Source: Achromobacter sp. UMC71
GTDB taxonomy: Bacteria; Pseudomonadota; Gammaproteobacteria; Burkholderiales; Burkholderiaceae_B
Length of the DNA stretch: 64,000 bases
Direction: 5' to 3'
Assembly (NCBI RefSeq): GCF_014170305.1
Contig: NZ_LZZT01000049.1
Span: 1 to 64,000, forward strand
Shown here piece after piece: positions 1-64,000 of the stretch (position 1 is its first letter; the number at the start of each line of letters is the position of its first letter). The position numbers were made by a program, and so were the translations under genes. A model generated the notes under the pieces. It saw only the letters and a list, made by a program, of their open reading frames with translations. It had not been told where the DNA came from and did no database searches.

Positions 1-28
1 GTCGCTGTCGTTGCAGCAGAGAAACGAG

Positions 29-57
29 ATTATGAAGAAGTTTTTATCGCTTGTCAA
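29..57 (-). promoter_or_regulatory. Strong sigma70 promoter P1 (most downstream of four)
   Basis: Read on the minus strand there is a consensus -35 box TTGACA (52-57), a 17-base spacer and a -10 box CATAAT (29-34). Transcription would leave the window at its left edge. It is the last of four spaced promoters in the same direction, as is usual in front of an rRNA or other stable-RNA operon. The transcribed gene lies outside the window, so its identity is inference. Confidence 0.6.
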
Positions 58-195
58 GTCAGCTTCGTTTCGTCTTAAAACTTTCGTTTTTCAACTCAAC
101 CTGCCGCCCTGCCTTGCGACCCCTTCAGGTCTCGCCCTAGCAGCTATCGAAATATCAGGGTTAACCCTAAGTTTTCGGCAACTGCCAAGCCTGAA

Positions 196-225
196 ACTAT
201 AACACAACTTTTGCAGATTATGCAA
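196..225 (-). promoter_or_regulatory. Tandem promoter P2
   Basis: On the minus strand TTGCAT (220-225), an 18-base spacer and TATAGT (196-201) form a sigma70-like promoter. The surrounding bases closely resemble those of P3, about 207 bases further upstream, so this looks like a duplicated promoter unit. Confidence 0.5.
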
Positions 226-402
226 CCGGCTTTTGCCTAATTTGCATCCTATCTTGCAACCCCGCCGCTTTTCGTGAATCGCTTCACTTTCGCAGCAGCC
301 CCGGGAAACCCCAGAGGTTGGTTACCGCCCAGATGACTAGCAACTTGATTCAGACCACCCTGCCGGGCAAACCCTGATTCGCCGTCACCAGTCAAGCCCA
401 AG

Positions 403-432
403 ACTATAGCACAATTTTTGCAGATTGTGCAA
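403..432 (-). promoter_or_regulatory. Tandem promoter P3
   Basis: On the minus strand TTGCAC (427-432), an 18-base spacer and TATAGT (403-408). The segment between the boxes is nearly the same as in P2, including the central CTGCAAAA stretch, which supports duplication of a promoter module. Confidence 0.5.
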
Positions 433-621
433 CTGGCTTCTGCCTGATTTGCACCCTCTTTTGCAAAACCCGCTGACTGCTGGTTCGAGGATCCGGTCAC
501 ACCTACCGACCAACCCATCGCCTTGGAGCCCTGCGGCAGATCTGTTCGCGCTTGCGTCCCGATCCGTTGCACTTGCTTGGCCTCGCTGCTCACAAAACTG
601 CTTGAACTGCGAAGGAGCGAG

Positions 622-649
622 ACTATAGCACAGATTTTTGCCTTGTCAC
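622..649 (-). promoter_or_regulatory. Tandem promoter P4 (most upstream)
   Basis: On the minus strand GTGACA (644-649), a 16-base spacer and TATAGT (622-627). The -10 box and the following CTCG match the pattern of P1-P3. The spacing of about 170-220 bases between units is regular enough to suggest successive duplications. Confidence 0.45.
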
Positions 650-830
650 GCGCCGGAAGCAAAAACCTGCGTATCTGCCGCAAGGCATGGGCCACCGGGC
701 TGATTCAGCCGGTGATTGGCGCTCTCGATGGCATCGCCCCGGGAAGGGGCGGTAGAGGGGAAGACTGTGGGGAGACGGCGCCTAAGCCAGGCGCCACGGA
801 AGGACACCTCGGCGACAAGGCGGATGTTCT

Positions 831-1109
831 CTATATAGAGGCCCCATCTACTCGCGTGCTCTACAGTGAGTCTGTAGAAGCGTGCTTTATATAGATGCGC
901 TCCCATGGGAGCGGTCTCCGTAGGATGATGCTCCATAGAAAAGCGTTTTCCAGGAGGGCGCTCCCCGCAAAGATACCTTCCTCCTGCCTTCTCTATATAG
1001 ACAAGGCATCCACCCGTCCGTCTGGACAGGCGCCCTCTAGGGGAGTCATCTACAGGAAATCGCCTATATAGATGGCAGGACGATGCCGCTTCTCCCCCTA
1101 CCTATATAG
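831..1109. repeat. Cluster of five CTATATAG-type palindromic octamers
   Basis: CTATATAG occurs at 831-838, 993-1000, 1064-1071 and 1102-1109, and the variant TTATATAG at 887-894. A perfect dyad, CTACAG-N5-CTGTAG, lies at 861-877. Such AT-rich self-complementary octamers should be very rare in this GC-rich DNA; the only other CTATATAG noticed is at 59199-59206. There is no credible ORF across this stretch. The sites could bind a dimeric protein or be a decayed element; the function is unknown. Confidence 0.55.
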
Positions 1110-1163
1110 AAACGGGTGGAGAGGACGCCGCCCTTCTAGCCGGCCGCCCGGCCGGACAGACGC

Positions 1164-1523
1164 TCACCAGCGGAGATTGTCGATAGAGGTGATCCGCTTC
1201 AGGGCTTGTTCGCGGGTGGTCTCGTTGACCAGCCATTGCGGGGCGCCCACGTCCTCGAGCATATGGGCATCCATTTCGTCCGCCAGGTTGCGCAGGACGG
1301 CCTCGGCCCGCCGCTGGCGATAGGCGTGCCACAGGCGGCTGAGGATGCCGCCACGCGATGCGCCTTGCGGCTCGGCCTGAACGGAGACCGTGGCGGGGGC
1401 CGCGGTTGCCAGCGGGACCACGGCGGACGCCGGCTGGGCGCGGGCCGCGCCCGGGGCGCCTGTCGCAGCGCCAGTCACAGTACTAAAAGGCGGGGAAATC
1501 GGAAGGCAGGTTTGCGCGGACAT
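1164..1523 (-). CDS. DUF1127-like small protein
   Basis: A 119-residue protein whose C-terminal half (about 60-100) has the short basic helical pattern of DUF1127 proteins (SRLWHAYRQRRAEAVLRNL followed by an acidic stretch). The N-terminal half is a low-complexity Ala/Pro region. The start MSAQT is chosen because an AGGAG lies 8 bases upstream; a longer frame exists but has no such site. DUF1127 proteins are small and mostly uncharacterised, and some are linked to RNA binding or phosphate/stress adaptation in other bacteria. The gene is divergent from a GcvA-like LysR gene, which may control it. Confidence 0.65.
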   Translation of the reverse strand: MSAQTCLPISPPFSTVTGAATGAPGAARAQPASAVVPLATAAPATVSVQAEPQGASRGGILSRLWHAYRQRRAEAVLRNLADEMDAHMLEDVGAPQWLVNETTREQALKRITSIDNLRW

Positions 1524-1653
1524 GGTTGGGCTCCTTGGCTTTATCCGTTTTGGTAAGCGTAGTCGCCCAATACACACCTGAAAATCGAATTGTTTTACCC
1601 ATTACGGTCAGTTAACCTAACCAATTGCAATTCACCCCTACCAAAGTCCGCTC

Positions 1654-2601
1654 ATGCGCCTGCCTTTGAACACCCTGCCCGCCTTCCGCGCCGTCGCCGA
1701 GCTGCAGAACCTGCGCGCGGCCGCCGACCGGCTACACCTGACGCACAGCGCGGTCAGCCAGCAGATCAAGGGATTGGAAGAACAACTGGGCTTTCCCTTG
1801 TTCGAGCGCAGCGGGCGCGGCATCGTGCTCAATGCCGCCGGCGCGGCCCTGCTGTGCAGTGTGCAAAGCGCCATGGCTTTGCTGGACGAGGGGCTGATGG
1901 CGGCGTCCGCGGCGGCCAGCGGCAGCGCACAGCGGATGCGCGTGTCGGTGCTGCCGTCGTTTGCACAGCGTTGGCTGCTGCCCCGTATGGCGCGCTGGCA
2001 TGCCCAGCATCCAGGCCTGTCGCTGGAAATCGAGACATCGCAGCAGGTCGTGGATCTGCTGCGCGACGGTTTTCATGCGGCGCTACGGTTTGGCCGCGGG
2101 CCTTGGCCGGGCGTCGAGTCCGAACCGCTGTTCGATATGCCGCTGCCGCTAATCGCCCTGACGTCGCCCGAGACGGCGCGGGCCTTGCCCGACAACACGC
2201 CAGAGACACTGGCGCGCCAGCCGCTGCTGGGCGAACGGGACATGTGGCAGCACTGGTTCGCCGCGGCAGGCCTGCGAGTGCCAGTTACGCCGGTGGCGAC
2301 CTTCAATGACGCGGGCATGATGCTGCAGGCGGCGGAACAAGGGCTGGGCATCACGCTGGGACGTGAATTGCTGGCGGCCGACGCGATCTGCGCGGGCCGG
2401 CTGGTGCAGGTGTCGCCCATCAGCGTGCATTATGAACAGGCGCAGACCTATCACCTGGTCTACCGGCCCAGCCTGCGCGACTGGGCGCCGCTGGTGGCGT
2501 TCAAGCAATGGCTGCGCGATGAGCTGGAGCGGTCGAGCAAGACGCTGGTGACGCCGGCGCGCCACGACGCAGCCCAGGCCGCCCAAGAAAAAAAGGGGTA
2601 A
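1654..2601 (+). CDS. LysR-family regulator, GcvA-like
   Basis: A 315-residue LysR-type transcription factor. Residues 1-60 form the winged helix-turn-helix (LPAFRAVAELQNLRAAADRLHLTHSAVSQQI), followed by a type-2 periplasmic-binding-protein-like effector domain (about 90-290). The opening RLPLNTLPAFRAV and the HSAVSQQIKGLE helix are typical of the GcvA subgroup. The divergent DUF1127 gene shares its 130-base intergenic region, so it is the likeliest target. The C-terminus ends in an Ala/Lys-rich tail, and the stop codon lies inside the hairpin that terminates the convergent CoA-transferase gene. Confidence 0.85.
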   Translation: MRLPLNTLPAFRAVAELQNLRAAADRLHLTHSAVSQQIKGLEEQLGFPLFERSGRGIVLNAAGAALLCSVQSAMALLDEGLMAASAAASGSAQRMRVSVLPSFAQRWLLPRMARWHAQHPGLSLEIETSQQVVDLLRDGFHAALRFGRGPWPGVESEPLFDMPLPLIALTSPETARALPDNTPETLARQPLLGERDMWQHWFAAAGLRVPVTPVATFNDAGMMLQAAEQGLGITLGRELLAADAICAGRLVQVSPISVHYEQAQTYHLVYRPSLRDWAPLVAFKQWLRDELERSSKTLVTPARHDAAQAAQEKKG

Positions 2602-2620
2602 AGCGGCCCGGCTTTACCCC
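2588..2620 (-). terminator. Rho-independent terminator of the CoA-transferase gene
   Basis: A 10-bp stem, GGGGTAAAGC/GCTTTACCCC (2595-2604 and 2611-2620), has a 6-base loop and is followed on the minus strand by a run of T residues (2588-2594). It lies directly downstream of the minus-strand gene ending at 2652. Confidence 0.75.
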
Positions 2621-2651
2621 CAACTGCGGCGGCAGTTAAACCGCGCCGGGC

Positions 2652-4169
2652 TCAGGCGACCTTGCGCTCGGCGGACGGGGCCGCGCGCATGCTGTCCGAT
2701 TCGTTGAAACGCTGGTGCCAGGAAAAGGCTTCTTCCAGCAGATGCGGCGTCTGGCCGCCACGCTGGCAGGCCCGGTCGAAATAGTCCTGCAGCGCGTCGC
2801 GGTACGACGGATGCACGCAATGCCGGATGATGGCGCGGGCGCGTTCGCGCGGCGTCAGGCCGCGCAGGTCGGCCAGGCCGCATTCCGTGACCAGCACGTC
2901 GACGTCGTGTTCGGTATGGTCCACATGGGACACCATCGGCACGACGCTGGAAATGTCGCCGTTCTTGGCCATGGACTTGGACACGAAGATCGCCAGGTGC
3001 GCGTTGCGGGCGAAGTCGCCCGAACCGCCGATGCCGTTCATCATGTGGGTGCCGCCGACGTGGGTGGAATTGACGTTGCCGTACAGGTCGAATTCCAGCG
3101 CCGTATTGATGGCGATGATGCCCAGGCGGCGCACGATTTCCGGCGCGTTGCTGATCTCTTGCGGGCGCAGCACGATGCGGTCGCGATAGTGCTCGATGTT
3201 GGCCAGGATCTTTTCGTACACGGGTTTGGACACCGTGATGGAAGAGGCCGAGGCGAACGTCAGCTTGCCCTGATCCAAGAGTTCGATGGCGCTGTCCTGC
3301 AGCACTTCGGAATACATCGTCAAGGCATCGAAGTCCGACGATTCAAACCCGTGCAGCACGGCATTGGCGATGGTGCCGATGCCGGCTTGCAGCGGCAGCA
3401 GCGAATTGGTCAGGCGCCCGGCATCAACCTCGCCGCGCAGGAAGGTGTTGATGTGCGCCGCGATGGCGTTGGTTTCGGCGTCCGGCGGCAAGGCATTGGA
3501 CGGGCTGTCCGGCTCTTGCGTGATGACGATGGCCGCGATCCGGTCTGGATCGACCTGAATGAATGGCTGGCCGATGCGCTGATCCGCCGACACCAGGCCG
3601 ATGGGCTCGCGACCGGGCCGGTCGGCGGGGACGTAGATGTCGTGCAGGCCTTCGATGGCGGCGGGCACGCCCAGGTTCAGCTCGATGATGACCGTGCGCG
3701 CCTGCTGGGCGAAGGATGCCGAGTTGCCCACGGACATGGTCGGCACGATCGCGCCGGTTTCGGTGATGGCGGCGGCCTCGATGATGGCAACGTCGATCGG
3801 CCCGATATGGCCGGCGCGCAGCTGTTCCGCCGTCTCGGACAGGTGCTGGTCAATGAAGGCGATCTCGCCCTGGTTGATCTTGCGGCGCAGCGTGGTGTCG
3901 ACCTGGAACGGCATGCGGCGCGCCAGCGCATTGGCCTGCGCCAGCATCTTGTCGGTGTCGTGGCCCAGCGAGGCGCCGGTGATCAGCGTGATCGACAGGG
4001 GTTCGCGCCCGGCGCGGCCGGCCAGGGCCGCGGGCACGGACTTACAGTCTCCGGCGCGGGTGAAGCCGCTCATGCCGACGGTCATGCCGTCTTGGACCAG
4101 CAGCGCCGCCTGTTCGGCGGAGGTGATCTTGGCGTGCAGCCCCGGGTGGCGAATACGGTCGAAATGCAT
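2652..4169 (-). CDS. Acetyl-CoA hydrolase/CoA-transferase family (succinyl-CoA:acetate type)
   Basis: A 505-residue cytoplasmic class I CoA-transferase of the Ach1/YgfH/AarC family, which moves CoA between acyl-CoA and a free carboxylic acid such as acetate or succinate. Visible signatures are the N-terminal VQDGMTVGMSGFTRAG loop, the MYSEVLQD segment that carries the expected catalytic glutamate in this family, and a Gly-rich GIGGSGDFARNA loop near residue 400. The length matches the family norm. MHFDRIRHP is chosen as the start because GGAG lies just upstream. The divergent LysR gene probably regulates it. Substrate specificity cannot be read from the sequence. Confidence 0.88.
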   Translation of the reverse strand: MHFDRIRHPGLHAKITSAEQAALLVQDGMTVGMSGFTRAGDCKSVPAALAGRAGREPLSITLITGASLGHDTDKMLAQANALARRMPFQVDTTLRRKINQGEIAFIDQHLSETAEQLRAGHIGPIDVAIIEAAAITETGAIVPTMSVGNSASFAQQARTVIIELNLGVPAAIEGLHDIYVPADRPGREPIGLVSADQRIGQPFIQVDPDRIAAIVITQEPDSPSNALPPDAETNAIAAHINTFLRGEVDAGRLTNSLLPLQAGIGTIANAVLHGFESSDFDALTMYSEVLQDSAIELLDQGKLTFASASSITVSKPVYEKILANIEHYRDRIVLRPQEISNAPEIVRRLGIIAINTALEFDLYGNVNSTHVGGTHMMNGIGGSGDFARNAHLAIFVSKSMAKNGDISSVVPMVSHVDHTEHDVDVLVTECGLADLRGLTPRERARAIIRHCVHPSYRDALQDYFDRACQRGGQTPHLLEEAFSWHQRFNESDSMRAAPSAERKVA

Positions 4170-4295
4170 GATGTCTCCAGATTTTTTTCGCAGTATAGGA
4201 AGGCCAAGCCAAATCTCGTAATGACTTAAAATCATCCAATCCAGTCTTTTTTTTCATTGATTGAAGGTTCCGCGCCCTGCGCGAGGAGATCGCCC

Positions 4296-5207
4296 TTGGA
4301 CGTACGCGCCCTGCGGTATTTCGTGGAAACGGTCAGGCATGCCAGCTTCACGCAGGCGGCCAAGGCGCTGTTCGTGACGCAGTCCACGGTCAGCAAGATG
4401 ATCCGCCAGCTCGAAGAGGAAGCCGGCACCGCGCTGCTGGTGCGCGATGGCCACACGGCGCGGCCTACCGACACGGGACGCGTGATGTATCAACGCGGCC
4501 TGCAAGTGCTGGAAACCATGCGCCAGCTGACCGAGGAAATGCGCCAGACCGCCGACCTGCAACGCGGCTCGCTCGAGGTCGGTATTCCGCCCATGATCAA
4601 TCTGCTGTTCACGCCCGTGGTCAAGCGCTTCCGGGAACTGCACCCCGGCATACATCTGACCCTGCGCGAGGGCACCGGGCGCACCGTCGAGGATCTGGTC
4701 GCCGGTGGCGAACTGGAGGTCGGCGCCACCATCCTGCCGGTGGCGCCCGACAGCGGCCTGGCCGCGCGGGCCTTCGGCAGCTACCCCATCTGGGTGATCG
4801 GACCGCCGGACTCCCCCTGGGCCGGCAAAACGTCGCTGCCGCTCAGCGCGCTGCGCGACACCCGGCTATTGATCCCCACCGACGACTTCGCCATGACGCG
4901 ACGCTTGCGGCACGCCTTTGCCGATGCCGGCTTGCAGCCCAGCATCGCCGCGCAAAGCGCGCACTGGGACTTCCTGGTGGCGATGGCGTCGGCGGGCCTG
5001 GGCGCGGCGCTGCTGCCGGAACCGCTGATGCAGCGGATGAAGACGCGCGGCCTGAGCACCGCCAAGCTGGCCAAGTCCGGACTGCAATGGGAAGTGGGCC
5101 ATATCTGGCAGCAATCAGGATATTTATCGTACGCCGCCCGCGCCTGGCTGGAGGTCTGCGACGGGGTGCTGGGCAAGCGCCGGCAGGCGGCCACCTCGCC
5201 CCGCTGA
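4296..5207 (+). CDS. LysR-family regulator divergent from CoA-transferase
   Basis: A LysR-type regulator of 303 residues if translation starts at TTG 4296, which gives the canonical opening MDVRALRYFVETVRHASFTQAA and has GAGGAG upstream. An in-frame ATG 39 bases earlier adds an atypical leader. The helix-turn-helix covers about residues 1-60 and the effector-binding domain about 90-290 in the CynR/CbbR-like style. Divergent placement with about 126 bases between the starts suggests control of the CoA-transferase gene and of itself. Confidence 0.82.
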   Translation: MDVRALRYFVETVRHASFTQAAKALFVTQSTVSKMIRQLEEEAGTALLVRDGHTARPTDTGRVMYQRGLQVLETMRQLTEEMRQTADLQRGSLEVGIPPMINLLFTPVVKRFRELHPGIHLTLREGTGRTVEDLVAGGELEVGATILPVAPDSGLAARAFGSYPIWVIGPPDSPWAGKTSLPLSALRDTRLLIPTDDFAMTRRLRHAFADAGLQPSIAAQSAHWDFLVAMASAGLGAALLPEPLMQRMKTRGLSTAKLAKSGLQWEVGHIWQQSGYLSYAARAWLEVCDGVLGKRRQAATSPR

Positions 5208-5380
5208 AACCTGACGAATAGCCAACAAACATCCGGCCCTATTTTGCCTGCCCGCCCCCTGGCTCGCGCCGCCTGATCTTCGCCAGATCTAACAGGGACG
5301 CAGCTGAGTTTTTGTTGCAACGGCCCCGTCCGCGGCTTGTTATGCTGCCGCCTCGACGCGAGCGAATCGCCCCAAGAAAA

Positions 5381-7816
5381 ATGACCCTGAATCTGCAACA
5401 CCCGCCAGTGCGCGCCGCCCGGCCGCGCGCCCTTTCCCTGGCCGCCCTGATCGCCGCCCTCTTGCTGATGTTCTGCATGGGGCCCGCCTTTGCCGCAACG
5501 CCGGCCGCGCCCGGCGATACCGAAGCCTCGCTGGCCAGCGCCCGCAAGCAACTGGACGATATCCGCAAGCGCGTTCCCGACGAAACGGATGACGCCGAGC
5601 TGCTCAAGCAGCGCGGCGACGCGCTGGACATCCAATCCAAGGCCGATGCCGCCGCCGATGCCCTGACCCCGCAACTGACCAGCGTCACCGCGCGCCTGAG
5701 CGAATTGGGCGCGCCGCCCGACGGCGTCAAGGAAGCGCCTGACGTGGCGGCGCAGCGCATGCAGCTGGAGAAAACCAGCCGCGCGCTGGACGCGCAGATC
5801 AAGCTGGCGCGGCTGCTGTCGGTCGACGCCGCGCAAACGGCCGAGCAGATCTCGGGCTTGCGCCGCACGCAGTTCCAGGCCCGCCTGGGCGAACGGCGCG
5901 ACTCGTTCCTGTCCGGCCAGTTCTGGGCGGAATTCCACGAAGAATTTCCCGGCGACCTGGAGCGCCTGGTGGCGCTGCGCGACGACCTGACCACCGCGGT
6001 CGGCCAGACGCCCAAATGGGGCTGGCTGCTGGTGGCCACCGCGGCCGCCCTGATGATCGCGCTGCGCATCTGGATCGGCCGCCTGCTGCTGCGGATCACG
6101 GCGACTCGGGTGCCGCCCGGCCGCCTGCGCCGCTCGTTCCTGGCAGTGGCGCTGTTGACGCTGGCCGTGGCCACGCCGGGCATCATCGCCGTGCTGATTC
6201 ACGCCGGCCTGGATTGGAATTCGCAGCTGTCGGAAAGCACCGGCGCGCTGCTGGCCAACCTGGTCGCCACGGTCTGCTTCGGCGGCTACGTGTCCGGCCT
6301 GGGCTACGCCTTGATGTCGACCAACCGGCCGTCCTGGCGCCTGCCTCCGATCACCGACGCCGTAGCGCAACGCCTGCGCTGGCTGCCCGGCACGCTGGGC
6401 GTGCTGGTTGTAATGATCTGGCTGGCCGAGCGCCTGCCCGTGCTGCTGAACGCCAGTCTGACCACGACGATCACGCTGACCGGCATCGTCGCGGTGTTTG
6501 TGATGGTGACGATGGCGATCACGCTGTCGATCGGCCGCCGCCTGCGCCGCCAGGCGCAGCAGGAAGACGCCGCGCCCACGCCCTTCTGGATCTCGCTGTT
6601 GCTGACCGCGATCGGCACGGTACTGGTGATCAGCCTGGCCAGCCTGCTGGCCGGTTATGTCGCCTTTGGCAGCTTCCTGACCAAACAAGTGCTGTGGGTG
6701 GTGATCATCCTGGCTTCGGCGTATCTGCTGTCCACCCTGATCGAGGACGGCTTCAGCACGTTGCTGGGCACCTCGCATCGCGACGACAGCGAAGGCCCCA
6801 GCCTGCGCGACCAGGCAGCGGTGCTGCTATCGGGCGTGGGCCGGGTGGCGGTGGGCCTGCTGGCCGTGATCCTGCTGCTGGCCCCCTTCGGCGAAGGGCC
6901 GATGGACCTGCTGCAGCGTTTCGACCAGTTGCGCAAGGGGCTGGCCATCGGCGAGGCGAACATCCGCCCCGGCGCGGTGCTGCAAGCGCTGATGGTGCTG
7001 GGGCTGTCGCTGCTGAGCGTGAAGGTGCTCAAGCGCTGGCTGTCCAACCGCTATTTGCCGACCACCGAGCTGGATCCGGGCATGCAGCTGTCGGCCGCGA
7101 CGCTGTTCGGCTATGCCGGCTTCGTGCTGGCGGTGGCACTATCACTGTCGGCCGCGGGCATCGGCCTGGAACGGGTGGCGTGGATCGCCAGCGCGCTGTC
7201 GGTGGGTATCGGTTTCGGCCTGCAAGCGGTGGTGCAGAACTTTGTCTCGGGCCTGATCCTGCTGGCCGAGCGGCCAGTCAAGGTAGGCGACTGGGTGTCG
7301 CTGGGCGGCGTCGAAGGCGACATCCTGCGCATCAATGTGCGTGCAACGGAAATCCAGATGGGCGACCGTTCGACGGTCATCGTGCCGAACTCGGAATTCG
7401 TGACCAAGACGGTGCGCAACGTGACGCGCTCGAATCCGCTGGGCCTGGTGCAGATCAAGCTGCCCCTGCCGCTCTCAACCGATGCGCAACGCGTGCGCGA
7501 ACTGATCCTGCAAGCGTTCGCCGACCACGAGGACGTGCTGGACACGCCGGCGCCCAATGTGTTTTTGGACGGCATCGATGGCGGCAACCTGGTGTTCAAC
7601 GCCAAGGGCTACGTGTCCTCGCCCCGCTCGGCGTATGGCGTGCGCAGCGCCTTGCTGTTCACGTTGCTGCAGCGGCTGCACGAAGCCGGGCTGGAGGTGT
7701 CGTCGCCGCCCACCATGCTGCTGGCATCCGCGCCGCAAGCCGCGGCCTTGCAACCGCCCGCCACGCCCGCGGCCGAAGGCCCGGGCGCCGCGGCTGCGCC
7801 TGTCGCCACGCCCTGA
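5381..7816 (+). CDS. Mechanosensitive channel, MscS family with DUF3772 domain
   Basis: An 811-residue inner-membrane protein. A signal peptide (SLAALIAALLLMFCMGPAFAA) is followed by a periplasmic coiled region rich in KQLDDIRKRV-type helices (DUF3772, about 40-210). A long series of membrane spans comes next, and then the MscS core: the pore helix VAWIASALSVGIGFGLQAVVQNFVSGLILL and a beta domain (KVGDWVSLGGVEGDILRI). This is the large MscK/MscM-like architecture that protects against hypo-osmotic shock. The start is placed at MTLNLQ because the signal peptide follows at normal distance; two upstream in-frame ATGs (5312, 5342) are alternatives. It has an Ala/Pro-rich C-terminal tail. Confidence 0.85.
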   Translation: MTLNLQHPPVRAARPRALSLAALIAALLLMFCMGPAFAATPAAPGDTEASLASARKQLDDIRKRVPDETDDAELLKQRGDALDIQSKADAAADALTPQLTSVTARLSELGAPPDGVKEAPDVAAQRMQLEKTSRALDAQIKLARLLSVDAAQTAEQISGLRRTQFQARLGERRDSFLSGQFWAEFHEEFPGDLERLVALRDDLTTAVGQTPKWGWLLVATAAALMIALRIWIGRLLLRITATRVPPGRLRRSFLAVALLTLAVATPGIIAVLIHAGLDWNSQLSESTGALLANLVATVCFGGYVSGLGYALMSTNRPSWRLPPITDAVAQRLRWLPGTLGVLVVMIWLAERLPVLLNASLTTTITLTGIVAVFVMVTMAITLSIGRRLRRQAQQEDAAPTPFWISLLLTAIGTVLVISLASLLAGYVAFGSFLTKQVLWVVIILASAYLLSTLIEDGFSTLLGTSHRDDSEGPSLRDQAAVLLSGVGRVAVGLLAVILLLAPFGEGPMDLLQRFDQLRKGLAIGEANIRPGAVLQALMVLGLSLLSVKVLKRWLSNRYLPTTELDPGMQLSAATLFGYAGFVLAVALSLSAAGIGLERVAWIASALSVGIGFGLQAVVQNFVSGLILLAERPVKVGDWVSLGGVEGDILRINVRATEIQMGDRSTVIVPNSEFVTKTVRNVTRSNPLGLVQIKLPLPLSTDAQRVRELILQAFADHEDVLDTPAPNVFLDGIDGGNLVFNAKGYVSSPRSAYGVRSALLFTLLQRLHEAGLEVSSPPTMLLASAPQAAALQPPATPAAEGPGAAAAPVATP

Positions 7817-7847
7817 ACCCTTGGAATTGCGTTCGCCGGTCACGATC

Positions 7848-8576
7848 TCAACCCGGCGAATAGAAGTCCACCAGCCCCTGCCGATCCATGCGCGGATTGC
7901 GCAGAGGCGGCGAGTTCGACATGGTGTTCTGCCCGGACAGCACGGGATAGGCCTGCGCCATGGGCGCGGTGGCGGTCGCGGGTGCCGGCGCATATTGGGC
8001 GCTTTGCATCGGCGGCTGGGCCGGTGCGTACTGGGCCTGCGGCGCCCCTGCCGGCGCGGTCTGCGCGACGTTCGGGTTCTCGAACCGGTGGTCCGCAGTG
8101 GTCAATGACGGATTGGTGCACAAGCCCTGGGCGGTCAGCGCGGCCTTGGTACGGTCGTCGGTCTGGCAAAGGATGTCGACCGCGGCGGTTTCCAGCCGGC
8201 GCGAGCGGTCCGGATCCTTGGTGGACGCGGCCGCCTGCATGGTCCGCTCGAAGTTGCGGCGCAGGCTGCATTTGGTGTCTTCGACCGGAAACGCGACGTT
8301 CATGCCGAACCCTACGACCGAACCGCCGCCGCCGGCCGACACCATGCAGCTATCGGACGAGAACGAGCCGTAGAAGCTCTGCGCCCCGATCGGCGGCGCG
8401 GTGCGCAGCGTGCTGGAGCCGCTGTTGTTGGAGTTAAGCGTAATACCCTGGTTGTTGCCCGCGTTGGTGGAACCCGACGACGCCGATGTCGTCGAGGCGG
8501 AAGTGCTGGTCTGCGCGCTGGCCGAGAACGCCACCAGCGACAACGACAGGGATAAGGCAAGCGCAATGGTTTTCAT
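7848..8576 (-). CDS. Secreted protein of unknown function, cysteine-patterned
   Basis: A 242-residue protein with a clear Sec signal peptide (MKTIALALSLSLSLVAFSASAQ). A Ser/Thr/Asn-rich low-complexity segment follows (about 24-60), then a compact domain (about 65-155) with four cysteines in the order SDSCMVSAGGGG, EDTKCSLRRN, VDILCQ and GLCTN, and finally a Pro/Ala/Gln-rich tail. Similar Cys-patterned secreted proteins occur in proteobacteria, but I cannot name a function. GGAGGA precedes the start. It is the second gene of a two-gene operon, 46 bases behind another small secreted protein. Confidence 0.7.
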   Translation of the reverse strand: MKTIALALSLSLSLVAFSASAQTSTSASTTSASSGSTNAGNNQGITLNSNNSGSSTLRTAPPIGAQSFYGSFSSDSCMVSAGGGGSVVGFGMNVAFPVEDTKCSLRRNFERTMQAAASTKDPDRSRRLETAAVDILCQTDDRTKAALTAQGLCTNPSLTTADHRFENPNVAQTAPAGAPQAQYAPAQPPMQSAQYAPAPATATAPMAQAYPVLSGQNTMSNSPPLRNPRMDRQGLVDFYSPG

Positions 8577-8622
8577 GATGTCCTCCAGCCGGACGGCCGA
8601 GGCCGTCCGGATTGCCTGCTGC

Positions 8623-9096
8623 TCAGTGACCGAAGCCGCCCATACCGCCCACGGGACCGATGCCGTGGATCGACGCGGTGGCGCCGATCGCACCCGCATT
8701 GAACGTGCCCGTCGCCGAGGCGTTCGTGGTGGTGCTGCCGAACGTGGCGCCGCCGTTGGCGACACTGTCGCCCACCATGATCGGCGCATTGCCGGTGATG
8801 TGGCCGTAGGTTTCGCTGGTGGCGTACTGCCGGGTGCTGGTCACCACGTTGGTACCGTCCTTGTCGAAGGTTCCGCCTGCGCTGGCAACACCGCCGGTCT
8901 CGCCGAACGACGTCTGGTTCGACGAGCCGTAGCCGTTGATCTGCGTCGACACCACCGACGTGCCGGTGGAAACAGACGAGACGGTGCCGGTGATGGTGCC
9001 GACATGTCCCGAAGCGGAAATGCTCGGGCTCGGCCCGCCGGCATAGGCGGAGAACGCGACGAGGGACAAAGTTGCGACTGCTGCGAGCTTTTTCAT
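8623..9096 (-). CDS. Small secreted Gly/Ser/Thr-rich protein of unknown function
   Basis: A 157-residue protein with the signal peptide MKKLAAVATLSLVAFSAYAG. The mature part is almost entirely Gly, Ser, Thr, Ala and Asn with alternating polar and small residues and repeated T-G-T/S-G-x motifs. Such composition fits a beta-rich surface, fibre or matrix protein, but no family signature is recognised. AGGAGG lies 8 bases before the ATG. It is the first gene of an operon with 7848-8576; the pairing of two exported proteins suggests that they act together outside the cytoplasm. Confidence 0.7.
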   Translation of the reverse strand: MKKLAAVATLSLVAFSAYAGGPSPSISASGHVGTITGTVSSVSTGTSVVSTQINGYGSSNQTSFGETGGVASAGGTFDKDGTNVVTSTRQYATSETYGHITGNAPIMVGDSVANGGATFGSTTTNASATGTFNAGAIGATASIHGIGPVGGMGGFGH

Positions 9097-9531
9097 TTGA
9101 GCTCCTCCTGATCCGTTTCATGCGGATGAACAGGTGCCGGTGGCCGACCGGCGCGGACCTTTACCACCCCGACGCAGTACGCCCTTCCGGCAACATGGCG
9201 CTTGGGACTTTTGTATTGGTACGGAATGATTGCGCCGCACTAAGGATGTCGATATCGGTTAAACGGGCGACCGGTCCCAAGAGAGTGGGGAGGAAGACGT
9301 AAAAGATGTCGTGGAATCTGCGGGCATCGCCGTGCGGGCCATGCGTAAGGATGACGAGCCAATCGCGCCGCGCGCGATTGCTGCGGCGCATCTCAGCTGT
9401 TCGGATGGGCAGGCAAGCGGCGCTCTCGCACAATTACCCTAGCGCTCACGGCGGCAGGCCGCGCGGCAATAGCCGTTAGGCTGACTGTCAGAAAAAGGGG
9501 GGGGTGCGGCGGTATCGCGAGCGCAGCGGCG
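9097..9531. other. Intergenic region upstream of the secreted-protein operon
   Basis: About 430 bases without a convincing gene. The 90-codon minus-strand frame at 9161-9433 has no recognisable family and an Arg-rich composition, so it is not called. A run of G residues lies near 9495-9504. The region must hold the promoter of the two-gene secreted-protein operon, but no clear consensus promoter or operator is seen. Confidence 0.4.
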
Positions 9532-9954
9532 TCAGCGGCGCCAGCGGCGCCGGGCAGTCGCGACATGCCCGGCCAGGCAGACAGACTCTCTGCGCACCAG
9601 CGCCAGGTCGACGGCGACAAGCAGCAACAGTATGCCGCACTCGGCTAGTTCCAGTTGGGCCGACAGATGGTAGCCGGCCAGCAGCGCCATGCCCGCGACA
9701 GCGGCGAGCCAGCATGGCCAGGCAGGCGCCAGGCCCTTGGGCGCGGTGCCGTTGGCGCGACCCAGGCCCAGCCAGGCGATAAGCGGCAGGCCCAGCATGG
9801 ACAACGGAATGTAGATGGCGATGGCCGACAGCACCGCCGCCACGCTGAACTGGGTTTGCGACGCCAGCGCCATGACGGCAAGCGCGCCAACGCCCACGTA
9901 CCACAACAAGCGGGCGACAATCAGGTGCGGCAGGGTGGCAACGGGTCGGTTCAT
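9532..9954 (-). CDS. Small hypothetical inner-membrane protein
   Basis: A 140-residue protein with four predicted membrane spans (around 8-30, 38-62, 75-95 and 100-120) and a basic C-terminus (ATARRRWRR). No family is recognised. The start [11 protein letters not shown] is preferred because the first span follows immediately. An upstream ATG at 10021-10023 has a GGAG close by and would add 23 residues of unconvincing sequence. It is divergent from the ABM monooxygenase gene. Confidence 0.5.
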
Positions 9955-10076
9955 CGGGATACCGGGAGGCCGGTGGGCGCAAACTGCTGCCCGCCCGGCG
10001 ACGCGAGGGGAATTTTCAGCCATACTACTCCGCCCGGCCGGGCACCGCCCGGTCCCTTTCATCCGGAGACACCATC

Positions 10077-10367
10077 ATGATCCAGGAGATCGCCAGCATC
10101 CACGTGCGCGAAGACCAGGAAGCGCTGTTCGAGGCCGGCGTGGCACAGGCCAAACCGCTGTTTCTGAGGGCCCGGGGCTGCCACGGCATGGCGCTGTACC
10201 GCAGCATCGAACAGCCGCAGCGGTACACCCTGGTAGTGGAATGGGAAACCGTCGAAAACCATATGGTGGACTTCCGGGAATCGTCCGATTTTCAAGAATG
10301 GCGCAAGCTCGTGGCGGGCTTTTTCGTTGAACCGCCCCAGGTGCATCACGAGCAAAAAGTGATCTGA
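10077..10367 (+). CDS. Antibiotic biosynthesis monooxygenase (ABM) domain protein
   Basis: A 96-residue protein that consists of a single ABM/dimeric alpha-beta barrel domain: an opening beta strand (IQEIASIHVREDQEALFEAGV), a central helix, and the late pattern YTLVVEWETVENHMVDFRESSDFQEWR. These small cytosolic dimers act on quinones or haem-like substrates in the characterised members, but function varies and cannot be assigned here. It converges on the MazG-like gene with no gap between the stop codons. Confidence 0.78.
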   Translation: MIQEIASIHVREDQEALFEAGVAQAKPLFLRARGCHGMALYRSIEQPQRYTLVVEWETVENHMVDFRESSDFQEWRKLVAGFFVEPPQVHHEQKVI

Positions 10368-10727
10368 TCAGGTTGGGTCGGGCGGATCGTCGTACTTGCG
10401 CGCGCTGCCGCGAAAACGATCCGCCGGATACTTCCGGGCGTTCTTGACCATCTTGGCCTCTACCGCCGCCGCGATGTCCACGCCCAGTTGGTCCGCCAGC
10501 GCCACCAGGTACATCTGCACGTCGGCGATCTCGTCGGCCGCGTCCGCCAGCAAGGCGGCCGAGGGCTGGCGCGATTCCTGCTCGGTCAGCCACTGGAACA
10601 GCGCCAGCAGTTCGCCGGCTTCGCCCGACAGGGCCATCGCCAGGTTCTTGGGCGAATGAAAGTGTTGCCAGTCGCGTTCGGCGGTGAAGGCGCGCAGCGC
10701 CTGCCTGATGTGTTCAAGGTCTGACAT
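10368..10727 (-). CDS. MazG-like nucleotide pyrophosphohydrolase
   Basis: A 119-residue all-alpha NTP pyrophosphatase of the MazG/RS21-C6 group, a family that hydrolyses (often modified) dNTPs to dNMP and PPi. The metal-binding motif is visible as ALSGEAGELLALFQW (EAGE) and, further on, ADEIADVQMYLVALA (E-x3-D). The helix DIAAAVEAKMVKNARKYPADRFRGSARKYDD is the standard C-terminus. MSDLEH is chosen as the start because GGAG lies 8 bases upstream. It follows the exonuclease gene by 24 bases, forming a possible nucleotide-housekeeping operon. Confidence 0.85.
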   Translation of the reverse strand: MSDLEHIRQALRAFTAERDWQHFHSPKNLAMALSGEAGELLALFQWLTEQESRQPSAALLADAADEIADVQMYLVALADQLGVDIAAAVEAKMVKNARKYPADRFRGSARKYDDPPDPT

Positions 10728-10751
10728 GGTGGGCTCCACTGCGCCGCGGCG

Positions 10752-11369
10752 TCAGGCCGCGGCCAATCGCGAACTGGCCGCCAGCGCGACCGCGACCGTG
10801 GTGCGCACGTCGGCCAGCGCCCGGTGGGTAGGCTCGGACGCGCCCACATGCCGCGCCAGCACATCCAGCTTGTGCGACGGCAATTCGGGCCACGCGCGCC
10901 GGGCCAGCGCCAGCGTGCAATGGGTGGCATTGGCGAACGGCAGGCCCGTCTGCAGCGCGGCCGCGCCCAGGAACCGGCGGTCGAACGACGCATTATGGAA
11001 AAACACCGGCAGGTCTTCGACGAATTCCAGGAACGACGCGAAGGCCTGCTCCACCGGTACGCCCTGGCGGTCGACCTCGGCCTGCGTGATGCCGGTCAAC
11101 CGCGTGATGAAGGACGGCACAGCCCCGCGCGTGCGCACGACCTGCGCGTATTCCCGTTCGGACGACCCGCCCGGCATCACCCGGACCGCGGCGAACTCCA
11201 GGATTTCGCAGGTCGACGTCGACAGCCCGGTGGTTTCCAGGTCGGCCACCACGAACGGGCCGCGCAAGGCGTCCAGTGCCGCCGACAAGGCGGCGGCAGA
11301 CTGGCGCGTGGCGGTGGCCGGCCGGGCGGCGGCGCCGGCCTGGCGCGTCCTGCGGTAGTAGAAAGCCAC
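10752..11369 (-). CDS. 3'-5' exonuclease, DnaQ/DEDDh family
   Basis: A 205-residue exonuclease domain protein. ExoI is FVVADLETTGLS (Asp and Glu), ExoII lies in FHNASFDRRFL, and ExoIII is THRALADVRTT with the His and Asp of the DEDDh type. There is no polymerase or UvrC part, so it is a stand-alone epsilon-like nuclease rather than the Pol III subunit, which is normally longer. It starts 3 bases after the DUF1653 gene on the same strand and is followed by the MazG-like gene, so the three are probably co-transcribed. Confidence 0.85.
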   Translation of the reverse strand: MAFYYRRTRQAGAAARPATATRQSAAALSAALDALRGPFVVADLETTGLSTSTCEILEFAAVRVMPGGSSEREYAQVVRTRGAVPSFITRLTGITQAEVDRQGVPVEQAFASFLEFVEDLPVFFHNASFDRRFLGAAALQTGLPFANATHCTLALARRAWPELPSHKLDVLARHVGASEPTHRALADVRTTVAVALAASSRLAAA

Positions 11370-11372
11370 GGC

Positions 11373-11600
11373 CTACTCCGCCGCCGGACGCAGCGGCGCA
11401 AAACGCGGCGAACCATCAGCCAGCTGGCCGAAGAACAGATCCGCCGGCCGTACCCACAGGCCGCGCGCATGCGGCCAGAGATGCTCGTAGACCACCATGG
11501 ACTCTTCCGTCTCGGAATGGCGGGCGGTATCCACGTAGCGGTACAGGCCGCCCTTGTAGTGGCGATGGGTGGCAAGAGCCAGGGCTTCGGATTCGGTCAT
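11373..11600 (-). CDS. DUF1653 domain protein
   Basis: A 75-residue protein almost entirely made of the DUF1653 fold: HYKGGLYRYVDTARHSETEESMVVYEHLWPHARGLWVRPADLFF. These small proteins of unknown function are widespread in proteobacteria. The start at MTESEAL is favoured by the position of the domain, although no strong ribosome-binding site is seen. A longer in-frame start at 11663 would add 21 Pro-rich residues. It is the first gene of the likely DUF1653-exonuclease-MazG operon. Confidence 0.8.
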   Translation of the reverse strand: MTESEALALATHRHYKGGLYRYVDTARHSETEESMVVYEHLWPHARGLWVRPADLFFGQLADGSPRFAPLRPAAE

Positions 11601-11712
11601 GGAGGACTGCCGCAAAAAGCACGGCCCGGGCGGGAAGGTTCCTGCCTGGGCCGACGGGTTCAAACAAGACCGTATTTATAGCGCATTGGGGCGGCAGGCG
11701 CCGCCCCGGCGC

Positions 11713-13182
11713 TCAGTAGCGCACGTACTCCAGGACGGGTTTGGGCGGCATCGGCGTGTTGGCCGCGGGGCGGGCGCGTAGTGACGCGGCCACCGGTTTG
11801 ACCGCCGGCTTCTTCAAGCTCCCCGCGCCGTGCAGTTCGTGGGCGGCCTGCAAGACGGACGCGGCCTCGGCGGTCATCTGGGTGATGTCTTCGGTGACTT
11901 CACCCAGTTTGCCCGACTGGGCCAGGGACACTTCGACCACCTCGCCCATGATCTCGGTGACCCGGCGCGACGACGCCACGATGTCTTCCATGGTGGTGCC
12001 GGCGGACTGGACCTGGCTGGCGCCGCTTTCGATCTGTTCGACCGAGGTCGTGATCAGGCCTTTGATTTCCTTGGCGGCCGCAGCGCTGTTCTGCGCCAGG
12101 CTGCGCACTTCCGCCGCCACCACCGCGAAGCCCTTGCCGTGCGCCCCGGCGCGCGCGGCCTCGACCGCGGCGTTCAGCGCCAGGATATTGGTCTGGAAGG
12201 CGATGCCATCCATCACGCCGATGATTTCCGAAATGCGCTTGGAGCTGCCGGTAATGGCGCTCATGGTCCGGACCACGCCCTGCACCGTCTTGCCGCCCTC
12301 TTCGGCGATTTTCCAGGCGTCCTGCGCCAGAGTATTGGCCTGGCTGGCGCGCTCGGCATTTTCGGTCAGCCCTTGCACGGCAACGCGCAGGGTCTGCGCG
12401 GCGGTAAACCGCTTGGTGATGTCGATCGCGAATTTCACCACCTTGAACGGCCGGCCCTCGGCATCGAAAATCGGGTTGTAGCTGGCCTCTATCCATACCT
12501 GGCGGCCGTTTTTACCGATGCGCAGATATTGGCCGGTATCGTGCTGGCCGCTGCGCAGTTTGCACCAGAAGTCCTGGTAGGCCGAACTGCGCGCCTCTTC
12601 GGGCAGCACGAACATGCTGTGATGGCGCCCCGCTACCTCGTCCTCGCGGTATCCCACCGCATTCAGGAACAGGTCGTTGGCGCGGATGATGGTGCCGTCC
12701 AGTTCGAATTCGATAATCGCCTGCACTTTTGAGATCGCCTCAAGCTGGCCTTCGGTATCGGCCTGGCGCTGCTGCTGCGCGGTAATGTCGGTGGCATACT
12801 TGACCACTTTGAACGGACGGTTGCGTTTGTCGAAAATCGGGTTGTAGCTGGCCTGCAGCCACACATCGGCGCCGTCCTTGCGCATGCGGCGGTAACGCCC
12901 GGCGTCATGATTGCCCTGGCCCAGCCGCTGCCAGAATTCCAGATATTCCGCGGACTCGCGCTCGTCGGGGTCGACGAACAGGCGGTGGTGCTGCCCCAGC
13001 ACCTCGTCCAGTTCATAGCCCATGGTGTCCAGGAAATTCTGGTTGGCCATCAGCACATAGCCTTCAAGATCGAATTCAATAACCGCCTGCGCTTTATGGA
13101 TGGCGGCGATCTGACCATACAGGTCCGCTTTCTGCATGCCGCGCTCTCCACGGAGCAAGCGGTTTAGGGTAAGCCATTGCAT
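11713..13182 (-). CDS. Soluble chemoreceptor with two PAS domains
   Basis: A 489-residue methyl-accepting chemotaxis protein with no membrane span. PAS1 covers about 25-135 and PAS2 about 150-255; they are close duplicates (each has [12 protein letters not shown] or [12 protein letters not shown] and PFKVVK(Y/F)A(T/I)DIT). The signalling hairpin follows, with its conserved tip [27 protein letters not shown] (about 320-346). This is the BdlA/Aer-like cytoplasmic type that senses internal redox or metabolic state. An AGGAG 8 bases upstream supports the start. No CheR-docking NWxxF-type pentapeptide is present at the C-terminus (EYVRY). Confidence 0.88.
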
Positions 13183-13677
13183 GTTGACGTCTCCTGCCAG
13201 GGGGATGGGACGGGTTTCTGAAACGGATAAAGAAACGGCGGCTTATCTGAAGCAGACTGCGTGGCGCGTCCCAGCAATCAGGCAGTGCACGCCGCGCCGC
13301 ATGCACACGCTTGCCTGGATATCCGTCGCTACCGCAGCGACGGCAGGTCAGTGAATACAGAAAAACGGAAGAATGTATCCAGTCGAAAATATTTAATCCT
13401 AAAAATGAGGCGTTCTCAATGTTTTCGGCAGGCAGTTACCGAAAAAAGTTTCATGAGGTTTCTTTATTACTCACAAGTTCAGGATTAATTCAACTTCGGT
13501 ATATGCCACAACACATGGCGACAACCAGGGTTAATACGAATCCGGCTCTTATTTTTAAAACTGGCGAACGCCATAATGAAGAAGCCGCCTCGATGGCGGC
13601 CCCATTTATTTAATAGGCGAATAAAAACAGCGCCGGATAGACAACCGCCCGAAACGTGTGCCGGTCGGCGCCGTCTG
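13183..13677. other. AT-rich intergenic region
   Basis: About 495 bases with no supportable gene. Part of it (about 13340-13570) is strikingly AT-rich compared with its surroundings. It holds a perfect dyad TTTTCGG-N10-CCGAAAA (13422-13445) and, close to the GST gene, a GCCGCC/GGCGGC hairpin (13584-13600). The promoter of the chemoreceptor gene must be in the right-hand side when read on the minus strand; no sigma28-type box was found. Confidence 0.5.
13578..13600 (-). terminator. Possible terminator downstream of GST gene
   Basis: A hairpin, GCCGCC-N5-GGCGGC (13584-13589 and 13595-13600), is followed on the minus strand by TTCTTCATT. It lies about 80 bases beyond the stop of the minus-strand glutathione transferase gene. 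The stem is short and the T-tract imperfect. Confidence 0.35.
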
Positions 13678-14385
13678 TTATTCCGCGTCCAGCTCCCGGT
13701 AATGGCGGAATATGCCTTCGCCGAAGGGCAGGCGCCTGCCGCTGGCGAAATAGGACTGCAAGGCCGGCAGTTCGGCCACCCGCCGATGCAGGGCCATGAC
13801 GTGGGGGAATTTCGCGGCCTGGCTCCCCATCCGCTTGGGAAATGCGTAAAGCAGGCCGTCGACCAGATGGAACAGCGACAGATCCGCATAAGTCCAACGC
13901 TTGCCGCCTGCCAACCAGGCGTGCGGGTCCGTCAGGGCGCGTTCGAAATATCCCAGGAACTTCGGAATGCGCTCTTCGCGGAAACTGCGGGCACGGCGCG
14001 CGGCCTCTTCCTTCTGGTCTTCGTAATAATCGCTGGCGGAAATCGGATGGTGGGTGTCGTGCGCTTCAGCCACCATATCGGCGATGGTCAGCTGCAACTG
14101 GTTCACCCACAGGCGTCCTTCCACGGTGTCCGGCGCCAGTCCGTGTTTTTCACCCAGGAACAGCAGGATATTCGCGGTCTGCGCCAGGGTCATCTTGCCG
14201 GCCACCAGATAAGGCGGCGCAAATGGCGGATGCTTGCGGTCGGACAGCATGTCTTTCAGCAACGCGTTGTCGCCGCCCGGCTCGCGGGCGCGTTCGCGGT
14301 ACGGAATGCCGCCCGCCTCCAGCGCCAGGCGCACGAACTCACCGCGCCCGGGGATACCGTCCCAATACCAAAGGTCGTAGGTCAT
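13678..14385 (-). CDS. Glutathione S-transferase family protein
   Basis: A 235-residue GST. The N-terminal thioredoxin-like domain (MTYDLWYWDGIPGRGEFVRLALEAGG) has Tyr and Gly-Arg-Gly in the sigma/alpha-class arrangement, and the later APPYLVAGKMTLAQTANIL holds the cis-Pro and the glutathione gamma-Glu contact region. The C-terminal all-helical domain (about 90-225) contains the N-capping motif KRWTYADLSLFHLVDGLL. GGAG lies 8 bases before ATG 14385. Substrate unknown; it is a monocistronic minus-strand gene after the GlxA-type regulator. Confidence 0.85.
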   Translation of the reverse strand: MTYDLWYWDGIPGRGEFVRLALEAGGIPYRERAREPGGDNALLKDMLSDRKHPPFAPPYLVAGKMTLAQTANILLFLGEKHGLAPDTVEGRLWVNQLQLTIADMVAEAHDTHHPISASDYYEDQKEEAARRARSFREERIPKFLGYFERALTDPHAWLAGGKRWTYADLSLFHLVDGLLYAFPKRMGSQAAKFPHVMALHRRVAELPALQSYFASGRRLPFGEGIFRHYRELDAE

Positions 14386-14460
14386 GCAGGTCTCCTTCCC
14401 GGCGGAAAGCCAGAACCTGTCCATACTAAAAGCAGCGGCTGACCGTGTCGAACGCAGCGG

Positions 14461-15543
14461 CTAGGCGGGGAAGACGCTGATTTCGCCGTCCAGTTCAGCG
14501 GTCTGGCGGCCGTGGGCCTGCTGATACTGGCGCGGCGATTGCCCGAAATGCGCGCGAAAATCGCGTGAAAAATGCGCGCCGTCGGCAAAACCGCAGTCCA
14601 GGGCGATTTGCGTGATGCTGCAGGCATTATTGAGCAGCAGCCAACTGCCGTATTCCAGCCGCAGTTGCCGTTGAAACGCCATGGGCGACATGCCCGTGGC
14701 CAGACGGAATGCCCTTTCCAGCTGGCGCCGGCCCACACCGACATAACGCGCGATGGCGTCCAGCGGCGGCGGATTATCGATGCGCTGCTCGATGAAATGC
14801 GCGGCCTGGCGCACCCGCAGGTCCTGGATGCCCGACAGGTCGGTGCGGAAATGCGCCTGCGGCACGCGGCCCGGCCGCACGCCCTGCAGCATCATGTGGC
14901 GCATGGCCTGCTGCGCCTTGTCGCGGCCGCAATGGCGCGCCACCAGGTACAGCCCCAGGTCGATCGCAGCGGTGGAACCCGCGCAGGAGATCAAATCGCC
15001 TTCGTCCACGAACAGCCGGTCGACCACGGCACGGCTGTGGGGGAAGCGCTCGCGGAAGGCTTCCAACACATTCCAGTGCACGCACACCGTGCGTGGCCCG
15101 ATCACATCGGCCTGGGCCAAGGCAAAGGTGCCGGTGCAGATGCCCAGCAAGCGCACCCGCTGCGCCGCGGCCAGCCGCAGCCAGTCGCGCAGCGGTTCGG
15201 GCATGCGGCCGCCGATGTAGTCATTGCCGCCACAGACCGCCACGTAGTCGAACTGCGTCGGGTCATCGGGCAAGCCCGCGGCCACGTCGATGGTCAGGCC
15301 GGCGCTGGAGCAGCGGGGCTTGCCGTCCCAGCTCATCACCCGCCAGGCGGTGTGGATCTGCCGGCTGCGTCCACCGTGGTCGCCGGCCAACCGCAAGACA
15401 TCCACAAAACCGGCGAACGCGGCGAGCGTGAACTGGTCGAGCAGCACCAGGCCGACCGTCAGCGAGGGTTTCCCCTGAGGCGGGGCCTGCTCGCCGTCTT
15501 CATAGGAGAGCGGCGTGGACGAGGGTGGCGGGGCGACAGTCAT
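14461..15543 (-). CDS. GlxA-family AraC transcriptional regulator
   Basis: A 360-residue regulator with an N-terminal DJ-1/PfpI amidotransferase-like domain (about 25-200; it keeps LLGICTGTFALAQA with a nucleophile-elbow Cys) and a C-terminal AraC/XylS double helix-turn-helix (about 250-350; DAIARYVGVGRRQLERAFRLATGMSP and ITQIALDCGFADGAHFSRDFRAHFGQSP). Known GlxA-type regulators (CdhR, GbdR, ArgR of Pseudomonas) control uptake and breakdown of quaternary amines or amino acids. It is divergent from the importer/proline-racemase-family operon starting at 15668, its likely target. The start MTVAPPPSS has no strong ribosome-binding site; an upstream in-frame ATG exists. Confidence 0.85.
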   Translation of the reverse strand: MTVAPPPSSTPLSYEDGEQAPPQGKPSLTVGLVLLDQFTLAAFAGFVDVLRLAGDHGGRSRQIHTAWRVMSWDGKPRCSSAGLTIDVAAGLPDDPTQFDYVAVCGGNDYIGGRMPEPLRDWLRLAAAQRVRLLGICTGTFALAQADVIGPRTVCVHWNVLEAFRERFPHSRAVVDRLFVDEGDLISCAGSTAAIDLGLYLVARHCGRDKAQQAMRHMMLQGVRPGRVPQAHFRTDLSGIQDLRVRQAAHFIEQRIDNPPPLDAIARYVGVGRRQLERAFRLATGMSPMAFQRQLRLEYGSWLLLNNACSITQIALDCGFADGAHFSRDFRAHFGQSPRQYQQAHGRQTAELDGEISVFPA

Positions 15544-15667
15544 GACGCAATTATTCAAGTTTATGTCCCGCGCCTTCAAGCTCGTTTTCCCGAGCATCGC
15601 CCAAGATGTGCGTGTGGTACTTGAGTCAATGCATCACGGATCGACAAATCTACAAGGGGAATCCGAC

Positions 15668-16723
15668 ATGGCAACACATCACCGCAGCGCGCTGGGCGCC
15701 GTTGCGCTGGGCGCGGGGCTGATCCTGGCTTCGCAGACCGCGCTGGCGCAGCAGCAGAAAATCACCGTCGCCTGGTACGGCGGCAACTGGGGCGACGCGT
15801 TCCGCGCCTGCGTGGCCGATCCCTACACCAAGGCGACCGGCGTGACGGTGGTGCCGGAAGTCGGCACGTCCACCACCACCCTTGCCAAGCTGCAGCAGCA
15901 AAAGGCCGCGCCCACCATCGACGTGGCCTGGATGGACGGCGGCATCAGCGAACTGGCGCAGCAGGCCGGCGTGCTGGACGCGCTGGACCCGGCCGCCGTG
16001 CCCAACCTGAAGAACGTGATCGACCAGGGCGTCTACCGGGACGGCGCGTCGGTGTTCGCGGTCAGCACCGGTTACTACTCGCTGGGCATCACGTACAACA
16101 CCAAGGAAGTGACGCAGCCGCCGACCAGCTGGAAGGACCTGTGGAAGCCCGAATACGCGGGCGCGGTGGCGGTGCCCTCGCCGGCCAATTCGTCGGGCGT
16201 GCCGTTCATTTTCTTCCTGGCGCGCGTCTGGGCCATCGACCCGTCGAACCTGGGCCCGCTCTACGCCAAGCTGGCCTCGCTGGACACCGCGCTGTTCTTC
16301 GACAGTTCGGGCGCGGCCACCAATGCCTACCAGAGCGGCGAGGCCGTGATCGGCGCGCACTTCAACGTGGGCGCCTGGGACCTGATCGACAAGGGCCTGC
16401 CCATCGGCTTCACGGTGCCCAAGGAAGGCGCCTGGGCCACCGACGCGCGGCTGCACCTGGTCAAGGGCGCGCCCAACAAGGCCGCCGCGCAGAAGTTCAT
16501 CGACACCGCGCTGACGCCGGATGCGGCCGCGTGTCTGGCCAGCCGCCTGTACCTGGGGCCTGCGGTCAAGGACGTGCAGGTGTCCAAGGACGTCGCCCGC
16601 AAGCTGCCGTGGGGCGCGGAGGGATCGGTCAAGAACCTGAGCCTGTTCGACTGGAACATCATCAACACCCGCCGCGCCGAGATCACCGATGCGTGGAACC
16701 GGCAGGTTGCCCGCAAGCGCTGA
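15668..16723 (+). CDS. ABC transporter substrate-binding protein, PotD-like
   Basis: A 351-residue periplasmic binding protein with a Sec signal peptide (ALGAVALGAGLILASQTALAQ). The mature part begins KITVAWYGGNWGDAFRACV and contains the usual family-1 pattern AVPSPANSSG and a C-terminal KLPWGAEGSVKNLSLFDWNIINTRRAEITDAWNR. It is of the spermidine/putrescine-opine-type cluster D proteins. GGGGA precedes the ATG. It is the first gene of an operon with ATPase, two permeases and a proline-racemase-family enzyme, which points to an amino-acid- or imino-acid-like substrate rather than a polyamine. Confidence 0.85.
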   Translation: MATHHRSALGAVALGAGLILASQTALAQQQKITVAWYGGNWGDAFRACVADPYTKATGVTVVPEVGTSTTTLAKLQQQKAAPTIDVAWMDGGISELAQQAGVLDALDPAAVPNLKNVIDQGVYRDGASVFAVSTGYYSLGITYNTKEVTQPPTSWKDLWKPEYAGAVAVPSPANSSGVPFIFFLARVWAIDPSNLGPLYAKLASLDTALFFDSSGAATNAYQSGEAVIGAHFNVGAWDLIDKGLPIGFTVPKEGAWATDARLHLVKGAPNKAAAQKFIDTALTPDAAACLASRLYLGPAVKDVQVSKDVARKLPWGAEGSVKNLSLFDWNIINTRRAEITDAWNRQVARKR

Positions 16724-16739
16724 GCAAGGTCCTGTTCCC

Positions 16740-17789
16740 ATGTCTGCTTTGCTCACTATCGAAGGCGTGTCGATGCGCTTTGGCGCCTACCAGGCGCTGG
16801 ACCATATCGACCTGGCCATCCAGCAGGGAGAGTTCGTGGCGCTGTTGGGCCCCAGCGGCTGCGGCAAGACCACGCTGCTCAAGTCGATCGCCGGCTTCCT
16901 GAAGCCGGAATCGGGCCGCATCCTGATCGACGGCCAGGACGTCAGCCGCCTGCCGGCGCACCAACGCCCGCTCAATACCGTGTTCCAGAACTACGCGCTG
17001 TTCCCGCACATGACGGTGCTGGAGAACGTGGCCTACGGCCCGCGGCGCCAGGGCGCGTCCCGGCCCCAGGCGGCGGCCCGCGCCAAGGATGCGCTGGACA
17101 TGGTGGGGCTGGCCGACTTCGGCTCGCGCTATCCGCGTGAAATGTCCGGCGGCCAGCAGCAGCGCGTGGCGCTGGCCCGCGCCATCGTCAACCAGCCCAA
17201 GCTGTTGTTGCTGGACGAACCGCTGTCGGCGCTGGACCTGAAGCTGCGCAAGCGCATGCAGCTTGAACTGAAGCACCTGCAGGCCCGCCTGGGCATCGCC
17301 TTCATCTTCGTCACCCACGACCAGGAAGAAGCGATGACCATGGCCGACCGCGTCGTGGTCATGCACGCCGGCAGGATCGAACAGGTAGGCGCGGGCACCG
17401 AGATCTACCGCCGCCCGGCCACGCAGTTCGTGGCCGAGTTCATCGGCGACGCCAATTTCCTGGCCTACACCGCCGCCGACGATGGCACCCTGGTGCTGGA
17501 TGCGCAGGACCTGCGCCTGCCGCAGGCCCCAAGACCGCCGGTATCGCGCGGCCTGGCCGTGCTGCGGCCGGAAGACCTGAAACTGTGCGCCCCCGCGGAC
17601 GCCATGCTGACCGGCACCGTGACCGATGTGATCAACGTCGGCAGCCACAGCATGATCCACGTCGACATCGGCGCCCAGACGCTGGTGGCGCGGCACGGCG
17701 GCATCGCGCCAACCGGGCTGCGCGCGGGCGCCGACGTCGCGCTGGCGTTCGCGCCGCAGCATCTGCACCTGATCGGCGGACAGCCATGA
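16740..17789 (+). CDS. ABC transporter ATP-binding protein, PotA-like
   Basis: A 349-residue ATPase with Walker A GPSGCGKTT, Q-loop VFQNYALFPHM, signature SGGQQQRV, Walker B LLLLDEP, the H-loop VTHDQEEA, and a C-terminal TOBE/MalK-type beta domain (about 270-345; LAVLRPEDLKL). It energises the importer encoded by its neighbours. The ATG lies 16 bases after the binding-protein stop, and its own stop overlaps the start of the next gene (ATGA), so translation is probably coupled. Confidence 0.88.
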   Translation: MSALLTIEGVSMRFGAYQALDHIDLAIQQGEFVALLGPSGCGKTTLLKSIAGFLKPESGRILIDGQDVSRLPAHQRPLNTVFQNYALFPHMTVLENVAYGPRRQGASRPQAAARAKDALDMVGLADFGSRYPREMSGGQQQRVALARAIVNQPKLLLLDEPLSALDLKLRKRMQLELKHLQARLGIAFIFVTHDQEEAMTMADRVVVMHAGRIEQVGAGTEIYRRPATQFVAEFIGDANFLAYTAADDGTLVLDAQDLRLPQAPRPPVSRGLAVLRPEDLKLCAPADAMLTGTVTDVINVGSHSMIHVDIGAQTLVARHGGIAPTGLRAGADVALAFAPQHLHLIGGQP

Positions 17790-18634
17790 TGCGGCGCGCC
17801 TGGCTTTCTCCCGGCCTGCTGCTGGCGGCCCCGGTGCTGTTTTTCGCGGCGTTCTTCCTGGCGCCGCTGGCCGTGGTGGCGCTGGCCAGCGCCACCGGCG
17901 GGCCTGACGGCCTGACGCCCACGGCGGCGCAATACCTGCGGGTGCTGGCCGACCAGTATCACTGGGACGTAATCCTGGTGACGTTCCGCCTGGCGCTGTT
18001 CACCACGCTGGCCTGCCTGGTGCTGGGGTATCCGCTGGCCTGGTACCTGGTGCGCGTCGTGCGCTGGCAAGCCTGGCGCCGAGCCTGCGTGATCCTGCTG
18101 GTGGTGCCGCTGTTCACCAGCAACATCGTGCGCGCCTTCGGCTGGATGGTGCTGCTGGGCCGCAACGGGCTGGTCAACCAGGGGCTGATGGCCACGGGCG
18201 CTGTCGACCGCCCGGTGCGCTTCATCGGCACCGAGCTGGGCATCCTGATCGGCATGGTGTACGTGCTGCTGCCCTTCGTGGTGCTGGCGGTGGGCAATGC
18301 GCTGGCGCGGGTGGACCCGGCCTGCGAACAGGCGTCCGCCGACCTGGGCGCCAGTCCGGCCGCGACCTTTTTCCACGTGACCTGGCCGCTGACGCTACCC
18401 GGCGTGGTGTCGGGCGCCATCATCGTCTTCACCCTGGCGGTCAGCGCCTATGTGACGCCGGCGCTGCTATCGGGCGGCCGCGTCACGGTGCTGTCGATGC
18501 TGATCTTCCAGCAGTACAGCACGGTGTTCGATTTTCATTATGGCGGTGCGCTCAGCATGGTGCTGCTGGTCTTTACCCTGATCCTGGTGGCGCTGGCCAA
18601 CCGCGCCGCCACCCTGCCGGGAGCCGCGCGATGA
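17786..18634 (+). CDS. ABC transporter permease, PotB-like
   Basis: A 282-residue inner-membrane permease with six predicted spans and the cytoplasmic EAA-type loop (ACEQASADLGASPAATFFHVTWPLTLPGVVSG) that docks the ATPase. The start overlaps the ATPase stop by four bases, and the stop overlaps the start of the second permease. Together with the next gene it forms the heterodimeric channel of the importer. Confidence 0.88.
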   Translation: MMRRAWLSPGLLLAAPVLFFAAFFLAPLAVVALASATGGPDGLTPTAAQYLRVLADQYHWDVILVTFRLALFTTLACLVLGYPLAWYLVRVVRWQAWRRACVILLVVPLFTSNIVRAFGWMVLLGRNGLVNQGLMATGAVDRPVRFIGTELGILIGMVYVLLPFVVLAVGNALARVDPACEQASADLGASPAATFFHVTWPLTLPGVVSGAIIVFTLAVSAYVTPALLSGGRVTVLSMLIFQQYSTVFDFHYGGALSMVLLVFTLILVALANRAATLPGAAR

Positions 18635-19422
18635 TCGCCCGCCACCTGATCCGCCTGACCGCCCTGGCCGTGCTGGCCTACCTGGCGCTGCCCCTGGTGG
18701 TGATCCTGGGCGCGTCGTTCACCGCCACGCCGTACCTGGCGTTTCCGCCGCAAGGCTGGACGCTGGAGTGGTACCGCACGCTGCTGGTCGAAGCCGGCTA
18801 TGTCGCCGCGTTCACCACCAGCACCGTGCTGGCTTTGGCGGCGACCGTCGCGGCGGTGCTGCTGACGGTGCCGGCGGCGCTGGCGCTGGCGCGCTATGAA
18901 TTTCCGGGCAAGGCGGCGCTGACCTCGGTGCTGATGTCACCGTTGGTGCTGCCGCACATCGTGCTGGGCGCGGCGCTCTTGCAGTTCGGGGCGTACTTCG
19001 GGCTGACCCGCAGTTTCCTGTCGTTGTTGATCGGCCACATCGTGATCATCGCGCCGTTCGTGCTGCGGTCCACGCTGACGCTGCTGACGCCCGAACAACG
19101 GGCGCTGGAAGAGGCGTCTGCCGACCTGGGCGCCAACTCCTGGACCACGTTCTTCCTGGTGGTGCTGCCGCAGATCCGCCCCGGCATCGTGACCGGTTCG
19201 ATCTTTGCGTTCATCTCGTCGTGGATCAACGTGGAACTGTCCATCTTCAATACCACCGCGGACCTGAACACGATCCCGGTGAAGCTTTTCAACTATGTGC
19301 AATACACGATTGATCCGACCATCGCAGCCGTATCGGGCGCCACGATCGTGGCTGCGGTCGTCGCTATCGTGATCCTGGATTTGACCGTCGGGCTGGACAT
19401 GCTGTCCGAACGCGGCAAATAA
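18631..19422 (+). CDS. ABC transporter permease, PotC-like
   Basis: A 263-residue permease with six spans; the EAA loop is seen as LEEASADLGANSWTTFFLVVLPQIRPGIVTG. It overlaps the first permease by four bases (ATGA). It is the last transporter subunit, and the proline-racemase-family gene starts 35 bases further on the same strand. Confidence 0.88.
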   Translation: MIARHLIRLTALAVLAYLALPLVVILGASFTATPYLAFPPQGWTLEWYRTLLVEAGYVAAFTTSTVLALAATVAAVLLTVPAALALARYEFPGKAALTSVLMSPLVLPHIVLGAALLQFGAYFGLTRSFLSLLIGHIVIIAPFVLRSTLTLLTPEQRALEEASADLGANSWTTFFLVVLPQIRPGIVTGSIFAFISSWINVELSIFNTTADLNTIPVKLFNYVQYTIDPTIAAVSGATIVAAVVAIVILDLTVGLDMLSERGK

Positions 19423-19457
19423 CTTTTCTCTTTTATCTACCGCCTGGAGCTTCTGTC

Positions 19458-20471
19458 ATGCGCAAGCAAGACGCGTTCGATGTCATCTATACCCATACGG
19501 AAGGCGAGCCTTTGTGCATCGTGCATAGCGGCATTCCGTACCCTGCCGGCTCGACCATTCTGGAAAAGCGCGCGTTCCTGGAACAGCACTACGACTGGCT
19601 GCGCAAGGCGCTGATGCGCGAGCCGCGCGGCCACAAGGACATGTTCGGCGTGTTCCTCACGCCGCCGTCCAGCCCTGAGTACGACGCCGGCCTGATCTAC
19701 ATCGACGGCACCGAGTATTCGCACATGTGCGGCCACGGCACCATCGCGGTCAGCATGGCCATGGTGGCCAACGGCCTGGTGCCGCGCGGCAAGGACGGCA
19801 TCACCCGCATCCGTTTCGAGACCACCGCCGGGCTGGTGGTGTCGGAAGTCGCCTCCGAAGGCGACAACGTGCTGTGGACCCGCTTCGAGAACGTGCCGGC
19901 CTATGTGGCGGCGCAGGACATCCCGGTGGAACTGCCGGGCTACGGCAAGCTGTCGGCCGACATCGTGTGGGGCGGCAACTACTTCGGCATCGTCGACCTG
20001 TCGAACTGCGGCCTGCGCATTTCGCCGGACAACGGCACGGAACTGTCGCGCATGGGCCTGTTGGTGCGCGACCAGCTCAATGCACGCCACCGCATCCAGC
20101 ATCCGACCGAGGCGCACATCAACAACCTGAACTTCATCACGTTCTGGCACCAGCCGACGATCGAGGGCGCGTTCTACAAGAACGTGCACGTGTTCAGCGC
20201 GGGCCAATTGGACCGTTCACCCGGCGGCACCGGCACCAGCGCGATGATGGCGATGTTCGAGGCGCGCGGCAAGATGGGCCTGAACCAGCCGATCAAGTCC
20301 GAAGGCCTGCTGGGCAGCGGCACGTTCGAGGGCTGCCTGCTGGGCGAGGTGAACCTGAACGGCACCCGCGCCGTGCGCCCCACGGTCAAGGGCACGGCCA
20401 GCATCCTGGGCACGGCGCGCTGGGTCATCGACAAGAATGATCCGGTGGGCGCGGGGTTCCTGATTCGTTGA
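19458..20471 (+). CDS. Proline racemase/hydroxyproline epimerase family protein with altered active site
   Basis: A 337-residue member of the proline racemase superfamily, which racemises, epimerises or dehydrates proline derivatives. The first catalytic cysteine is present in SHMCGHGTI (Cys91). The second motif, DRSPCGTGTS in racemases and epimerases and DRSPTGTGTS in trans-3-hydroxy-L-proline dehydratases, reads DRSPGGTGTS here, so residue 256 is glycine. A normal two-base racemase mechanism therefore seems unlikely. Otherwise the protein is full length and well conserved. It is the last gene of the importer operon under the GlxA-type regulator, so its substrate is probably what the importer brings in. 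The real reaction is unknown. Confidence 0.8.
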   Translation: MRKQDAFDVIYTHTEGEPLCIVHSGIPYPAGSTILEKRAFLEQHYDWLRKALMREPRGHKDMFGVFLTPPSSPEYDAGLIYIDGTEYSHMCGHGTIAVSMAMVANGLVPRGKDGITRIRFETTAGLVVSEVASEGDNVLWTRFENVPAYVAAQDIPVELPGYGKLSADIVWGGNYFGIVDLSNCGLRISPDNGTELSRMGLLVRDQLNARHRIQHPTEAHINNLNFITFWHQPTIEGAFYKNVHVFSAGQLDRSPGGTGTSAMMAMFEARGKMGLNQPIKSEGLLGSGTFEGCLLGEVNLNGTRAVRPTVKGTASILGTARWVIDKNDPVGAGFLIR

Positions 20472-20478
20472 GGTGACG

Positions 20479-20508
20479 GGAGGCGGCCGGCGCTTGCGGG
20501 CCGCCTCC
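20479..20508 (+). terminator. Hairpin after the importer/racemase-family operon
   Basis: A perfect 10-bp stem, GGAGGCGGCC/GGCCGCCTCC (20479-20488 and 20499-20508), has a 10-base loop and starts 8 bases after the stop codon. No T-tract follows, so it may act as an mRNA 3' stabiliser or a weak terminator. Confidence 0.5.
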
Positions 20509-20645
20509 GCTCCGCGTTGGAGGGATGAAGATGACCGCAGCCCCCCGTTCCCTCGTTCTCGTCACGCGACGTTATCGGAGTAGAGATCGGACGGATTGAC
20601 GGGGGTGGAAAGGCTTGTAGCGGCATAGAGGAACACGTAGTCTGT

Positions 20646-20665
20646 CCTTGTCCAAATCGACAAGG
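20646..20665. promoter_or_regulatory. Dyad operator candidate of the toxin-antitoxin operon
   Basis: A perfect inverted repeat, CCTTGTC-N6-GACAAGG, ends 8 bases before the presumed antitoxin start. Antitoxins of ParD/RelB type commonly bind such dyads to repress their own operon, which makes this the natural candidate site; binding itself is inference. Confidence 0.45.
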
Positions 20666-20673
20666 CACCTTCC

Positions 20674-20907
20674 ATGCTGCGCTGCCCAATCCCCCCCTAT
20701 TCCGCGTCGGCAACGGCCAACCGCGGGTCCGCGCCACTGCCGCCCCGCTATATTCCCAGGAACAAACTTCCCAATGAGCAAGACTGGATCGAGCAGGTCG
20801 AGGCAATCAGTGCGGCTTGCCAGGCAGATCCCTCTCGACTGCTGACCATCGACGACGTTCGGGCCGCGCTCGCCGCCGAGCGCGCGTCATCTCGCCCATC
20901 GCGCTGA
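20674..20907 (+). CDS. Putative antitoxin of ParDE/RelBE-type module
   Basis: A 77-residue protein placed directly before a ParE/RelE-like toxin gene, with the stop codon one base before the toxin ATG. The N-terminal half is Pro/Ser/Arg-rich and probably disordered. The C-terminal half (DWIEQVEAISAACQADPSRLLTIDDVRAALAAERAS) is helical, as expected for a toxin-neutralising segment. No DNA-binding fold is obvious, so the family is uncertain. The call rests on context, size and translational coupling. Confidence 0.55.
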   Translation: MLRCPIPPYSASATANRGSAPLPPRYIPRNKLPNEQDWIEQVEAISAACQADPSRLLTIDDVRAALAAERASSRPSR

Positions 20908-20908
20908 C

Positions 20909-21376
20909 ATGACGCCCGTCGTGTTCGCCCCCGATGCCTTGCGCGACATCATTGACATGCAGCGGTACTTCAGCGCTGCGGGCTCCGCCCGTGCGGCGGA
21001 TCGATACATTGATGATGTCGTACGGGCCTGCCTGGACTTGGCGAGTTTTCCCTACCGGGGCGCGCAGCGCGATACCGTCACGCCCGATATGCGATTTCTG
21101 CACCATCAGCGACGCTGCACGATTGCCTATAAAGTGGGCGAACGCGCGTCAGTGACCATCATTGGCATTTTCTACGGCGGAGGCGACTACAGCCATCTGC
21201 TGCGGGAACCCCCGGCGCACTATCAGCGCCCTGTTTATCGGACGCTTGCGGCAATCCCTGCCCCGGGCTTAGGATGGAGCCACGGCCATACCGCTCGCCG
21301 CGCGCAGTCGGGCGGCACGGGCCGGCGTTTGAACCTTGCCAGCGATTCGGGAGCACATCGTGAAGAAAGTTGCTGA
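20909..21376 (+). CDS. ParE/RelE-superfamily toxin with C-terminal read-through
   Basis: Residues 1-100 match the ParE/RelE fold: FAPDALRDIIDMQRYFSAAGSARAADRYIDDVVRACLDLASFPYRG, then RFLHHQRRCTIAYKVGERASVTIIGIFYGGGDYSHLLRE, the usual end of this family. Members inhibit gyrase (ParE) or cleave mRNA (RelE). Here the frame continues for about 55 more residues of Arg/Gly-rich sequence without family character and runs 17 bases into the next gene. The extension looks like loss of the original stop codon. It is translated directly behind the antitoxin gene. Confidence 0.7.
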   Translation: MTPVVFAPDALRDIIDMQRYFSAAGSARAADRYIDDVVRACLDLASFPYRGAQRDTVTPDMRFLHHQRRCTIAYKVGERASVTIIGIFYGGGDYSHLLREPPAHYQRPVYRTLAAIPAPGLGWSHGHTARRAQSGGTGRRLNLASDSGAHREESC

Positions 21377-21800
21377 GATTCTCAGGGAAAAGGCCAACCC
21401 GGCCGTCGTGACGGTCACGCCGGACTCGTCGGTATACGACGCCATCAAGACCATGGCCGAACGCGGCATCGGCGCGGTGGTGGTGGTGGACGGCACCGAG
21501 GTGCTGGGCATGCTGACCGAGCGCGATTACGCCCGCAAGATCGTGCTGCAGGACCGTTCGTCGCGTACCACCAAAGTGCGCGACATCATGACCGATTCCG
21601 TTTTCTACGTGCGCCCGGAAGACACCCGCGAACACTGTATGGCGCTGATGACCGAACGGCACTTCCGCCATCTGCCGGTCATCGACGACCAGAAGCTGGT
21701 GGGCCTGGTATCCATCGGCGACCTGGTCAAGGATGTCATGAGCGAACAGAAGTTCATCATCACGGAACTCGAACGCTACATTTCCGGCCAGACGCACTGA
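21360..21800 (+). CDS. CBS-domain pair protein
   Basis: A 146-residue protein made of two CBS domains (about 8-62 and 72-130): VTVTPDSSVYDAIKTMAERGIGAVVVVDGTEVLGMLTERDYARKI and FYVRPEDTREHCMALMTERHFRHLPVIDDQKLVGLVSIGDLV. Such Bateman modules bind adenine nucleotides and report energy state. GTG 21360 is chosen as the start because GGGAG lies 7 bases upstream and the protein then opens KKVAEILREKAN as in homologues. A TTG 24 bases earlier is an alternative. The start overlaps the end of the extended toxin frame. Confidence 0.85.
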   Translation: MKKVAEILREKANPAVVTVTPDSSVYDAIKTMAERGIGAVVVVDGTEVLGMLTERDYARKIVLQDRSSRTTKVRDIMTDSVFYVRPEDTREHCMALMTERHFRHLPVIDDQKLVGLVSIGDLVKDVMSEQKFIITELERYISGQTH

Positions 21801-21859
21801 CCTGGCCACGCGGCAACTGTCGGCCCACGGCCGACAGCCCTTCAGCCAAGCCCTGGTGG

Positions 21860-22624
21860 CTAGCCGCCCGCCAGGATCCTGGACGCGGGTACCACCAAGC
21901 CCAGCCCGGCCGCCACCAGCAGCACGAATACCATCCGCTTGATGGTTTTCATCGACCCGGCGGTGCCGTAGCGCCGCGCCGCCCAAGTCACGCCAATGAC
22001 CACCGGCAGGGCCTGCAGGCTGAGCCAGAACGCATTCGCCTTGAACGCGCCCTGCCCGGTCACCAGCGCCAGGCGCACCACGGCGTTCAAGGAAAACAGC
22101 ACCAGCAGGCTGTTGCGGATGGACGCCAGCGGCAAGGGCTGGCGGTACAGGTGATACACCATGGGCGGCCCGGCGCTGGAAAACAAGCCGCCCAGCACGC
22201 CGGACACGCCGCCGAAGAACAGGAACGACCCGCGCGAGGACATACGTTCCAGCGGCTGGGTGCGCGCCACGAGCAAGACCGCGCAGGCCATGATGGTGAC
22301 GCCCAGAAGCAATTGCAGCAGCACCGCCATGGACCCGCTGATCCACGCCAGCGCCGCCACGCCCACGCCGACCCCGACCAGGCTGCTGGCCAGGGCCGGC
22401 GCCATCAAGCGCCAACTGACCTGCGGCTTGGCGCGGGCCAGCGTGACGGCGGCATTGACCAGTGACAGCACGCTGACCACATTGGCCACATCGGACACGG
22501 ACGCCAGCTGGAACACGCCGGACAAGCCCAGCAGCACCAGGCCGAAAGCGAAACCCGTCATGGTCTGGGCGTAGGTGGCCAGCGCCACGCAGGCGAGGAA
22601 CAACACGTGTTGGAAGATGCTCAT
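21860..22624 (-). CDS. TauE/SafE-family membrane permease
   Basis: A 254-residue inner-membrane protein with about eight spans and the two repeated halves typical of TauE/SafE (DUF81) proteins: a Gly-rich YAQTMTGFAFGLVLLGLSG after span 1 and FFGGVSGVLGGLFSSAGPPMVYHLY in the second half. Members are proposed exporters of sulfite or sulfoacetate and related organic anions. MSIFQHVLF is taken as the start; an upstream ATG at 22711 would add 29 Arg/Pro-rich residues. It is monocistronic on the minus strand and convergent with the CBS gene. Confidence 0.82.
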   Translation of the reverse strand: MSIFQHVLFLACVALATYAQTMTGFAFGLVLLGLSGVFQLASVSDVANVVSVLSLVNAAVTLARAKPQVSWRLMAPALASSLVGVGVGVAALAWISGSMAVLLQLLLGVTIMACAVLLVARTQPLERMSSRGSFLFFGGVSGVLGGLFSSAGPPMVYHLYRQPLPLASIRNSLLVLFSLNAVVRLALVTGQGAFKANAFWLSLQALPVVIGVTWAARRYGTAGSMKTIKRMVFVLLVAAGLGLVVPASRILAGG

Positions 22625-23036
22625 GCTTCGGGCGGAGCCTGACCTGCCTCGGCTCGGCCCGGCCGCGCGGAAGGCGGCCAAGAGCGGAACGACTGGGAAC
22701 GGCGTATTCAAGAAGAGGATTGGACGCGGGCGATGATATCACCGGGGGTGGAAGGGCCTGGCTGCCTTGCCCGGGCCCCAGCCTGCGGCCGCCGCCAAGA
22801 CCGCGACCTGGAACGCGATGGGAACCCCGTCTGGAGGGCCGCCTGGACGCCCGCATGGAGCCCAGTCTTGAAGCGCGTCTGCAGCCCCGCCCATACATCT
22901 TGTCATAACTGGATGCGTTCATGCACCCAGCCTCCCGCCGCCCCCCGCTATCCTTCCCGCCCTGTAAGCCACGCTCTGCCGGGTCTTGCCGCGCCATCCC
23001 GGCGCCGCGTCGAGCCCGGCGCGTTTTCCGCCCAGC
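22625..23036. other. Intergenic region between divergent TauE-like and zinc-ribbon genes
   Basis: About 410 bases. The small plus-strand frame at 22720-22908 encodes an Arg/Pro-rich peptide with internal similarity (EPRLEGRLDARMEPSLEARL), which reflects a locally repetitive GC-rich DNA stretch rather than a known protein. No promoter consensus or operator is clear. Confidence 0.35.
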
Positions 23037-23918
23037 ATGACGCCCAAACAGACCACGATCAATACGGTGACACTGACCTGCTCCACTTGCGGCAGCGCGC
23101 AGTTCATCAAGCTGGACACCAACGAATACCAGTGCAGCCACTGCCAGGCCGTGACCCTGGTCGAGGACAACGTCGCCCAGCGGCTGGAGAAGATCCTGCG
23201 CGGCATCCAGCAGCCTGCTCCGGCGGCCAAACTGCAGCCGGGCGCCATCGTGGCGATCGTGCTGGTGGTGCTGGCGGCGATTCTAGTGCCGCTGACGTTC
23301 AATCTCGGCTCGCCGACCCAGCCCCCCTACCGCCCGATGCCAGTCATCCCGCCCCTGGACGCCTCGCTGGTCAAGCTGACCGATGTGCAGCAATGGCGCG
23401 TGCGCAACCGCAACCAGCTGGTCATGGTGATGCGCAACGAGACGGGCGAAAAGATCGACAGCCCTCGCGTCACCGCCACGTTCTACCAGGGCGAACTGAC
23501 GCTGTCGTCCGCTACCGGGTCGCCGCTGGCGCGCACCCTGCAGCCCGGCGAATACACGCCCGTGGTGATCTCGCTGCCCGACACGTCCTATACCCGCTAC
23601 ACCCTGGAGCCCAGCGTGCCGTCCCGCGCCCGCGGCACCGCGCTGAAGATTGCCGCCGACAAGGTCCAACTGGTACGCAACGACGGCGACTACCGCCTGG
23701 TCGGCCTGTTGCGCAACCAGGACACGACCGTTTCCAACAGCACGCAGGTGACGGTGATGCTGTATGGCGAAGATGGCAAGCTGATCGGCACCGGCAACGG
23801 CTACGGCTCGGCCAACTCGCTCGCCCCCGGCGCGGTGACCTCATTCGACGTGCGCTGCGAGATGCTATCCGAGGGCAAGGTCGGCTCCTACGACTACATG
23901 GTGCAAAGTGAAAGCTAG
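23037..23918 (+). CDS. Membrane-anchored zinc-ribbon protein with FxLYD-like domain
   Basis: A 293-residue protein. An N-terminal zinc ribbon (TCSTCGSAQFIKLDTNEYQCSHC, two CxxC pairs at about 12-34) is followed by a helix, one membrane span (AIVAIVLVVLAAILVPLTF, about 72-90) and a C-terminal beta-sandwich region of repeated FxLYD type (NQLVMVMRNETGEKIDSPRVTATFYQ; LVGLLRNQDTTVSNSTQVTVMLYGEDGKLI). The zinc ribbon would face the cytoplasm and the FxLYD part the periplasm. The function is unknown. The next gene overlaps it by 11 bases and has a related C-terminal domain, so the two probably form a complex. Confidence 0.6.
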   Translation: MTPKQTTINTVTLTCSTCGSAQFIKLDTNEYQCSHCQAVTLVEDNVAQRLEKILRGIQQPAPAAKLQPGAIVAIVLVVLAAILVPLTFNLGSPTQPPYRPMPVIPPLDASLVKLTDVQQWRVRNRNQLVMVMRNETGEKIDSPRVTATFYQGELTLSSATGSPLARTLQPGEYTPVVISLPDTSYTRYTLEPSVPSRARGTALKIAADKVQLVRNDGDYRLVGLLRNQDTTVSNSTQVTVMLYGEDGKLIGTGNGYGSANSLAPGAVTSFDVRCEMLSEGKVGSYDYMVQSES

Positions 23919-24816
23919 CCGTTCCGAACCCAAACGCCTGTCCCTGCCCGCCAAGGCCGGACTGGTGCTGGTCATCCTGGCCGCCGGCGGTTATGCGCTG
24001 GCCAAGCACAACGGCCTGCTGCCCTGGGAAAAGGCCAAGGCCACGACCACCACCCAGGCCGCGATAGCCACCGCGGAGCCCGCCCCCAAACCCGCGCCCC
24101 CCGCCAGCCGCATCGTGCGGGTCAGCCCGGCCAATACGCGCGTCATCGACCACGTGCGCCTGACCACGGCGGAACTGCTGGACCCGGACTTCGCGCTGTT
24201 CGACCCCGCGGCGCTGTCGCTGTCTCCGCCGCGGCGCCTGCTGGACGAAATCGAGCGCCCGCTGCTGCTGGCCGAAGTCGTCAACCGCAGCGATGGCTAC
24301 ATTGCCCTGTCGCCCGGCTTGACGCTGTCGGTGTTCGACGGCGCCCGTCCGCTGCGGCTGCGCCAGGAATGGTCGCTGCCGTCCATGCTGTATCCCGGCG
24401 AGCGCATCCCCGTGCGGCTGCAAGGCGAGGATTTCGAGCGCTACAGCGAGATCAAGACCGATTGGCAACCCGCCAAACGCGCCGCGCTGCCCGGCGCACG
24501 CCCCAAGCTGGACATCACCGTCGACAACACCGAGGCAGCCGTCGGCACCGGCACGCTGAATTTCACCTACCGATTCCGCTACAAGTATGTGGTGGTGCAT
24601 GGCCGGGTGCGCAACGACGACAAGACCGAGGTCCAAAGCGTCAAGGTGTGGGTCAGCCTGTACGACGCGCAGGACAGGCTGTCGGGCGCCCAATATTCGG
24701 AACTGAAGCTGCCCAAGCTCCAACCCGGCGAAAGCGCACCGTTCAAGGTGGACGTCAAGCAATACGGCGGCAACTTCGCCCGGGTGGCCGTGGTGTACGA
24801 CGCCAAAGCCAACTAG
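23908..24816 (+). CDS. Membrane-anchored FxLYD-like protein, partner of the zinc-ribbon protein
   Basis: A 302-residue protein starting at GTG inside the end of the preceding gene. It has one N-terminal span (AGLVLVILAAGGYALA), an Ala/Pro-rich linker, and two beta-rich blocks, the second with the FxLYD signature (YKYVVVHGRVRNDDKTEVQSVKVWVSLYDAQDRLSGAQ). There is no zinc ribbon. The overlap and shared architecture indicate co-expression and a joint, unknown envelope role. A strong hairpin terminator follows. Confidence 0.6.
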   Translation: MKASRSEPKRLSLPAKAGLVLVILAAGGYALAKHNGLLPWEKAKATTTTQAAIATAEPAPKPAPPASRIVRVSPANTRVIDHVRLTTAELLDPDFALFDPAALSLSPPRRLLDEIERPLLLAEVVNRSDGYIALSPGLTLSVFDGARPLRLRQEWSLPSMLYPGERIPVRLQGEDFERYSEIKTDWQPAKRAALPGARPKLDITVDNTEAAVGTGTLNFTYRFRYKYVVVHGRVRNDDKTEVQSVKVWVSLYDAQDRLSGAQYSELKLPKLQPGESAPFKVDVKQYGGNFARVAVVYDAKAN

Positions 24817-24861
24817 GCGCGGAACAGGGCGCGCCCCTCACCCCCCCTCGTCAATATCTGC

Positions 24862-24891
24862 AAAACAGGGGGCCGCCAGCCCCCTGTTTTT
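24862..24891 (+). terminator. Strong rho-independent terminator
   Basis: A perfect 12-bp stem (24862-24873 with 24879-24890), AAAACAGGGGGC paired with its complement across a CGCCA loop, continues into a further T and CTGTCCC. A on one side and T on the other make it usable in both directions. It closes the FxLYD pair. Confidence 0.75.
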
Positions 24892-25019
24892 CTGTCCCTA
24901 TTTATTCCTTCCGGCCACTGTCCTCGCTGGCCGATTCCTCGCAAGACGCCCCCGCCACCCCCGTTCGGGCTCCGCCGTCCGCGGGCGCCGTGGCCTTCTC
25001 GCAACGGCTATCGATCCAA

Positions 25020-25040
25020 GTCTTATATAAGATATAAGAC
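25020..25040. promoter_or_regulatory. Perfect dyad operator upstream of acnB
   Basis: GTCTTATAT-AAG-ATATAAGAC is a perfect 9+9 inverted repeat, 77 bases before the acnB ATG, in the position of a core promoter. Its size and symmetry suit a dimeric winged-helix (for example GntR-type) regulator of TCA-cycle genes. The regulator is not in the window, so its identity is open. Confidence 0.55.
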
Positions 25041-25117
25041 ATTTGCTTGCGCCCCTTCTTCCTTCTACAATTCCTGCCGTAAACCCTTCTTCCAACCCGA
25101 CTTTAAGCAGGCCTCAC

Positions 25118-27709
25118 ATGCTGGATACTTACCGCCAACACGTTGCCGAACGCGCGGCTCTGGGGATTCCCCCGCTGCCCCTGACGGCCAAACAAACCGC
25201 TGAACTGATCGAACTGCTGAAGAACCCGCCCGCCGGCGAAGAGCAGAATCTGGTCGAGCTGCTGACCCACCGTGTTCCGGCCGGCGTGGATGACGCCGCC
25301 AAGGTCAAGGCTTCGTATCTGGCCGCCGTCGCCCTGGGCTCGGAAGCTTGTGCCCTGATCAGCCGCGCCAAGGCGACCGAACTGCTCGGCACGATGCTGG
25401 GCGGCTACAACATTGGCCCGCTGGTCCAACTGCTCGACGATGCGGAAATCGGCACGATCGCCGCCGATGCGCTGAAAAAGACCCTGTTGATGTTCGACGC
25501 CTTCCACGACGTGAAGGAAAAGGCCGACAAGGGCAACGCCAACGCCAAGTCCGTGATGCAAAGCTGGGCTGATGCCGAATGGTTCACCAGCCGTCCGGAA
25601 CTGCCCGAAAGCCTGACCATCACGGTCTTCAAGGTGCCCGGCGAAACCAACACCGATGACCTGTCGCCCGCCCCGGACGCCACCACCCGCCCCGACATTC
25701 CGATGCACGCCCTGGCGATGCTGAAGAACAAGCGCGACGGCGCGGCTTTCCAACCGGAAGAAGACGGCAAGCGCGGCCCGGTCAAGTTCATCGAATCGCT
25801 GAAGGAAAAGGGCCACCTCGTCGCCTACGTGGGCGACGTGGTCGGTACCGGTTCCTCGCGCAAGTCCGCCACCAACTCGGTGCTGTGGTTCACCGGCGAA
25901 GACATCCCCTTCGTGCCGAACAAGCGCTTTGGCGGCGTCTGCCTGGGCAACAAGATCGCCCCGATCTTCTACAACACCATGGAAGACGCCGGCGCCCTGC
26001 CGATCGAGCTGGACGTGTCCAAGATGGAAATGGGCGACGTGGTTGAACTGCGCCCGTACGAAGGCAAGGCCATCAAGAACGGCGAAGTCATCGCCGAATT
26101 CGAAGTGAAGTCCGACGTGCTGTTCGACGAAGTGCGCGCCGGCGGCCGCATTCCGCTGATCATCGGCCGCGGCCTGACGGGCAAGGCGCGCGAAGCGCTG
26201 GGCCTGGCGCCGTCGACGCTGTTCCGCCTGCCCAAGGACCCGGTCGACACGGGCAAGGGCTTCACGCTGGCCCAGAAGATGGTCGGCCGCGCCTGCGGCC
26301 TGCCGGAAGGCCGCGGCATCCGCCCGGGCACCTACTGCGAACCCAAGATGACCTCGGTCGGCAGCCAGGACACCACCGGCCCGATGACCCGCGACGAGCT
26401 GAAGGACCTGGCCTGCCTGGGCTTCTCGGCCGACCTGGTGATGCAGTCGTTCTGCCACACCGCCGCCTACCCCAAGCCCGTGGACGTGAAGACGCACCAC
26501 ACGCTGCCGGAATTCATCAGCACCCGTGGCGGCGTGTCGCTGCGCCCGGGCGACGGCGTGATCCACTCGTGGCTGAACCGCATGCTGTTGCCCGACACCG
26601 TCGGCACCGGCGGCGACTCGCACACCCGCTTCCCCATCGGCATCTCGTTCCCGGCCGGCTCGGGCCTGGTCGCCTTCGCCGCCGCCACCGGCGTGATGCC
26701 GCTGGACATGCCGGAATCGGTGCTGGTCCGCTTCAAGGGCAAGCTGCAACCCGGCGTGACCCTGCGAGACCTGGTCAACGCCATTCCGCTGTACGCCATC
26801 AAGCAAGGCCTGCTGACGGTTGCCAAGCAAGGCAAGAAGAACATCTTCTCCGGCCGCATCCTGGAAATCGAAGGCCTGCCCGACCTGAAGGTCGAACAAG
26901 CCTTCGAACTGTCGGACGCGTCGGCTGAACGTTCGGCCGCCGGCTGCTCGGTGTACCTGAACAAGGAACCGATCATCGAGTACATCAACAGCAACATCGT
27001 GATGTTGAAGTGGATGATCGCCAACGGCTACGAAGACGAACGCACGCTGGGCCGCCGCATCAAGGCCATGGAAGCCTGGCTGGCCGACCCGCAGCTGCTC
27101 AAGCCGGATGCCGACGCCGAATACGCCGCCGTCATCGAGATCGACCTGGCCGACGTGCACGAGCCCATCGTGGCCTGCCCGAACGACCCGGACGACGTCA
27201 AGACGCTGTCGGAAGTCGCCGGCGCCAAGATCGACGAAGTGTTCATCGGCAGCTGCATGACCAACATCGGCCACTTCCGCGCAGCCTCCAAGCTGCTGGA
27301 AGGCAAGCGCGACATCCCCGTCAAGCTGTGGGTGGCCCCGCCCACCAAGATGGATGCCACGCAACTGACCGAGGAAGGCCACTACGGCGTGTTCGGCACC
27401 GCCGGCGCCCGCACCGAAATGCCGGGCTGCTCGCTGTGCATGGGCAATCAGGCCCAAGTGCGTGAAGGCGCGACGGTCATGTCGACCAGCACGCGCAACT
27501 TCCCGAACCGCCTGGGCAAGAACACCAACGTGTACCTGGGTTCGGCCGAACTGGCCGCGATCTGCTCGAAGCTGGGCCGGATCCCGACCAAGGACGAGTA
27601 CATGACCGACATGGGCGTCATCAACAAGAGCGGCGACCAGATCTATCAGTACCTGAACTTCGACAAGATCGCCGACTACAAGGACGTGGCGGACGTGATC
27701 GAGGTGTAA
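25118..27709 (+). CDS. acnB: Aconitate hydratase B
   Basis: An 863-residue bifunctional aconitase B (citrate/isocitrate interconversion in the TCA cycle; in this class also 2-methyl-cis-aconitate hydration). Seen are the N-terminal HEAT-like AcnB domain ([16 protein letters not shown]...[23 protein letters not shown]), the swivel domain with [18 protein letters not shown], and the cluster-binding cysteines in [15 protein letters not shown] and [14 protein letters not shown]. The length is normal. ATG 25118 is taken because homologues start MLDTYR; in-frame sequence upstream is unconserved leader. It is monocistronic, with a dyad in the promoter and a strong terminator. Confidence 0.97.
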
Positions 27710-27739
27710 GCCTCTGTTCTCCGCCAGGCTTGCCTGCGG

Positions 27740-27770
27740 ACGGCCCCGGAGCGATCCGGGGCCGTTTTTC
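27740..27770 (+). terminator. acnB terminator
   Basis: An 11-bp stem, ACGGCCCCGGA/TCCGGGGCCGT (27740-27750 and 27755-27765), with loop GCGA is followed by TTTTTC. It is about 30 bases after the acnB stop. Confidence 0.9.
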
Positions 27771-27915
27771 TTTGGGCGGCGCCGGCCCGGACCGCGCCAT
27801 GGCGCCTATTTAGTCGGGGACGGAACTTTTAGGGCGATACGTTTTCATACAATCACAGTAACCAATGACACAAAATCCCTAATCGCCGGCCGCCGGCACC
27901 AGGAGAAGACTGCCA

Positions 27916-28515
27916 ATGACACGGCTCTTGCTGCCGCTGCCGCTGCTGACGGCGCTGGCCGGTTGCGCCACGGCCCCGCCTTCGAATCCCGAGAACATCT
28001 GCGCGATCTTCCGCGAAAAGCCCGACTGGCACGACGCCGCGCTGAAGGTGCAGAAGAAATGGGGCGCGCCGGTGCCCGTGCCGATGGCCATGATGTACCA
28101 GGAGTCCTCGTTCAAGCAGGACGCCGTGCCACCACGCTATTACTTCCTGGGCATCATCCCCTGGGGCCGGGTGAGCTCCGCCTACGGCTATGCCCAGGCC
28201 AAGGACGAGACCTGGGGCGACTACAAGAAAGACGCGGGCGGCTGGGGCTCCAGCCGCGACAACTTCGCGGACGCCCTGGACTTCATGGGGTGGTATATGA
28301 ACAAGACCCAGCGCCTGAACGGCGTGTCCAAGTCCGACGCCTACGGCCAGTACCTGAACTACCACGAGGGCTGGACGGGCTACCGCAACCGCAGCTACGA
28401 CCGCAAGGCCTGGCTCAAGACGGTGTCACAGAAAGTGCAGGCGCGCGCCGACAAGTTCGCCGCCCAGTACAAGAGCTGCGAAAAAGACCTCACGCGCGGC
28501 GGCTGGTTCTTCTGA
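27916..28515 (+). CDS. Lipoprotein with lytic-transglycosylase-like (SLT) domain
   Basis: A 199-residue protein with a lipoprotein signal ending in the lipobox LAGC (Cys17), so it is an envelope lipoprotein. The mature domain has VPMAMMYQESSFKQDA, the Glu-Ser-Ser-Phe motif of goose-lysozyme/SLT folds with the catalytic Glu, followed by SAYGYAQAKDETWGDYKKDAGGWGSSRDNFADALDFMGWYM and YLNYHEGWTGYRNRSYDRKAWL. It probably cleaves or binds peptidoglycan glycan strands. AGGAG precedes the start. A convergent gene begins 26 bases later. Confidence 0.82.
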   Translation: MTRLLLPLPLLTALAGCATAPPSNPENICAIFREKPDWHDAALKVQKKWGAPVPVPMAMMYQESSFKQDAVPPRYYFLGIIPWGRVSSAYGYAQAKDETWGDYKKDAGGWGSSRDNFADALDFMGWYMNKTQRLNGVSKSDAYGQYLNYHEGWTGYRNRSYDRKAWLKTVSQKVQARADKFAAQYKSCEKDLTRGGWFF

Positions 28516-28540
28516 ACGCCGCAACCGGCACGCCGCGCGC

Positions 28541-29167
28541 TCAATAGATCCCGTAGGGAACCTCGACCGCCAAGGGCTTGCCGCCCTGGGCCGGGCGCAG
28601 TGCATAGGCATGCACCATGCCGTCCCCGCTGGCCAGCGACACTTCTTCGCGTTCCACGGCATAACGTTTGCCGTCGAGCTCGAGCGTGCCCGGGGCGACC
28701 GCCTGGGCCTGGGTGGGCAGCAGCAGGCCGCCCAATTCGCCGGCCATGTCCGAGAATTCGTAGTCGCGCAAAGCCCCTTCCGCCCGCAGGAGTTGCACGC
28801 GGGGCCGGTACGGCGCAGCGTCCAGGTTCCAGCCGTTGACCAGATCGGTGATCCACGGGCCCGGAATGCCATAGGTGCTGTCCAGCTCGGCCTCGCTGAT
28901 TTCCGGCCCGGCCACGACCAGGCAACACACGGTCTTGCCTGCCTTGAAATCGTAGGCCGCCCACTTGCTGCCCGCGGCAACCACGCCGGGCAGCATCGAG
29001 TAGCGGTATTGCTGACTGAGCTGGGCATCGGACACCTTGCGCCAGGCGCCGACGGCGGGCGGCTGCGCCGACGATCCCGCCGCGGGCGTCTGCGCGGGCT
29101 GCTGCGCCTGGCAAGCCAGCGTCATCGTGATGCCCCCGATCAGGGCGGCGATCTGTTTGGCGATCAT
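28541..29167 (-). CDS. Exported protein of unknown function
   Basis: A 208-residue protein with a signal peptide that may be a lipoprotein signal ([13 protein letters not shown]; the lipobox T-L-A-C is not ideal). The mature part begins with a Gln/Ala/Pro linker and continues with a beta-rich domain ([39 protein letters not shown]...) that I cannot assign. The start codon overlaps the stop of the upstream tpm gene (ATGA), so the two are co-translated, but no functional link is evident. Confidence 0.6.
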
Positions 29168-29829
29168 GGCTGCGATTGCCCCCCCAGCCGGTACACCACC
29201 GTGTCCAGCCGGCTCACGCCACGTTCGGCGAACTTGGGTTCCTTGGCCAGGATATCGCGGCGGTCAATGATGACCGCTGGCGAGACGCCGGCGAACAGGG
29301 CCTGCACGTCGGCGTCGACCAGCGCGAACGGCGGGCCTTCCATTTCTTCCTGGGGGTAGTCCAGGGTGATCAGCAGGCCGCGATAGCCCGGCGCCAATTG
29401 TCCGTAGACATGGCGCACATAGGCACCGCGCATGTCGGCCGGCAACGCCACCAGCGCCGCGCGGTCGTAGGCGCCCACGCAGTGCGACAGCAATTGCGCA
29501 TCCAGCTTGAAGATATCGCCGCAGATGATCTCGATATTGCCCGCCACGTAGTGCTTGCCGTAGGCGGTGTCGTGGATGACGGGCTTGAGCTCGTTTTCGG
29601 TGAAGAATTGCTCGACCGCCAATTGGGACAGTTCCACGCCCAGCACCTGGAAACCCTGCGCCGCCAGCCAGACCATGTCCAGCGACTTGCCGCATAGCGG
29701 CACCAGCACCTTGCCCCCTGGGGGCGCCGACAGCGTCGGCCAGTATTTCTGTAACAGGGGCGTCACGCGTGTTTGATGAAAATGCGTGCGTCCGTCGCGC
29801 CAGCGTTCCAACCAGAATTCCGCGTCCAT
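29164..29829 (-). CDS. tpm: Thiopurine S-methyltransferase
   Basis: A 221-residue SAM-dependent methyltransferase of the bacterial TPMT family. Signatures are the opening [32 protein letters not shown], the SAM-binding [36 protein letters not shown], and [21 protein letters not shown]. The length is typical of the family. In characterised bacteria (Tmp/TPMT) it methylates thiopurines and contributes to tellurite or selenium detoxification. It is the first gene of a two-gene operon. Confidence 0.92.
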
Positions 29830-30119
29830 GCTTTGTATTTATCCTCCGGAAAATAGCGAATAACTCCATTCGCGGGCGGTGCCGCGCGCCGGTGCGCAGC
29901 TTGGCAAGACCCCCAGATACTACCTGTCCGGCGCCGGGTCAGCATGGGGAACAAGCGCCCGAATGACGCGTTTACCCCGCGCGGCGGTCTGCGTGCCGCG
30001 CCGGATGGCGGACACAGAGGCTTCGGGCTCGACCTAGGGTTTGTCCTAATCCGTAATCCGCATCCAGCCAGCGGCCAGCGCCGTATGTGTTCGTGACGGC
30101 CAACAAAAAGGAGATCGTC

Positions 30120-30665
30120 ATGAAATTGCTAGCCTCGATTGCCATCGCCTGCTCCGCCCTGACCCTGTCGCCGACCTACGCGGCCGACGTCATGGTGGGC
30201 GGTCAAGCGATGATGCCCAGCAAGAACATCGTCGCCAACGCGGTCAATTCCGCCGACCACACCACTCTGGTCGCGGCCGTGAAGGCCGCCGGCCTGGTGG
30301 ACACGCTGCAGGGCAAGGGGCCGTTCACGGTCTTCGCGCCCACCAACGCCGCCTTCAACAAGCTGCCGGCCGGCACGGTCGACACCCTGGTCAAGCCGGA
30401 AAACAAGGCCACCCTGACCAAGATCCTGACCTATCACGTGGTGCCGGGCAAACTGGACTTCGACGCCTTGGCCGCCAAGGCCAAGAAGGGCGGCGTCACC
30501 GAGCTGACCACGGTCAGCGGCGGCAAGCTCTGGGTCACGATGAACGGCAAGCACAACCTGACCGTCAAGGACGAAAAGGGCGGCGTCGCCACCATCAGCA
30601 CCTACGACGTCTACCAGTCCAACGGCGTGATCCACGTGATCGACAGCGTGCTGATGCCCAAGTAA
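30120..30665 (+). CDS. Exported fasciclin-domain (FAS1) protein
   Basis: A 181-residue protein with a Sec signal peptide (LLASIAIACSALTLSPTYA) and one FAS1 domain. H1 is GPFTVFAPTNAAFNKLP; the later YHVVPGKLDF and VYQSNGVIHVIDSVLMPK (H2) close the fold. FAS1 proteins are adhesion or extracellular-matrix modules. AAGGAG precedes the ATG. It is monocistronic, with a 290-base leader region that shows no recognisable regulatory motif. Confidence 0.9.
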   Translation: MKLLASIAIACSALTLSPTYAADVMVGGQAMMPSKNIVANAVNSADHTTLVAAVKAAGLVDTLQGKGPFTVFAPTNAAFNKLPAGTVDTLVKPENKATLTKILTYHVVPGKLDFDALAAKAKKGGVTELTTVSGGKLWVTMNGKHNLTVKDEKGGVATISTYDVYQSNGVIHVIDSVLMPK

Positions 30666-30712
30666 GCGCGCATCGCCTGCCCCGCGGCCGCTGCGGCGCG
30701 GGATGAGGATCC

Positions 30713-30734
30713 GGCCCGGCGGCAACGCCGGGCC
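30713..30734 (+). terminator. Possible terminator after the fasciclin gene
   Basis: GGCCCGGC-N6-GCCGGGCC (30713-30720 and 30727-30734) forms an 8-bp stem followed by TTGCC. It lies about 50 bases after the stop codon. Confidence 0.5.
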
Positions 30735-30801
30735 TTGCCATGGGCGGCGGTGAAACGCGGATTCGCGATATCGTAGGGCCTTCGCCCCCTGCCCGCCCGC
30801 C

Positions 30802-31569
30802 ATGATCGCAACGCTGCGCCGCCCTCTCCGATCGTTGTCCGGCCCTTCATGCCGCCTGCTCCGTGGCCTGTGGCTCGCCCTGCTGCTGACCAGCCTGATT
30901 GCCGCTGCGAACGCGCAAGCGCAACCGCAACCGGCGCCGGAATTCGACAACGCCTACAAGGCAGAACTGGCCGCGGAAAGCGCGGCCTTGCGTGCCCGTA
31001 TCCAGCAGTGGCCCGCGCCCCTGCAAGCCATGAATCAGCAGATCTCGGCCGCCTTGCGCGCCAACGATCCGGAACAGGCGCGCCGCATCGCCGAAGACCT
31101 ATCGCGCCGCGATCCCGCCAATGCCGACGTCAAGAACTTCCTGGGCAAACTGCAAGCCGTCAATGGCCAGCCAGGGGCGGCGGTGCAGCTATTCGATGAG
31201 GCCATCAAGCTGAGCCCGGACAACCGCTGGTTCTATGTCAACAAGGCCGGCGCACAGGCCGAACTGCGGGACTTGCCCAACGCGCTGGCCACGGCGCGCG
31301 CACTGACCGCGCGCTATCCGCAATGGAGCATAGGCCTGAACCTGGAAGCGGCGCTGCTGGACGGCCTGGACCGCGAGCCCGAGGCCCTTAGGGCGTACGA
31401 ACGGGCGGTAGCCGGAACACCCCCCAGCGCCCAGATCCTGACCAACCAGGGACTGCTGCTGCGGCGCCAGGGCCGCCAGGCCGACGCCCGCGCCAGCTAC
31501 GAAGCGGCGCTGCGGGTGCAGCCCGGCTATGGCCGCGCCGAGGCCGAGCTGGCGTCGCTGCCGCGATAG
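30802..31569 (+). CDS. Exported TPR-repeat protein
   Basis: A 255-residue protein with a signal peptide (LWLALLLTSLIAAANAQAQ) and tetratricopeptide repeats from about 75 onward (ALRANDPEQARRIAEDLSRRDPANADVKNFLGKLQAVNGQPGAAVQLFDEAIKLSPDNRWFYVNKAGAQAELRDLPNALATARALTARYPQ...). It is a protein-protein interaction scaffold, probably periplasmic. The next gene follows after 62 bases on the same strand and is also exported; a shared role is possible but unproven. Confidence 0.75.
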   Translation: MIATLRRPLRSLSGPSCRLLRGLWLALLLTSLIAAANAQAQPQPAPEFDNAYKAELAAESAALRARIQQWPAPLQAMNQQISAALRANDPEQARRIAEDLSRRDPANADVKNFLGKLQAVNGQPGAAVQLFDEAIKLSPDNRWFYVNKAGAQAELRDLPNALATARALTARYPQWSIGLNLEAALLDGLDREPEALRAYERAVAGTPPSAQILTNQGLLLRRQGRQADARASYEAALRVQPGYGRAEAELASLPR

Positions 31570-31631
31570 CCTCCCCGTTCGCCCCGAAGGTTTGCCGACA
31601 CCCGAGCCATCCACCGCCGCAGGAGCCGCCG

Positions 31632-32450
31632 ATGCCCTTCATGCCGTCCGATCAGGCCGTGCCGAACCCCAGCCGGCCGCCCGCCATCACATCCCCCGCG
31701 CGCCGCGCCCTGACGCTGTCGCTGGCGGCGCTGGCCTGCGCACCGCTGCGCGTGGCGGCGGCGGCCGGCGCCACGCCTTCCCAAGACCGGGACGCCCTCA
31801 TCCGCCGGGTGTTCAAGGCAGACCTGGCCGGCATCCGCTATAACGCGGACCATGCCAGCCTGATGCGCCACCTGGGGGTGATCTGGATTCCCGTAGAGTC
31901 GGGCGCGCCGGGCATCGAATTCGAAAATCCGCTGGGCGGCAAGGACACGATCGGCGCGGCGATGGCCTTGCTCGGCACCCACGACCGAAGCCGGGCGGCG
32001 CAGCGGCTGGCGGAAGTCAGCCGGCTGGTGCCATCCTATGTGCGTGAAATCGGCCGCCTTGCCCCCGGCCGCTATGTCGTGCCGGCGGCGCGGCGCGAGG
32101 CCTTTGACTTTCCCGACAGCGGCGTCGACGCGCAGGGCAATTTCCAGCTACGGGGCGAACATCTTGCCCTGCTGCGCGCGGCGAATTGGCGCGATGCCGG
32201 CACAGACGCGCTGGAAGCCGTGCTGCGCGAGGGCGACGCGTATTGGCCCATGCCGTATATCGACGGCAAGCGTCCCTACGGCGACAGCAGTTTCTACCAG
32301 ATCGACATGGCGCGGCTGCTGGGCGAACCCTACGCCTTGGACGCACGGGGCCGTGCGATCACGGAACCCGCCAAGGACGCGCGGCTGGCCAGCCTGCACT
32401 GGCAGACGGCCGCCGCGTTGCAGGTGTTCCTGGCCCACGCCAGCGCCTGA
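31632..32450 (+). CDS. Exported protein of unknown function
   Basis: A 272-residue protein with an N-terminal signal containing two consecutive arginines before the hydrophobic stretch (PARRALTLSLAALACAPLRVAAAA), possibly Tat- but more likely Sec-dependent. No family is recognised in the mature part; visible features are NADHASLMRHLGVIWIPVESGAPGIEFENPLGG and an acidic YWPMPYIDGKRPYGDSSFYQIDMARLLG segment. GGAG lies 6 bases before the ATG. It is possibly in an operon with the TPR protein. Confidence 0.6.
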   Translation: MPFMPSDQAVPNPSRPPAITSPARRALTLSLAALACAPLRVAAAAGATPSQDRDALIRRVFKADLAGIRYNADHASLMRHLGVIWIPVESGAPGIEFENPLGGKDTIGAAMALLGTHDRSRAAQRLAEVSRLVPSYVREIGRLAPGRYVVPAARREAFDFPDSGVDAQGNFQLRGEHLALLRAANWRDAGTDALEAVLREGDAYWPMPYIDGKRPYGDSSFYQIDMARLLGEPYALDARGRAITEPAKDARLASLHWQTAAALQVFLAHASA

Positions 32451-32478
32451 TAGCACTGCAAGGCGCCTCGCACCGGCC

Positions 32479-33234
32479 CTAGCGCGTAAGAAAAAGCCGG
32501 ATATCGTCGGCCACCGGCACCGCCGCCAGCACCATCAGGAACAGCGCCAGCGGCAGCGTGGAGCCAAAGCCGTAGTGGAAGAACGAATACGCGCCCGTCA
32601 CGCCGCCAGCAAAGAACAGCGTGACCATCCAGCTCAGTACGATGAGCTTGCCGCGGTCGGCCCGCACCGGCGGCGTGTCCACCGCGTCGGCCCGCGCCAG
32701 ATTCCAATAGAACAGCTTGCCCAGTTCAATGCCGATATCGGTGACCATGCCGGTCACGTGGGTGGTACGGATCTCGGACTTGGAGACCTTGGTGATCATC
32801 GCGTTCTGCAGGCCCATGATGTAGCACAGCAGCATCACGGTGCCCGGCACGTAGAACCAGCGCAGCGTTTCCAGATTGGCGCCCAGCAGACCGAACACCA
32901 GCAGCAGCAAGGCCTCGACCAGCAGTGGCAGCGCAAACTCGCTGGCCAGGTGCGAGCGGCGTCCGAAATGGATCAGCGAAGCCGACGTGGCCGCCCCCGC
33001 CAGGAACGACAGCAGCGCGGCCAGGCCCTGCAATACCACCGCCAGGCCGCCCAGTGCCATGTGGTCGGCCATCATCGACACGATGCCCGACATGTGCGAG
33101 GTGTACTGCTGCACCGCCAGGAAGCCGCCCGCGTTGACGGCGCCCGCGGTGAAGGTCAGGAAATAGGCCAGCCGCCGGTTGGCCTGCGGCGTGCGGCTGA
33201 CCGCGGTGAGCTGGCGCAGAAAGGGAATGGGCAC
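32479..33234 (-). CDS. DUF1275 (YoaK-type) membrane protein
   Basis: A 251-residue protein (from GTG 33234) with about six membrane spans and the DUF1275 opening RRLAYFLTFTAGAVNAGGFLAVQQYTSHMSGIVSMMAD, followed by TKVSKSEIRTTHVTGMVTDIGIELGKL. The family is uncharacterised. GGAG 11 bases before the GTG supports this start; a TTG at 33276 without a ribosome-binding site is the alternative. It converges with the upstream exported-protein gene. Confidence 0.82.
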   Translation of the reverse strand: MPIPFLRQLTAVSRTPQANRRLAYFLTFTAGAVNAGGFLAVQQYTSHMSGIVSMMADHMALGGLAVVLQGLAALLSFLAGAATSASLIHFGRRSHLASEFALPLLVEALLLLVFGLLGANLETLRWFYVPGTVMLLCYIMGLQNAMITKVSKSEIRTTHVTGMVTDIGIELGKLFYWNLARADAVDTPPVRADRGKLIVLSWMVTLFFAGGVTGAYSFFHYGFGSTLPLALFLMVLAAVPVADDIRLFLTR

Positions 33235-33356
33235 GGCCGTGAAAGCTCCCGGAAACAGGTCAGCGCGGCCGGCCAAGCCCGCCGCGCCCGGTCCCAGGAT
33301 TCTACCGCCGGGGCGCGTGCGTCGACCGCCTGCGCAGCCGCCCCGGTCGCGGCAGT

Positions 33357-34406
33357 TCAGGCCGCGTCCGACTCCGCCAGCTGCTTGCGGCGGAACTCGC
33401 CCTGGCGCACGTGCATCCAGCCCGGATATTCCGGCGGCAGCGCGCTGACCTTGTCCAGCTGCTCCAGTTCTTCGGACGTCAGCTTGATCGCGGTGGCCGC
33501 CAGGTTGTCGTCCAGCTGATCGACCCGCTTGGCGCCGATGATGACGCTGGTCACCGAACGCTGGTGCAGCAGCCAGGCCAGCGCCACTTGCGCCACCGAC
33601 ACCCCGCGCGCATCCGCCACCTTGCGCAACGCATCGATGCTGTCGAACGCGCGGTCACGGTCCACCGGCGGGAAGTCGAACTGGGCGCGGCGGCTGCCGG
33701 CCTCGGCCTGGCCGTCGCGGCTGTACTTGCCGCTAAGCAGGCCGCCCGCCAAGGGGCTCCAGACCATCAGGCCGACGCCCTCGCTTTGCAGGAGCGGCAC
33801 GATCTCGCGTTCCAGGTCGCGGCCGGCGATGGTGTAGTACGCCTGCAGCGACTCGAAGCGGGCCAGGCCCAGACGCTCGGCGATGCCCAGGGCTTTCATG
33901 ATCTGCCAGGCCGCCCAGTTGGACACGCCGACGTAGCGCACGTGGCCGTGCTGCACCAGATTGTCCAGCGCCCGCACCGTTTCCTCGACCGGCGTGGCCG
34001 GGTCGAAGCCGTGGATCTGGTACAGGTCGATGTGATCCAGTTGCAGACGCGTCAGGCTTTTCTTGACGCTATCCATGATGTGAAAGCGCGAGTTGCCGCG
34101 GGCATTCACACCGGCGCCTGTCTGGCCGAACACCTTGGTGGCGATGACCACGTCGTCGCGCGCCACGTTCAGGTCGCGCAGCGCCTGCCCGGTGATGACC
34201 TCGGAGCGGCCTTCCGAATACACGTCCGCGGTGTCGATGAAATTGACGCCCGCGTCAAGCGCGCGCCCCACCAGGCGATTGGCGTCTTCCTGCTGCAGGT
34301 CGCCGATCTTGCTCCACAATTCGCCTTCGCCACCGAAGGTCATGGTGCCCAGGCAAAGTTCCGAGACGAACAGGCCGGTGCTGCCGAATTTTTTGTACCG
34401 CATCAT
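33357..34406 (-). CDS. Aldo/keto reductase
   Basis: A 349-residue NADPH-dependent aldo/keto reductase of the YghZ/Tas-like group. The catalytic tetrad is visible as Asp and Tyr in NFIDTADVYSEGRSE, Lys in VVIATKVFG and His in LYQIHGFD. The TIM-barrel cofactor motif is SVTSVIIGAKRVDQLDDNL near the C-terminus. AAGGAG precedes two successive ATGs. It is divergent from an AraC-type gene, reminiscent of the E. coli yqhC-yqhD/dkgA arrangement in which the regulator induces aldehyde reductases on electrophile stress. Confidence 0.9.
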   Translation of the reverse strand: MMRYKKFGSTGLFVSELCLGTMTFGGEGELWSKIGDLQQEDANRLVGRALDAGVNFIDTADVYSEGRSEVITGQALRDLNVARDDVVIATKVFGQTGAGVNARGNSRFHIMDSVKKSLTRLQLDHIDLYQIHGFDPATPVEETVRALDNLVQHGHVRYVGVSNWAAWQIMKALGIAERLGLARFESLQAYYTIAGRDLEREIVPLLQSEGVGLMVWSPLAGGLLSGKYSRDGQAEAGSRRAQFDFPPVDRDRAFDSIDALRKVADARGVSVAQVALAWLLHQRSVTSVIIGAKRVDQLDDNLAATAIKLTSEELEQLDKVSALPPEYPGWMHVRQGEFRRKQLAESDAA

Positions 34407-34533
34407 TGCACTCCTTCTGGGGCGCGGCGCGCCGCCCGGGCCGGGATGGCAGGGCGATGGCGCGGGGCCGGGGGTGAAAACAGTATGCGTCTGGCGGCCC
34501 GGGGAACGGATGCTCGATCCTGCCCTTTTTTTG

Positions 34534-34675
34534 CCTGATTCTCTGGCGTGAGGACCTACCGGCCGGTATCCGCCCGATCCTCCGCACTTCTTGCCTATTT
34601 GTCCGTGGCGCTGCGGCAGATGGTTCAGCCAGCGCTTGGTTGGGTCTACACTCGATACCGCCTGATCCTCTGGCG
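34534..34675. promoter_or_regulatory. Pair of direct repeats, candidate AraC operator
   Basis: The 15-mer CCTGAT(T/C)CTCTGGCG occurs at 34534-34548 and 34661-34675, 127 bases apart, with a single mismatch. Both lie in the 317-base region between the divergent aldo/keto reductase and AraC genes. AraC-type proteins bind directly repeated half-sites, so these are natural candidates. Confidence 0.4.
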
Positions 34676-34723
34676 CCCCCTCGCCTCACGCGCGCGCAAG
34701 ACCGCTATTCACGGAGCTGCCCC

Positions 34724-35674
34724 ATGCCTCCCAGTCCCACCCCGCCGGCCACCGCCACGTTGCTGGACGTCGCTTTCGAACCCGCCCGGCGCGAACTGCT
34801 GTGCCTGCTGGAACGCATGACCGGCACGCTGGAGGGATCGCTGGACACGCCCATCGAAGGCCTGTTCCTGCACCGCATCTCGCAACCCACCGGCCCCAAG
34901 CCCGCCCTGCAGAAAGCAGCGCTGGCCGTGATCGCGCAGGGCTCCAAGCGCCTGCTGATCGGTGACGAATCCTACGAGTACGACCCGTTCCACTACCTGA
35001 TCTCGTCGGTGGACCTGCCGGTGGTGGCCAAGGTGTCGGTGGCCAGCCCCACCTTGCCGTATCTGGGCCTGCGGCTGGACCTGAATCCAGAGGAGATCTC
35101 CGCGCTGATCAGCGACGAGAACCTGCCGCCGCTGTTGCCGGCCGAGGCCTCGCGCGCCATGTGCGTCAATCCGCTGGGCGGCACGCTGCTGGACGTGATG
35201 CTGCGCCTGCTGCGCTTGCTGGACTCGCCGCGCGACATCCCGATCCTGGCGCCCATGGTCAAGCGCGAGCTGCTGTACCGCCTGCTGATGAACGGCCAGG
35301 GCGTGGTGCTGCGCCAGACCGTGCTGCAGGACAGCCAGCTCAACCGCGTGGCCAAGGCCATCCGCATCCTGCGCGATAACTACGCCCAGCCGCTGCGGGT
35401 CGAGGAAATTGCCCGCGACGTGCACATGAGCGTGTCGTCGCTGCACCATCATTTCAAGCAGGCCACCGCGATGAGCCCGCTGCAATACCAGAAACACCTG
35501 CGCCTGCAGGAAGCACGCCGGCTGATGCTGACTGACGACGCCGGAGTGGCCCTGGCCGCGCACGCCGTGGGCTATGAGAGTTCATCGCAGTTCAGCCGCG
35601 AATACAGCCGCCTGTTCGGCACCCCGCCCCTGCGCGACAAGCAACGCTGGAAGGACGAGGCGCTTGCTGCCTGA
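34724..35674 (+). CDS. AraC-family regulator, YqhC-like
   Basis: A 316-residue regulator with an AraC_N-type N-terminal domain (about 15-190; IEGLFLHRISQPTGPKPALQKAALAVIAQGSKRLLIGDESYEYDPFHYLISSVDLPV is characteristic of the YqhC group) and a C-terminal AraC double helix-turn-helix (VEEIARDVHMSVSSLHHHFKQATAMSPLQYQKHLRLQEARRLM and AAHAVGYESSSQFSREYSRLFGTPP). GGAG precedes ATG 34724; an upstream in-frame ATG is less likely. It probably controls the divergent aldo/keto reductase. Confidence 0.88.
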   Translation: MPPSPTPPATATLLDVAFEPARRELLCLLERMTGTLEGSLDTPIEGLFLHRISQPTGPKPALQKAALAVIAQGSKRLLIGDESYEYDPFHYLISSVDLPVVAKVSVASPTLPYLGLRLDLNPEEISALISDENLPPLLPAEASRAMCVNPLGGTLLDVMLRLLRLLDSPRDIPILAPMVKRELLYRLLMNGQGVVLRQTVLQDSQLNRVAKAIRILRDNYAQPLRVEEIARDVHMSVSSLHHHFKQATAMSPLQYQKHLRLQEARRLMLTDDAGVALAAHAVGYESSSQFSREYSRLFGTPPLRDKQRWKDEALAA

Positions 35675-35691
35675 TCCTCGGCAAGCGCCCC

Positions 35692-36510
35692 CTAGTCCGT
35701 GACCGCGATCCGCATGCCGGGCAAGGCCAGCCCGTCGATCGCGGTGTTCCACACCTGTCCGGCATGGACCGGATAGGCCATCGTCAGCGTGCCGGTCGTG
35801 ACCAGCTCGCCCGCCTGGATCGCTTCGTCGGCGGGCCGGTCGGCCAGCGTTATCAGCAGATGGGCCATGGCCTGCAGCGGGCCGCCCAGCGCGTTGGCGC
35901 CGGTACCCGTTTCACGCAGCGCGCCATCGCAGGACAGCGTCACCCGGCACGCTGCCAACTGCTCGATCACATCGGGCCCCAGTTCGGCCGGCGTCTTGCC
36001 CGGCCCCACGAACAGCGCAGCGTGCAAAGCGTTGTCGGCCACCGTGTCGGCCGCCTGGAACCGCCAGGCGGGGTAATGCGACTGCACGATCTCGACGCCA
36101 TGCGCGATCCAGTCCACGCAGGCCAGGATCCGCTCCAGGTCTTGCGTGGCCGGCGGCGCGGTATGGAAATGCAGCACGATCTCCGGTTCGATCCGGGGCT
36201 CGGCGCAAGCGCCGGCCGGGCAGCGCAGCTCGCCGCCGTCGTCCAGGGTCAGCGTGTGCTGGTAGACCCGCCCCCAGACGGGTGACGACACGCCCAGCGC
36301 GGCCCACATGGCCGCGTTGGTAAAGCCGATCTTGCGCCCCGCCAATTGCGCGCCGCCGTCCGTCCGCAGACGGTGGATGCGTCCCGCCACCTCGTAGGCC
36401 GCCGCCAGGGAGAAGCCCGGGTGACGCGCCGTCAACGGCGCGATCGATGCCGCGCCGTCCTGCGCGGCCATGACCTCGCGCGCCATGCCCTCCAGATCCA
36501 GAACCGTCAT
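35692..36510 (-). CDS. 2-keto-4-pentenoate hydratase family protein
   Basis: A 272-residue member of the FAH superfamily (MhpD/HpaH/DmpE-type hydratases or DmpH-type decarboxylases of aromatic meta-cleavage pathways). Seen are QLAGRKIGFTNAAMWAALGVSSPVWGRVY, the metal ligands in EPRIEPEIVLHF (Glu-x-Glu), and ANALGGPLQAMAHLLITLA. GGAGG lies 7 bases before ATG 36510. No other ring-cleavage genes are adjacent, so its pathway is unclear. It is divergent from a LysR gene. Confidence 0.85.
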   Translation of the reverse strand: MTVLDLEGMAREVMAAQDGAASIAPLTARHPGFSLAAAYEVAGRIHRLRTDGGAQLAGRKIGFTNAAMWAALGVSSPVWGRVYQHTLTLDDGGELRCPAGACAEPRIEPEIVLHFHTAPPATQDLERILACVDWIAHGVEIVQSHYPAWRFQAADTVADNALHAALFVGPGKTPAELGPDVIEQLAACRVTLSCDGALRETGTGANALGGPLQAMAHLLITLADRPADEAIQAGELVTTGTLTMAYPVHAGQVWNTAIDGLALPGMRIAVTD

Positions 36511-36610
36511 GTCGCGCCTCCGCGCCGTCCCGTCGATATCCCACTGTAGATCAGAATCGGCGATATGCTTGGACCTCGATCTCCCCCACCGCGAATCCCG
36601 ACACGTCCCC

Positions 36611-37579
36611 ATGCAAGACCTGAATGACCTCTATTACTTCGTGCAGGTGGTGCGCGGCGGCGGCTTCGCGCCGGCCGGGCGCGCCCTGGGCATTCCAAAA
36701 TCGCGCCTCAGCCGTCGTATCGCCCTGCTCGAAGAACGGCTGGGTGTGCGGCTGATCCAGCGCTCGACCCGCAGCTTCGCGGTGACCGAGCTGGGCCAGG
36801 AATACTTCGACCAATGCCTGTCCATGCTGGCGGGCGCCGAAGCCGCCCAGGACGTCATCGACCGCACCCATGCCGAGCCCCAGGGCACGATCCGCATGAG
36901 CGCGCCGCCGGCGCTGATCTACTACTTCCTGGGCGACGTAGTGGCCCGGTTCATGGAAAAGTGCCCGAAAGTGCACGTGTACCTGAAGAGCTTCAGCCGT
37001 CCCGTCGACGTGCTGCGCGAAGGTTACGACCTGGCCGTGCGGGTGCGCTTCGGCCCCATCGAAAGCAGCGACCTGGTCATGAAACACCTGGGCCTGGGGT
37101 GCCAATGCCTGGCCGCCAGCCCGGCGCTGGCGCGCCAGGCGGGCCGCCTGGGCGATCCCGAGCGCCTCAGCCAGATGCCGACGCTGGCGCTGGGCGTCGA
37201 GCAGCGCGATTGCCAGTGGCAGTTGCAGGGCGCGGATGGCGCCCGTCTGGCCGTGCCGTTCACCCCGCGCCTGGTCACCGACGACATGCTGGCCCTGAAG
37301 CAGGCCGCCCTGCGCGGGGTGGGCGTGGTGTCCCTGCCGCTGCTGATGATCCACGAGGAGCTGGACACCGGGCGTCTGGTGAACGTGGGTGGCGCCTGGC
37401 AGCCCGAACCCGGCAACGTGCACGCGGTGTTCCCGTCGCGCCGGGGCCTGTTGCCGGCCGTGCGCGAACTGCTGGATTTCATGTCCCAGGAATACCAGCG
37501 CGTCGCCGAACTGGAAGCTACGGCGCAGCGCCGCCATGGGCTACTTATCCATACGCCGCCCCAACTGTCCGACATATAG
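36611..37579 (+). CDS. LysR-family regulator
   Basis: A 322-residue LysR protein opening QDLNDLYYFVQVVRGGGFAPAGRALGIPKSRLSRRIALLEERLGVRLIQRSTR (winged helix-turn-helix, 1-60) with an effector domain from about 90 to 295. The RLSRRIALLEERLGVRL(I/L)QR style is that of the DsdC/AaeR-like group. It sits between the divergent hydratase gene and the downstream YcaC-type hydrolase gene 126 bases away. Either could be its target; LysR plus isochorismatase-like pairs are common. Confidence 0.86.
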   Translation: MQDLNDLYYFVQVVRGGGFAPAGRALGIPKSRLSRRIALLEERLGVRLIQRSTRSFAVTELGQEYFDQCLSMLAGAEAAQDVIDRTHAEPQGTIRMSAPPALIYYFLGDVVARFMEKCPKVHVYLKSFSRPVDVLREGYDLAVRVRFGPIESSDLVMKHLGLGCQCLAASPALARQAGRLGDPERLSQMPTLALGVEQRDCQWQLQGADGARLAVPFTPRLVTDDMLALKQAALRGVGVVSLPLLMIHEELDTGRLVNVGGAWQPEPGNVHAVFPSRRGLLPAVRELLDFMSQEYQRVAELEATAQRRHGLLIHTPPQLSDI

Positions 37580-37705
37580 AACACTGAAGACAGCTTTAAC
37601 GTACTACCGGCACATTCACCTTGTATTTAGGATGACGGCTATCCACTCAAGTTTCTGACCCCGGCGCGGCCACCGGCCCCGCCCACCGAGCAAACGGAGC
37701 AAGCC

Positions 37706-38329
37706 ATGACCAAACCCTATGTGAAGCTGGACAAGAACGAAGCCGCGGTGCTGCTGGTTGACCATCAAGCGGGACTACTTTCCCTGGTGCGCGATTTCCA
37801 GCCCGACCAGTTCAAGAACAACGTGCTGGCCCTGGCCGACCTGGCCGCCTACTTCAAACTGCCCACCATCCTGACCACCAGTTTCGAAGACGGCCCTAAC
37901 GGCCCCCTGGTGCAGGAACTGAAAGACAAATTCCCCAAGGCGCCCTACATTGCCCGCCCCGGCAACATCAACGCCTGGGACAACGAAGACTTCGTCAAGG
38001 CCGTCAAGGCCACCGGCAAGAAGCAGCTGATCATCGCTGGCGTGGTCACCGAAGTGTGCGTGGCCTTTCCTGCGCTGTCGGCGCTGGAAGAAGGCTTTGA
38101 CGTCTTCGTCGTGACGGACGCCTCGGGCACCTTCAACGAAGTAACCCGCAACGCCGCCTGGAGCCGCATGGAGCAGGCCGGCGCGCAACTGATGTCGTGG
38201 TTCGGCGTCGCGTGCGAGCTGCATCGCGACTGGCGCAACGACATCGAGGGGCTGGGCACGCTGTTCGCCAACCACATCCCCGACTACCGCAACCTGATGG
38301 CGTCCTACTCCGCCAACAAGGCCAAGTAA
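37706..38329 (+). CDS. Isochorismatase-family hydrolase, YcaC-like
   Basis: A 207-residue cysteine hydrolase. It shows the catalytic Asp in AVLLVDHQAGL, the cis-peptide-Cys motif IAGVVTEVCVAFPALSALEEGFDVFVVTDASGTF with the nucleophile Cys, and PYIARPGNINAWDNEDFVKAV typical of YcaC. YcaC proteins form large octameric rings; the physiological substrate is not known. GGAG precedes the start. Confidence 0.9.
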   Translation: MTKPYVKLDKNEAAVLLVDHQAGLLSLVRDFQPDQFKNNVLALADLAAYFKLPTILTTSFEDGPNGPLVQELKDKFPKAPYIARPGNINAWDNEDFVKAVKATGKKQLIIAGVVTEVCVAFPALSALEEGFDVFVVTDASGTFNEVTRNAAWSRMEQAGAQLMSWFGVACELHRDWRNDIEGLGTLFANHIPDYRNLMASYSANKAK

Positions 38330-38341
38330 GCCGGCCCCGGC

Positions 38342-38368
38342 GCCGGGGCAAAAAATAATTGCCCCGGC
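38342..38368. terminator. Hairpin between convergent genes
   Basis: GCCGGGGCAA (38342-38351) pairs with TTGCCCCGGC (38359-38368) across a 7-base AT loop. It lies between the convergent YcaC-like and sterol-desaturase-like genes and could end transcription from both sides, though T-tracts are short. Confidence 0.5.
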
Positions 38369-38434
38369 CTGCATCCAATGGCGGCTCCCGCGTGTAGTAC
38401 CTGCAAGTAACCCGGCGCTGTCACGCCGGCCGGC

Positions 38435-39580
38435 CTACTTCTTGCGGAAAGGGTAGGCCTGCTGCGACAGGAACGTGCCCGGCATGTCGTTGTCCAGGAT
38501 GCCGTAGTTTTCCGGCAGGCGGTTGCCAGCGCCGCGCACCGCGGTGCCGAACAGGTAATCGATGAACGACAGGTGGGCGGCGTAGTTCTTGTCGATGGCT
38601 TCCGTGTCGGACGAGTGATGCCAGTGGTGGAAGTCCGGCGTCACGATCACGTAGCGCAGCCAGCCCCAGGGCAGCTTGACGTTGGAATGGATCAGCACCG
38701 CCTGGAAGCCCACGATGATGATGTAGGCGTCCAGCACCGGCTTGGAAAAGCCCAGTGCGAACAGCACGCCCAGCACCGCCACCCGCGTGATCAGCAATTC
38801 AACGATGTGCAGGCGCGAACCGGCCAGCCAGTCCAGGGTGCGGGTACTGTGGTGCACCGCGTGGATGCGCCACAGGAACGGGACCTCGTGATACGCCCGA
38901 TGCGCGGCGTACTGCACCAGGTCGGCCACCAGCACGGCCATGAACAATTCAGCCAGGTACGGCAGCGACTGGATGGCGTGCTGCAGCGGTTCGTAGGCCG
39001 CCCACGAGAACAGTCGGTGCACGAAGAAGTTGATGCACAGCAGCACCGCGCCCACCGACAGGTGATTGAACAGGAAGTGCTTCATGTCCACCTGCCATTC
39101 GCCGCGGAACACCGGTTGCCCCGGGTACAGCGGGAACAGCTTTTCGAAGATGATGAACACGGTGCTGGAAGCCAGCAGGTCCAGGATGAACCAGTCCAGC
39201 CCCAGGTAGGGATGATTGCCGGTATTGGTCGAAGTCACCACGACCTGGCTGCCGCCCGCCGCCACCGCGCCGCACACCAGCACGAAGGCCGTGATGTTCA
39301 GCCAGCGTTGGCGGCCGAAGACAATGTTGGTCAGCGCGATGGTGCCGGATACGAGCAAGGCACCGAACAGCAGCGCGCGCATCGCTTCCACCGAATAGAA
39401 GCTGCGCAGTTCGGGCGTCGTCAGATACGCCGGGAAGTGAAACGCCAGTACCCCCAGCACGGACAGGATCGCCAGGAACAACGCGATCACGCCGGTAATC
39501 ATGCCGGTGCCTGGATGGATGCGTCCGTCTTGTTTGAACAAATCCAGGACCTGACGGTAGATGGGCGCGCGCTGATTCAT
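38435..39580 (-). CDS. Sterol desaturase/fatty acid hydroxylase family membrane protein
   Basis: A 381-residue integral membrane protein with several spans and the di-iron histidine motifs of this family: HRAYHEVPFLWRIHAVHHS (HxxxH and HxxHH) and FHHWHHSS (HHxHH). It is thus a likely non-haem di-iron hydroxylase or desaturase acting on lipids in the inner membrane. MNQRAPIYRQVLDLF is used as the start; an ATG 66 bases upstream would add unconserved residues. No substrate clue comes from the neighbours. Confidence 0.85.
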   Translation of the reverse strand: MNQRAPIYRQVLDLFKQDGRIHPGTGMITGVIALFLAILSVLGVLAFHFPAYLTTPELRSFYSVEAMRALLFGALLVSGTIALTNIVFGRQRWLNITAFVLVCGAVAAGGSQVVVTSTNTGNHPYLGLDWFILDLLASSTVFIIFEKLFPLYPGQPVFRGEWQVDMKHFLFNHLSVGAVLLCINFFVHRLFSWAAYEPLQHAIQSLPYLAELFMAVLVADLVQYAAHRAYHEVPFLWRIHAVHHSTRTLDWLAGSRLHIVELLITRVAVLGVLFALGFSKPVLDAYIIIVGFQAVLIHSNVKLPWGWLRYVIVTPDFHHWHHSSDTEAIDKNYAAHLSFIDYLFGTAVRGAGNRLPENYGILDNDMPGTFLSQQAYPFRKK

Positions 39581-39842
39581 TTCACTTTTATGGCAGACCA
39601 CGGGGAAGCGAGTGTATGCCCCGGCCTCGCCAGGCCATGTAAACAAACGTGAGCAGATAAAACCGAGCTGCTACAAGCCGCGCCAGGCCTTGCGCCGGGT
39701 CAAATCCGGCGCGGCGACTGCGGCCGTCCCAGGTTGACTTTGACGGGCCATTGGGATGTCATGGACCTGACAGCTCATTTCGGGCCGGCCTGCCGGCCCC
39801 AGCGCGCAGTTCCCTTCCAACCGGATCAAGCAAGAGGCCGTC

Positions 39843-40067
39843 ATGTTCCCTGAGTATCGCCAACTGATTACCCAACTGAAAGCCGAAAACGGACACTTCT
39901 CGGCCCTGTTCCAGCGCCATAACGACCTGGACCAGGAAATCAAGAACATGGAGGCCGGCATCGTGCCCGCCTCGGACACCAGCGTCGAAGTCCTGAAAAA
40001 AGAAAAACTGCTGCTCAAGGACAAGCTATACAACCTGCTGCGCGCGGCGGACCAGAAGCCCGCCTAG
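39843..40067 (+). CDS. DUF465 (YdcH-type) small protein
   Basis: A 74-residue, highly charged helical protein with the DUF465 pattern MFPEYRQLITQLKAENGHFSALFQRHNDLDQEIKNMEAG...VEVLKKEKLLLKDKLYNLLR. It is a small cytoplasmic coiled-coil protein of unknown function, common in proteobacteria. It is followed by its own terminator. Confidence 0.92.
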   Translation: MFPEYRQLITQLKAENGHFSALFQRHNDLDQEIKNMEAGIVPASDTSVEVLKKEKLLLKDKLYNLLRAADQKPA

Positions 40068-40100
40068 GCCGACGCGCCCAATCTGCCCCGCCATGCCATC

Positions 40101-40128
40101 AGGGCGCCGGTTATGCGGCGCCCTTTTT
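40101..40128 (+). terminator. Terminator of the DUF465 gene
   Basis: GGGCGCCG (40102-40109) pairs with CGGCGCCC (40116-40123) across GTTATG, followed by TTTTT. This is a good rho-independent terminator about 35 bases after the stop. Confidence 0.85.
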
Positions 40129-40212
40129 GCCGCCCGCTTGCTGACAATTTGCTGAACGAATAGAATCCCCATGTCCGGCCCATTGCCGGAGGCGTAAGCA
40201 AGGTGGTGCAAG

Positions 40213-40464
40213 GTGCATGACAGAGATTTCAAGGCCGGCGAAGCCGTGTCGCCGGTAACCGGCTGGGCCATGCTGCCCCTGGTCGAACACGACTCCCTGC
40301 TGTTCCGGCTGGATTTCCTGCCCGATCCCACCCCGTCGGCCTCTGAGCAAAGCGCCCGCGGCCGCGTCTACGCCATGACGTCCGAACAATTACAGCTGCT
40401 GCTCGATTCGCTGCAGGCCCAGCTGCACAAGCTGCAACCCGCCGGAACCGGCCCGCGGCACTGA
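40213..40464 (+). CDS. Small BssS-like protein
   Basis: An 83-residue protein (GTG start, with AAGG close upstream). Its pattern, PVTGWAMLPLVEHDSLLFRLDFLPD...RVYAMTSEQLQLLLDSLQAQLHKLQ, resembles BssS/YceP of enterobacteria in length and in the positions of the Gly-Trp, Arg-Leu and C-terminal helix. BssS affects biofilm formation in E. coli. The match is by eye and weak, so the family call is tentative. It is alone between terminators, 107 bases before the LysE gene. Confidence 0.5.
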   Translation: MHDRDFKAGEAVSPVTGWAMLPLVEHDSLLFRLDFLPDPTPSASEQSARGRVYAMTSEQLQLLLDSLQAQLHKLQPAGTGPRH

Positions 40465-40490
40465 TCCATCCAAGCCCCCCGCATTCAGCA

Positions 40491-40528
40491 AATCTAAAGA
40501 TGGATTAGCATCTTTAGATTCTCTAATC
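40491..40528 (+). promoter_or_regulatory. Nested inverted repeats upstream of lysE-type gene
   Basis: A perfect 11-bp inverted repeat (AATCTAAAGAT-N8-ATCTTTAGATT, 40491-40520) overlaps a second dyad (GATTAG-N13-CTAATC, 40504-40528) whose left arm lies in the loop of the first. The position 45-80 bases before the exporter start suits a LysR-type (ArgP/LysG) operator or two competing RNA hairpins. Confidence 0.5.
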
Positions 40529-40571
40529 ACGCCACTACCGCTAGTCTGTCGCCCTTGCCTCAAGGTACGAC

Positions 40572-41174
40572 ATGACTCACGCTTTTCTCCCCGGTTTTCT
40601 TCTCAGCCTGAGCCTGATCCTGGCGATCGGCGCGCAGAACGCGTTCGTGCTGCGCCAAGGCCTGCGCCAGGAACACGTCCTGGCCGTCTGCCTGGTCTGC
40701 GCGGTGTCGGATGCGATTTTGATCGCGGCGGGGGTGGCCGGCTTCGGGCTGGCGTCCAATGCCCTGCCCTGGCTGGAACCCGTACTGCGCTACGGCGGCG
40801 CGCTGTTCCTGTTCGCCTACGCGGTGCGCAGTCTGCGGTCCGCCCTGCGCAACCACGGCAGCCTGACCCCGTCTTCGCGCCAGGCTGCCGGGCTGGGCGC
40901 CACACTGGCCACCTGTCTGGCCTTTACCTGGCTGAACCCGCACGTCTATCTGGACACCGTAGTGCTGCTCGGATCGATCTCCAGCCAATATGAAGGACAA
41001 AAGACCGCCTTCGCGCTGGGCGCGATGACGGCCTCGTTCGTCTTCTTTTTCACGCTGGGGTTCGGCGCCCGGCTGCTGCGGCCGGTATTCGCCAGCCAGA
41101 CCGCGTGGCGGGTGCTCGATGCGCTGGTCGGCGCCGCCATGCTGGCGATTGCGCTGAAACTGGTCTGGCCGTAG
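40572..41174 (+). CDS. LysE/ArgO-family amino acid exporter
   Basis: A 200-residue inner-membrane protein with about five to six spans and the LysE/ArgO signature GFLLSLSLILAIGAQNAFVLRQGLRQEHVLAVCLVCAVSDAILI and FTWLNPHVYLDTVVLLGSIS. ArgO and LysE export arginine, lysine or canavanine and are activated by a LysR-type protein (ArgP/LysG); none is adjacent here, but the upstream dyads could be its target. It converges with the AhpD-like gene. Confidence 0.92.
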   Translation: MTHAFLPGFLLSLSLILAIGAQNAFVLRQGLRQEHVLAVCLVCAVSDAILIAAGVAGFGLASNALPWLEPVLRYGGALFLFAYAVRSLRSALRNHGSLTPSSRQAAGLGATLATCLAFTWLNPHVYLDTVVLLGSISSQYEGQKTAFALGAMTASFVFFFTLGFGARLLRPVFASQTAWRVLDALVGAAMLAIALKLVWP

Positions 41175-41221
41175 CGCGCCAAGGCAGCGATATCCGGCGG
41201 GCCCACGCCGGGGCTGCGCCC

Positions 41222-41689
41222 TTACTGGACCTGCGCGGCCTTCTTGGCGGCGGCCGGCACATTGCGGAAGGTGACGCCCAGCCGGTTGAAGGCGTTCATC
41301 AACCCGATCGCATAGGTCAGGTCCGCCAGTTCCTTATCGTTGAATTCCGCGGCCGCCGCCCGGTAGTCGGCATCGGGCACGCCAGTTTCGGCCACCCGCG
41401 TCACGCATTCGGCCCAGGCCAGCGCGGCCTGCTCACGCGCGCTGAACACCGCGCCGCCTTCGCGCCATACGGGCACCAGCACCAGCTTGTCCACCGCCAC
41501 GCCCTGCTTGAGCAAGTCGCGCGAATGCATGTCGATGCAATAGGCGCAGCCGTTGATCTGGGACACGCGCAGATAGACGAGGTTGACCAGCGCCTCCGGC
41601 AGGCCGCAGTGGCGCAGATACGCGTGCACGGCGCCGAAAGCCTTATAGCCCTCGGGCGAGGCCTGGGCGTAGTCGATGCGATTGCTCAT
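41222..41689 (-). CDS. Carboxymuconolactone decarboxylase/AhpD-like protein
   Basis: A 155-residue alkylhydroperoxidase-like protein. The redox motif VSQINGCAYCIDMHSRDLLKQG has the CxxC and distal His of AhpD-type peroxidases, so antioxidant activity is more likely than lactone decarboxylation. MSNRIDYAQASPEGYKAFGAVHAYL is the usual start for this group; the 36-residue upstream extension of the frame is unconserved. Confidence 0.88.
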   Translation of the reverse strand: MSNRIDYAQASPEGYKAFGAVHAYLRHCGLPEALVNLVYLRVSQINGCAYCIDMHSRDLLKQGVAVDKLVLVPVWREGGAVFSAREQAALAWAECVTRVAETGVPDADYRAAAAEFNDKELADLTYAIGLMNAFNRLGVTFRNVPAAAKKAAQVQ

Positions 41690-41919
41690 GATGAGTCCTG
41701 ATGATTGGGATATCGAAGACGCCATGCTGCGCCCAACGGGCGATTTCCGGTAGATCCAAGAACCAGGTTGCGTGCTGGGCCATGATGCCCGGTGCACCGT
41801 AAACTAGGCAAGACCGCCAACCCGGTGGATCGGGCGGCCGATGAAGTCATCGCCGAATGCCGCAGCCTGATCGCGTCGGGCCTCTGGCAAGCAACCTTGT
41901 TATGACGCGAGGAGACACC

Positions 41920-42405
41920 GTGCCGTTACGCGCCCCGTTCATGAAGCCGCTATTGCTGCTTGCGCTTTGCGCCCTTGCAGGGGCCGCCCGCGCCAACTGC
42001 CCCTCTCCCGAGCAATGGACGCGCAGCTTCCAGCAGGCCCACGCCGATTTCTACAGGAACCCGGAGCGCCACGATCCGTCGCTGTACACCCCCGGTTTCG
42101 ATGCGGCCCTGCGCGGAGAATGGGCCTACGCCAAAGGCGAAGTGGGCCACCTGGACTATGACCCTTGGCTAGGCGCGCAAGATGGCGACATGGCCGCCTC
42201 CCCCGTCTTCGACGCCGAATCGGCGCCAGAGGGCACCGCCATCGTCGCGATGCGCTATCCGTTCGCCTTGGAGCCGGGAGGCCCGCAAGTCCAACAGACC
42301 GTGCACTTGATTCTCAAGCGTCAGGCGCCTCAATGCTGGCGGCTGGATGACTTCATCACGCCGCAGGGGGAATCATTGAGACGCCTGTATGCCACCGCGC
42401 CTTGA
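41920..42405 (+). CDS. Small exported protein of unknown function
   Basis: A 161-residue protein starting at GTG 41920 (GAGGAG 6 bases upstream). The signal peptide MKPLLLLALCALAGAARA is preceded by seven residues. The mature part, with PSPEQWTRSFQQAHADFYRNPERHDPSLYTPGFDAALRGEWAYAKGEVGHLDYDPWLGAQDGD and CWRLDDFITPQGESLRRLY, resembles the DUF3828-like secreted proteins, but I am not certain. It ends just before the left copy of the tRNA-derived direct repeat. Confidence 0.6.
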   Translation: MPLRAPFMKPLLLLALCALAGAARANCPSPEQWTRSFQQAHADFYRNPERHDPSLYTPGFDAALRGEWAYAKGEVGHLDYDPWLGAQDGDMAASPVFDAESAPEGTAIVAMRYPFALEPGGPQVQQTVHLILKRQAPQCWRLDDFITPQGESLRRLYATAP

Positions 42406-42406
42406 G

Positions 42407-42432
42407 ATGAGCTAACCCTTTGTCTTTACTGG
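42407..42432. repeat. Left copy of direct repeat derived from the tRNA-Pro 3' end (attachment-site-like)
   Basis: These 26 bases match 59004-59029 at 25 positions (the mismatch is C at 42424 versus T at 59021), in the same orientation. The right copy is the CCA end of tRNA-Pro plus one arm of its downstream terminator; this left copy has only that arm and no tRNA body. It lies between an exported-protein gene and the stop codon of the flavin monooxygenase gene. It is consistent with an att site of an island integrated at the tRNA, or with the scar of a rearrangement. Confidence 0.65.
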
Positions 42433-42435
42433 CGG

Positions 42436-43686
42436 TCATTCCTTCTTGTAGGCCAGGTAGTCCAGATGGATGCCGATGTGGTCGGCGATGTAGCGCGCGT
42501 CGTGCCAGACGCCCCAGATGAAAGAGGAACTGCGGTTGGTGAGGTTGGGCAGGCCGAGGAAATAGATGCCCTTTTCGGCGGAGATGCCGCGCTTGTGGAT
42601 GGGGTAGCCTTTCTCGTCGAAGGTGTCGACGTCGATCCAGCTGAAGTCGACTTTGAAGCCCGTCGCCCACAGGATGGTCTTGATGCCGGCCTCGGCCAGG
42701 TCCAGGCTGAGGATGGGGTAGGCAAGGCACTCCGGGTCGGGCAGCAGCTTCCAGGCATCGGGTTCGGGCGGCAGGTCCAGGCCGTTCTGCTCGATGTAGG
42801 CATCGGCTTCGCGCAGGACTTCGAAGTAGTCCGCATCGCCTTGGGCGACGTCACGGGCGAGATTGTCGGCGAAGCGCAGCGTGCCGTTCTCGTAAGAGGT
42901 CGTGATGCCGACGAGCTGGATGCCGTCGTGGGCCAGGCGCCGGAAGTCGACGGTCTTGCCGTTTTCGTAGCCGCTCACGGCGAAGGCGACGTGTTCGCGC
43001 TTCGGCTTTTTCTTGACTTCATCCCACATTCCCAGCGCGCCCAGCCACCAGCAGTAGTCGCGTCCGCGGTATGAACGGGGCGGCCGGTAGTGCTCGCCCA
43101 CCGACAGGTAGACGGTACGGCCGGCTTGGCGAAGCTCTTCGGCAATCTGCGAACCGGAAGCGCCCGCGCCGACGACAAGCACGGCGCCATCGGCCAATTG
43201 ACCCGGGTTCTTGTAGGCCGAGGAATGCAGTTGCTGGATGCCGGCGCTTTCCGGCACGATCTTCGGATAGGTGGGAACCTGGAAGGGGCCGGTCGCGGCG
43301 ACCACGTGCAGGGCTTCGATAGTGCCTTCGGAGGTGGTGACGGTAAAGCCCGGCCGTTTGTCATTACGCTGGACGCGCCGGACGTCAACACCCGTGCGCA
43401 CCGGCGCATTGAGCATCTTGGCGTAGTCCTCAAAGTACTGAGCCATGCGCTCTTTCGGCGGAAAGACGTCAGGGCCGACGTCATCGAACTTCAAGCCGGG
43501 AAAGCGATCGTGCCAGGCGGGCCCGTTGGCCACCAGCGAGTCCCAGCGTTCGGAGCGCCAGCGTTCGGCGATCCGCTTGCGTTCAAGCACGATATGCGCA
43601 ATTCCCATGGCGCCGAGGTGCTCGCTCATTGCGATACCCGCCTGGCCGGCGCCGATCACCAGCGTATTGGTTTTTTCAATTGACAT
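42436..43686 (-). CDS. Flavin-containing monooxygenase (CzcO/YUCCA-like)
   Basis: A 416-residue flavoprotein with an N-terminal FAD-binding GAGQAG motif (LVIGAGQAGIAMSEHL) and a second nucleotide-binding motif, LVVGAGASGSQIAEEL (about 172-187), for NAD(P)H. ERWDSLVANGPAWHDRFPG and LWATGFKVDFSWIDV are typical of class B flavin monooxygenases. The FMO-identifying motif is degenerate. It probably hydroxylates an amine, ketone or aromatic compound. It is the left-most gene inside the direct-repeat-bounded block, monocistronic on the minus strand, with its stop four bases from the repeat. Confidence 0.85.
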   Translation of the reverse strand: MSIEKTNTLVIGAGQAGIAMSEHLGAMGIAHIVLERKRIAERWRSERWDSLVANGPAWHDRFPGLKFDDVGPDVFPPKERMAQYFEDYAKMLNAPVRTGVDVRRVQRNDKRPGFTVTTSEGTIEALHVVAATGPFQVPTYPKIVPESAGIQQLHSSAYKNPGQLADGAVLVVGAGASGSQIAEELRQAGRTVYLSVGEHYRPPRSYRGRDYCWWLGALGMWDEVKKKPKREHVAFAVSGYENGKTVDFRRLAHDGIQLVGITTSYENGTLRFADNLARDVAQGDADYFEVLREADAYIEQNGLDLPPEPDAWKLLPDPECLAYPILSLDLAEAGIKTILWATGFKVDFSWIDVDTFDEKGYPIHKRGISAEKGIYFLGLPNLTNRSSSFIWGVWHDARYIADHIGIHLDYLAYKKE

Positions 43687-44094
43687 GTGAAGATCCTAAG
43701 GAATACCGAGACCCTGGTGCGTCTCGAGGCTGACACGACGATCAAGGACAAGAAAGCTGGCGAACCACGTGCACGATCAGGGTGCGCGCTGAACGATTGG
43801 CAGGCAGTGTGACCCCGAAGCCCGGAGTTGATAACTTCGTTTTTCAGACGGCTGACTTAGGAAAAAGCAAAGCTGGCGGTTTGCCCGGTCCGCGTGCGCC
43901 GCCAGGCCCGCGCCATCGTGATTTCTTTTTTCCGATGGCCCCCATCAGCATCGGCAACGCACTGGAAATAGGGCTTTACCGTATTCTTGACTGCACCAGA
44001 ACGCTGGCGTCGCAGCCCTGCGTGCCATGCGGCCACCGCCTGTCTTTCCCGGAATCTTCGCGCCGGGAAACTGAACTCCGTGAGTGCAGCAGCC
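43687..44094. other. Divergent promoter region inside the island
   Basis: About 400 bases between the flavin monooxygenase and the ABC ATPase genes. There is an imperfectly centred dyad GCCATCG/CGATGGC (43912-43918 and 43933-43939) around a T-rich loop, and a perfect TTTCCCGG-N10-CCGGGAAA (44045-44070) immediately before the ATPase start. The latter could be an operator or a 5' leader hairpin. No gene is supported here. Confidence 0.45.
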
Positions 44095-45216
44095 ATGCCG
44101 AATCTTCCCTTTGCCTCCGATAGCTCCAGCGCGGTCCGCCTGGAGGGCGTCGTCAAGAAATACCGCGATCTGGCGGTGCTGAAACAGGTTTCCCTGAAGA
44201 TCGAGCGCGGGGAATTCCTGACGCTGCTGGGCCCATCGGGCTGCGGCAAGACCACCTTGCTGAACCTGATCGCGGGCTTTGCCGATGCGAACGAGGGCGA
44301 GATCCTCATCGACGACACGCCTGTCACGGCGCTGCCCCCGTATCTGCGCCAGATCGGCATCGTGTTCCAGAACTACGCCCTGTTCCCGCACATGACCGTC
44401 GAGCGCAATATCGCTTACGGCCTGCGGATGCGGCACGTGCCGGCCGCCGAGATCGAACAGCGGGTGCGTGAAGCCATGGCCCTGGTCAAGCTGGACGGAT
44501 TGGGCGAGCGCAAGCCGCGCGAGCTCTCCGGGGGCCAGCAGCAGCGCGTGGCGCTGGCGCGGGCGCTCGTGATCCGTCCCAAGGTGTTGCTGCTCGACGA
44601 ACCTTTCTCCGCGCTGGACAAAAGCCTGCGCGGCGCCATGCAGGTGGAGATCCGCGACATCCAGCGCCGGTTGGGCGTGACAACGATCTTCGTCACCCAT
44701 GACCAGGGCGAAGCCCTCAGCATGTCGGATCGCATCGCCGTGATGAATCAGGGCGAGATCCGGCAGGTTGCCACGCCGGACGAGCTCTACCGCAATCCGC
44801 AGGATCCGTTCGTGGCCTCGTTCCTGGGCGACGTCAACATCCTGCCCGCGCACTACCACGGCACCAGCGCGGAAACCATCCAGCTGCGCCTGGGCGCCGG
44901 GCTGACGCACATCCCCCGCCAGCGCCTGGTGGGCGGCTCGCACGAGGGCCACCGGCTCGATCTCTACGTGCGGCCGGAACACATCAAGCTGGAAGCCCTG
45001 CACAGCGGCTCGGTCCTGAGCGGCACGGTCGTCAACCACGTGTTCCAGGGCGACCACGTGGATCTGTACCTGGAGGTGCACATTCCCGTTGAGGGGCGCC
45101 AGCACGTCATGGTGCGCACCTTCGACCTGAACTGCCTGCATGAATGGCCCGTGGGCGCGGTGGCGGGACTTGCGCTGCCCGGCCACGGGGTCAGTGTCTT
45201 CAACGCATCGTCCTGA
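44095..45216 (+). CDS. ABC transporter ATP-binding protein, PotA-like
   Basis: A 373-residue ATPase with Walker A GPSGCGKTT, Q-loop VFQNYALFPHM, signature SGGQQQRV, Walker B LLLLDEP, H-loop VTHDQGEA, and a C-terminal TOBE region (LDLYVRPEHIKLEAL). It belongs to the importer whose permeases and binding protein are on the opposite strand at 48427-51199, since no other PotA-type ATPase is in that run. An in-frame GTG at 44080 could be the true start; neither start has a strong ribosome-binding site. First gene of a plus-strand operon of five. Confidence 0.86.
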   Translation: MPNLPFASDSSSAVRLEGVVKKYRDLAVLKQVSLKIERGEFLTLLGPSGCGKTTLLNLIAGFADANEGEILIDDTPVTALPPYLRQIGIVFQNYALFPHMTVERNIAYGLRMRHVPAAEIEQRVREAMALVKLDGLGERKPRELSGGQQQRVALARALVIRPKVLLLDEPFSALDKSLRGAMQVEIRDIQRRLGVTTIFVTHDQGEALSMSDRIAVMNQGEIRQVATPDELYRNPQDPFVASFLGDVNILPAHYHGTSAETIQLRLGAGLTHIPRQRLVGGSHEGHRLDLYVRPEHIKLEALHSGSVLSGTVVNHVFQGDHVDLYLEVHIPVEGRQHVMVRTFDLNCLHEWPVGAVAGLALPGHGVSVFNASS

Positions 45217-45301
45217 ATCCGGTTTCACGCGAGGCTCCCCTCTTCCTGGCGGCCGCGCCTGCGCAGCCGCCGAGTATCCACTCGTCCGCGAGGCACATGC
45301 C

Positions 45302-46300
45302 ATGACCCAGATCCCCGTTGAAATGCAAGCCATCATCGCCCGCGAACCGGGCGACGCCACGGTGTTGACGCTGGCCGGCAGGCCGGTACCCACGCCTGGC
45401 CCCGGTGAAGTGCTGCTGCGCGTGCATTCGGCCGGCATCAACCGGCCCGACATCATGCAACGCCAGGGCGTGAGCAAGCCGGCGCCAGGCGTGACCGACG
45501 TGCTGGGGCTGGAGGCTTGCGGTGAAGTGGCGGCTTGCGGACCTGGCGTGCCGGACTCCCTGCGCGGACAGCGGCTCATGAGCCTGCTAGCCGGCGGCGG
45601 CTATGCGCCGTGGTGCTTGGCCCGCGTGGATCATTCCCTGGCGGTGCCCGAGGCGCTGGACGATGCAGCGGCAAGCGCCCTGCCGGAAGGCCTATTCACC
45701 GTCTGGCACAACCTGTTCGAACTGGGCCGCCTGCGCATTGGCGACACGGTGCTGATCCATGGCGGCGGTGGCGGCATCGGCACGCTGGCCATCCAGATGG
45801 CGCATGCCGCCGGCGCGCGGGTCATCGTCACGGACGGCGAACCCGACCGCTTCGACGCCCTGCGCGAACTCGGCGCCGACGAGGTGATCTGCTTTCATGA
45901 CACGGATTTCGTGCAAGCCTGCGCGGCCTTCACGCAGGGCCGCGGCGTGGATGTCGTGCTGGATATCGTCGGCGGCGACTATGTGCAGCGCAACCTGCAG
46001 GCGCTGGCCTTCGGCGGGCGCCACGTCAGCCTTTCATTCCTGCAAGGGTCGGCCATCAACATCGAGCTGCTGACCTTGATGCAGAAACAGTTGAGCCTGC
46101 ATTCCTCGACCATGCGTCCGCAGACCGATGCCGAGAAGGCCCGGATGGCCGTTGCGCTCAGGCGCCATGTGCTGCCCTTGGTGGCCGCGGGCCGCATCCG
46201 GCCCAGGATGGCGAAAAGCCTGCCCCTGGCCGACGCCGTGCGCGCGCATCAGTTGCTGGAAAGCGGCAAGGTGTTCGGCAAGCTGGTCCTCAAACCCTGA
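45302..46300 (+). CDS. NADPH:quinone oxidoreductase family (zinc-independent MDR)
   Basis: A 332-residue medium-chain dehydrogenase/reductase of the QOR/PIG3 type. It has the N-terminal GroES-like domain (EVLLRVHSAGINRPDIMQRQG) and the Rossmann motif VLIHGGGGGIGTLAIQMAHAAGARVIVT. The catalytic zinc ligands of alcohol dehydrogenases are absent. It likely reduces a quinone or an alpha,beta-unsaturated carbonyl. It is the second gene of the plus-strand island operon; the GST-like gene starts 15 bases after its stop. Confidence 0.88.
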   Translation: MTQIPVEMQAIIAREPGDATVLTLAGRPVPTPGPGEVLLRVHSAGINRPDIMQRQGVSKPAPGVTDVLGLEACGEVAACGPGVPDSLRGQRLMSLLAGGGYAPWCLARVDHSLAVPEALDDAAASALPEGLFTVWHNLFELGRLRIGDTVLIHGGGGGIGTLAIQMAHAAGARVIVTDGEPDRFDALRELGADEVICFHDTDFVQACAAFTQGRGVDVVLDIVGGDYVQRNLQALAFGGRHVSLSFLQGSAINIELLTLMQKQLSLHSSTMRPQTDAEKARMAVALRRHVLPLVAAGRIRPRMAKSLPLADAVRAHQLLESGKVFGKLVLKP

Positions 46301-46315
46301 CAACCGGAGAATGGA

Positions 46316-46930
46316 TTGAAACTTCTCTACGCCCCGACTTCTCCCTTCGTGCGCAAGGTAATGGTTTGCGCGCACCTGACCGGCCAGGCCGGACGGATCG
46401 AATGGCTGGCCAGCGCCGCGCATCCGGTCAACCGTGACGCGCGCATCGCCGCTCACAACCCATTGGCCAAAGTGCCCACCCTGATCCTGCCGGACGGCAG
46501 AGCCCTCTACGACAGCCGCGTGATCTGCGAATACCTGGCCGAGGCTGCCGGCGACACGCGGTTGTTTCCCGCAGGTCCGGCCCGCTGGGTGGCGTTGACG
46601 CGCCAGGCCCTGGGCGACGGCCTGCTGGATGCCGCCCTGCTGGCGCGCTATGAGCACACGGCCCGGCCGGCCGCGATCCAGTGGCCCCAATGGCGCGAGG
46701 CGCAGCTCGTCAAGGTGCAGGCCTGCCTGGCGGACATCGAGTCGCAGGCGGACGACCTGCCGCGAACGCATCCGAGCATCGGCGACCTGACCCTCGCCTG
46801 CGCGCTGGGGTATCTGGATTTCCGCTTTCCCGAACTGGACTGGCGCGCCGCGCATCCGCGCGCCGCGGCGTGGTTCTCCGTGTTCAACGCATTGCCTGCC
46901 ATGCAGGCGACCCTTCCCCACGACGCCTGA
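46316..46930 (+). CDS. Glutathione S-transferase-like protein (TTG start)
   Basis: A 204-residue GST with KLLYAPTSPFVRKVMVCAHLTGQAG (thioredoxin-like start; Ser in the TSPFVRK position of the beta/zeta-like bacterial group), NPLAKVPTLILPDGRALYDSRVICEYLAE (cis-Pro and Asp-Ser glutathione contacts) and a helical C-terminal domain. The only start that keeps the first beta strand is TTG 46316, with CCGGAG upstream. The ATG five bases earlier is out of frame and reads Met-Asp-stop. It may isomerise or conjugate an intermediate of the island pathway. Confidence 0.82.
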   Translation: MKLLYAPTSPFVRKVMVCAHLTGQAGRIEWLASAAHPVNRDARIAAHNPLAKVPTLILPDGRALYDSRVICEYLAEAAGDTRLFPAGPARWVALTRQALGDGLLDAALLARYEHTARPAAIQWPQWREAQLVKVQACLADIESQADDLPRTHPSIGDLTLACALGYLDFRFPELDWRAAHPRAAAWFSVFNALPAMQATLPHDA

Positions 46931-46940
46931 GACTGCCTCC

Positions 46941-47411
46941 ATGACAACGCCGAGCGCACCCCCAACCTCATCCACGGTCTGGTTTCTCAACGGGCCGAAT
47001 GCCAATCTCTACGGGCTGGATGCCAACAAAACCTACGGTTCCGACAGTTTTCCCGTGCTGCAGCAACGCTGCGAAAGCAAGGCCGCCTCGCTGGGCATCC
47101 AGCTGAATTTCGTCCAGTCCAACCATGAAGGCCAGTTGGTCGACTGGATCCAGGAAGCCCGCGGCACCGCGCAGGGCGTCATCATCAACGCGGCTGGCCT
47201 GACCTATTCGTCGGTGCCCATCCTCGACGCCTTGCTGTCCTTTCCGGGCAGGATCATCGAAGTCCACATGAGCAACATCTGGCGGCGCGAAGCCTTCCGC
47301 CACCATTCCTATATTTCCAAGGCCGCGGATGGCGTCATCGCGGGACTGGGCGGCGATGGCTACGAGCTTGCCATCGAGGCCATGTCCCGCCTGATCCACC
47401 GCAGCGCTTGA
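46941..47411 (+). CDS. Type II 3-dehydroquinase-like protein with altered lid
   Basis: A 156-residue member of the AroQ fold: FLNGPNANLYG, FVQSNHEGQLVDWIQEA, the EVHMSNIWRREAFRHHS block with the general-acid His, and LGGDGYELAIEAM. Yet the lid loop, NGPNxNLLGxREPxxYG in true dehydroquinases, reads NGPNANLYGLDANKTYG, so the essential lid Arg is Asp27, while Tyr32 remains. The usual YTHTS motif is LTYSS. It may act on another substrate, or dehydrate or hydrate a different polyol acid. Placement in a catabolic operon and the substitutions argue against a shikimate role. Third of the four genes after the ATPase. Confidence 0.8.
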   Translation: MTTPSAPPTSSTVWFLNGPNANLYGLDANKTYGSDSFPVLQQRCESKAASLGIQLNFVQSNHEGQLVDWIQEARGTAQGVIINAAGLTYSSVPILDALLSFPGRIIEVHMSNIWRREAFRHHSYISKAADGVIAGLGGDGYELAIEAMSRLIHRSA

Positions 47412-47423
47412 GGTAGACCGCCC

Positions 47424-48383
47424 ATGCACGCCTCCCCCCGCCCCGCCGTGTCGGGCGCCATGATCTTCTACAGCGAGTTCGACGACTACACGGCCTGGCG
47501 CGATGCCATGCAGGCGCGTCTGCCGGACTTGCGTGTGGTGCATGGCAATGACGCACACGATCCGGCCGACATCCACTACGCGCTGGTCTGGAAAGCGCCG
47601 CCGGGCTTCTTCGACCGCATGACGCACCTGCGCCTCATCGTAAATCTGGGTGCGGGTGTGGATTCGCTCGTCGGCCGCGAGGATCTGCCCGCCGAGGTGC
47701 CCATCACGCGCCTCACCGATCCCAACATGGCGCGCATGATGGCGGGCTATGTGCTGTTTGCCGCCCTGCGCTATGCGCGCGACATTCCGCATTTCGAGGC
47801 CGCGCAGCGGCGGGGCGAATGGGCCTATCGCCATCCCCGCTCGCCGGAGACGGTGCGCGTGGCGGTGCTGGGCCTGGGCGAACTGGGCGCATGTGCGGCG
47901 CGGGAACTTTCCCGCCAGGGGCTGGCGGTGCTGGGTTGGTCGCGCAGCCCGCGCAACATCGAAGGCATCGAATGCCATGCCGGCATGGCGTCGCTGGATA
48001 CGGTGCTGTCGCGCGCCGACATCCTGGTGGTGATGCTTCCGCTCACCCCGCAGACGCACGGCCTGCTGGATCGTGAACGCCTGCAACGCCTGCCGCGCGG
48101 CGCGGCGCTGATCAATGTGGCCCGGGGCGCGCTGGTCGACCAAGCCGCCCTGACCGACTTGCTGCGCAGCGGCCACCTGGGCGGCGCGACGCTGGACGTC
48201 TTCGAGCGCGAGCCCCTGCCGCCCGGCGACCCGCTCTGGGCAATGGAAAACGTGCTGATCACGCCCCACCTGGCGTCGGTGGCCATTCCGGCCTCGGCGG
48301 CCGAACAGATCGCCGACAACGTACTGCGTGTCAGCCAGGGCTTGCCGCCCGTCAATCGCGTGGATGCTGCACGCGGCTATTGA
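47424..48383 (+). CDS. D-2-hydroxyacid dehydrogenase, GhrA-like
   Basis: A 319-residue NAD(P)H-dependent hydroxyacid dehydrogenase of the glyoxylate/hydroxypyruvate reductase A type. The Rossmann motif is VAVLGLGELGACAARELSRQG. The catalytic Arg lies in INVARGALVD, the Glu in TLDVFEREPLP and the His in ITPHLASVA. It would reduce glyoxylate- or 2-oxo-acid-like products. It is the last gene of the plus-strand operon, ending shortly before a large palindrome that separates it from the convergent permease gene. Confidence 0.88.
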   Translation: MHASPRPAVSGAMIFYSEFDDYTAWRDAMQARLPDLRVVHGNDAHDPADIHYALVWKAPPGFFDRMTHLRLIVNLGAGVDSLVGREDLPAEVPITRLTDPNMARMMAGYVLFAALRYARDIPHFEAAQRRGEWAYRHPRSPETVRVAVLGLGELGACAARELSRQGLAVLGWSRSPRNIEGIECHAGMASLDTVLSRADILVVMLPLTPQTHGLLDRERLQRLPRGAALINVARGALVDQAALTDLLRSGHLGGATLDVFEREPLPPGDPLWAMENVLITPHLASVAIPASAAEQIADNVLRVSQGLPPVNRVDAARGY

Positions 48384-48425
48384 CAGGCACGGCCCTGGCC
48401 CGCGGGCCAGGGCCTGTTGACAGGC
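48380..48425. terminator. 24-bp perfect palindrome between convergent operons, flanked by direct repeats
   Basis: Positions 48391-48414 are fully self-complementary (GGCCCTGGCCCG followed by its reverse complement). The palindrome is flanked by the 9-mer TTGACAGGC at 48380-48388 and 48417-48425. It lies in the 43-base gap between the ends of the plus- and minus-strand island operons and could terminate both, though it lacks T-tracts. Confidence 0.55.
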
Positions 48426-48426
48426 C

Positions 48427-49248
48427 CTAGTGGTTGTCCTCGATATTCAGGATCCGGCCCAATCCCAGGAAGCGGTTGGCGAAGATCAGCAACGTGGCCG
48501 TCACGACGATATACACCACCGACAGCGCAGCCAGGGTCGGGTCGGCAAACTCGCGCACATAGTTGTACATGGTCACCGGCAGGGTCTGCGTGTTCTGGGT
48601 GGTCACGAACAGCGACGCGGTGAATTCGCTGAACGACATGATGGCCGCGAACAGCCAGCCGCCGAACAGACCCGGCGCCAACAAGGGCACAGTGATCGTG
48701 AACAGCACTCGCACGGGCGACGCTCCCAGGCTGGCGGCGCTCTGCTCCAGTCGCACGTCCAGGTTCTCCATCGAGACATAGACGCTGCGCAGCACGAAAG
48801 GCAGGACGAGAATGACGTGGCACAGGATCACGATGCCGTAGCCGCGATCGATGTTCAGCTGCGCCACCAGAATAAGCAGGCCCAGTCCCACCGTGAAGTG
48901 CGGAATCACCAGCGGTGAGAGCAGGATAGCCTGCAGGATGTTCTTGCCGGGAAACGCCATGCGCTTGACGGCAATCGCCAGCCCGGTGCCGATGACCAGC
49001 GCCAGCAACGACGACCAGAACGTCACCACCAGGCTGGCGCGAAAGCCGTCACGAAAGTCCGAGTAGGTGAAGACCCGCTCGAACCAGCGCCAGGACCAGG
49101 CCTGGGGCGGAAACGTCAGCAGGGCTTTTTCATTGAAGGAAGCCAGCACCACCACCACGACCGGCAGCAGCACGAAGGCTAGAATGAGCGTGATCAGCAC
49201 GGGCGCGCCGATACGCAGCCACAGGGGCAGGGATTTGCGCAGACCCAT
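48427..49248 (-). CDS. ABC transporter permease, PotC-like
   Basis: A 273-residue six-span permease with the EAA loop RLEQSAASLGASPVRVLFTITVPLLAPGLFGG. The start overlaps the stop of the preceding permease by one base (TGATG). It belongs to a polyamine/opine-type importer with the binding protein at 50174 and, by inference, the ATPase at 44095 on the other strand. Confidence 0.88.
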   Translation of the reverse strand: MGLRKSLPLWLRIGAPVLITLILAFVLLPVVVVVLASFNEKALLTFPPQAWSWRWFERVFTYSDFRDGFRASLVVTFWSSLLALVIGTGLAIAVKRMAFPGKNILQAILLSPLVIPHFTVGLGLLILVAQLNIDRGYGIVILCHVILVLPFVLRSVYVSMENLDVRLEQSAASLGASPVRVLFTITVPLLAPGLFGGWLFAAIMSFSEFTASLFVTTQNTQTLPVTMYNYVREFADPTLAALSVVYIVVTATLLIFANRFLGLGRILNIEDNH

Positions 49249-50102
49249 CAGTGTCCTCCAATGACCTTGAGACGCCGCGTGACGCGGCCGAGCAGCATCA
49301 GCGCAATCGCCGTCAGGCCCAGGCCCATGACGCTCAGGCTGGCCGCCAGGGGAAAGTTCATCGACGAGAAGCCCAATTGGTAGACCAGCGTGGAAACCGT
49401 AGGCACCCGGCCTCCACCGATCATTTGCGGTGTGGCGAAGGCGCTGAACGTCCAGGCGAACGAGGTCGTGATGCTGGCCAGGATCCCCGGCATGGACAAC
49501 GGCAGCGTGATGGTCAGGAACGTGCGGACCGGCCCCGCGCCCAGGCTTTCGGCGGCTTTCTCGTAATCGCGGTCGATGTGCGAGATGGCGGTGGCCAGCA
49601 TCAGCACGACCACGGGGACCGTGACGTGCACCAGCGCCACCAGTACACCCAGATGACTGAACATCAGCGTAAGCGGCGTATTGATCAGGCCCAGCTTGAG
49701 CAACATCGAATTGATGAAGCCCGTGCTGCCCAGCACGATGATCCAGGAATAGGTACGCACGATCTCACCCAGGAAGAGCGGCGTGATGGCGACGATCAGG
49801 ATGAAAGACTTGATGTAGCGGTTTCGCACCCTGACCAGGGCGTACGCCAAGGGATACGCGACGAGCAATGAGAAGACCGTGGTTTCCACGCTCAGGCGCA
49901 AGGTGTTGACAAAGGCATCGATGTAGATCTGCTTGCCCATGCCCGAGAAGTTCGTCAGTGTCAGGCCACCGACATCCAGAGAACCGGGAATGAAAGTGCG
50001 CAAGCTGTACTGCAGCACGGCCGCCATGGCGACGCAAATGCACAGCGCGATGAAGCTGGCCGGGGATATCAGCCATCCCCTCAAGTTGGAACGCGCATCC
50101 AT
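49248..50102 (-). CDS. ABC transporter permease, PotB-like
   Basis: A 284-residue permease opening MDARSNLRGWLISPASFIALCICVAMAAVLQYSLRTF, with six spans and the EAA loop DYEKAAESLGAGPVRTFLTITLPLSMPGILAS. The frame stays open far upstream through the binding-protein gene, but that part is an out-of-frame shadow; ATG 50102 gives the natural N-terminus. It is 71 bases behind the binding-protein gene. Confidence 0.86.
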   Translation of the reverse strand: MDARSNLRGWLISPASFIALCICVAMAAVLQYSLRTFIPGSLDVGGLTLTNFSGMGKQIYIDAFVNTLRLSVETTVFSLLVAYPLAYALVRVRNRYIKSFILIVAITPLFLGEIVRTYSWIIVLGSTGFINSMLLKLGLINTPLTLMFSHLGVLVALVHVTVPVVVLMLATAISHIDRDYEKAAESLGAGPVRTFLTITLPLSMPGILASITTSFAWTFSAFATPQMIGGGRVPTVSTLVYQLGFSSMNFPLAASLSVMGLGLTAIALMLLGRVTRRLKVIGGH

Positions 50103-50173
50103 GGTGGACCCATCCTTCGTGTACGGTGAAAGCGTGGCGGCGCCGCGGTCCGAAAAGGCCGCGGCGCCTGCGG

Positions 50174-51199
50174 TCAGTTCATGATGTTCTCGGTAAACCA
50201 CTTGCGCCATTCGGCGGTCTTCTCGGCGCGCAGCTTGTCGTCGATGACGATGGCCTGGGTATCCCATTGCTGCTTGGTCGTGAACACGCCCGGCAGCGCG
50301 GCGTCTTCGGGCGAGACCTTGGCGTCGTCGATGACAGGGCTGGCCTTCTTGGCGGCCACGATCTTGGCTTGCACCTCCGGCGAAAGCGCGATGTTCATGA
50401 ACTTGTGGGCCAGGTCGGTCTTGGTGCTGCCTTTCATGATGGCCATGGTGTCCACCCCCAGCACCGCGCCCTCCTTGGGCATCGCCACTTTGATCGGCAC
50501 GCCTTGGCCGATCATGTAGTAGGCGTTCATGGACAGCACGATCTGCACGGGCGTCTCGCCGGCGGCGATCAGTTGCTGGCTGTTGGCATCGTTGGTGTAA
50601 AAGGCCTTGAAGTTGGGTTTCAGGGCCTTGAGCTTGTCCTGGCCCTTTTCCCAGGTGCTCGCGTCGCCGCCCGAAAGCAGGGCAGAAATGTCGATGATAT
50701 GGCTGGGGTCGAAATCGGGCGCGGACAGCTTGCCTTTCAGCGCCGGATTCCAGAGGTCGTTCCAGCTGTTGAAGGTGATGCCGGCGGGAACCAGGTCGGG
50801 GCGGTAGCCGATGGTGTACACATACGCCCAGCTGCCGATATGGTACGGGCTGATCTTGGCGCGCTCCACCAGGTGCGAGTAGTTGGGGATCTTGCTCAGG
50901 TCCAGCTTCTCGTACAGGCCGGCATTGACGTAGAGCCAGCCGATGTGCGATGTGGTGAACGTGATGTCGCTTTCCGGCTTGGTGGCGAGCTTGGCCTTGT
51001 TCAGGCGATCGATGGTACCGCCCGTGATGTACTTCACCGGCACCCCCGTCTGCCGCGTGAACTCGCGGCCGATGGTCTCGTCGATAAGGTCTCGGAAGCT
51101 GCCGCCCCAGGTGCTCACCACCAGCGCATCCTGCGCCTGCACCGTACCGGCGAAGGCCGCGCCGGCAACGAGGCCCGCGCAAATAAGTTTCTTGATCAT
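50174..51199 (-). CDS. ABC transporter substrate-binding protein, PotD-like
   Basis: A 341-residue periplasmic protein with a signal peptide (LICAGLVAGAAFAGTVQAQ). The mature part opens ALVVSTWGGSFRDLIDETIGREFTRQTGVPVKYITGG, typical of cluster-D binding proteins for polyamines, opines or small carboxylates, and contains EKLDLSKIPNYSHL and a Trp/Tyr-rich pocket (IGWLYVNAG). AAGGGG precedes the ATG. The island context suggests a carboxylate or amide substrate. Confidence 0.86.
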   Translation of the reverse strand: MIKKLICAGLVAGAAFAGTVQAQDALVVSTWGGSFRDLIDETIGREFTRQTGVPVKYITGGTIDRLNKAKLATKPESDITFTTSHIGWLYVNAGLYEKLDLSKIPNYSHLVERAKISPYHIGSWAYVYTIGYRPDLVPAGITFNSWNDLWNPALKGKLSAPDFDPSHIIDISALLSGGDASTWEKGQDKLKALKPNFKAFYTNDANSQQLIAAGETPVQIVLSMNAYYMIGQGVPIKVAMPKEGAVLGVDTMAIMKGSTKTDLAHKFMNIALSPEVQAKIVAAKKASPVIDDAKVSPEDAALPGVFTTKQQWDTQAIVIDDKLRAEKTAEWRKWFTENIMN

Positions 51200-51224
51200 G
51201 ACAACCCCTTGTCTATGTTGTTGG

Positions 51225-52010
51225 CTACAGAACCTGCTCCAGGAAAGTCTTCAACCGCTCGTTCCTGGGCGAGGTAAAGAATTGTTCGGTGGGCGCGGTC
51301 TCGATGATTTCGCCGCGCTCCATGAACACACAGCGGTCGGCCACCCTGCGGGCAAAGCCGATCTCGTGAGTGACGCAGATCATGGTGATGCCGGTCTGGG
51401 CCAGGTCTTCCATGATGCGCAGCACGGAACCGACCGACTCCGGATCCAGCGCCGAGGTCGGTTCGTCGAAAAGCATGATGCGCGGCCGCAGGCAAAGCGC
51501 GCGCGCGATGGCCACGCGCTGCTGCTGTCCGCCGGAAAGCTGGATTGGATACTTGCCGGCCTGTTCGATCACATTGACCTTGGCAAGGTATTCCCTTGCC
51601 GTCTGCTCGGCCTCGCCGGCCGGCGTCTTCAAGGCGATCTTCAGCGCGAAGGTGCAGTTCTCCAGCACCGTCATATGCGGAAAGAGATTGAAGCTCTGGA
51701 ACACCATGCCCAGCTGGCGCCGGACTTGCTCCACGCTTTCCGGGCGCCGGGTCAGCGCGGTGCCGTTGACGTGGATATCGCCCGAGTCATGCTGCTCCAG
51801 ATGGTTGATGCAGCGGATGAGCGAGGACTTGCCCGATCCCGATGGGCCGCACAGGATGACGATCTCACCGTTGGCCACTTCAAGGTGGATATCCCGCAAG
51901 GCGTGGAACGTGCCGTAGAACTTGTTCAGTCCCGCGATGGATACCGCGGGCGCGCATTCAGAACGGACGGAGGACAATGGCGGCGTGAGGCTGGACAGGA
52001 TGGCAGTCAT
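51225..52010 (-). CDS. Polar amino acid ABC transporter ATP-binding protein, GlnQ-like
   Basis: A 261-residue ATPase with Walker A GPSGSGKSS, Q-loop VFQSFNLFPHMTVLEN, signature LSGGQQQRV, Walker B IMLFDEPTSALDPE and the H-loop VTHEIGFA. These are the exact motifs of the GlnQ/HisP amino-acid subgroup. It works with the two HisM/HisQ-type permeases and the binding protein encoded upstream. It is followed after 25 bases by the binding protein of the second importer, so both transporters may share one transcript. Confidence 0.9.
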   Translation of the reverse strand: MTAILSSLTPPLSSVRSECAPAVSIAGLNKFYGTFHALRDIHLEVANGEIVILCGPSGSGKSSLIRCINHLEQHDSGDIHVNGTALTRRPESVEQVRRQLGMVFQSFNLFPHMTVLENCTFALKIALKTPAGEAEQTAREYLAKVNVIEQAGKYPIQLSGGQQQRVAIARALCLRPRIMLFDEPTSALDPESVGSVLRIMEDLAQTGITMICVTHEIGFARRVADRCVFMERGEIIETAPTEQFFTSPRNERLKTFLEQVL

Positions 52011-52047
52011 GATGGTTCGCGCTCTGGTGGACGGTCGGCCGGGCGGT

Positions 52048-52737
52048 TCAGACTCTGACGAGATAGCGGTTCAATTTGCGATCGGCGATCGAGAATCCAA
52101 GACGTATGCAGTTGGTGATGCACCAGTAGATGGCCGCCGCCGTGATCAGGGGCGTGAACGGGTCGTAGGTGTAGTCGAACACGGTGTTGGCAGCGGCGGT
52201 CAGGTCGACCAGCGTGATGGCGCTGACGGCCGCCGTGCTTTTCACCATGATCAGCAGCTCGTTCTGATAGGCGCGCAGCACATAGCGCGACGCCAACGGG
52301 AGCCGCAAGCGGAACAGGATTTGCGCGGGCTTCAGGCCCAGGGTCTGCGCGGCTTCGATCGTGCCCCTGGGAATCGCCGCCAGCCCGCCGCGAATGATCT
52401 CCGCCATGAAGCCCGAGTGCGTCAGCGCCAGGCCCAGCCAGGCGCAGACATAGGCGCTGGAAAAGACATTCCACAGAAAGGTGTCGCGCACGAAAGAGAA
52501 CTGCGGCAGTCCGCTGTAGATCAGATACAGCAGCACCAGGCTGGGCACGCCGCGAAAGAAGCCGATATAGCTGCTGGCGAAGACGGCGCGCGGGCCCGGC
52601 CGGAAACTCGCCAGGGCAACCGGCAGCGCCAGCAACAGGCCGATGACCAGCACCGGCAGCAGCACGGCGAACGTGGTGCCGGCGCCGGCCAGCAGTTTTG
52701 GCAGGCTTTCCCAGGCCACCTGGAAATCAAAGTGCAT
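52048..52737 (-). CDS. Amino acid ABC transporter permease, HisM/GlnP-like
   Basis: A 229-residue permease with about five spans and the amino-acid-type EAA loop SGFMAEIIRGGLAAIPRGTIEAAQTLGLKPAQILFRLRLPLASRYVLRAYQNELLIMVKSTA. The start overlaps the preceding permease gene by 11 bases, so the two are translationally coupled. Confidence 0.9.
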   Translation of the reverse strand: MHFDFQVAWESLPKLLAGAGTTFAVLLPVLVIGLLLALPVALASFRPGPRAVFASSYIGFFRGVPSLVLLYLIYSGLPQFSFVRDTFLWNVFSSAYVCAWLGLALTHSGFMAEIIRGGLAAIPRGTIEAAQTLGLKPAQILFRLRLPLASRYVLRAYQNELLIMVKSTAAVSAITLVDLTAAANTVFDYTYDPFTPLITAAAIYWCITNCIRLGFSIADRKLNRYLVRV

Positions 52738-53440
52738 GAGACGCTCCCTGGGTCACGACGGGATGAAAGCCCCGCGCGGCCCACGTTTCGACGCGGCGGG
52801 CCACGTAGTAGGTCAGCCAGGTCATCATGAGAAAGAAGAACGCCGCCAGCAGGTAGTAGATGAAGGGCTCCTTGGTCACGCCGGAGGCAAGCTTGGCGTA
52901 GGCCATGATTTCCTTCAGGCCGATCAGCGAGATGAGCGCGGTGTCCTTGAGCACGACGATCCACATATTGGTCATGCCGGGCAAGGCCAGGCGCAGCATC
53001 TGCGGCAGGATGATCTTCAGCCAGATGGCGCTGCGCGGCACCAGCAGCACGCGCGCGGCCTCGAACTGTCCGTGCGGCACATTCTGGATCGCGCTGCGTA
53101 TCAGGTCGGCCAGGTAGGCGCCATACACCATGCCCAGCGCCGCTACCGCCGCCATGAACGGCGTAATCTCGATGCGCTGGCCGATGCCAAACGGCGCGAG
53201 CAGGCCGGCGACGATCTGCGAGCCGCCGTAATAGAACAGAAAGCCCACCAGCAGCGAAGGCACGCCGGTGAAGATGGAGGCATACGGAATCCAGATGATT
53301 CTGGCCAGCAGCGTTGGCCGCAGCGTGATCAGGGCAAAGAACGTCCCGATCACGAGCGCCAGCAGATAGGCACAGACGGCGACCTGGATCGTCATCATCG
53401 CGCCGGTCGCGAGTTGCTGCACGAAACCCATCGAAGGCAT
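52727..53440 (-). CDS. Amino acid ABC transporter permease, HisQ-like
   Basis: A 237-residue permease with the motif GAYLADLIRSAIQNVPHGQFEAARVLLVPRSAIWLKIILPQMLRLALPGMTNMWIVVLKDTALISLIGLKEIM, the standard loop of the His/Glu/Gln subfamily. It pairs with 52048-52737 to form the membrane channel. Confidence 0.9.
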   Translation of the reverse strand: MPSMGFVQQLATGAMMTIQVAVCAYLLALVIGTFFALITLRPTLLARIIWIPYASIFTGVPSLLVGFLFYYGGSQIVAGLLAPFGIGQRIEITPFMAAVAALGMVYGAYLADLIRSAIQNVPHGQFEAARVLLVPRSAIWLKIILPQMLRLALPGMTNMWIVVLKDTALISLIGLKEIMAYAKLASGVTKEPFIYYLLAAFFFLMMTWLTYYVARRVETWAARGFHPVVTQGASHAL

Positions 53441-53564
53441 GAGGAATTCCTAAAGCCTGTTCACATTGAAAGACGCCCTGCACAGACCCTGGCAGGCGTG
53501 CGAGACATGCCGCCCGCTCCGCCGGCCTCGTGCCGGGCGGCCCAGGCGGGGTGCGCGAGTCCGG

Positions 53565-54356
53565 CTAGCGGCAGGCAGCTTCCTCGGGCAGGAGCTCCAC
53601 TTCCATATAGGGTTTGCGCAGCTTGGTGAAGGTGCAGTCCTTGATGATGGTTTCCAGCGTGGCGTTCATACGGTTGAGCAGTTCGCCGCTGTCCTTGCGG
53701 GCGATCCAGCTCGAGCCGGCCTCGCCGCCGCCCGTCCACAAGTCGCCGCCCGCGAATTTCCAGCCCTTGCCCTGGGGCTTGGACAGGAACTCGTTGGTCC
53801 AGCTGATCTTCGGGCCCAGGCTCATGTCCAGCCGCCCGTTGGCAAGATCCAGCCGGATCTGGTCCGGGTTGTCGTAGAACACGATCTGCACCGCGTTGCC
53901 GAAGGTCTCGGACACATACTTGGCTTGTGCGGAACCGCGCTGCAGGCCGATGCGCACGCCCTTGAGCCCTTCCGGCGTGAAGGTGTAGTGCTTCGCTTCC
54001 GGCACCACGTAGGAGTCCGGATTGAACAGCACCGGACGGCCGAACAGCACCTTTTCCTTGCGCTCCGGCAGCGGCTTGGTCTGGCTGACCACGGCATCCA
54101 GTTTCTTCTGCAGCAGCGCCGGAATCAGGGCCTTGAAGTCCATGACGACGATTTCGCAATCGACCTTCATCCGTTTGCACATCTCGCGCGCCAGATCGGG
54201 TTCGAAGCCCGTCAGGCGGCCCGAGGGATCGACCATGCTGAACGGGGGATAGCTTCCCTCGTTGCCAAGCACCAGCTTCTCGGCATGGACCGGCGCCAGG
54301 ACGAATAACGAGGCGCTTGCGAGTGTCAGCGCCGTGATGGTTTTGTGCAGATGCAT
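53565..54356 (-). CDS. Amino acid ABC transporter substrate-binding protein (family 3)
   Basis: A 263-residue periplasmic protein with a signal peptide (TITALTLASASLFVLAPVHA). The mature start, EKLVLGNEGSYPPFSMVDPSGRLTGFEPDLAREMCKRMKVDCEIVVMDFKALIPALLQKKLDAVVS, is the family-3 polar amino acid binding pattern close to HisJ/ArgT/opine-binding proteins. The Asp in LDMSL and Arg in RIGLQRGSAQAKYV would hold the alpha-amino acid group. The ATG at 54356 is picked for the signal peptide; longer frames upstream are not. Confidence 0.88.
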   Translation of the reverse strand: MHLHKTITALTLASASLFVLAPVHAEKLVLGNEGSYPPFSMVDPSGRLTGFEPDLAREMCKRMKVDCEIVVMDFKALIPALLQKKLDAVVSQTKPLPERKEKVLFGRPVLFNPDSYVVPEAKHYTFTPEGLKGVRIGLQRGSAQAKYVSETFGNAVQIVFYDNPDQIRLDLANGRLDMSLGPKISWTNEFLSKPQGKGWKFAGGDLWTGGGEAGSSWIARKDSGELLNRMNATLETIIKDCTFTKLRKPYMEVELLPEEAACR

Positions 54357-54397
54357 TTTTTCCCCTTGTTTATTGGTTATCCGCCGTGGCGAAGTGC

Positions 54398-55195
54398 TTA
54401 CATCGTGTTGGCCTTGGTCAGATTGGTGTTGAACAGCGACCCGTAGCCGGGCTTGGCGCCTGCCGCGCCGGTGAGATCCAGGCAATGCCAGAACGAGGCC
54501 TGGATGGCGGAAATCACCGGCTTGCCGAGTTTCTGTTCCAGCGCCTCGATGGCGCCGACGGTCCGGAAGTTGGTGCACGACACGAAGATGGCCGTTGCGT
54601 CCGGATGATCGACCGAGAGCACATGGTCATAGACTTTCTCCAGCGAGACCTCGGCCAGCGCATGATCATCCGAGATGCCCAGGCAGGCGCTCTTGACGAC
54701 CTCGTGGCCGTTTTCCTGCAGGAAGCGGATGGCACGCTCATGGATTTCCGGCAGATACGGCGTGGCCAGCGCAACCTTGCCGGCTTTCACCTTCTTCAGT
54801 GCCGCGAGCGTGGCGGTCGACGCCGTGGTGATCTTCGGCCCCGGCACCCATTGCCGCAGCTTCTGGATAAGCGCCTGGTCATAGGCGGTGCCGTGCAGGA
54901 ACGAGGCGCTGGTCCCGCCGAACAGCAGCACGTCGATGGGGGCCGCGCCGGCCAGGCGCGCGGCCTGTTCCAGTTCCGGGGCGTTCATCATTTCCTCGAT
55001 GCCCTGCACGGTGACCTTGGGCAGTTTGATGCGCGCGGTATGGGTGGAAACCCCCGGTCCGGACATGGCCCACATCTCTTCTTCCATCACGACGCTGGAG
55101 GCGATGTAGATCAGCCCGATGCGGGCAAGGTCGCCAGAGCCGTCGTAGCGGAATCGGGGATAGGCGGCGGGTAGGAGCGTTGAGGCAGTGGTCAT
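54398..55195 (-). CDS. Asp/Glu racemase superfamily, arylmalonate decarboxylase/maleate isomerase-like
   Basis: A 265-residue enzyme of the AMDase/maleate cis-trans isomerase group. Two-cysteine members have Cys in the first active-site loop; here the loop reads LLFGGTSASF (Gly93-Gly94-Thr95-Ser96), the dioxyanion-hole form of arylmalonate decarboxylases. The second cysteine is present as IFVSCTNFRT (Cys207), a sequence also typical of maleate isomerases. The C-terminal SFWHCLDLTGAAGAKPGYGSLF matches the AMDase end. It likely decarboxylates or isomerises a dicarboxylate. First gene of the minus-strand run with two importers. Confidence 0.78.
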   Translation of the reverse strand: MTTASTLLPAAYPRFRYDGSGDLARIGLIYIASSVVMEEEMWAMSGPGVSTHTARIKLPKVTVQGIEEMMNAPELEQAARLAGAAPIDVLLFGGTSASFLHGTAYDQALIQKLRQWVPGPKITTASTATLAALKKVKAGKVALATPYLPEIHERAIRFLQENGHEVVKSACLGISDDHALAEVSLEKVYDHVLSVDHPDATAIFVSCTNFRTVGAIEALEQKLGKPVISAIQASFWHCLDLTGAAGAKPGYGSLFNTNLTKANTM

Positions 55196-55512
55196 CCGGA
55201 GTCCCAGCAAAGAGAGATGGCGTCAGCCAGCGAAAACCAATGATGAGAGACGCGATCCGGGCGACCAAGTCGCCTTTTCCGTTGGCGTGGATAGATTTTC
55301 CTGATGGCCGGGCAAGGCCGCCCGAGGCGTGGCCAATGCCCATCGCCGCGGGCGCCGCCCGCGTCAGGTTTTCCGAGATGGGACGCCGGAAAAAACAAAT
55401 AGGCTCGCGCCCCGCTTGGGCCGACCATCAGCGGGCAGGTCACGGCCTTATGCGATGCCGCTTGCCAGGCAGGCGCGGGGTCCCCGGATAAACCCTAATA
55501 AAGATACGAGCC
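55196..55512. other. Divergent regulatory region in the island
   Basis: About 317 bases between the AMDase-like and RidA genes. It holds a short GC hairpin (CGCGGGC-GCC-GCCCGCG, 55347-55363) but no clear consensus promoter. It must drive both the minus-strand transporter run and the plus-strand RidA-DUF1028 genes, and is the likely binding region of the LysR protein encoded at 56716. Confidence 0.4.
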
Positions 55513-55926
55513 ATGAAGCACAAGCGCATACGCACCTTCAATACCAAGGCAACCTACCCGGAACAGAAACTCGACAACGATCTGTGCCAGGCCGTCGTCG
55601 CGCGCGGCAGCACGGTCTTCCTGCGCGGGCAGATCGGCCAGAACCTGGACACGTCCGAGAGCGTCTGCATCGGCGACGCCTCGGGCCAGGCGGAGCAGGC
55701 GATGAAGAACATCGACATGCTGCTCCGGGAAGCCGGCGGCGAACTGCAGGACATCTGCAAGATCACGATCTACATCATCGATCCCCGTTATCGCGAAGCC
55801 GTTTATCTGGTGGTCGGCAAATGGCTCAAGGGCGTGTTCCCCGTCTCCACCGGTATCGTGGTGTCGGCATTGGCCCGCCCCGAGTGGCTGGTGGAAATCG
55901 ACGCGACTGCTGTTATTCCGGATTGA
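55513..55926 (+). CDS. RidA-family enamine/imine deaminase-like protein
   Basis: A 137-residue YjgF/YER057c/RidA protein: STVFLRGQIGQNLDT, QAEQAMKNIDMLLREAGGELQDICKITIYIIDPRYREAVYLVVGKW and FPVSTGIVVSALARPEWLVEIDATAVI. The substrate-carboxylate Arg of active RidA members is kept in ALARPEW. Such proteins hydrolyse reactive enamines or imines released by PLP enzymes or oxidases. Its presence suggests an imino-acid intermediate in the island pathway. It is followed after 20 bases by the DUF1028 gene. Confidence 0.9.
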   Translation: MKHKRIRTFNTKATYPEQKLDNDLCQAVVARGSTVFLRGQIGQNLDTSESVCIGDASGQAEQAMKNIDMLLREAGGELQDICKITIYIIDPRYREAVYLVVGKWLKGVFPVSTGIVVSALARPEWLVEIDATAVIPD

Positions 55927-55946
55927 CGCCACAGGAGGCCCAGGTC

Positions 55947-56618
55947 ATGACTTTCTCCATCATTGCCCGTTGCCCGGCCACCGGCCAATTCGGCGCGGCC
56001 GTCTCATCGTCGTCACCCGCGGTCGCGGCGCGTTGCGTCCGCGCGCGCGCAGGCGTGGGCGCGGCGGTCAGCCAGAACATCACCGATCCCGCCCTGGGGC
56101 CGCTCATCCTTGACGCGATGAGCCAGGGCCATTCGCCCGAGCGCGCGTTGCAGTCGCTGGCCGAGCGCCCTTTCATCAGCTACCGGCAACTGATGGCCAT
56201 CGACGCCACGCAGGCGCCGGCCATCTTCACCGGGTCGAACGCGCTGGGCCGCCTGGCCAGCGCAAAGGGCGAACACGCCGCGTGCGCCGGCAATATGCTG
56301 GCCTCGCTGGATGTGCCCGCCGCCATGCTGTCGGCATTCGAGCAGACGCCGGGTTCGCTGGCCGAACGCCTGATGCAGGCCATGCTGGCGGGTCAGGCAG
56401 CCGGCGGCGAAGAAGGGCCGGTGCATTCAGCCGGGCTGCTGGTGGTGGCGGATCTGGATTGGCCCATCGTCGACCTGCGCATGGACTGGGTGGAACAATG
56501 CCCCGTCGAAACCCTATACGAGGCCTGGAAGGTCTACGAGCCGCAAATCCAGGACTACATTACCCGCGCCAGGGACCCACGCGCCGCGCCGAGTTTCGGC
56601 GTGCCGGGCAATCTGTGA
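55947..56618 (+). CDS. DUF1028 (Ntn-hydrolase-like) family protein
   Basis: A 223-residue protein with the DUF1028 pattern MTFSIIARCPATGQFGAAVSSSSPAVAARCVRARAGVGAAVSQNITDPALGPLILDAM...ACAGNML. The family has an Ntn-hydrolase-like fold and often neighbours RidA and M20 peptidase genes in amino acid or amide degradation clusters, as here; no reaction has been firmly shown. AGGAGG precedes the ATG. It probably forms one transcript with the RidA gene. Confidence 0.9.
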   Translation: MTFSIIARCPATGQFGAAVSSSSPAVAARCVRARAGVGAAVSQNITDPALGPLILDAMSQGHSPERALQSLAERPFISYRQLMAIDATQAPAIFTGSNALGRLASAKGEHAACAGNMLASLDVPAAMLSAFEQTPGSLAERLMQAMLAGQAAGGEEGPVHSAGLLVVADLDWPIVDLRMDWVEQCPVETLYEAWKVYEPQIQDYITRARDPRAAPSFGVPGNL

Positions 56619-56715
56619 CAGGCTGTGGCAGACGGCGAGTGCGAGAAAACCCGAGGAGCGCCCGGCTCGCTGTCCGGGCATAGTGAACACACTTCCAGCC
56701 TTCTCACTTCGGACT

Positions 56716-57684
56716 ATGCTCAATCGCATTTCGCTGCGCCAGATGGAGTACTTCGTCGCCACCGCCAAGCATGGCAGTATCGCCGCGGCATCCAGCCAGA
56801 TCCACATTTCGGCGCCGTCGATATCCGCCGCCATCGCCCATGTCGAGACCGAGCTGGACGTGCAGTTGTTCGTCCGGCATCCGTCCAAGGGCCTGGCCCT
56901 GACCGTGCTCGGCCAACAGGTCATGAGCGAATGCGAAGACCTGCTCGAGCGCGCGTCGCGCCTCTACAAGATCGCATCCGTCTCCAGCAATACCATCCAG
57001 GGCACCCTGCGCGTGGGTTGCTTCCAGTCGCTCACGGCCATGATCGCGCCCGAGGTGATCTTCGGCTTCTCGCGCGCTTTCGACAAAGTCGACCTGCACA
57101 TGGTCGAAGGCGACCAGCAGTTGCTGATCGACAAGCTGCACACCTTGGAAATCGACGTCGCGCTCAGTTACGACCTGAGACTCGGCGACGAAATCTCGTT
57201 CGAGGCGCTGGCGCGCCTGCCGCCGCATGTGGTGGTCAGCGAATTGCATCCGCTGTCGCAGCAGATCGCGGTAACGCTCGAGGAGCTGGCCCGCTTGCCC
57301 ATGGTGCTGCTGGACCTGCCCTTGAGCCGCGATTACTTCATGTCGCTGTTCGCGAAGTTCGGCCTGGAGCCAAACATCGTGGCGCGTTCGCGCTCCGAAG
57401 AAGTGGTGCGTTCCATGGTTGCCAACGGCATCGGCTATGCCCTGTTCAACGTGCGGCCAAAATCCACCCAGGCGCTGGATGGCAAACGGCTGGTACGGCT
57501 GCGTCTGGTGGGCGAGCATCGCCCGATGCTGCTTGGGCTGACGACCTACAAGCCGATGAAACCGTCGCGGCTGACCGAAGTCTTCATGCAGCGCTGCCGC
57601 GCCTATATCTCGGATCAATACATCCCCGGCATGAGCGAAGGCAGCTTCTTCGACCCGTATGTGCCTCCCCCTGAAAACCACTGA
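56716..57684 (+). CDS. LysR-family regulator of the island
   Basis: A 322-residue LysR protein: RISLRQMEYFVATAKHGSIAAASSQIHISAPSISAAIAHVETELDVQLFVRH (helix-turn-helix, about 1-55) and an effector domain (about 85-295; LDLPLSRDYFMSLFAKFGLEP resembles the CysB/OxyR-like group). ATG 56716 is used; a GTG 33 bases earlier is possible. It is the only regulator gene in the direct-repeat-bounded block, so it is the likely controller of the transport and catabolic genes. Confidence 0.86.
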   Translation: MLNRISLRQMEYFVATAKHGSIAAASSQIHISAPSISAAIAHVETELDVQLFVRHPSKGLALTVLGQQVMSECEDLLERASRLYKIASVSSNTIQGTLRVGCFQSLTAMIAPEVIFGFSRAFDKVDLHMVEGDQQLLIDKLHTLEIDVALSYDLRLGDEISFEALARLPPHVVVSELHPLSQQIAVTLEELARLPMVLLDLPLSRDYFMSLFAKFGLEPNIVARSRSEEVVRSMVANGIGYALFNVRPKSTQALDGKRLVRLRLVGEHRPMLLGLTTYKPMKPSRLTEVFMQRCRAYISDQYIPGMSEGSFFDPYVPPPENH

Positions 57685-57729
57685 ACGGGCGGCGCCCTGG
57701 CGCCGATCGCAACCTTGCAGGTCCATGCC

Positions 57730-58917
57730 ATGAGCACACCGACTCCGGACAACAGTCCAGACCTATTGCGCGAACTGCTCGCGTTTCAATCCGTCACGCT
57801 GACGCCTAACATCGAACTCATCGACCGCGTGCGGGCATTGCTGGCGCAGGCGGGCATCGCATCCACGCTGGTGGCGGACCCGCAGGACGCCGGACGCAGC
57901 AATCTGTTCGCCTCCGTCGGCCCCCTGGACGTGCCCGGCATCGTGCTATCAGGCCATACCGATGTGGTTCCCGTGACAGGCCAGCCCTGGACCTCGCCGC
58001 CCTTCGAGGCGACCGAACGCGATGGACGCATCTATGGGCGGGGCAGCGCGGACATGAAGGGCTTTGTCGCCTGCGCCGTGATGGCCATGATCCGCGCGGC
58101 CGGTCAGCCGCTTGCGCGGCCCTTGCACCTGGCGCTGTCGTTTGACGAGGAAATCGGCTGCGTGGGCGTGCGTCATATGCTGCGCGCGCTGGAACACATG
58201 CAACCGGCGCCGCTGCTCTGCGTGGTGGGCGAACCCACACTGATGAAGATCGGCACCGGCAACAAGGGCAAGGCCGCCTATCGGGCCCTGTGCTGCGGCC
58301 AGGCGGGGCACTCGGGACTGGCGCCGCACTTCGTCAATGCCATCCATACGGCCAGCGACCTGATCAGCGCCCTGCGCGACGTGCAGCATGACCTTGCCGA
58401 ACACGGACCGCGCGAACCCGGGTACGAAGTGCCCTACACGACCGTGCATGCCGGCACCATCAAGGGCGGCACGGCGCTGAACATCGTGCCCGCGGAATGC
58501 GAAGTCAACTTCGAGATCCGCAACGTCGCGCAGGACGACCCGAACCAGATCCTGGCGCGAGTGCTGGAACTCACCCGGGCGAAAATGCGTGCCGCGGGCG
58601 CCCTGCCCGATGCCGAGCCGCCCGGGGTCACGACGGTCAACAGCTATCCCGGCCTGGCCACGCCGCAGGATTCCGCGGGCGTCGCGTTGCTGGCCTCGTG
58701 GCTGCCGCCGGACACGCCGCTCACCAAGGCCGCGTTCGGCACCGAGGGCGGATTGTTCCAGCAGTTGTGGACCCAGACGCCGGTGCTGATCTGCGGACCT
58801 GGCAGCATCGACGTGGCGCACAAGGCTGACGAATACGTCGAGCTCTCCCAGCTGGAGGCCTGCGACGCCATGATGGAGAAGCTGACGCGGTATCTGATCG
58901 CGCCGGCAAGCCGATAG
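57730..58917 (+). CDS. M20-family deacylase, acetylornithine deacetylase (ArgE)-like
   Basis: A 395-residue dinuclear-zinc amidohydrolase. It has VLSGHTDVVPVTGQPW (first metal His and catalytic Asp), IYGRGSADMKGFVACAV (bridging Asp), SFDEEIGCVGVRHM (catalytic Glu pair), CVVGEPT, and the dimerisation lobe AGQAGHSGLAPHFVNAI. ArgE-type members remove N-acyl groups from amino acids. Here the island context favours a catabolic N-acyl amino acid substrate over arginine synthesis. It is the last gene before the tRNA-Pro. Confidence 0.88.
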   Translation: MSTPTPDNSPDLLRELLAFQSVTLTPNIELIDRVRALLAQAGIASTLVADPQDAGRSNLFASVGPLDVPGIVLSGHTDVVPVTGQPWTSPPFEATERDGRIYGRGSADMKGFVACAVMAMIRAAGQPLARPLHLALSFDEEIGCVGVRHMLRALEHMQPAPLLCVVGEPTLMKIGTGNKGKAAYRALCCGQAGHSGLAPHFVNAIHTASDLISALRDVQHDLAEHGPREPGYEVPYTTVHAGTIKGGTALNIVPAECEVNFEIRNVAQDDPNQILARVLELTRAKMRAAGALPDAEPPGVTTVNSYPGLATPQDSAGVALLASWLPPDTPLTKAAFGTEGGLFQQLWTQTPVLICGPGSIDVAHKADEYVELSQLEACDAMMEKLTRYLIAPASR

Positions 58918-58983
58918 GCCCCTGATGCACGCCGAAGGCCCGCGCTGAGGCTTCTCACTGACGACGGGTACGCCAGAAAACGA

Positions 58984-59022
58984 AAAGGGTTAGCTCACCA
59001 AAAATGAGCTAACCCTTTGTTT
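58984..59022. terminator. Bidirectional terminator between the deacylase gene and tRNA-Pro
   Basis: A perfect 14-bp stem (58984-58997 with 59005-59018) around the loop CCAAAAA has T-rich sequence on each exit side. It ends the plus-strand deacylase transcript and the minus-strand tRNA transcript. The right arm is part of the 26-base repeat also found at 42407-42432. Confidence 0.85.
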
Positions 59023-59029
59023 TTACTGG
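59004..59029. repeat. Right copy of the direct repeat at the tRNA-Pro 3' end
   Basis: These 26 bases include the CCA end of tRNA-Pro (59027-59029) and one arm of its terminator, and match 42407-42432 at 25 positions in the same orientation. Together the two copies bound a 16.6-kb block of metabolic genes. Confidence 0.65.
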
Positions 59030-59103
59030 TCGGGGCGGTGGGATTCGAACTCACGACCCTCTGCTCCCAAAGCAGATGCGCTACCAGGCTGCGCTACGCC
59101 CCG
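59027..59103 (-). tRNA. tRNA-Pro(TGG)
   Basis: A 77-nt tRNA read on the minus strand: acceptor stem CGGGGCG with its complement before ACCA, D arm with AGCGCAGCCTGGTAGCGC, anticodon stem TCTGC/GCAGA around the loop TTTGGGA (anticodon TGG), and T arm with GTTCGAATC. CCA is encoded. A -10-like TATAGT lies on the minus strand at 59113-59118, just upstream. The 3' side is the edge of the repeat-bounded block. Confidence 0.97.
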
Positions 59104-59191
59104 AGGGTGGCAACTATACCAGATACGGCAGACGCGCCGAAATGGCGCCGCGGTCCGGCGCCCCGAGGGCGCGGCCGCAGGCAAGCCCTGA

Positions 59192-59220
59192 TTGACACCT
59201 ATATAGTTGAAGCATAAATT
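59192..59220 (+). promoter_or_regulatory. Sigma70 promoter of the AAHS transporter gene
   Basis: A consensus TTGACA (59192-59197), a 17-base spacer and TAAATT (59215-59220) lie 39 bases before the ATG. The spacer contains CTATATAG (59199-59206), the same octamer that is clustered at 831-1109. Confidence 0.6.
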
Positions 59221-59258
59221 AAATTCAAATTCATAACGACATACTCATCGGGAAAATC

Positions 59259-60614
59259 ATGGCGACCGCCTCTACTGCATCCGTCTGGGCCACCCCGACA
59301 CGGACCACCTACACCGTGCTGTTCGTCTGCTGGCTGGCGATCCTGTTCGAAGGCTACGACGTGGGCGTGATGGGCGCGGTGCTGCCCGCCCTGGCCGACG
59401 ACAAGAACTGGAACCTGACGTCGATCCAGCTGGGCATGCTGGGCAGCTATGCCTTGGCCGGCATGTTCGTCGGCTCGTTCGCGGTCGGCACGCTGTCCGA
59501 CCTGCTGGGCCGCCGGCGCATGCTGCTGGCCTGCGTCACGCTGTTTTCGCTGACGATGATCGGCGCTGCCTGGGCGCCCATGCCGACGTGGTTCGCCACC
59601 TTCCGTTTCATCGGCGGCCTGGGGCTGGGCGGCGTGATTCCCGTGGCGGCGGCGCTGACCATCGAATACTCGCCGCCGGCCAAGCGCGGCTTCAACTACG
59701 GCGTGATGTATTCCGGCTATTCGCTGGGCATCCTCTGTTCGGCCGCCGTCGCCATGGCGGTGCTGCAGCACTGGGGCTGGCGCGCGGTGATCCTGGTGGG
59801 CGCCGCTCCCCTGCTGCTGGTGCCGCTGCTGGCCCGCCTGCTGCCCGAATCGCTCGAGTACCTGCTGGCCAAGGGCGACGAAGCCGGCGCGCGCGCCATG
59901 GCGGACCGCCTGGGCATCGCCTCGCTCGAGCCGTTCCGCCCGCGCGAGGTCACGGGCGAGAAAGCCACCTGGCGCGACGTGATGGCGGCGGTGTTCGCGC
60001 CGCGCCATCTGCGCGCCACGCTGTGTTTCTGGGGCGCGTTGTTCCTGGGCATGATGCTGGTCTATGGCCTGAACACCTGGCTGCCGCAGATCATGCGCAA
60101 GAACGGCTACGACCTCGGTTCCAGCCTGTCGTTCCTGCTGGTGTTCAGCCTGGCCTCGGCCATCGGCGGCCTGGTGCTGGGCCAGTTCGCCGACAAGACC
60201 GAGCCGCGCAAGATCGTGGCCCTGTTCTTCCTGGTGGGCGCCATCGGCATCTACTGCCTGACCTACAACAACCCGCTGGTGGTGAACTACCTGTGGGTGG
60301 GGCTGGCGGGCGTGGGCAGCATTTCGTCGTCGCTGATCCTGACCGGCTACCTGGCCGGCTACTACCCGGCGCATGCGCGCGGCGCGGCCACCGGCTGGGC
60401 GCTGTCGTTCGCCCGCATCGGCGCCATGAGCGGCCCCATCGTCGGCGGCTACCTGGCCGGGCTGCAGTTGCCGCTGGCCTGGAACTTCATCGCCTTCTCG
60501 TGCGCGGCCGTGCTGGCGGCGATGTTCGTGATCCTGATCCCCGGCCGCTACGCGGGCGGACCGCAGGCGCAACAGGCGCCGGCTTCGCAGGCCCTGCAGC
60601 AGCAACGTCCCTGA
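59259..60614 (+). CDS. MFS transporter, AAHS (aromatic acid:H+ symporter) family
   Basis: A 451-residue, twelve-span major facilitator. The AAHS marks are LFVCWLAILFEGYDVGVMGAVLPAL (Asp in span 1), GTLSDLLGRRRML in the 2-3 loop, and FRFIGGLGLGGVIPVAAALTIEYSPPAKRG. The relatives BenK, PcaK and MhpT import benzoate, 4-hydroxybenzoate or related acids. It has its own promoter and is convergent with pstB, separated by a hairpin. A Gln/Ala-rich tail closes the protein. Confidence 0.9.
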   Translation: MATASTASVWATPTRTTYTVLFVCWLAILFEGYDVGVMGAVLPALADDKNWNLTSIQLGMLGSYALAGMFVGSFAVGTLSDLLGRRRMLLACVTLFSLTMIGAAWAPMPTWFATFRFIGGLGLGGVIPVAAALTIEYSPPAKRGFNYGVMYSGYSLGILCSAAVAMAVLQHWGWRAVILVGAAPLLLVPLLARLLPESLEYLLAKGDEAGARAMADRLGIASLEPFRPREVTGEKATWRDVMAAVFAPRHLRATLCFWGALFLGMMLVYGLNTWLPQIMRKNGYDLGSSLSFLLVFSLASAIGGLVLGQFADKTEPRKIVALFFLVGAIGIYCLTYNNPLVVNYLWVGLAGVGSISSSLILTGYLAGYYPAHARGAATGWALSFARIGAMSGPIVGGYLAGLQLPLAWNFIAFSCAAVLAAMFVILIPGRYAGGPQAQQAPASQALQQQRP

Positions 60615-60632
60615 GCCGCCACGCCAATGACA

Positions 60633-60657
60633 ACGGCGCGCCTTGCGGGCGCGCCGT
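60633..60657. terminator. Hairpin between the convergent AAHS transporter and pstB genes
   Basis: ACGGCGCGCC (60633-60642) pairs perfectly with GGCGCGCCGT (60648-60657) across a TTGCG loop. It has no T-tract but sits midway between two convergent stop codons, so it probably serves both transcripts. Confidence 0.6.
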
Positions 60658-60688
60658 CGATGTCCCAGCCAGCCGGGCCGGGTCTGCC

Positions 60689-61465
60689 TCAGCCGAAACG
60701 GCCGGTGATGTAGTCTTCGGTTTCCTTGCGCGACGGCTTCACGAAGATCTGGTCGGTCTGGCCGAATTCCATCAGTTCGCCCAGGTACATGTAGGCCGTG
60801 TAATCCGAGCAGCGGGCGGCCTGTTGCATGTTGTGGGTCACGATGACGACGGTGTAGTCGTTCTTCAGTTCGGCGATCAGTTCTTCGATCTTGGCGGTCG
60901 AGATCGGGTCCAGCGCCGAACACGGTTCGTCCAGCAGCAGCACTTCCGGCTTGATGGCCACGCCGCGGGCGATGCACAGGCGCTGCTGCTGCCCGCCCGA
61001 CAGGCTGTTGCCGCTCTGGTGCAGCTTGTCCTTCACTTCGTTCCAGAGCGCGGCCTTGCTCAGCGCCCACTCCACACGCTCGTCCATCTCGCCCTTGGAC
61101 AGGCGCTCGAACAGACGCACGCCGAAGGCGATGTTGTCGTAGATGCTCATGGGAAACGGCGTGGGCTTCTGGAACACCATGCCGACCTTGGCGCGGATCA
61201 GCGAAATATCGGTCTTGGCGGTCAGCAGGTTCTCGCCGTCCAGGATGATTTCGCCTTCGGCGCGCTGGCCCGGGTACAGCTCGAACATGCGGTTGAAGGT
61301 GCGCAGCAGCGTCGACTTGCCGCAGCCCGACGGGCCGATGAAGGCGGTGACCTTCTTCTCCTGGATCGACATGTTCACATTGCGGATCGCATGGAACTTG
61401 CCGTAGTAGAAGTTCAGGTTCTTGACCTCGATCTTGTTCTTGACGGCGGTAGCGGTGTTTTCCAT
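60689..61465 (-). CDS. pstB: Phosphate ABC transporter ATP-binding protein
   Basis: A 258-residue Pst[51 protein letters not shown] (Walker A), [37 protein letters not shown] and [22 protein letters not shown] are all PstB-specific. Start supported by GGGAA upstream. Last gene of the pstSCAB operon visible in the window; phoU, if present, is not directly downstream. Confidence 0.97.
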
Positions 61466-61512
61466 TTGGTTTCCCTAGGTCCGGCGCGTCTGGCGCGCCG
61501 GCAAAGCGATCT

Positions 61513-62367
61513 TTACTTGCGGAACATGTTGCGGGCGATGATGTTGATGCCCAGCACCAGCAGCGTAATCAGGGTAGCCCCGGCCCAGGCCAGGTCGTTC
61601 CAATCCTTGAAGGGGCTGGCGGCGTATTGGTAGATCACGACCGGCAGGTTGGCCATCGGGCCGTTCATGTTGGTCGACATGAACTGGTTCGACAGCGCCG
61701 TGAACAGCAGCGGCGCGGTTTCACCCGAGATACGGGCAATCGCCAGCAGCACGCCGGTGATGATGCCGGTCTTGGCGGCGCGATAGCACACCAGCGTGAT
61801 CATGCGCCACTTGGGGCAGCCCAGCGCCGCCGCGGCTTCGCGCAGGCTGTTGGGCACCAGCAGTAGCATGTTGTCGGTGGTGCGCACCACCACCGGGATC
61901 ACCAGAATGGACAGCGCGATGGCGCCGGCCCAGCCGGAATAGTGCCCCACCTGCGCCACGTACACGGCATAGATGAACAGACCGATGATGATGGACGGCG
62001 CCGACAGCAGCACGTCGTTCAGGAAGCGCGTGGCCGGCGCCAGCCAGCCGCGCTGGCCGTATTCGGCCAGGTAGGTGCCGGCCAGGATGCCGACCGGCGT
62101 GCCGATCAGCGTGCCCACGCCCGCCATCATCACGCTGCCGAAGATGGCGTTGATCAGGCCGCCGGTCTGTCCCGGCGGCGGCGTGATCTCGGTGAAGAGT
62201 GTGTACGACAGCGCCGGCGCGCCCTTGGTCAGCAGTGTCAGAATGATCCAGAACAGCCAGAACAGCCCGAACACCAGCGTGCCCAGCGAGATGGTCAACA
62301 TGATGCGGTTGACCACGCGGCGCCGGCGATACACGCCGTTCTGCATATTGAGTACGGATACAGCCAT
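61513..62367 (-). CDS. pstA: Phosphate ABC transporter permease PstA
   Basis: A 284-residue six-span permease with [41 protein letters not shown] and the EAA loop [52 protein letters not shown], both characteristic of PstA. AAGGA lies 7 bases before the ATG. It is 47 bases upstream of pstB and 26 downstream of pstC. Confidence 0.96.
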
Positions 62368-62393
62368 GTTCTTTTCCTTGGGCTCGCGGCGCG

Positions 62394-63410
62394 TCAGGTT
62401 TTCTTGCCTTCGCCGGCGGACAGGCGAACCAGCAGCATCTTGGCCAGGGCCAGCACGATCGTCGTGATCAGGAACAGGATCAGGCCCAGTTCCAGCAACG
62501 CCGACTTCTGGATGCCGCCCGCTTCGTTGAATTCATTGGCCAGCGCCGAGGCGATCGAGTTGCCCGGCGAGAACAGCGAGCCGGACCACTTGAAGGCGTT
62601 GCCGATCACGAAGGTCACCGCCATGGTCTCGCCCAGCGCGCGGCCCAGGCCCAGCATGATGCCGCCGATGACGCCGGACTTGGTGAACGGCAGCACCACG
62701 CGCCACATCACTTCCCAGGTCGTGCTGCCCAGGCCGTAGGCCGATTCCTTCAGCATGGCCGGCACCAGCTCGAACACGTCGCGCATCACTGCCGCGATGA
62801 ACGGGATGATCATGATCGACAGGATCAACCCGGCTGTGAAAATGCCGATGCCGAACGGCGGCCCGGCGAACATGCCGCCGATGATCGGCACGCTGCCCAG
62901 CGTGGCGATCAGGAACGGCTGCACATACTGCTGGAACACCGGCACGAAGACGAACAGGCCCCACATGCCGTAGATGATGGACGGGATGGCGGCCAGCATT
63001 TCGACCGCGGTGCCCAGGGGACGGCGCAACCAGGTCGGCGACAGTTCGGTCAGGAAGATCGCGATGCCGAACGACACCGGCACGGCGATGATCAGCGCGA
63101 TGGCCGACGTCAGCAGCGTGCCGATGATGGGCACCACGGCGCCGTAGTTCTGTTTGACGGGGTCCCAGTCGTTCAGCCACAGGAACGACAGACCGTACTT
63201 GGCCAGCGATTCGCGGCTGCCGTAGATCAGGGAGATAAGAATCGCCGCCAGCAGAATGAACACCAGGAAGGCGAACAGGCGGGTCAGGTTCTTGAACAGC
63301 GCATCCATCAGCGCGTTTTTATTTTGCTTCATAGGCGAAGGCGTGCCGGTAGTCACGGAGTCCGCCACGCTGGGCGAAAGCGGCACACTATTATCCATTA
63401 CCGCGCTCAT
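62394..63410 (-). CDS. pstC: Phosphate ABC transporter permease PstC
   Basis: A 338-residue permease with a cytoplasmic N-terminal extension (about 45 residues), six spans, and PstC motifs [39 protein letters not shown] and [58 protein letters not shown]. An internal ATG (MKQNKNAL) would shorten it by 26 residues; the upstream ATG has AAGGA and is kept. Confidence 0.95.
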
Positions 63411-63464
63411 GGATGGACTTTCCTTAGGAAACCTGGGGGGAAACTACGAGAGGATCCGGGAGAC

Positions 63465-63539
63465 CCGCCTCGGCGTCCGGATATCCGGACGCCGAGGCGG
63501 CGGGCAGATCCCGGCGCGGGGCGATGCCGCCGCGCCGGG
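63465..63539 (-). promoter_or_regulatory. Two large hairpins between pstS and pstC
   Basis: Positions 63465-63500 are a perfect 36-base palindrome with centre ATAT, and 63510-63539 form a second hairpin (CCCGGCGCGG-N10-CCGCGCCGGG). In the minus-strand pst transcript they follow pstS directly. Such intercistronic structures usually protect the upstream message or partly stop transcription, giving more PstS than PstC. Confidence 0.6.
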
Positions 63540-63547
63540 GTTCCGCT

Positions 63548-64000
63548 TTACTTCCAGACGGCCTTGCCGTCGGCTGCCTTGACTTCGCCCCAAGCGGCGC
63601 GAATTTCCTTGGTCACGGCTTCCGGCAGCGGCACGTAGTCCAGGGCTTCAGCCGACTTGGCGCCATTCTTGAAGGCCCAGTCGAAGAATTCCAGGACAGC
63701 GCGGCCTTGGGCGGGCTTGTCTTGCGACTTGTGGATCAGGATGAACGTCGCGGCGGTCACGGGCCAGGAATCGGCGCCCGGCTCGTCGGTCAGCACCACG
63801 CCCATGCCAGGCGCGCTCTTCCAGTCAGCGTTGGCGGCAGCAGCGGCGAAGGCCTTCTGCTCCGGCTGGACGAACTTGCCATCTTTGTTCTGCAGCTGCG
63901 TCCAGGCCAGCTTGTTCTGCTTGGCGTAGGCGTATTCCACGTAGCCGATCGAGTTCTTCAGCTGGCCGACGTAGGCGGCGACGCCTTCGTTACCCTTGCC
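63548..64000 (-). CDS. pstS: Phosphate-binding protein PstS (C-terminal part, cut by window end)
   Basis: The frame is open to the right edge; 150 C-terminal residues are visible: GKGNEGVAAYVGQLKNSIGYVEYAYAKQNKLAWTQLQNKDGKFVQP and WPVTAATFILIHKSQDKPAQGRAVLEFFDWAFKNGAKSAEALDYVPLPEAV, both typical of PstS, where the G-x-G-N-E-G-V loop helps bind phosphate. The N-terminus with its signal peptide lies outside the window. It is the first gene of the pst operon as far as seen. Confidence 0.95.
   Translation of the reverse strand, partial: GKGNEGVAAYVGQLKNSIGYVEYAYAKQNKLAWTQLQNKDGKFVQPEQKAFAAAAANADWKSAPGMGVVLTDEPGADSWPVTAATFILIHKSQDKPAQGRAVLEFFDWAFKNGAKSAEALDYVPLPEAVTKEIRAAWGEVKAADGKAVWK

Follow-up and report, generated by a model that had tools for sequence, protein, structure and literature searches.

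The proline racemase superfamily (PRS) is a model of how a single fold, by way of two active-site positions, can serve as a racemase, an epimerase or a dehydratase. A PRS gene of Achromobacter sp. UMC71 encodes glycine at the second of these positions, which raises the question of whether its product is still an enzyme and, if so, what reaction it may catalyze. We analyzed the 64,000-nt stretch of DNA that carries this gene (the window). The features concerned are as follows.

14461..15597, minus strand: GlxA/GbdR-like regulator (DJ-1/PfpI plus AraC HTH), divergent from the importer operon (ORF, profiles, synteny)
15668..16723, plus strand: solute-binding protein of the ABC importer, polyamine/opine superfamily, start inferred (profiles, structure-chain matches, alignment, synteny)
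16740..17789, plus strand: ATPase of the ABC importer, PotA/PhnT2-like (profile, synteny)
17786..18634, plus strand: permease 1 of the ABC importer, PotB-like, start inferred, overlapping the ATPase stop (ORF, profiles, synteny)
18631..19422, plus strand: permease 2 of the ABC importer, PotC-like (ORF, profile, synteny)
19458..20471, plus strand: Gly256-type PRS enzyme, 337 aa (ORF, Pfam/NCBIfam profiles, alignment, tree, model, fold match)
19728..19730, plus strand: Cys91 of MCGHG, the retained catalytic thiol and presumed L-face base (DNA read, alignment; role from PMC4113996)
19734..19736, plus strand: His93, whose matching residue touches the prolyl nitrogen in a solved epimerase (alignment; role from PMC4113996)
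20211..20213, plus strand: Asp252, whose matching residue touches the prolyl nitrogen (DNA read, alignment; role from PMC4113996)
20223..20225, plus strand: Gly256 codon GGC; Cys in two-thiol members, Thr in 3-hydroxyproline dehydratases (DNA read, alignment)

The reading frame at 19458-20471 has no internal stop in the open reading frame list. The codons from 20211 are GAC CGT TCA CCC GGC GGC ACC GGC, that is, D252 R S P G256 G T G, and Cys91 and His93 lie within SHMCGHGTI. Direct reading of the DNA and the 337-aa frame bore out the sequence-only reading, which had described an intact protein with Gly256 encoded by GGC at 20223-20225 and Cys91 kept. In a Pfam scan the protein matched PF05544 at 314.9 bits against a gathering cut-off of 27, which places it in the PRS. 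It scored below the NCBIfam cut-offs for proline racemase (NF010576, 303 bits, cut-off 556), for the t3HypD models (284, cut-off 540; 197, cut-off 550) and for the epimerase models (NF010578, 260, cut-off 376; 171, cut-off 450; 152, cut-off 442), the top PRS score being that for proline racemase, followed by dehydratase. With Cys91 and Gly256, it has neither cysteine at both catalytic positions, as two-thiol members do, nor the Cys/Cys or Ser/Cys pair of 4-hydroxyproline 2-epimerase. A genome search found it to be the sole PRS gene of the source genome.

Residues 91, 93, 252 and 256 were C, H, D and G in 111/111 aligned loci (L001-L111), which represent 87 distinct aligned proteins of 79-100% identity from alpha-, beta- and gammaproteobacteria; L001 and L002 are both the gene of the window itself, and there is overlap in genomes between L003-L031 and L032-L111. 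Codon 256 was GGC in 69, GGT in 9 and GGG in 5 of 83 loci, and dN/dS against ten Achromobacter orthologues was 0.039-0.081, reflecting strong purifying selection. The universal Gly256 and the codon counts rule out a sequencing error or a strain-specific mutation with Cys or Thr in close homologues, and the stop-free frame and dN/dS rule out a pseudogene; the selection also supports the earlier view that the protein is probably functional. The clade was found in Achromobacter, Cupriavidus, Paraburkholderia, Pandoraea, Pseudomonas, Caenimonas, Azospirillum, Bosea, Microvirga, Ancylobacter and Billgrantia, among others, and plasmids of Shinella and Ensifer bear the gene at 78% identity. Full-length matches of at least 79% identity were present in 48 of the 268 genomes of the window's family, and the best-scoring match among the other 397 genomes of a phylum-wide sample was 39% identical. 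Judged by these matches, the Gly256 clade is patchy in distribution and sharply bounded.

The regulator, binding protein, ATPase, two permeases and, last, the PRS gene formed a full six-gene cassette, in the same order and orientation, in 80/80 loci, these being the loci with enough upstream DNA among 83 examined (L046, L059 and L097 end too early). In 43 genomes of the genus, the binding protein (E 1e-100) and the clade enzyme were both present in 34 and both absent from the same 9, one of which is 78% complete. The cassette is a portable unit with a dedicated importer and regulator, and its binding protein is inherited jointly with the enzyme; synteny and joint presence and absence thus confirm the dedicated importer and GlxA-type regulator proposed from the window alone. 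We conclude that Gly256 is the hallmark of an intact PRS subfamily that evolves under purifying selection and is encoded together with a dedicated ABC importer and a GlxA/GbdR-like regulator.

The best NCBIfam score of the window's regulator was for GbdR (195 bits, under the cut-off of 480). The binding protein matched SBP_bac families, not OpuAC, in a Pfam scan, and it matched PotD-type chains and, weakly, opine-binding chains in a search of solved-structure chains. A polyamine importer is weakly disfavored, as most acidic residues at what we take to be the PotD polyamine-contact positions were not kept in an alignment compared by eye. Beyond the cassette, a survey by simple ORF calling over about 6 kb per side showed neighbors that recur only within Achromobacter or Azospirillum, or that belong to other ABC importers (4 and 6 of 80 loci). 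Just downstream in the window lies a ParE-family toxin-like ORF (20909-21376; Pfam, 42.8 bits), and a CBS-domain protein (21336-21800, plus strand) and a TauE/SafE-type permease (21860-22711, minus strand) also lie downstream, outside the conserved cassette. On an Azospirillum plasmid (L163:14004-21254), PEP-mutase-family genes, LeuCD-like genes and a further ABC importer come after the cassette, and similar neighbors recur in four Azospirillum loci.

We probed the 83 clade loci by tblastn (E 1e-12, at least 150 aa) for catabolic and related genes, and no catabolic enzyme sought proved to be a recurrent neighbor. Two D-amino-acid oxidases (DAO), dihydrodipicolinate synthase (DHDPS), Rieske oxygenase and ProX gave 0/83; an aldehyde dehydrogenase (29% identity) and an OCD-type, pyrroline-2-carboxylate-reductase-like gene (34% identity) each lay near 1/83. 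Of 19 control loci, some of them the sources of the probes, these probes detected between 2 and 12; the OCD positive controls L166 and L167 are themselves such source loci. An MLD2-type reductase probe found 0/83 clade loci and also 0/19 controls and is therefore uninformative, and the three weak OCD-like and four MLD2 matches in the window's own genome are non-discriminating. From the oxidase, DHDPS and Rieske results, no pathway of those kinds for a D product is coded alongside the enzyme.

A maximum-likelihood tree with 83 rows joined the clade and a 48%-identical relative, L141, in one lineage (support 100/100, stem 1.09). This Gly lineage adjoined the Cys/Thr 3-hydroxyproline dehydratases at 89/89, a grouping that is not starred and not decisive and that a quicker tree repeated (SH-aLRT 89). 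Together with the conservation of Gly256, the superfamily tree agrees with the expectation of a separate clade. The relative (L141:5975-6991), whose genome encodes the clade enzyme as well, keeps Gly256, has Ser for Asp252 and immediately follows genes for a DAO-type oxidase and an ABC importer; no other such relative was found at E 1e-70 among 368 other genomes of the class sample, so its Gly rests on one long-branch sequence. Further residues distinguish the Gly lineage from other PRS rows: Cys20 (L141 and all 24 representatives of the clade) against Arg in nearly all others, Ala104 (Ser in one) where the others have Glu, Asp, Tyr or His, Thr123 instead of Pro, and Met263 instead of Arg, Lys or Asn. 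Cys20 was considered as a relocated catalytic thiol; it is more probably a swapped core contact, because residues 104 and 263 change too and lie well along two helices. The residues matching the nitrogen contacts, His93 and Asp252, are kept throughout the clade. An AF2 model of the window protein (pLDDT 79.9, pTM 0.81; 40 input sequences, all at least 79% identical) had a Foldseek TM of about 0.90 to the best PRS structures and hence the same fold. None of 15 of the 17 distinct matched solved PRS chains has Gly at residue 256 (10 Cys, 5 Thr; 4jci and 4juu are outside this count). All 40 sequences of the clade alignment have His89 and His244, neither of which was seen at its position in the Thr-type (10) and Cys-type (39) sequences compared.

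A search of 398 genomes of the phylum sample with a DR-S/T/C-PGGTG pattern at the DNA level matched 14 of them: the window's own, six in PRS genes of a second family, three with no PRS gene at the site and four remaining; a reversed control pattern matched three genomes. With seven plasmid loci added, the second family comprised 13 sequences from rhizobia and a gammaproteobacterium (L185-L197, e.g., L191:12001-12999 and L187:6053-7051), all with Cys91, Ala93 and Gly256. The six members scanned scored 545-582 bits against NF010578, above the cut-off of 376, and the family is for this reason mostly annotated as 4-hydroxyproline epimerase. In the quicker tree it was one clade (SH-aLRT 100) inside a starred Cys/Cys epimerase-like group, apart from the window lineage; therefore, the second Cys was lost at least twice. 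Its neighborhoods, with flanks of unequal length, held a ProX-type binding protein in 12/13, a DAO-type oxidase in 12/13, an aldehyde dehydrogenase in 11/13, DHDPS in 6/13 and a Rieske oxygenase in 4/13 loci. The Rieske gene of L187, the only one scanned, came closest to GbcA, a glycine betaine monooxygenase (409 bits, under the cut-off of 670), and the regulators of both families were of the AraC/DJ-1 type (one member of each scanned). By gene content, this neighborhood corresponds to the PMC4113996 hydroxyproline route, with betaine-type uptake added and, at some loci, a possible demethylase. The second family would then be a putative hydroxyproline-betaine or hydroxyproline epimerase working without the second thiol.

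What, then, might the window enzyme do? PMC4113996 assigns trans-to-cis (L-face) abstraction to the MCGH-position residue of a solved epimerase. By analogy, the substrate would be a small amino or imino acid, bound by His93, Asp252 and two helix N-termini, and Cys91 would abstract its alpha proton on the L face. Gly256 could not itself return a proton on the opposite face, so that classical two-thiol racemization would not be available and the intermediate would most likely be quenched by irreversible beta-elimination. A one-thiol enzyme of this dehydration type is our tentative first choice, at somewhat less than even chances. One-base chemistry from Cys91, which the sequence-only reading had thought possible, is consistent with the sequence evidence; the premise of that reading, that two-base racemization needs both thiols, was too strong, because a Ser/Cys PRS member has been reported as a 4-hydroxyproline epimerase (PMC4113996). 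The importer and enzyme may provide one-step entry, the product passing to enzymes encoded elsewhere; first guesses for the substrate would be a 3-hydroxyproline isomer other than trans-L or an open-chain beta-hydroxy amino acid. Elimination is favored by the constancy of Cys91 and Gly256 across the 111 loci, the low dN/dS, the cassette and its co-inheritance, the grouping with dehydratases, the one-base syn-dehydration of t3HypDs, the L-face role and the empty 0/83 probes. Arguing against it are Phe63/Asn225 at the tyrosine pair and Asn at dehydratase Ala174, the OCD gene in just 1/83 loci, the unstarred grouping with its very long Gly stem, a proline racemase score above that for dehydratase, both under cut-off, and, by analogy, the epimerase-type pathway around the second Gly family.

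Two rivals stay serious, since dehydratase hallmarks are missing from the pocket and the second family is encoded within an epimerase pathway. The enzyme might be an epimerase or racemase in which cavity water or His244/His89 returns the proton on the D face. The two clade-specific histidines would suit this role, although it is read from the alignment, and Phe63, Phe246, His93 and Asp252 keep a proline-racemase-like pocket; the second Gly family occurs among enzymes that process a D-configured product, which leaves room for epimerization by a Gly enzyme. Against this, D-amino-acid-oxidase homologues of two kinds were found at none of the 83 loci, and we regard such an epimerase as unlikely. 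Alternatively, Gly256 might make room rather than remove a catalyst, in an enzyme for N-alkylated or bulky substrates (a betaine, N-methyl or N-carboxyalkyl amino acid). The glycine-betaine/choline-type binding-protein gene beside nearly all second-family members, the Rieske genes of some, the shared regulator type with its GbdR resemblance and the weak opine-binding matches point this way; the window clade, however, keeps His93 where the second family has Ala, its loci lack Rieske and ProX homologues, and its binding protein belongs to SBP_bac rather than OpuAC. We regard this explanation, too, as unlikely. That the protein is a former enzyme, now binding or sensing a ligand on a kept PRS fold, would fit the loss of one of two catalytic residues and a cassette of importer and regulator only; given Cys91, His93 and Asp252 in every locus and the strong purifying selection, we consider it very improbable. 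Overall, many proteobacteria share an uncharacterized Cys/Gly PRS relative that is encoded with a dedicated importer and regulator and therefore probably performs a different single-base reaction on an amino-acid-like nutrient.

A bolder synthesis, which we hold to be doubtful, is that two PRS lineages independently swapped the D-face Cys for Gly to enlarge the pocket, with one thiol working; the second family would then be a hydroxyproline-betaine 2-epimerase, and the window clade would perform a reaction undescribed in the superfamily on an importer-supplied substrate. Elsewhere, hydroxyproline-betaine 2-epimerase activity belongs to an enolase-superfamily enzyme. A fourth chemistry or substrate class can be sought specifically in the widespread, constrained Cys/Gly group with its self-contained importer cassette, and the second, convergent group tests the role of position 256. 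For annotation, the second family passes the 4-hydroxyproline epimerase cut-off despite a missing catalytic residue.

According to the 2014 survey, most PRS members do only the three known reactions (PMC4113996). Among the literature matches listed, mainly main texts from open journals, we recognized no description of a Cys/Gly PRS member. In PMC1964878, Cys-Thr and Ser-Cys PRS proteins were assayed and had neither racemase nor epimerase activity. For t3HypDs, alignment suggests a single active-site Cys, with Thr as the second residue, and one base suffices for syn-dehydration (PMC4113996). The earlier statement that known dehydratases have Thr holds for the second position and is incomplete, the types being Cys/Thr or Ser/Thr. 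The window protein resembles t3HypDs in fold, in the single thiol at MCGH, in its side of the tree (89/89) and in 36% identity to 6r76 by structural matching. It differs from them in Gly256 for Thr; in Phe63 and Asn225 for the tyrosine pair, which the closed human dehydratase has as Tyr76/Tyr241 (PMC9309405), positions 63/225 in our own alignment; in Asn for Ala174; in Cys20, Ala104, Thr123 and Met263 for the Arg, Glu/Asp, Pro and Arg of the sampled dehydratases, a set that includes an LhpH-named gene in Paraburkholderia; and in the rarity of a reductase neighbor (1/83 loci). With Cys/Cys proline racemases (AsProR 7pb3; PrdAB-linked genes L161 and L168) it shares the fold (Foldseek TM 0.90), Cys91, Phe63 and Phe246, whereas it lacks the second catalytic Cys, and the D-proline reductase gene is absent from the cassettes of the window and three annotated plasmids. 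The neighbors of 4-hydroxyproline 2-epimerase, namely DAO, DHDPS and aldehyde dehydrogenase, occur at 0, 0 and 1 (29% identity) of the 83 clade loci, and the NF010578 group, including its Gly/Ala offshoot, is 30-34% identical to the window protein. That offshoot, the second family, arose independently in the tree and has Ala93 where the window clade has His93, but it has undergone the clade's Cys-to-Gly change, and at most loci read its importer adjoins an AraC/DJ-1 (GlxA) regulator gene.
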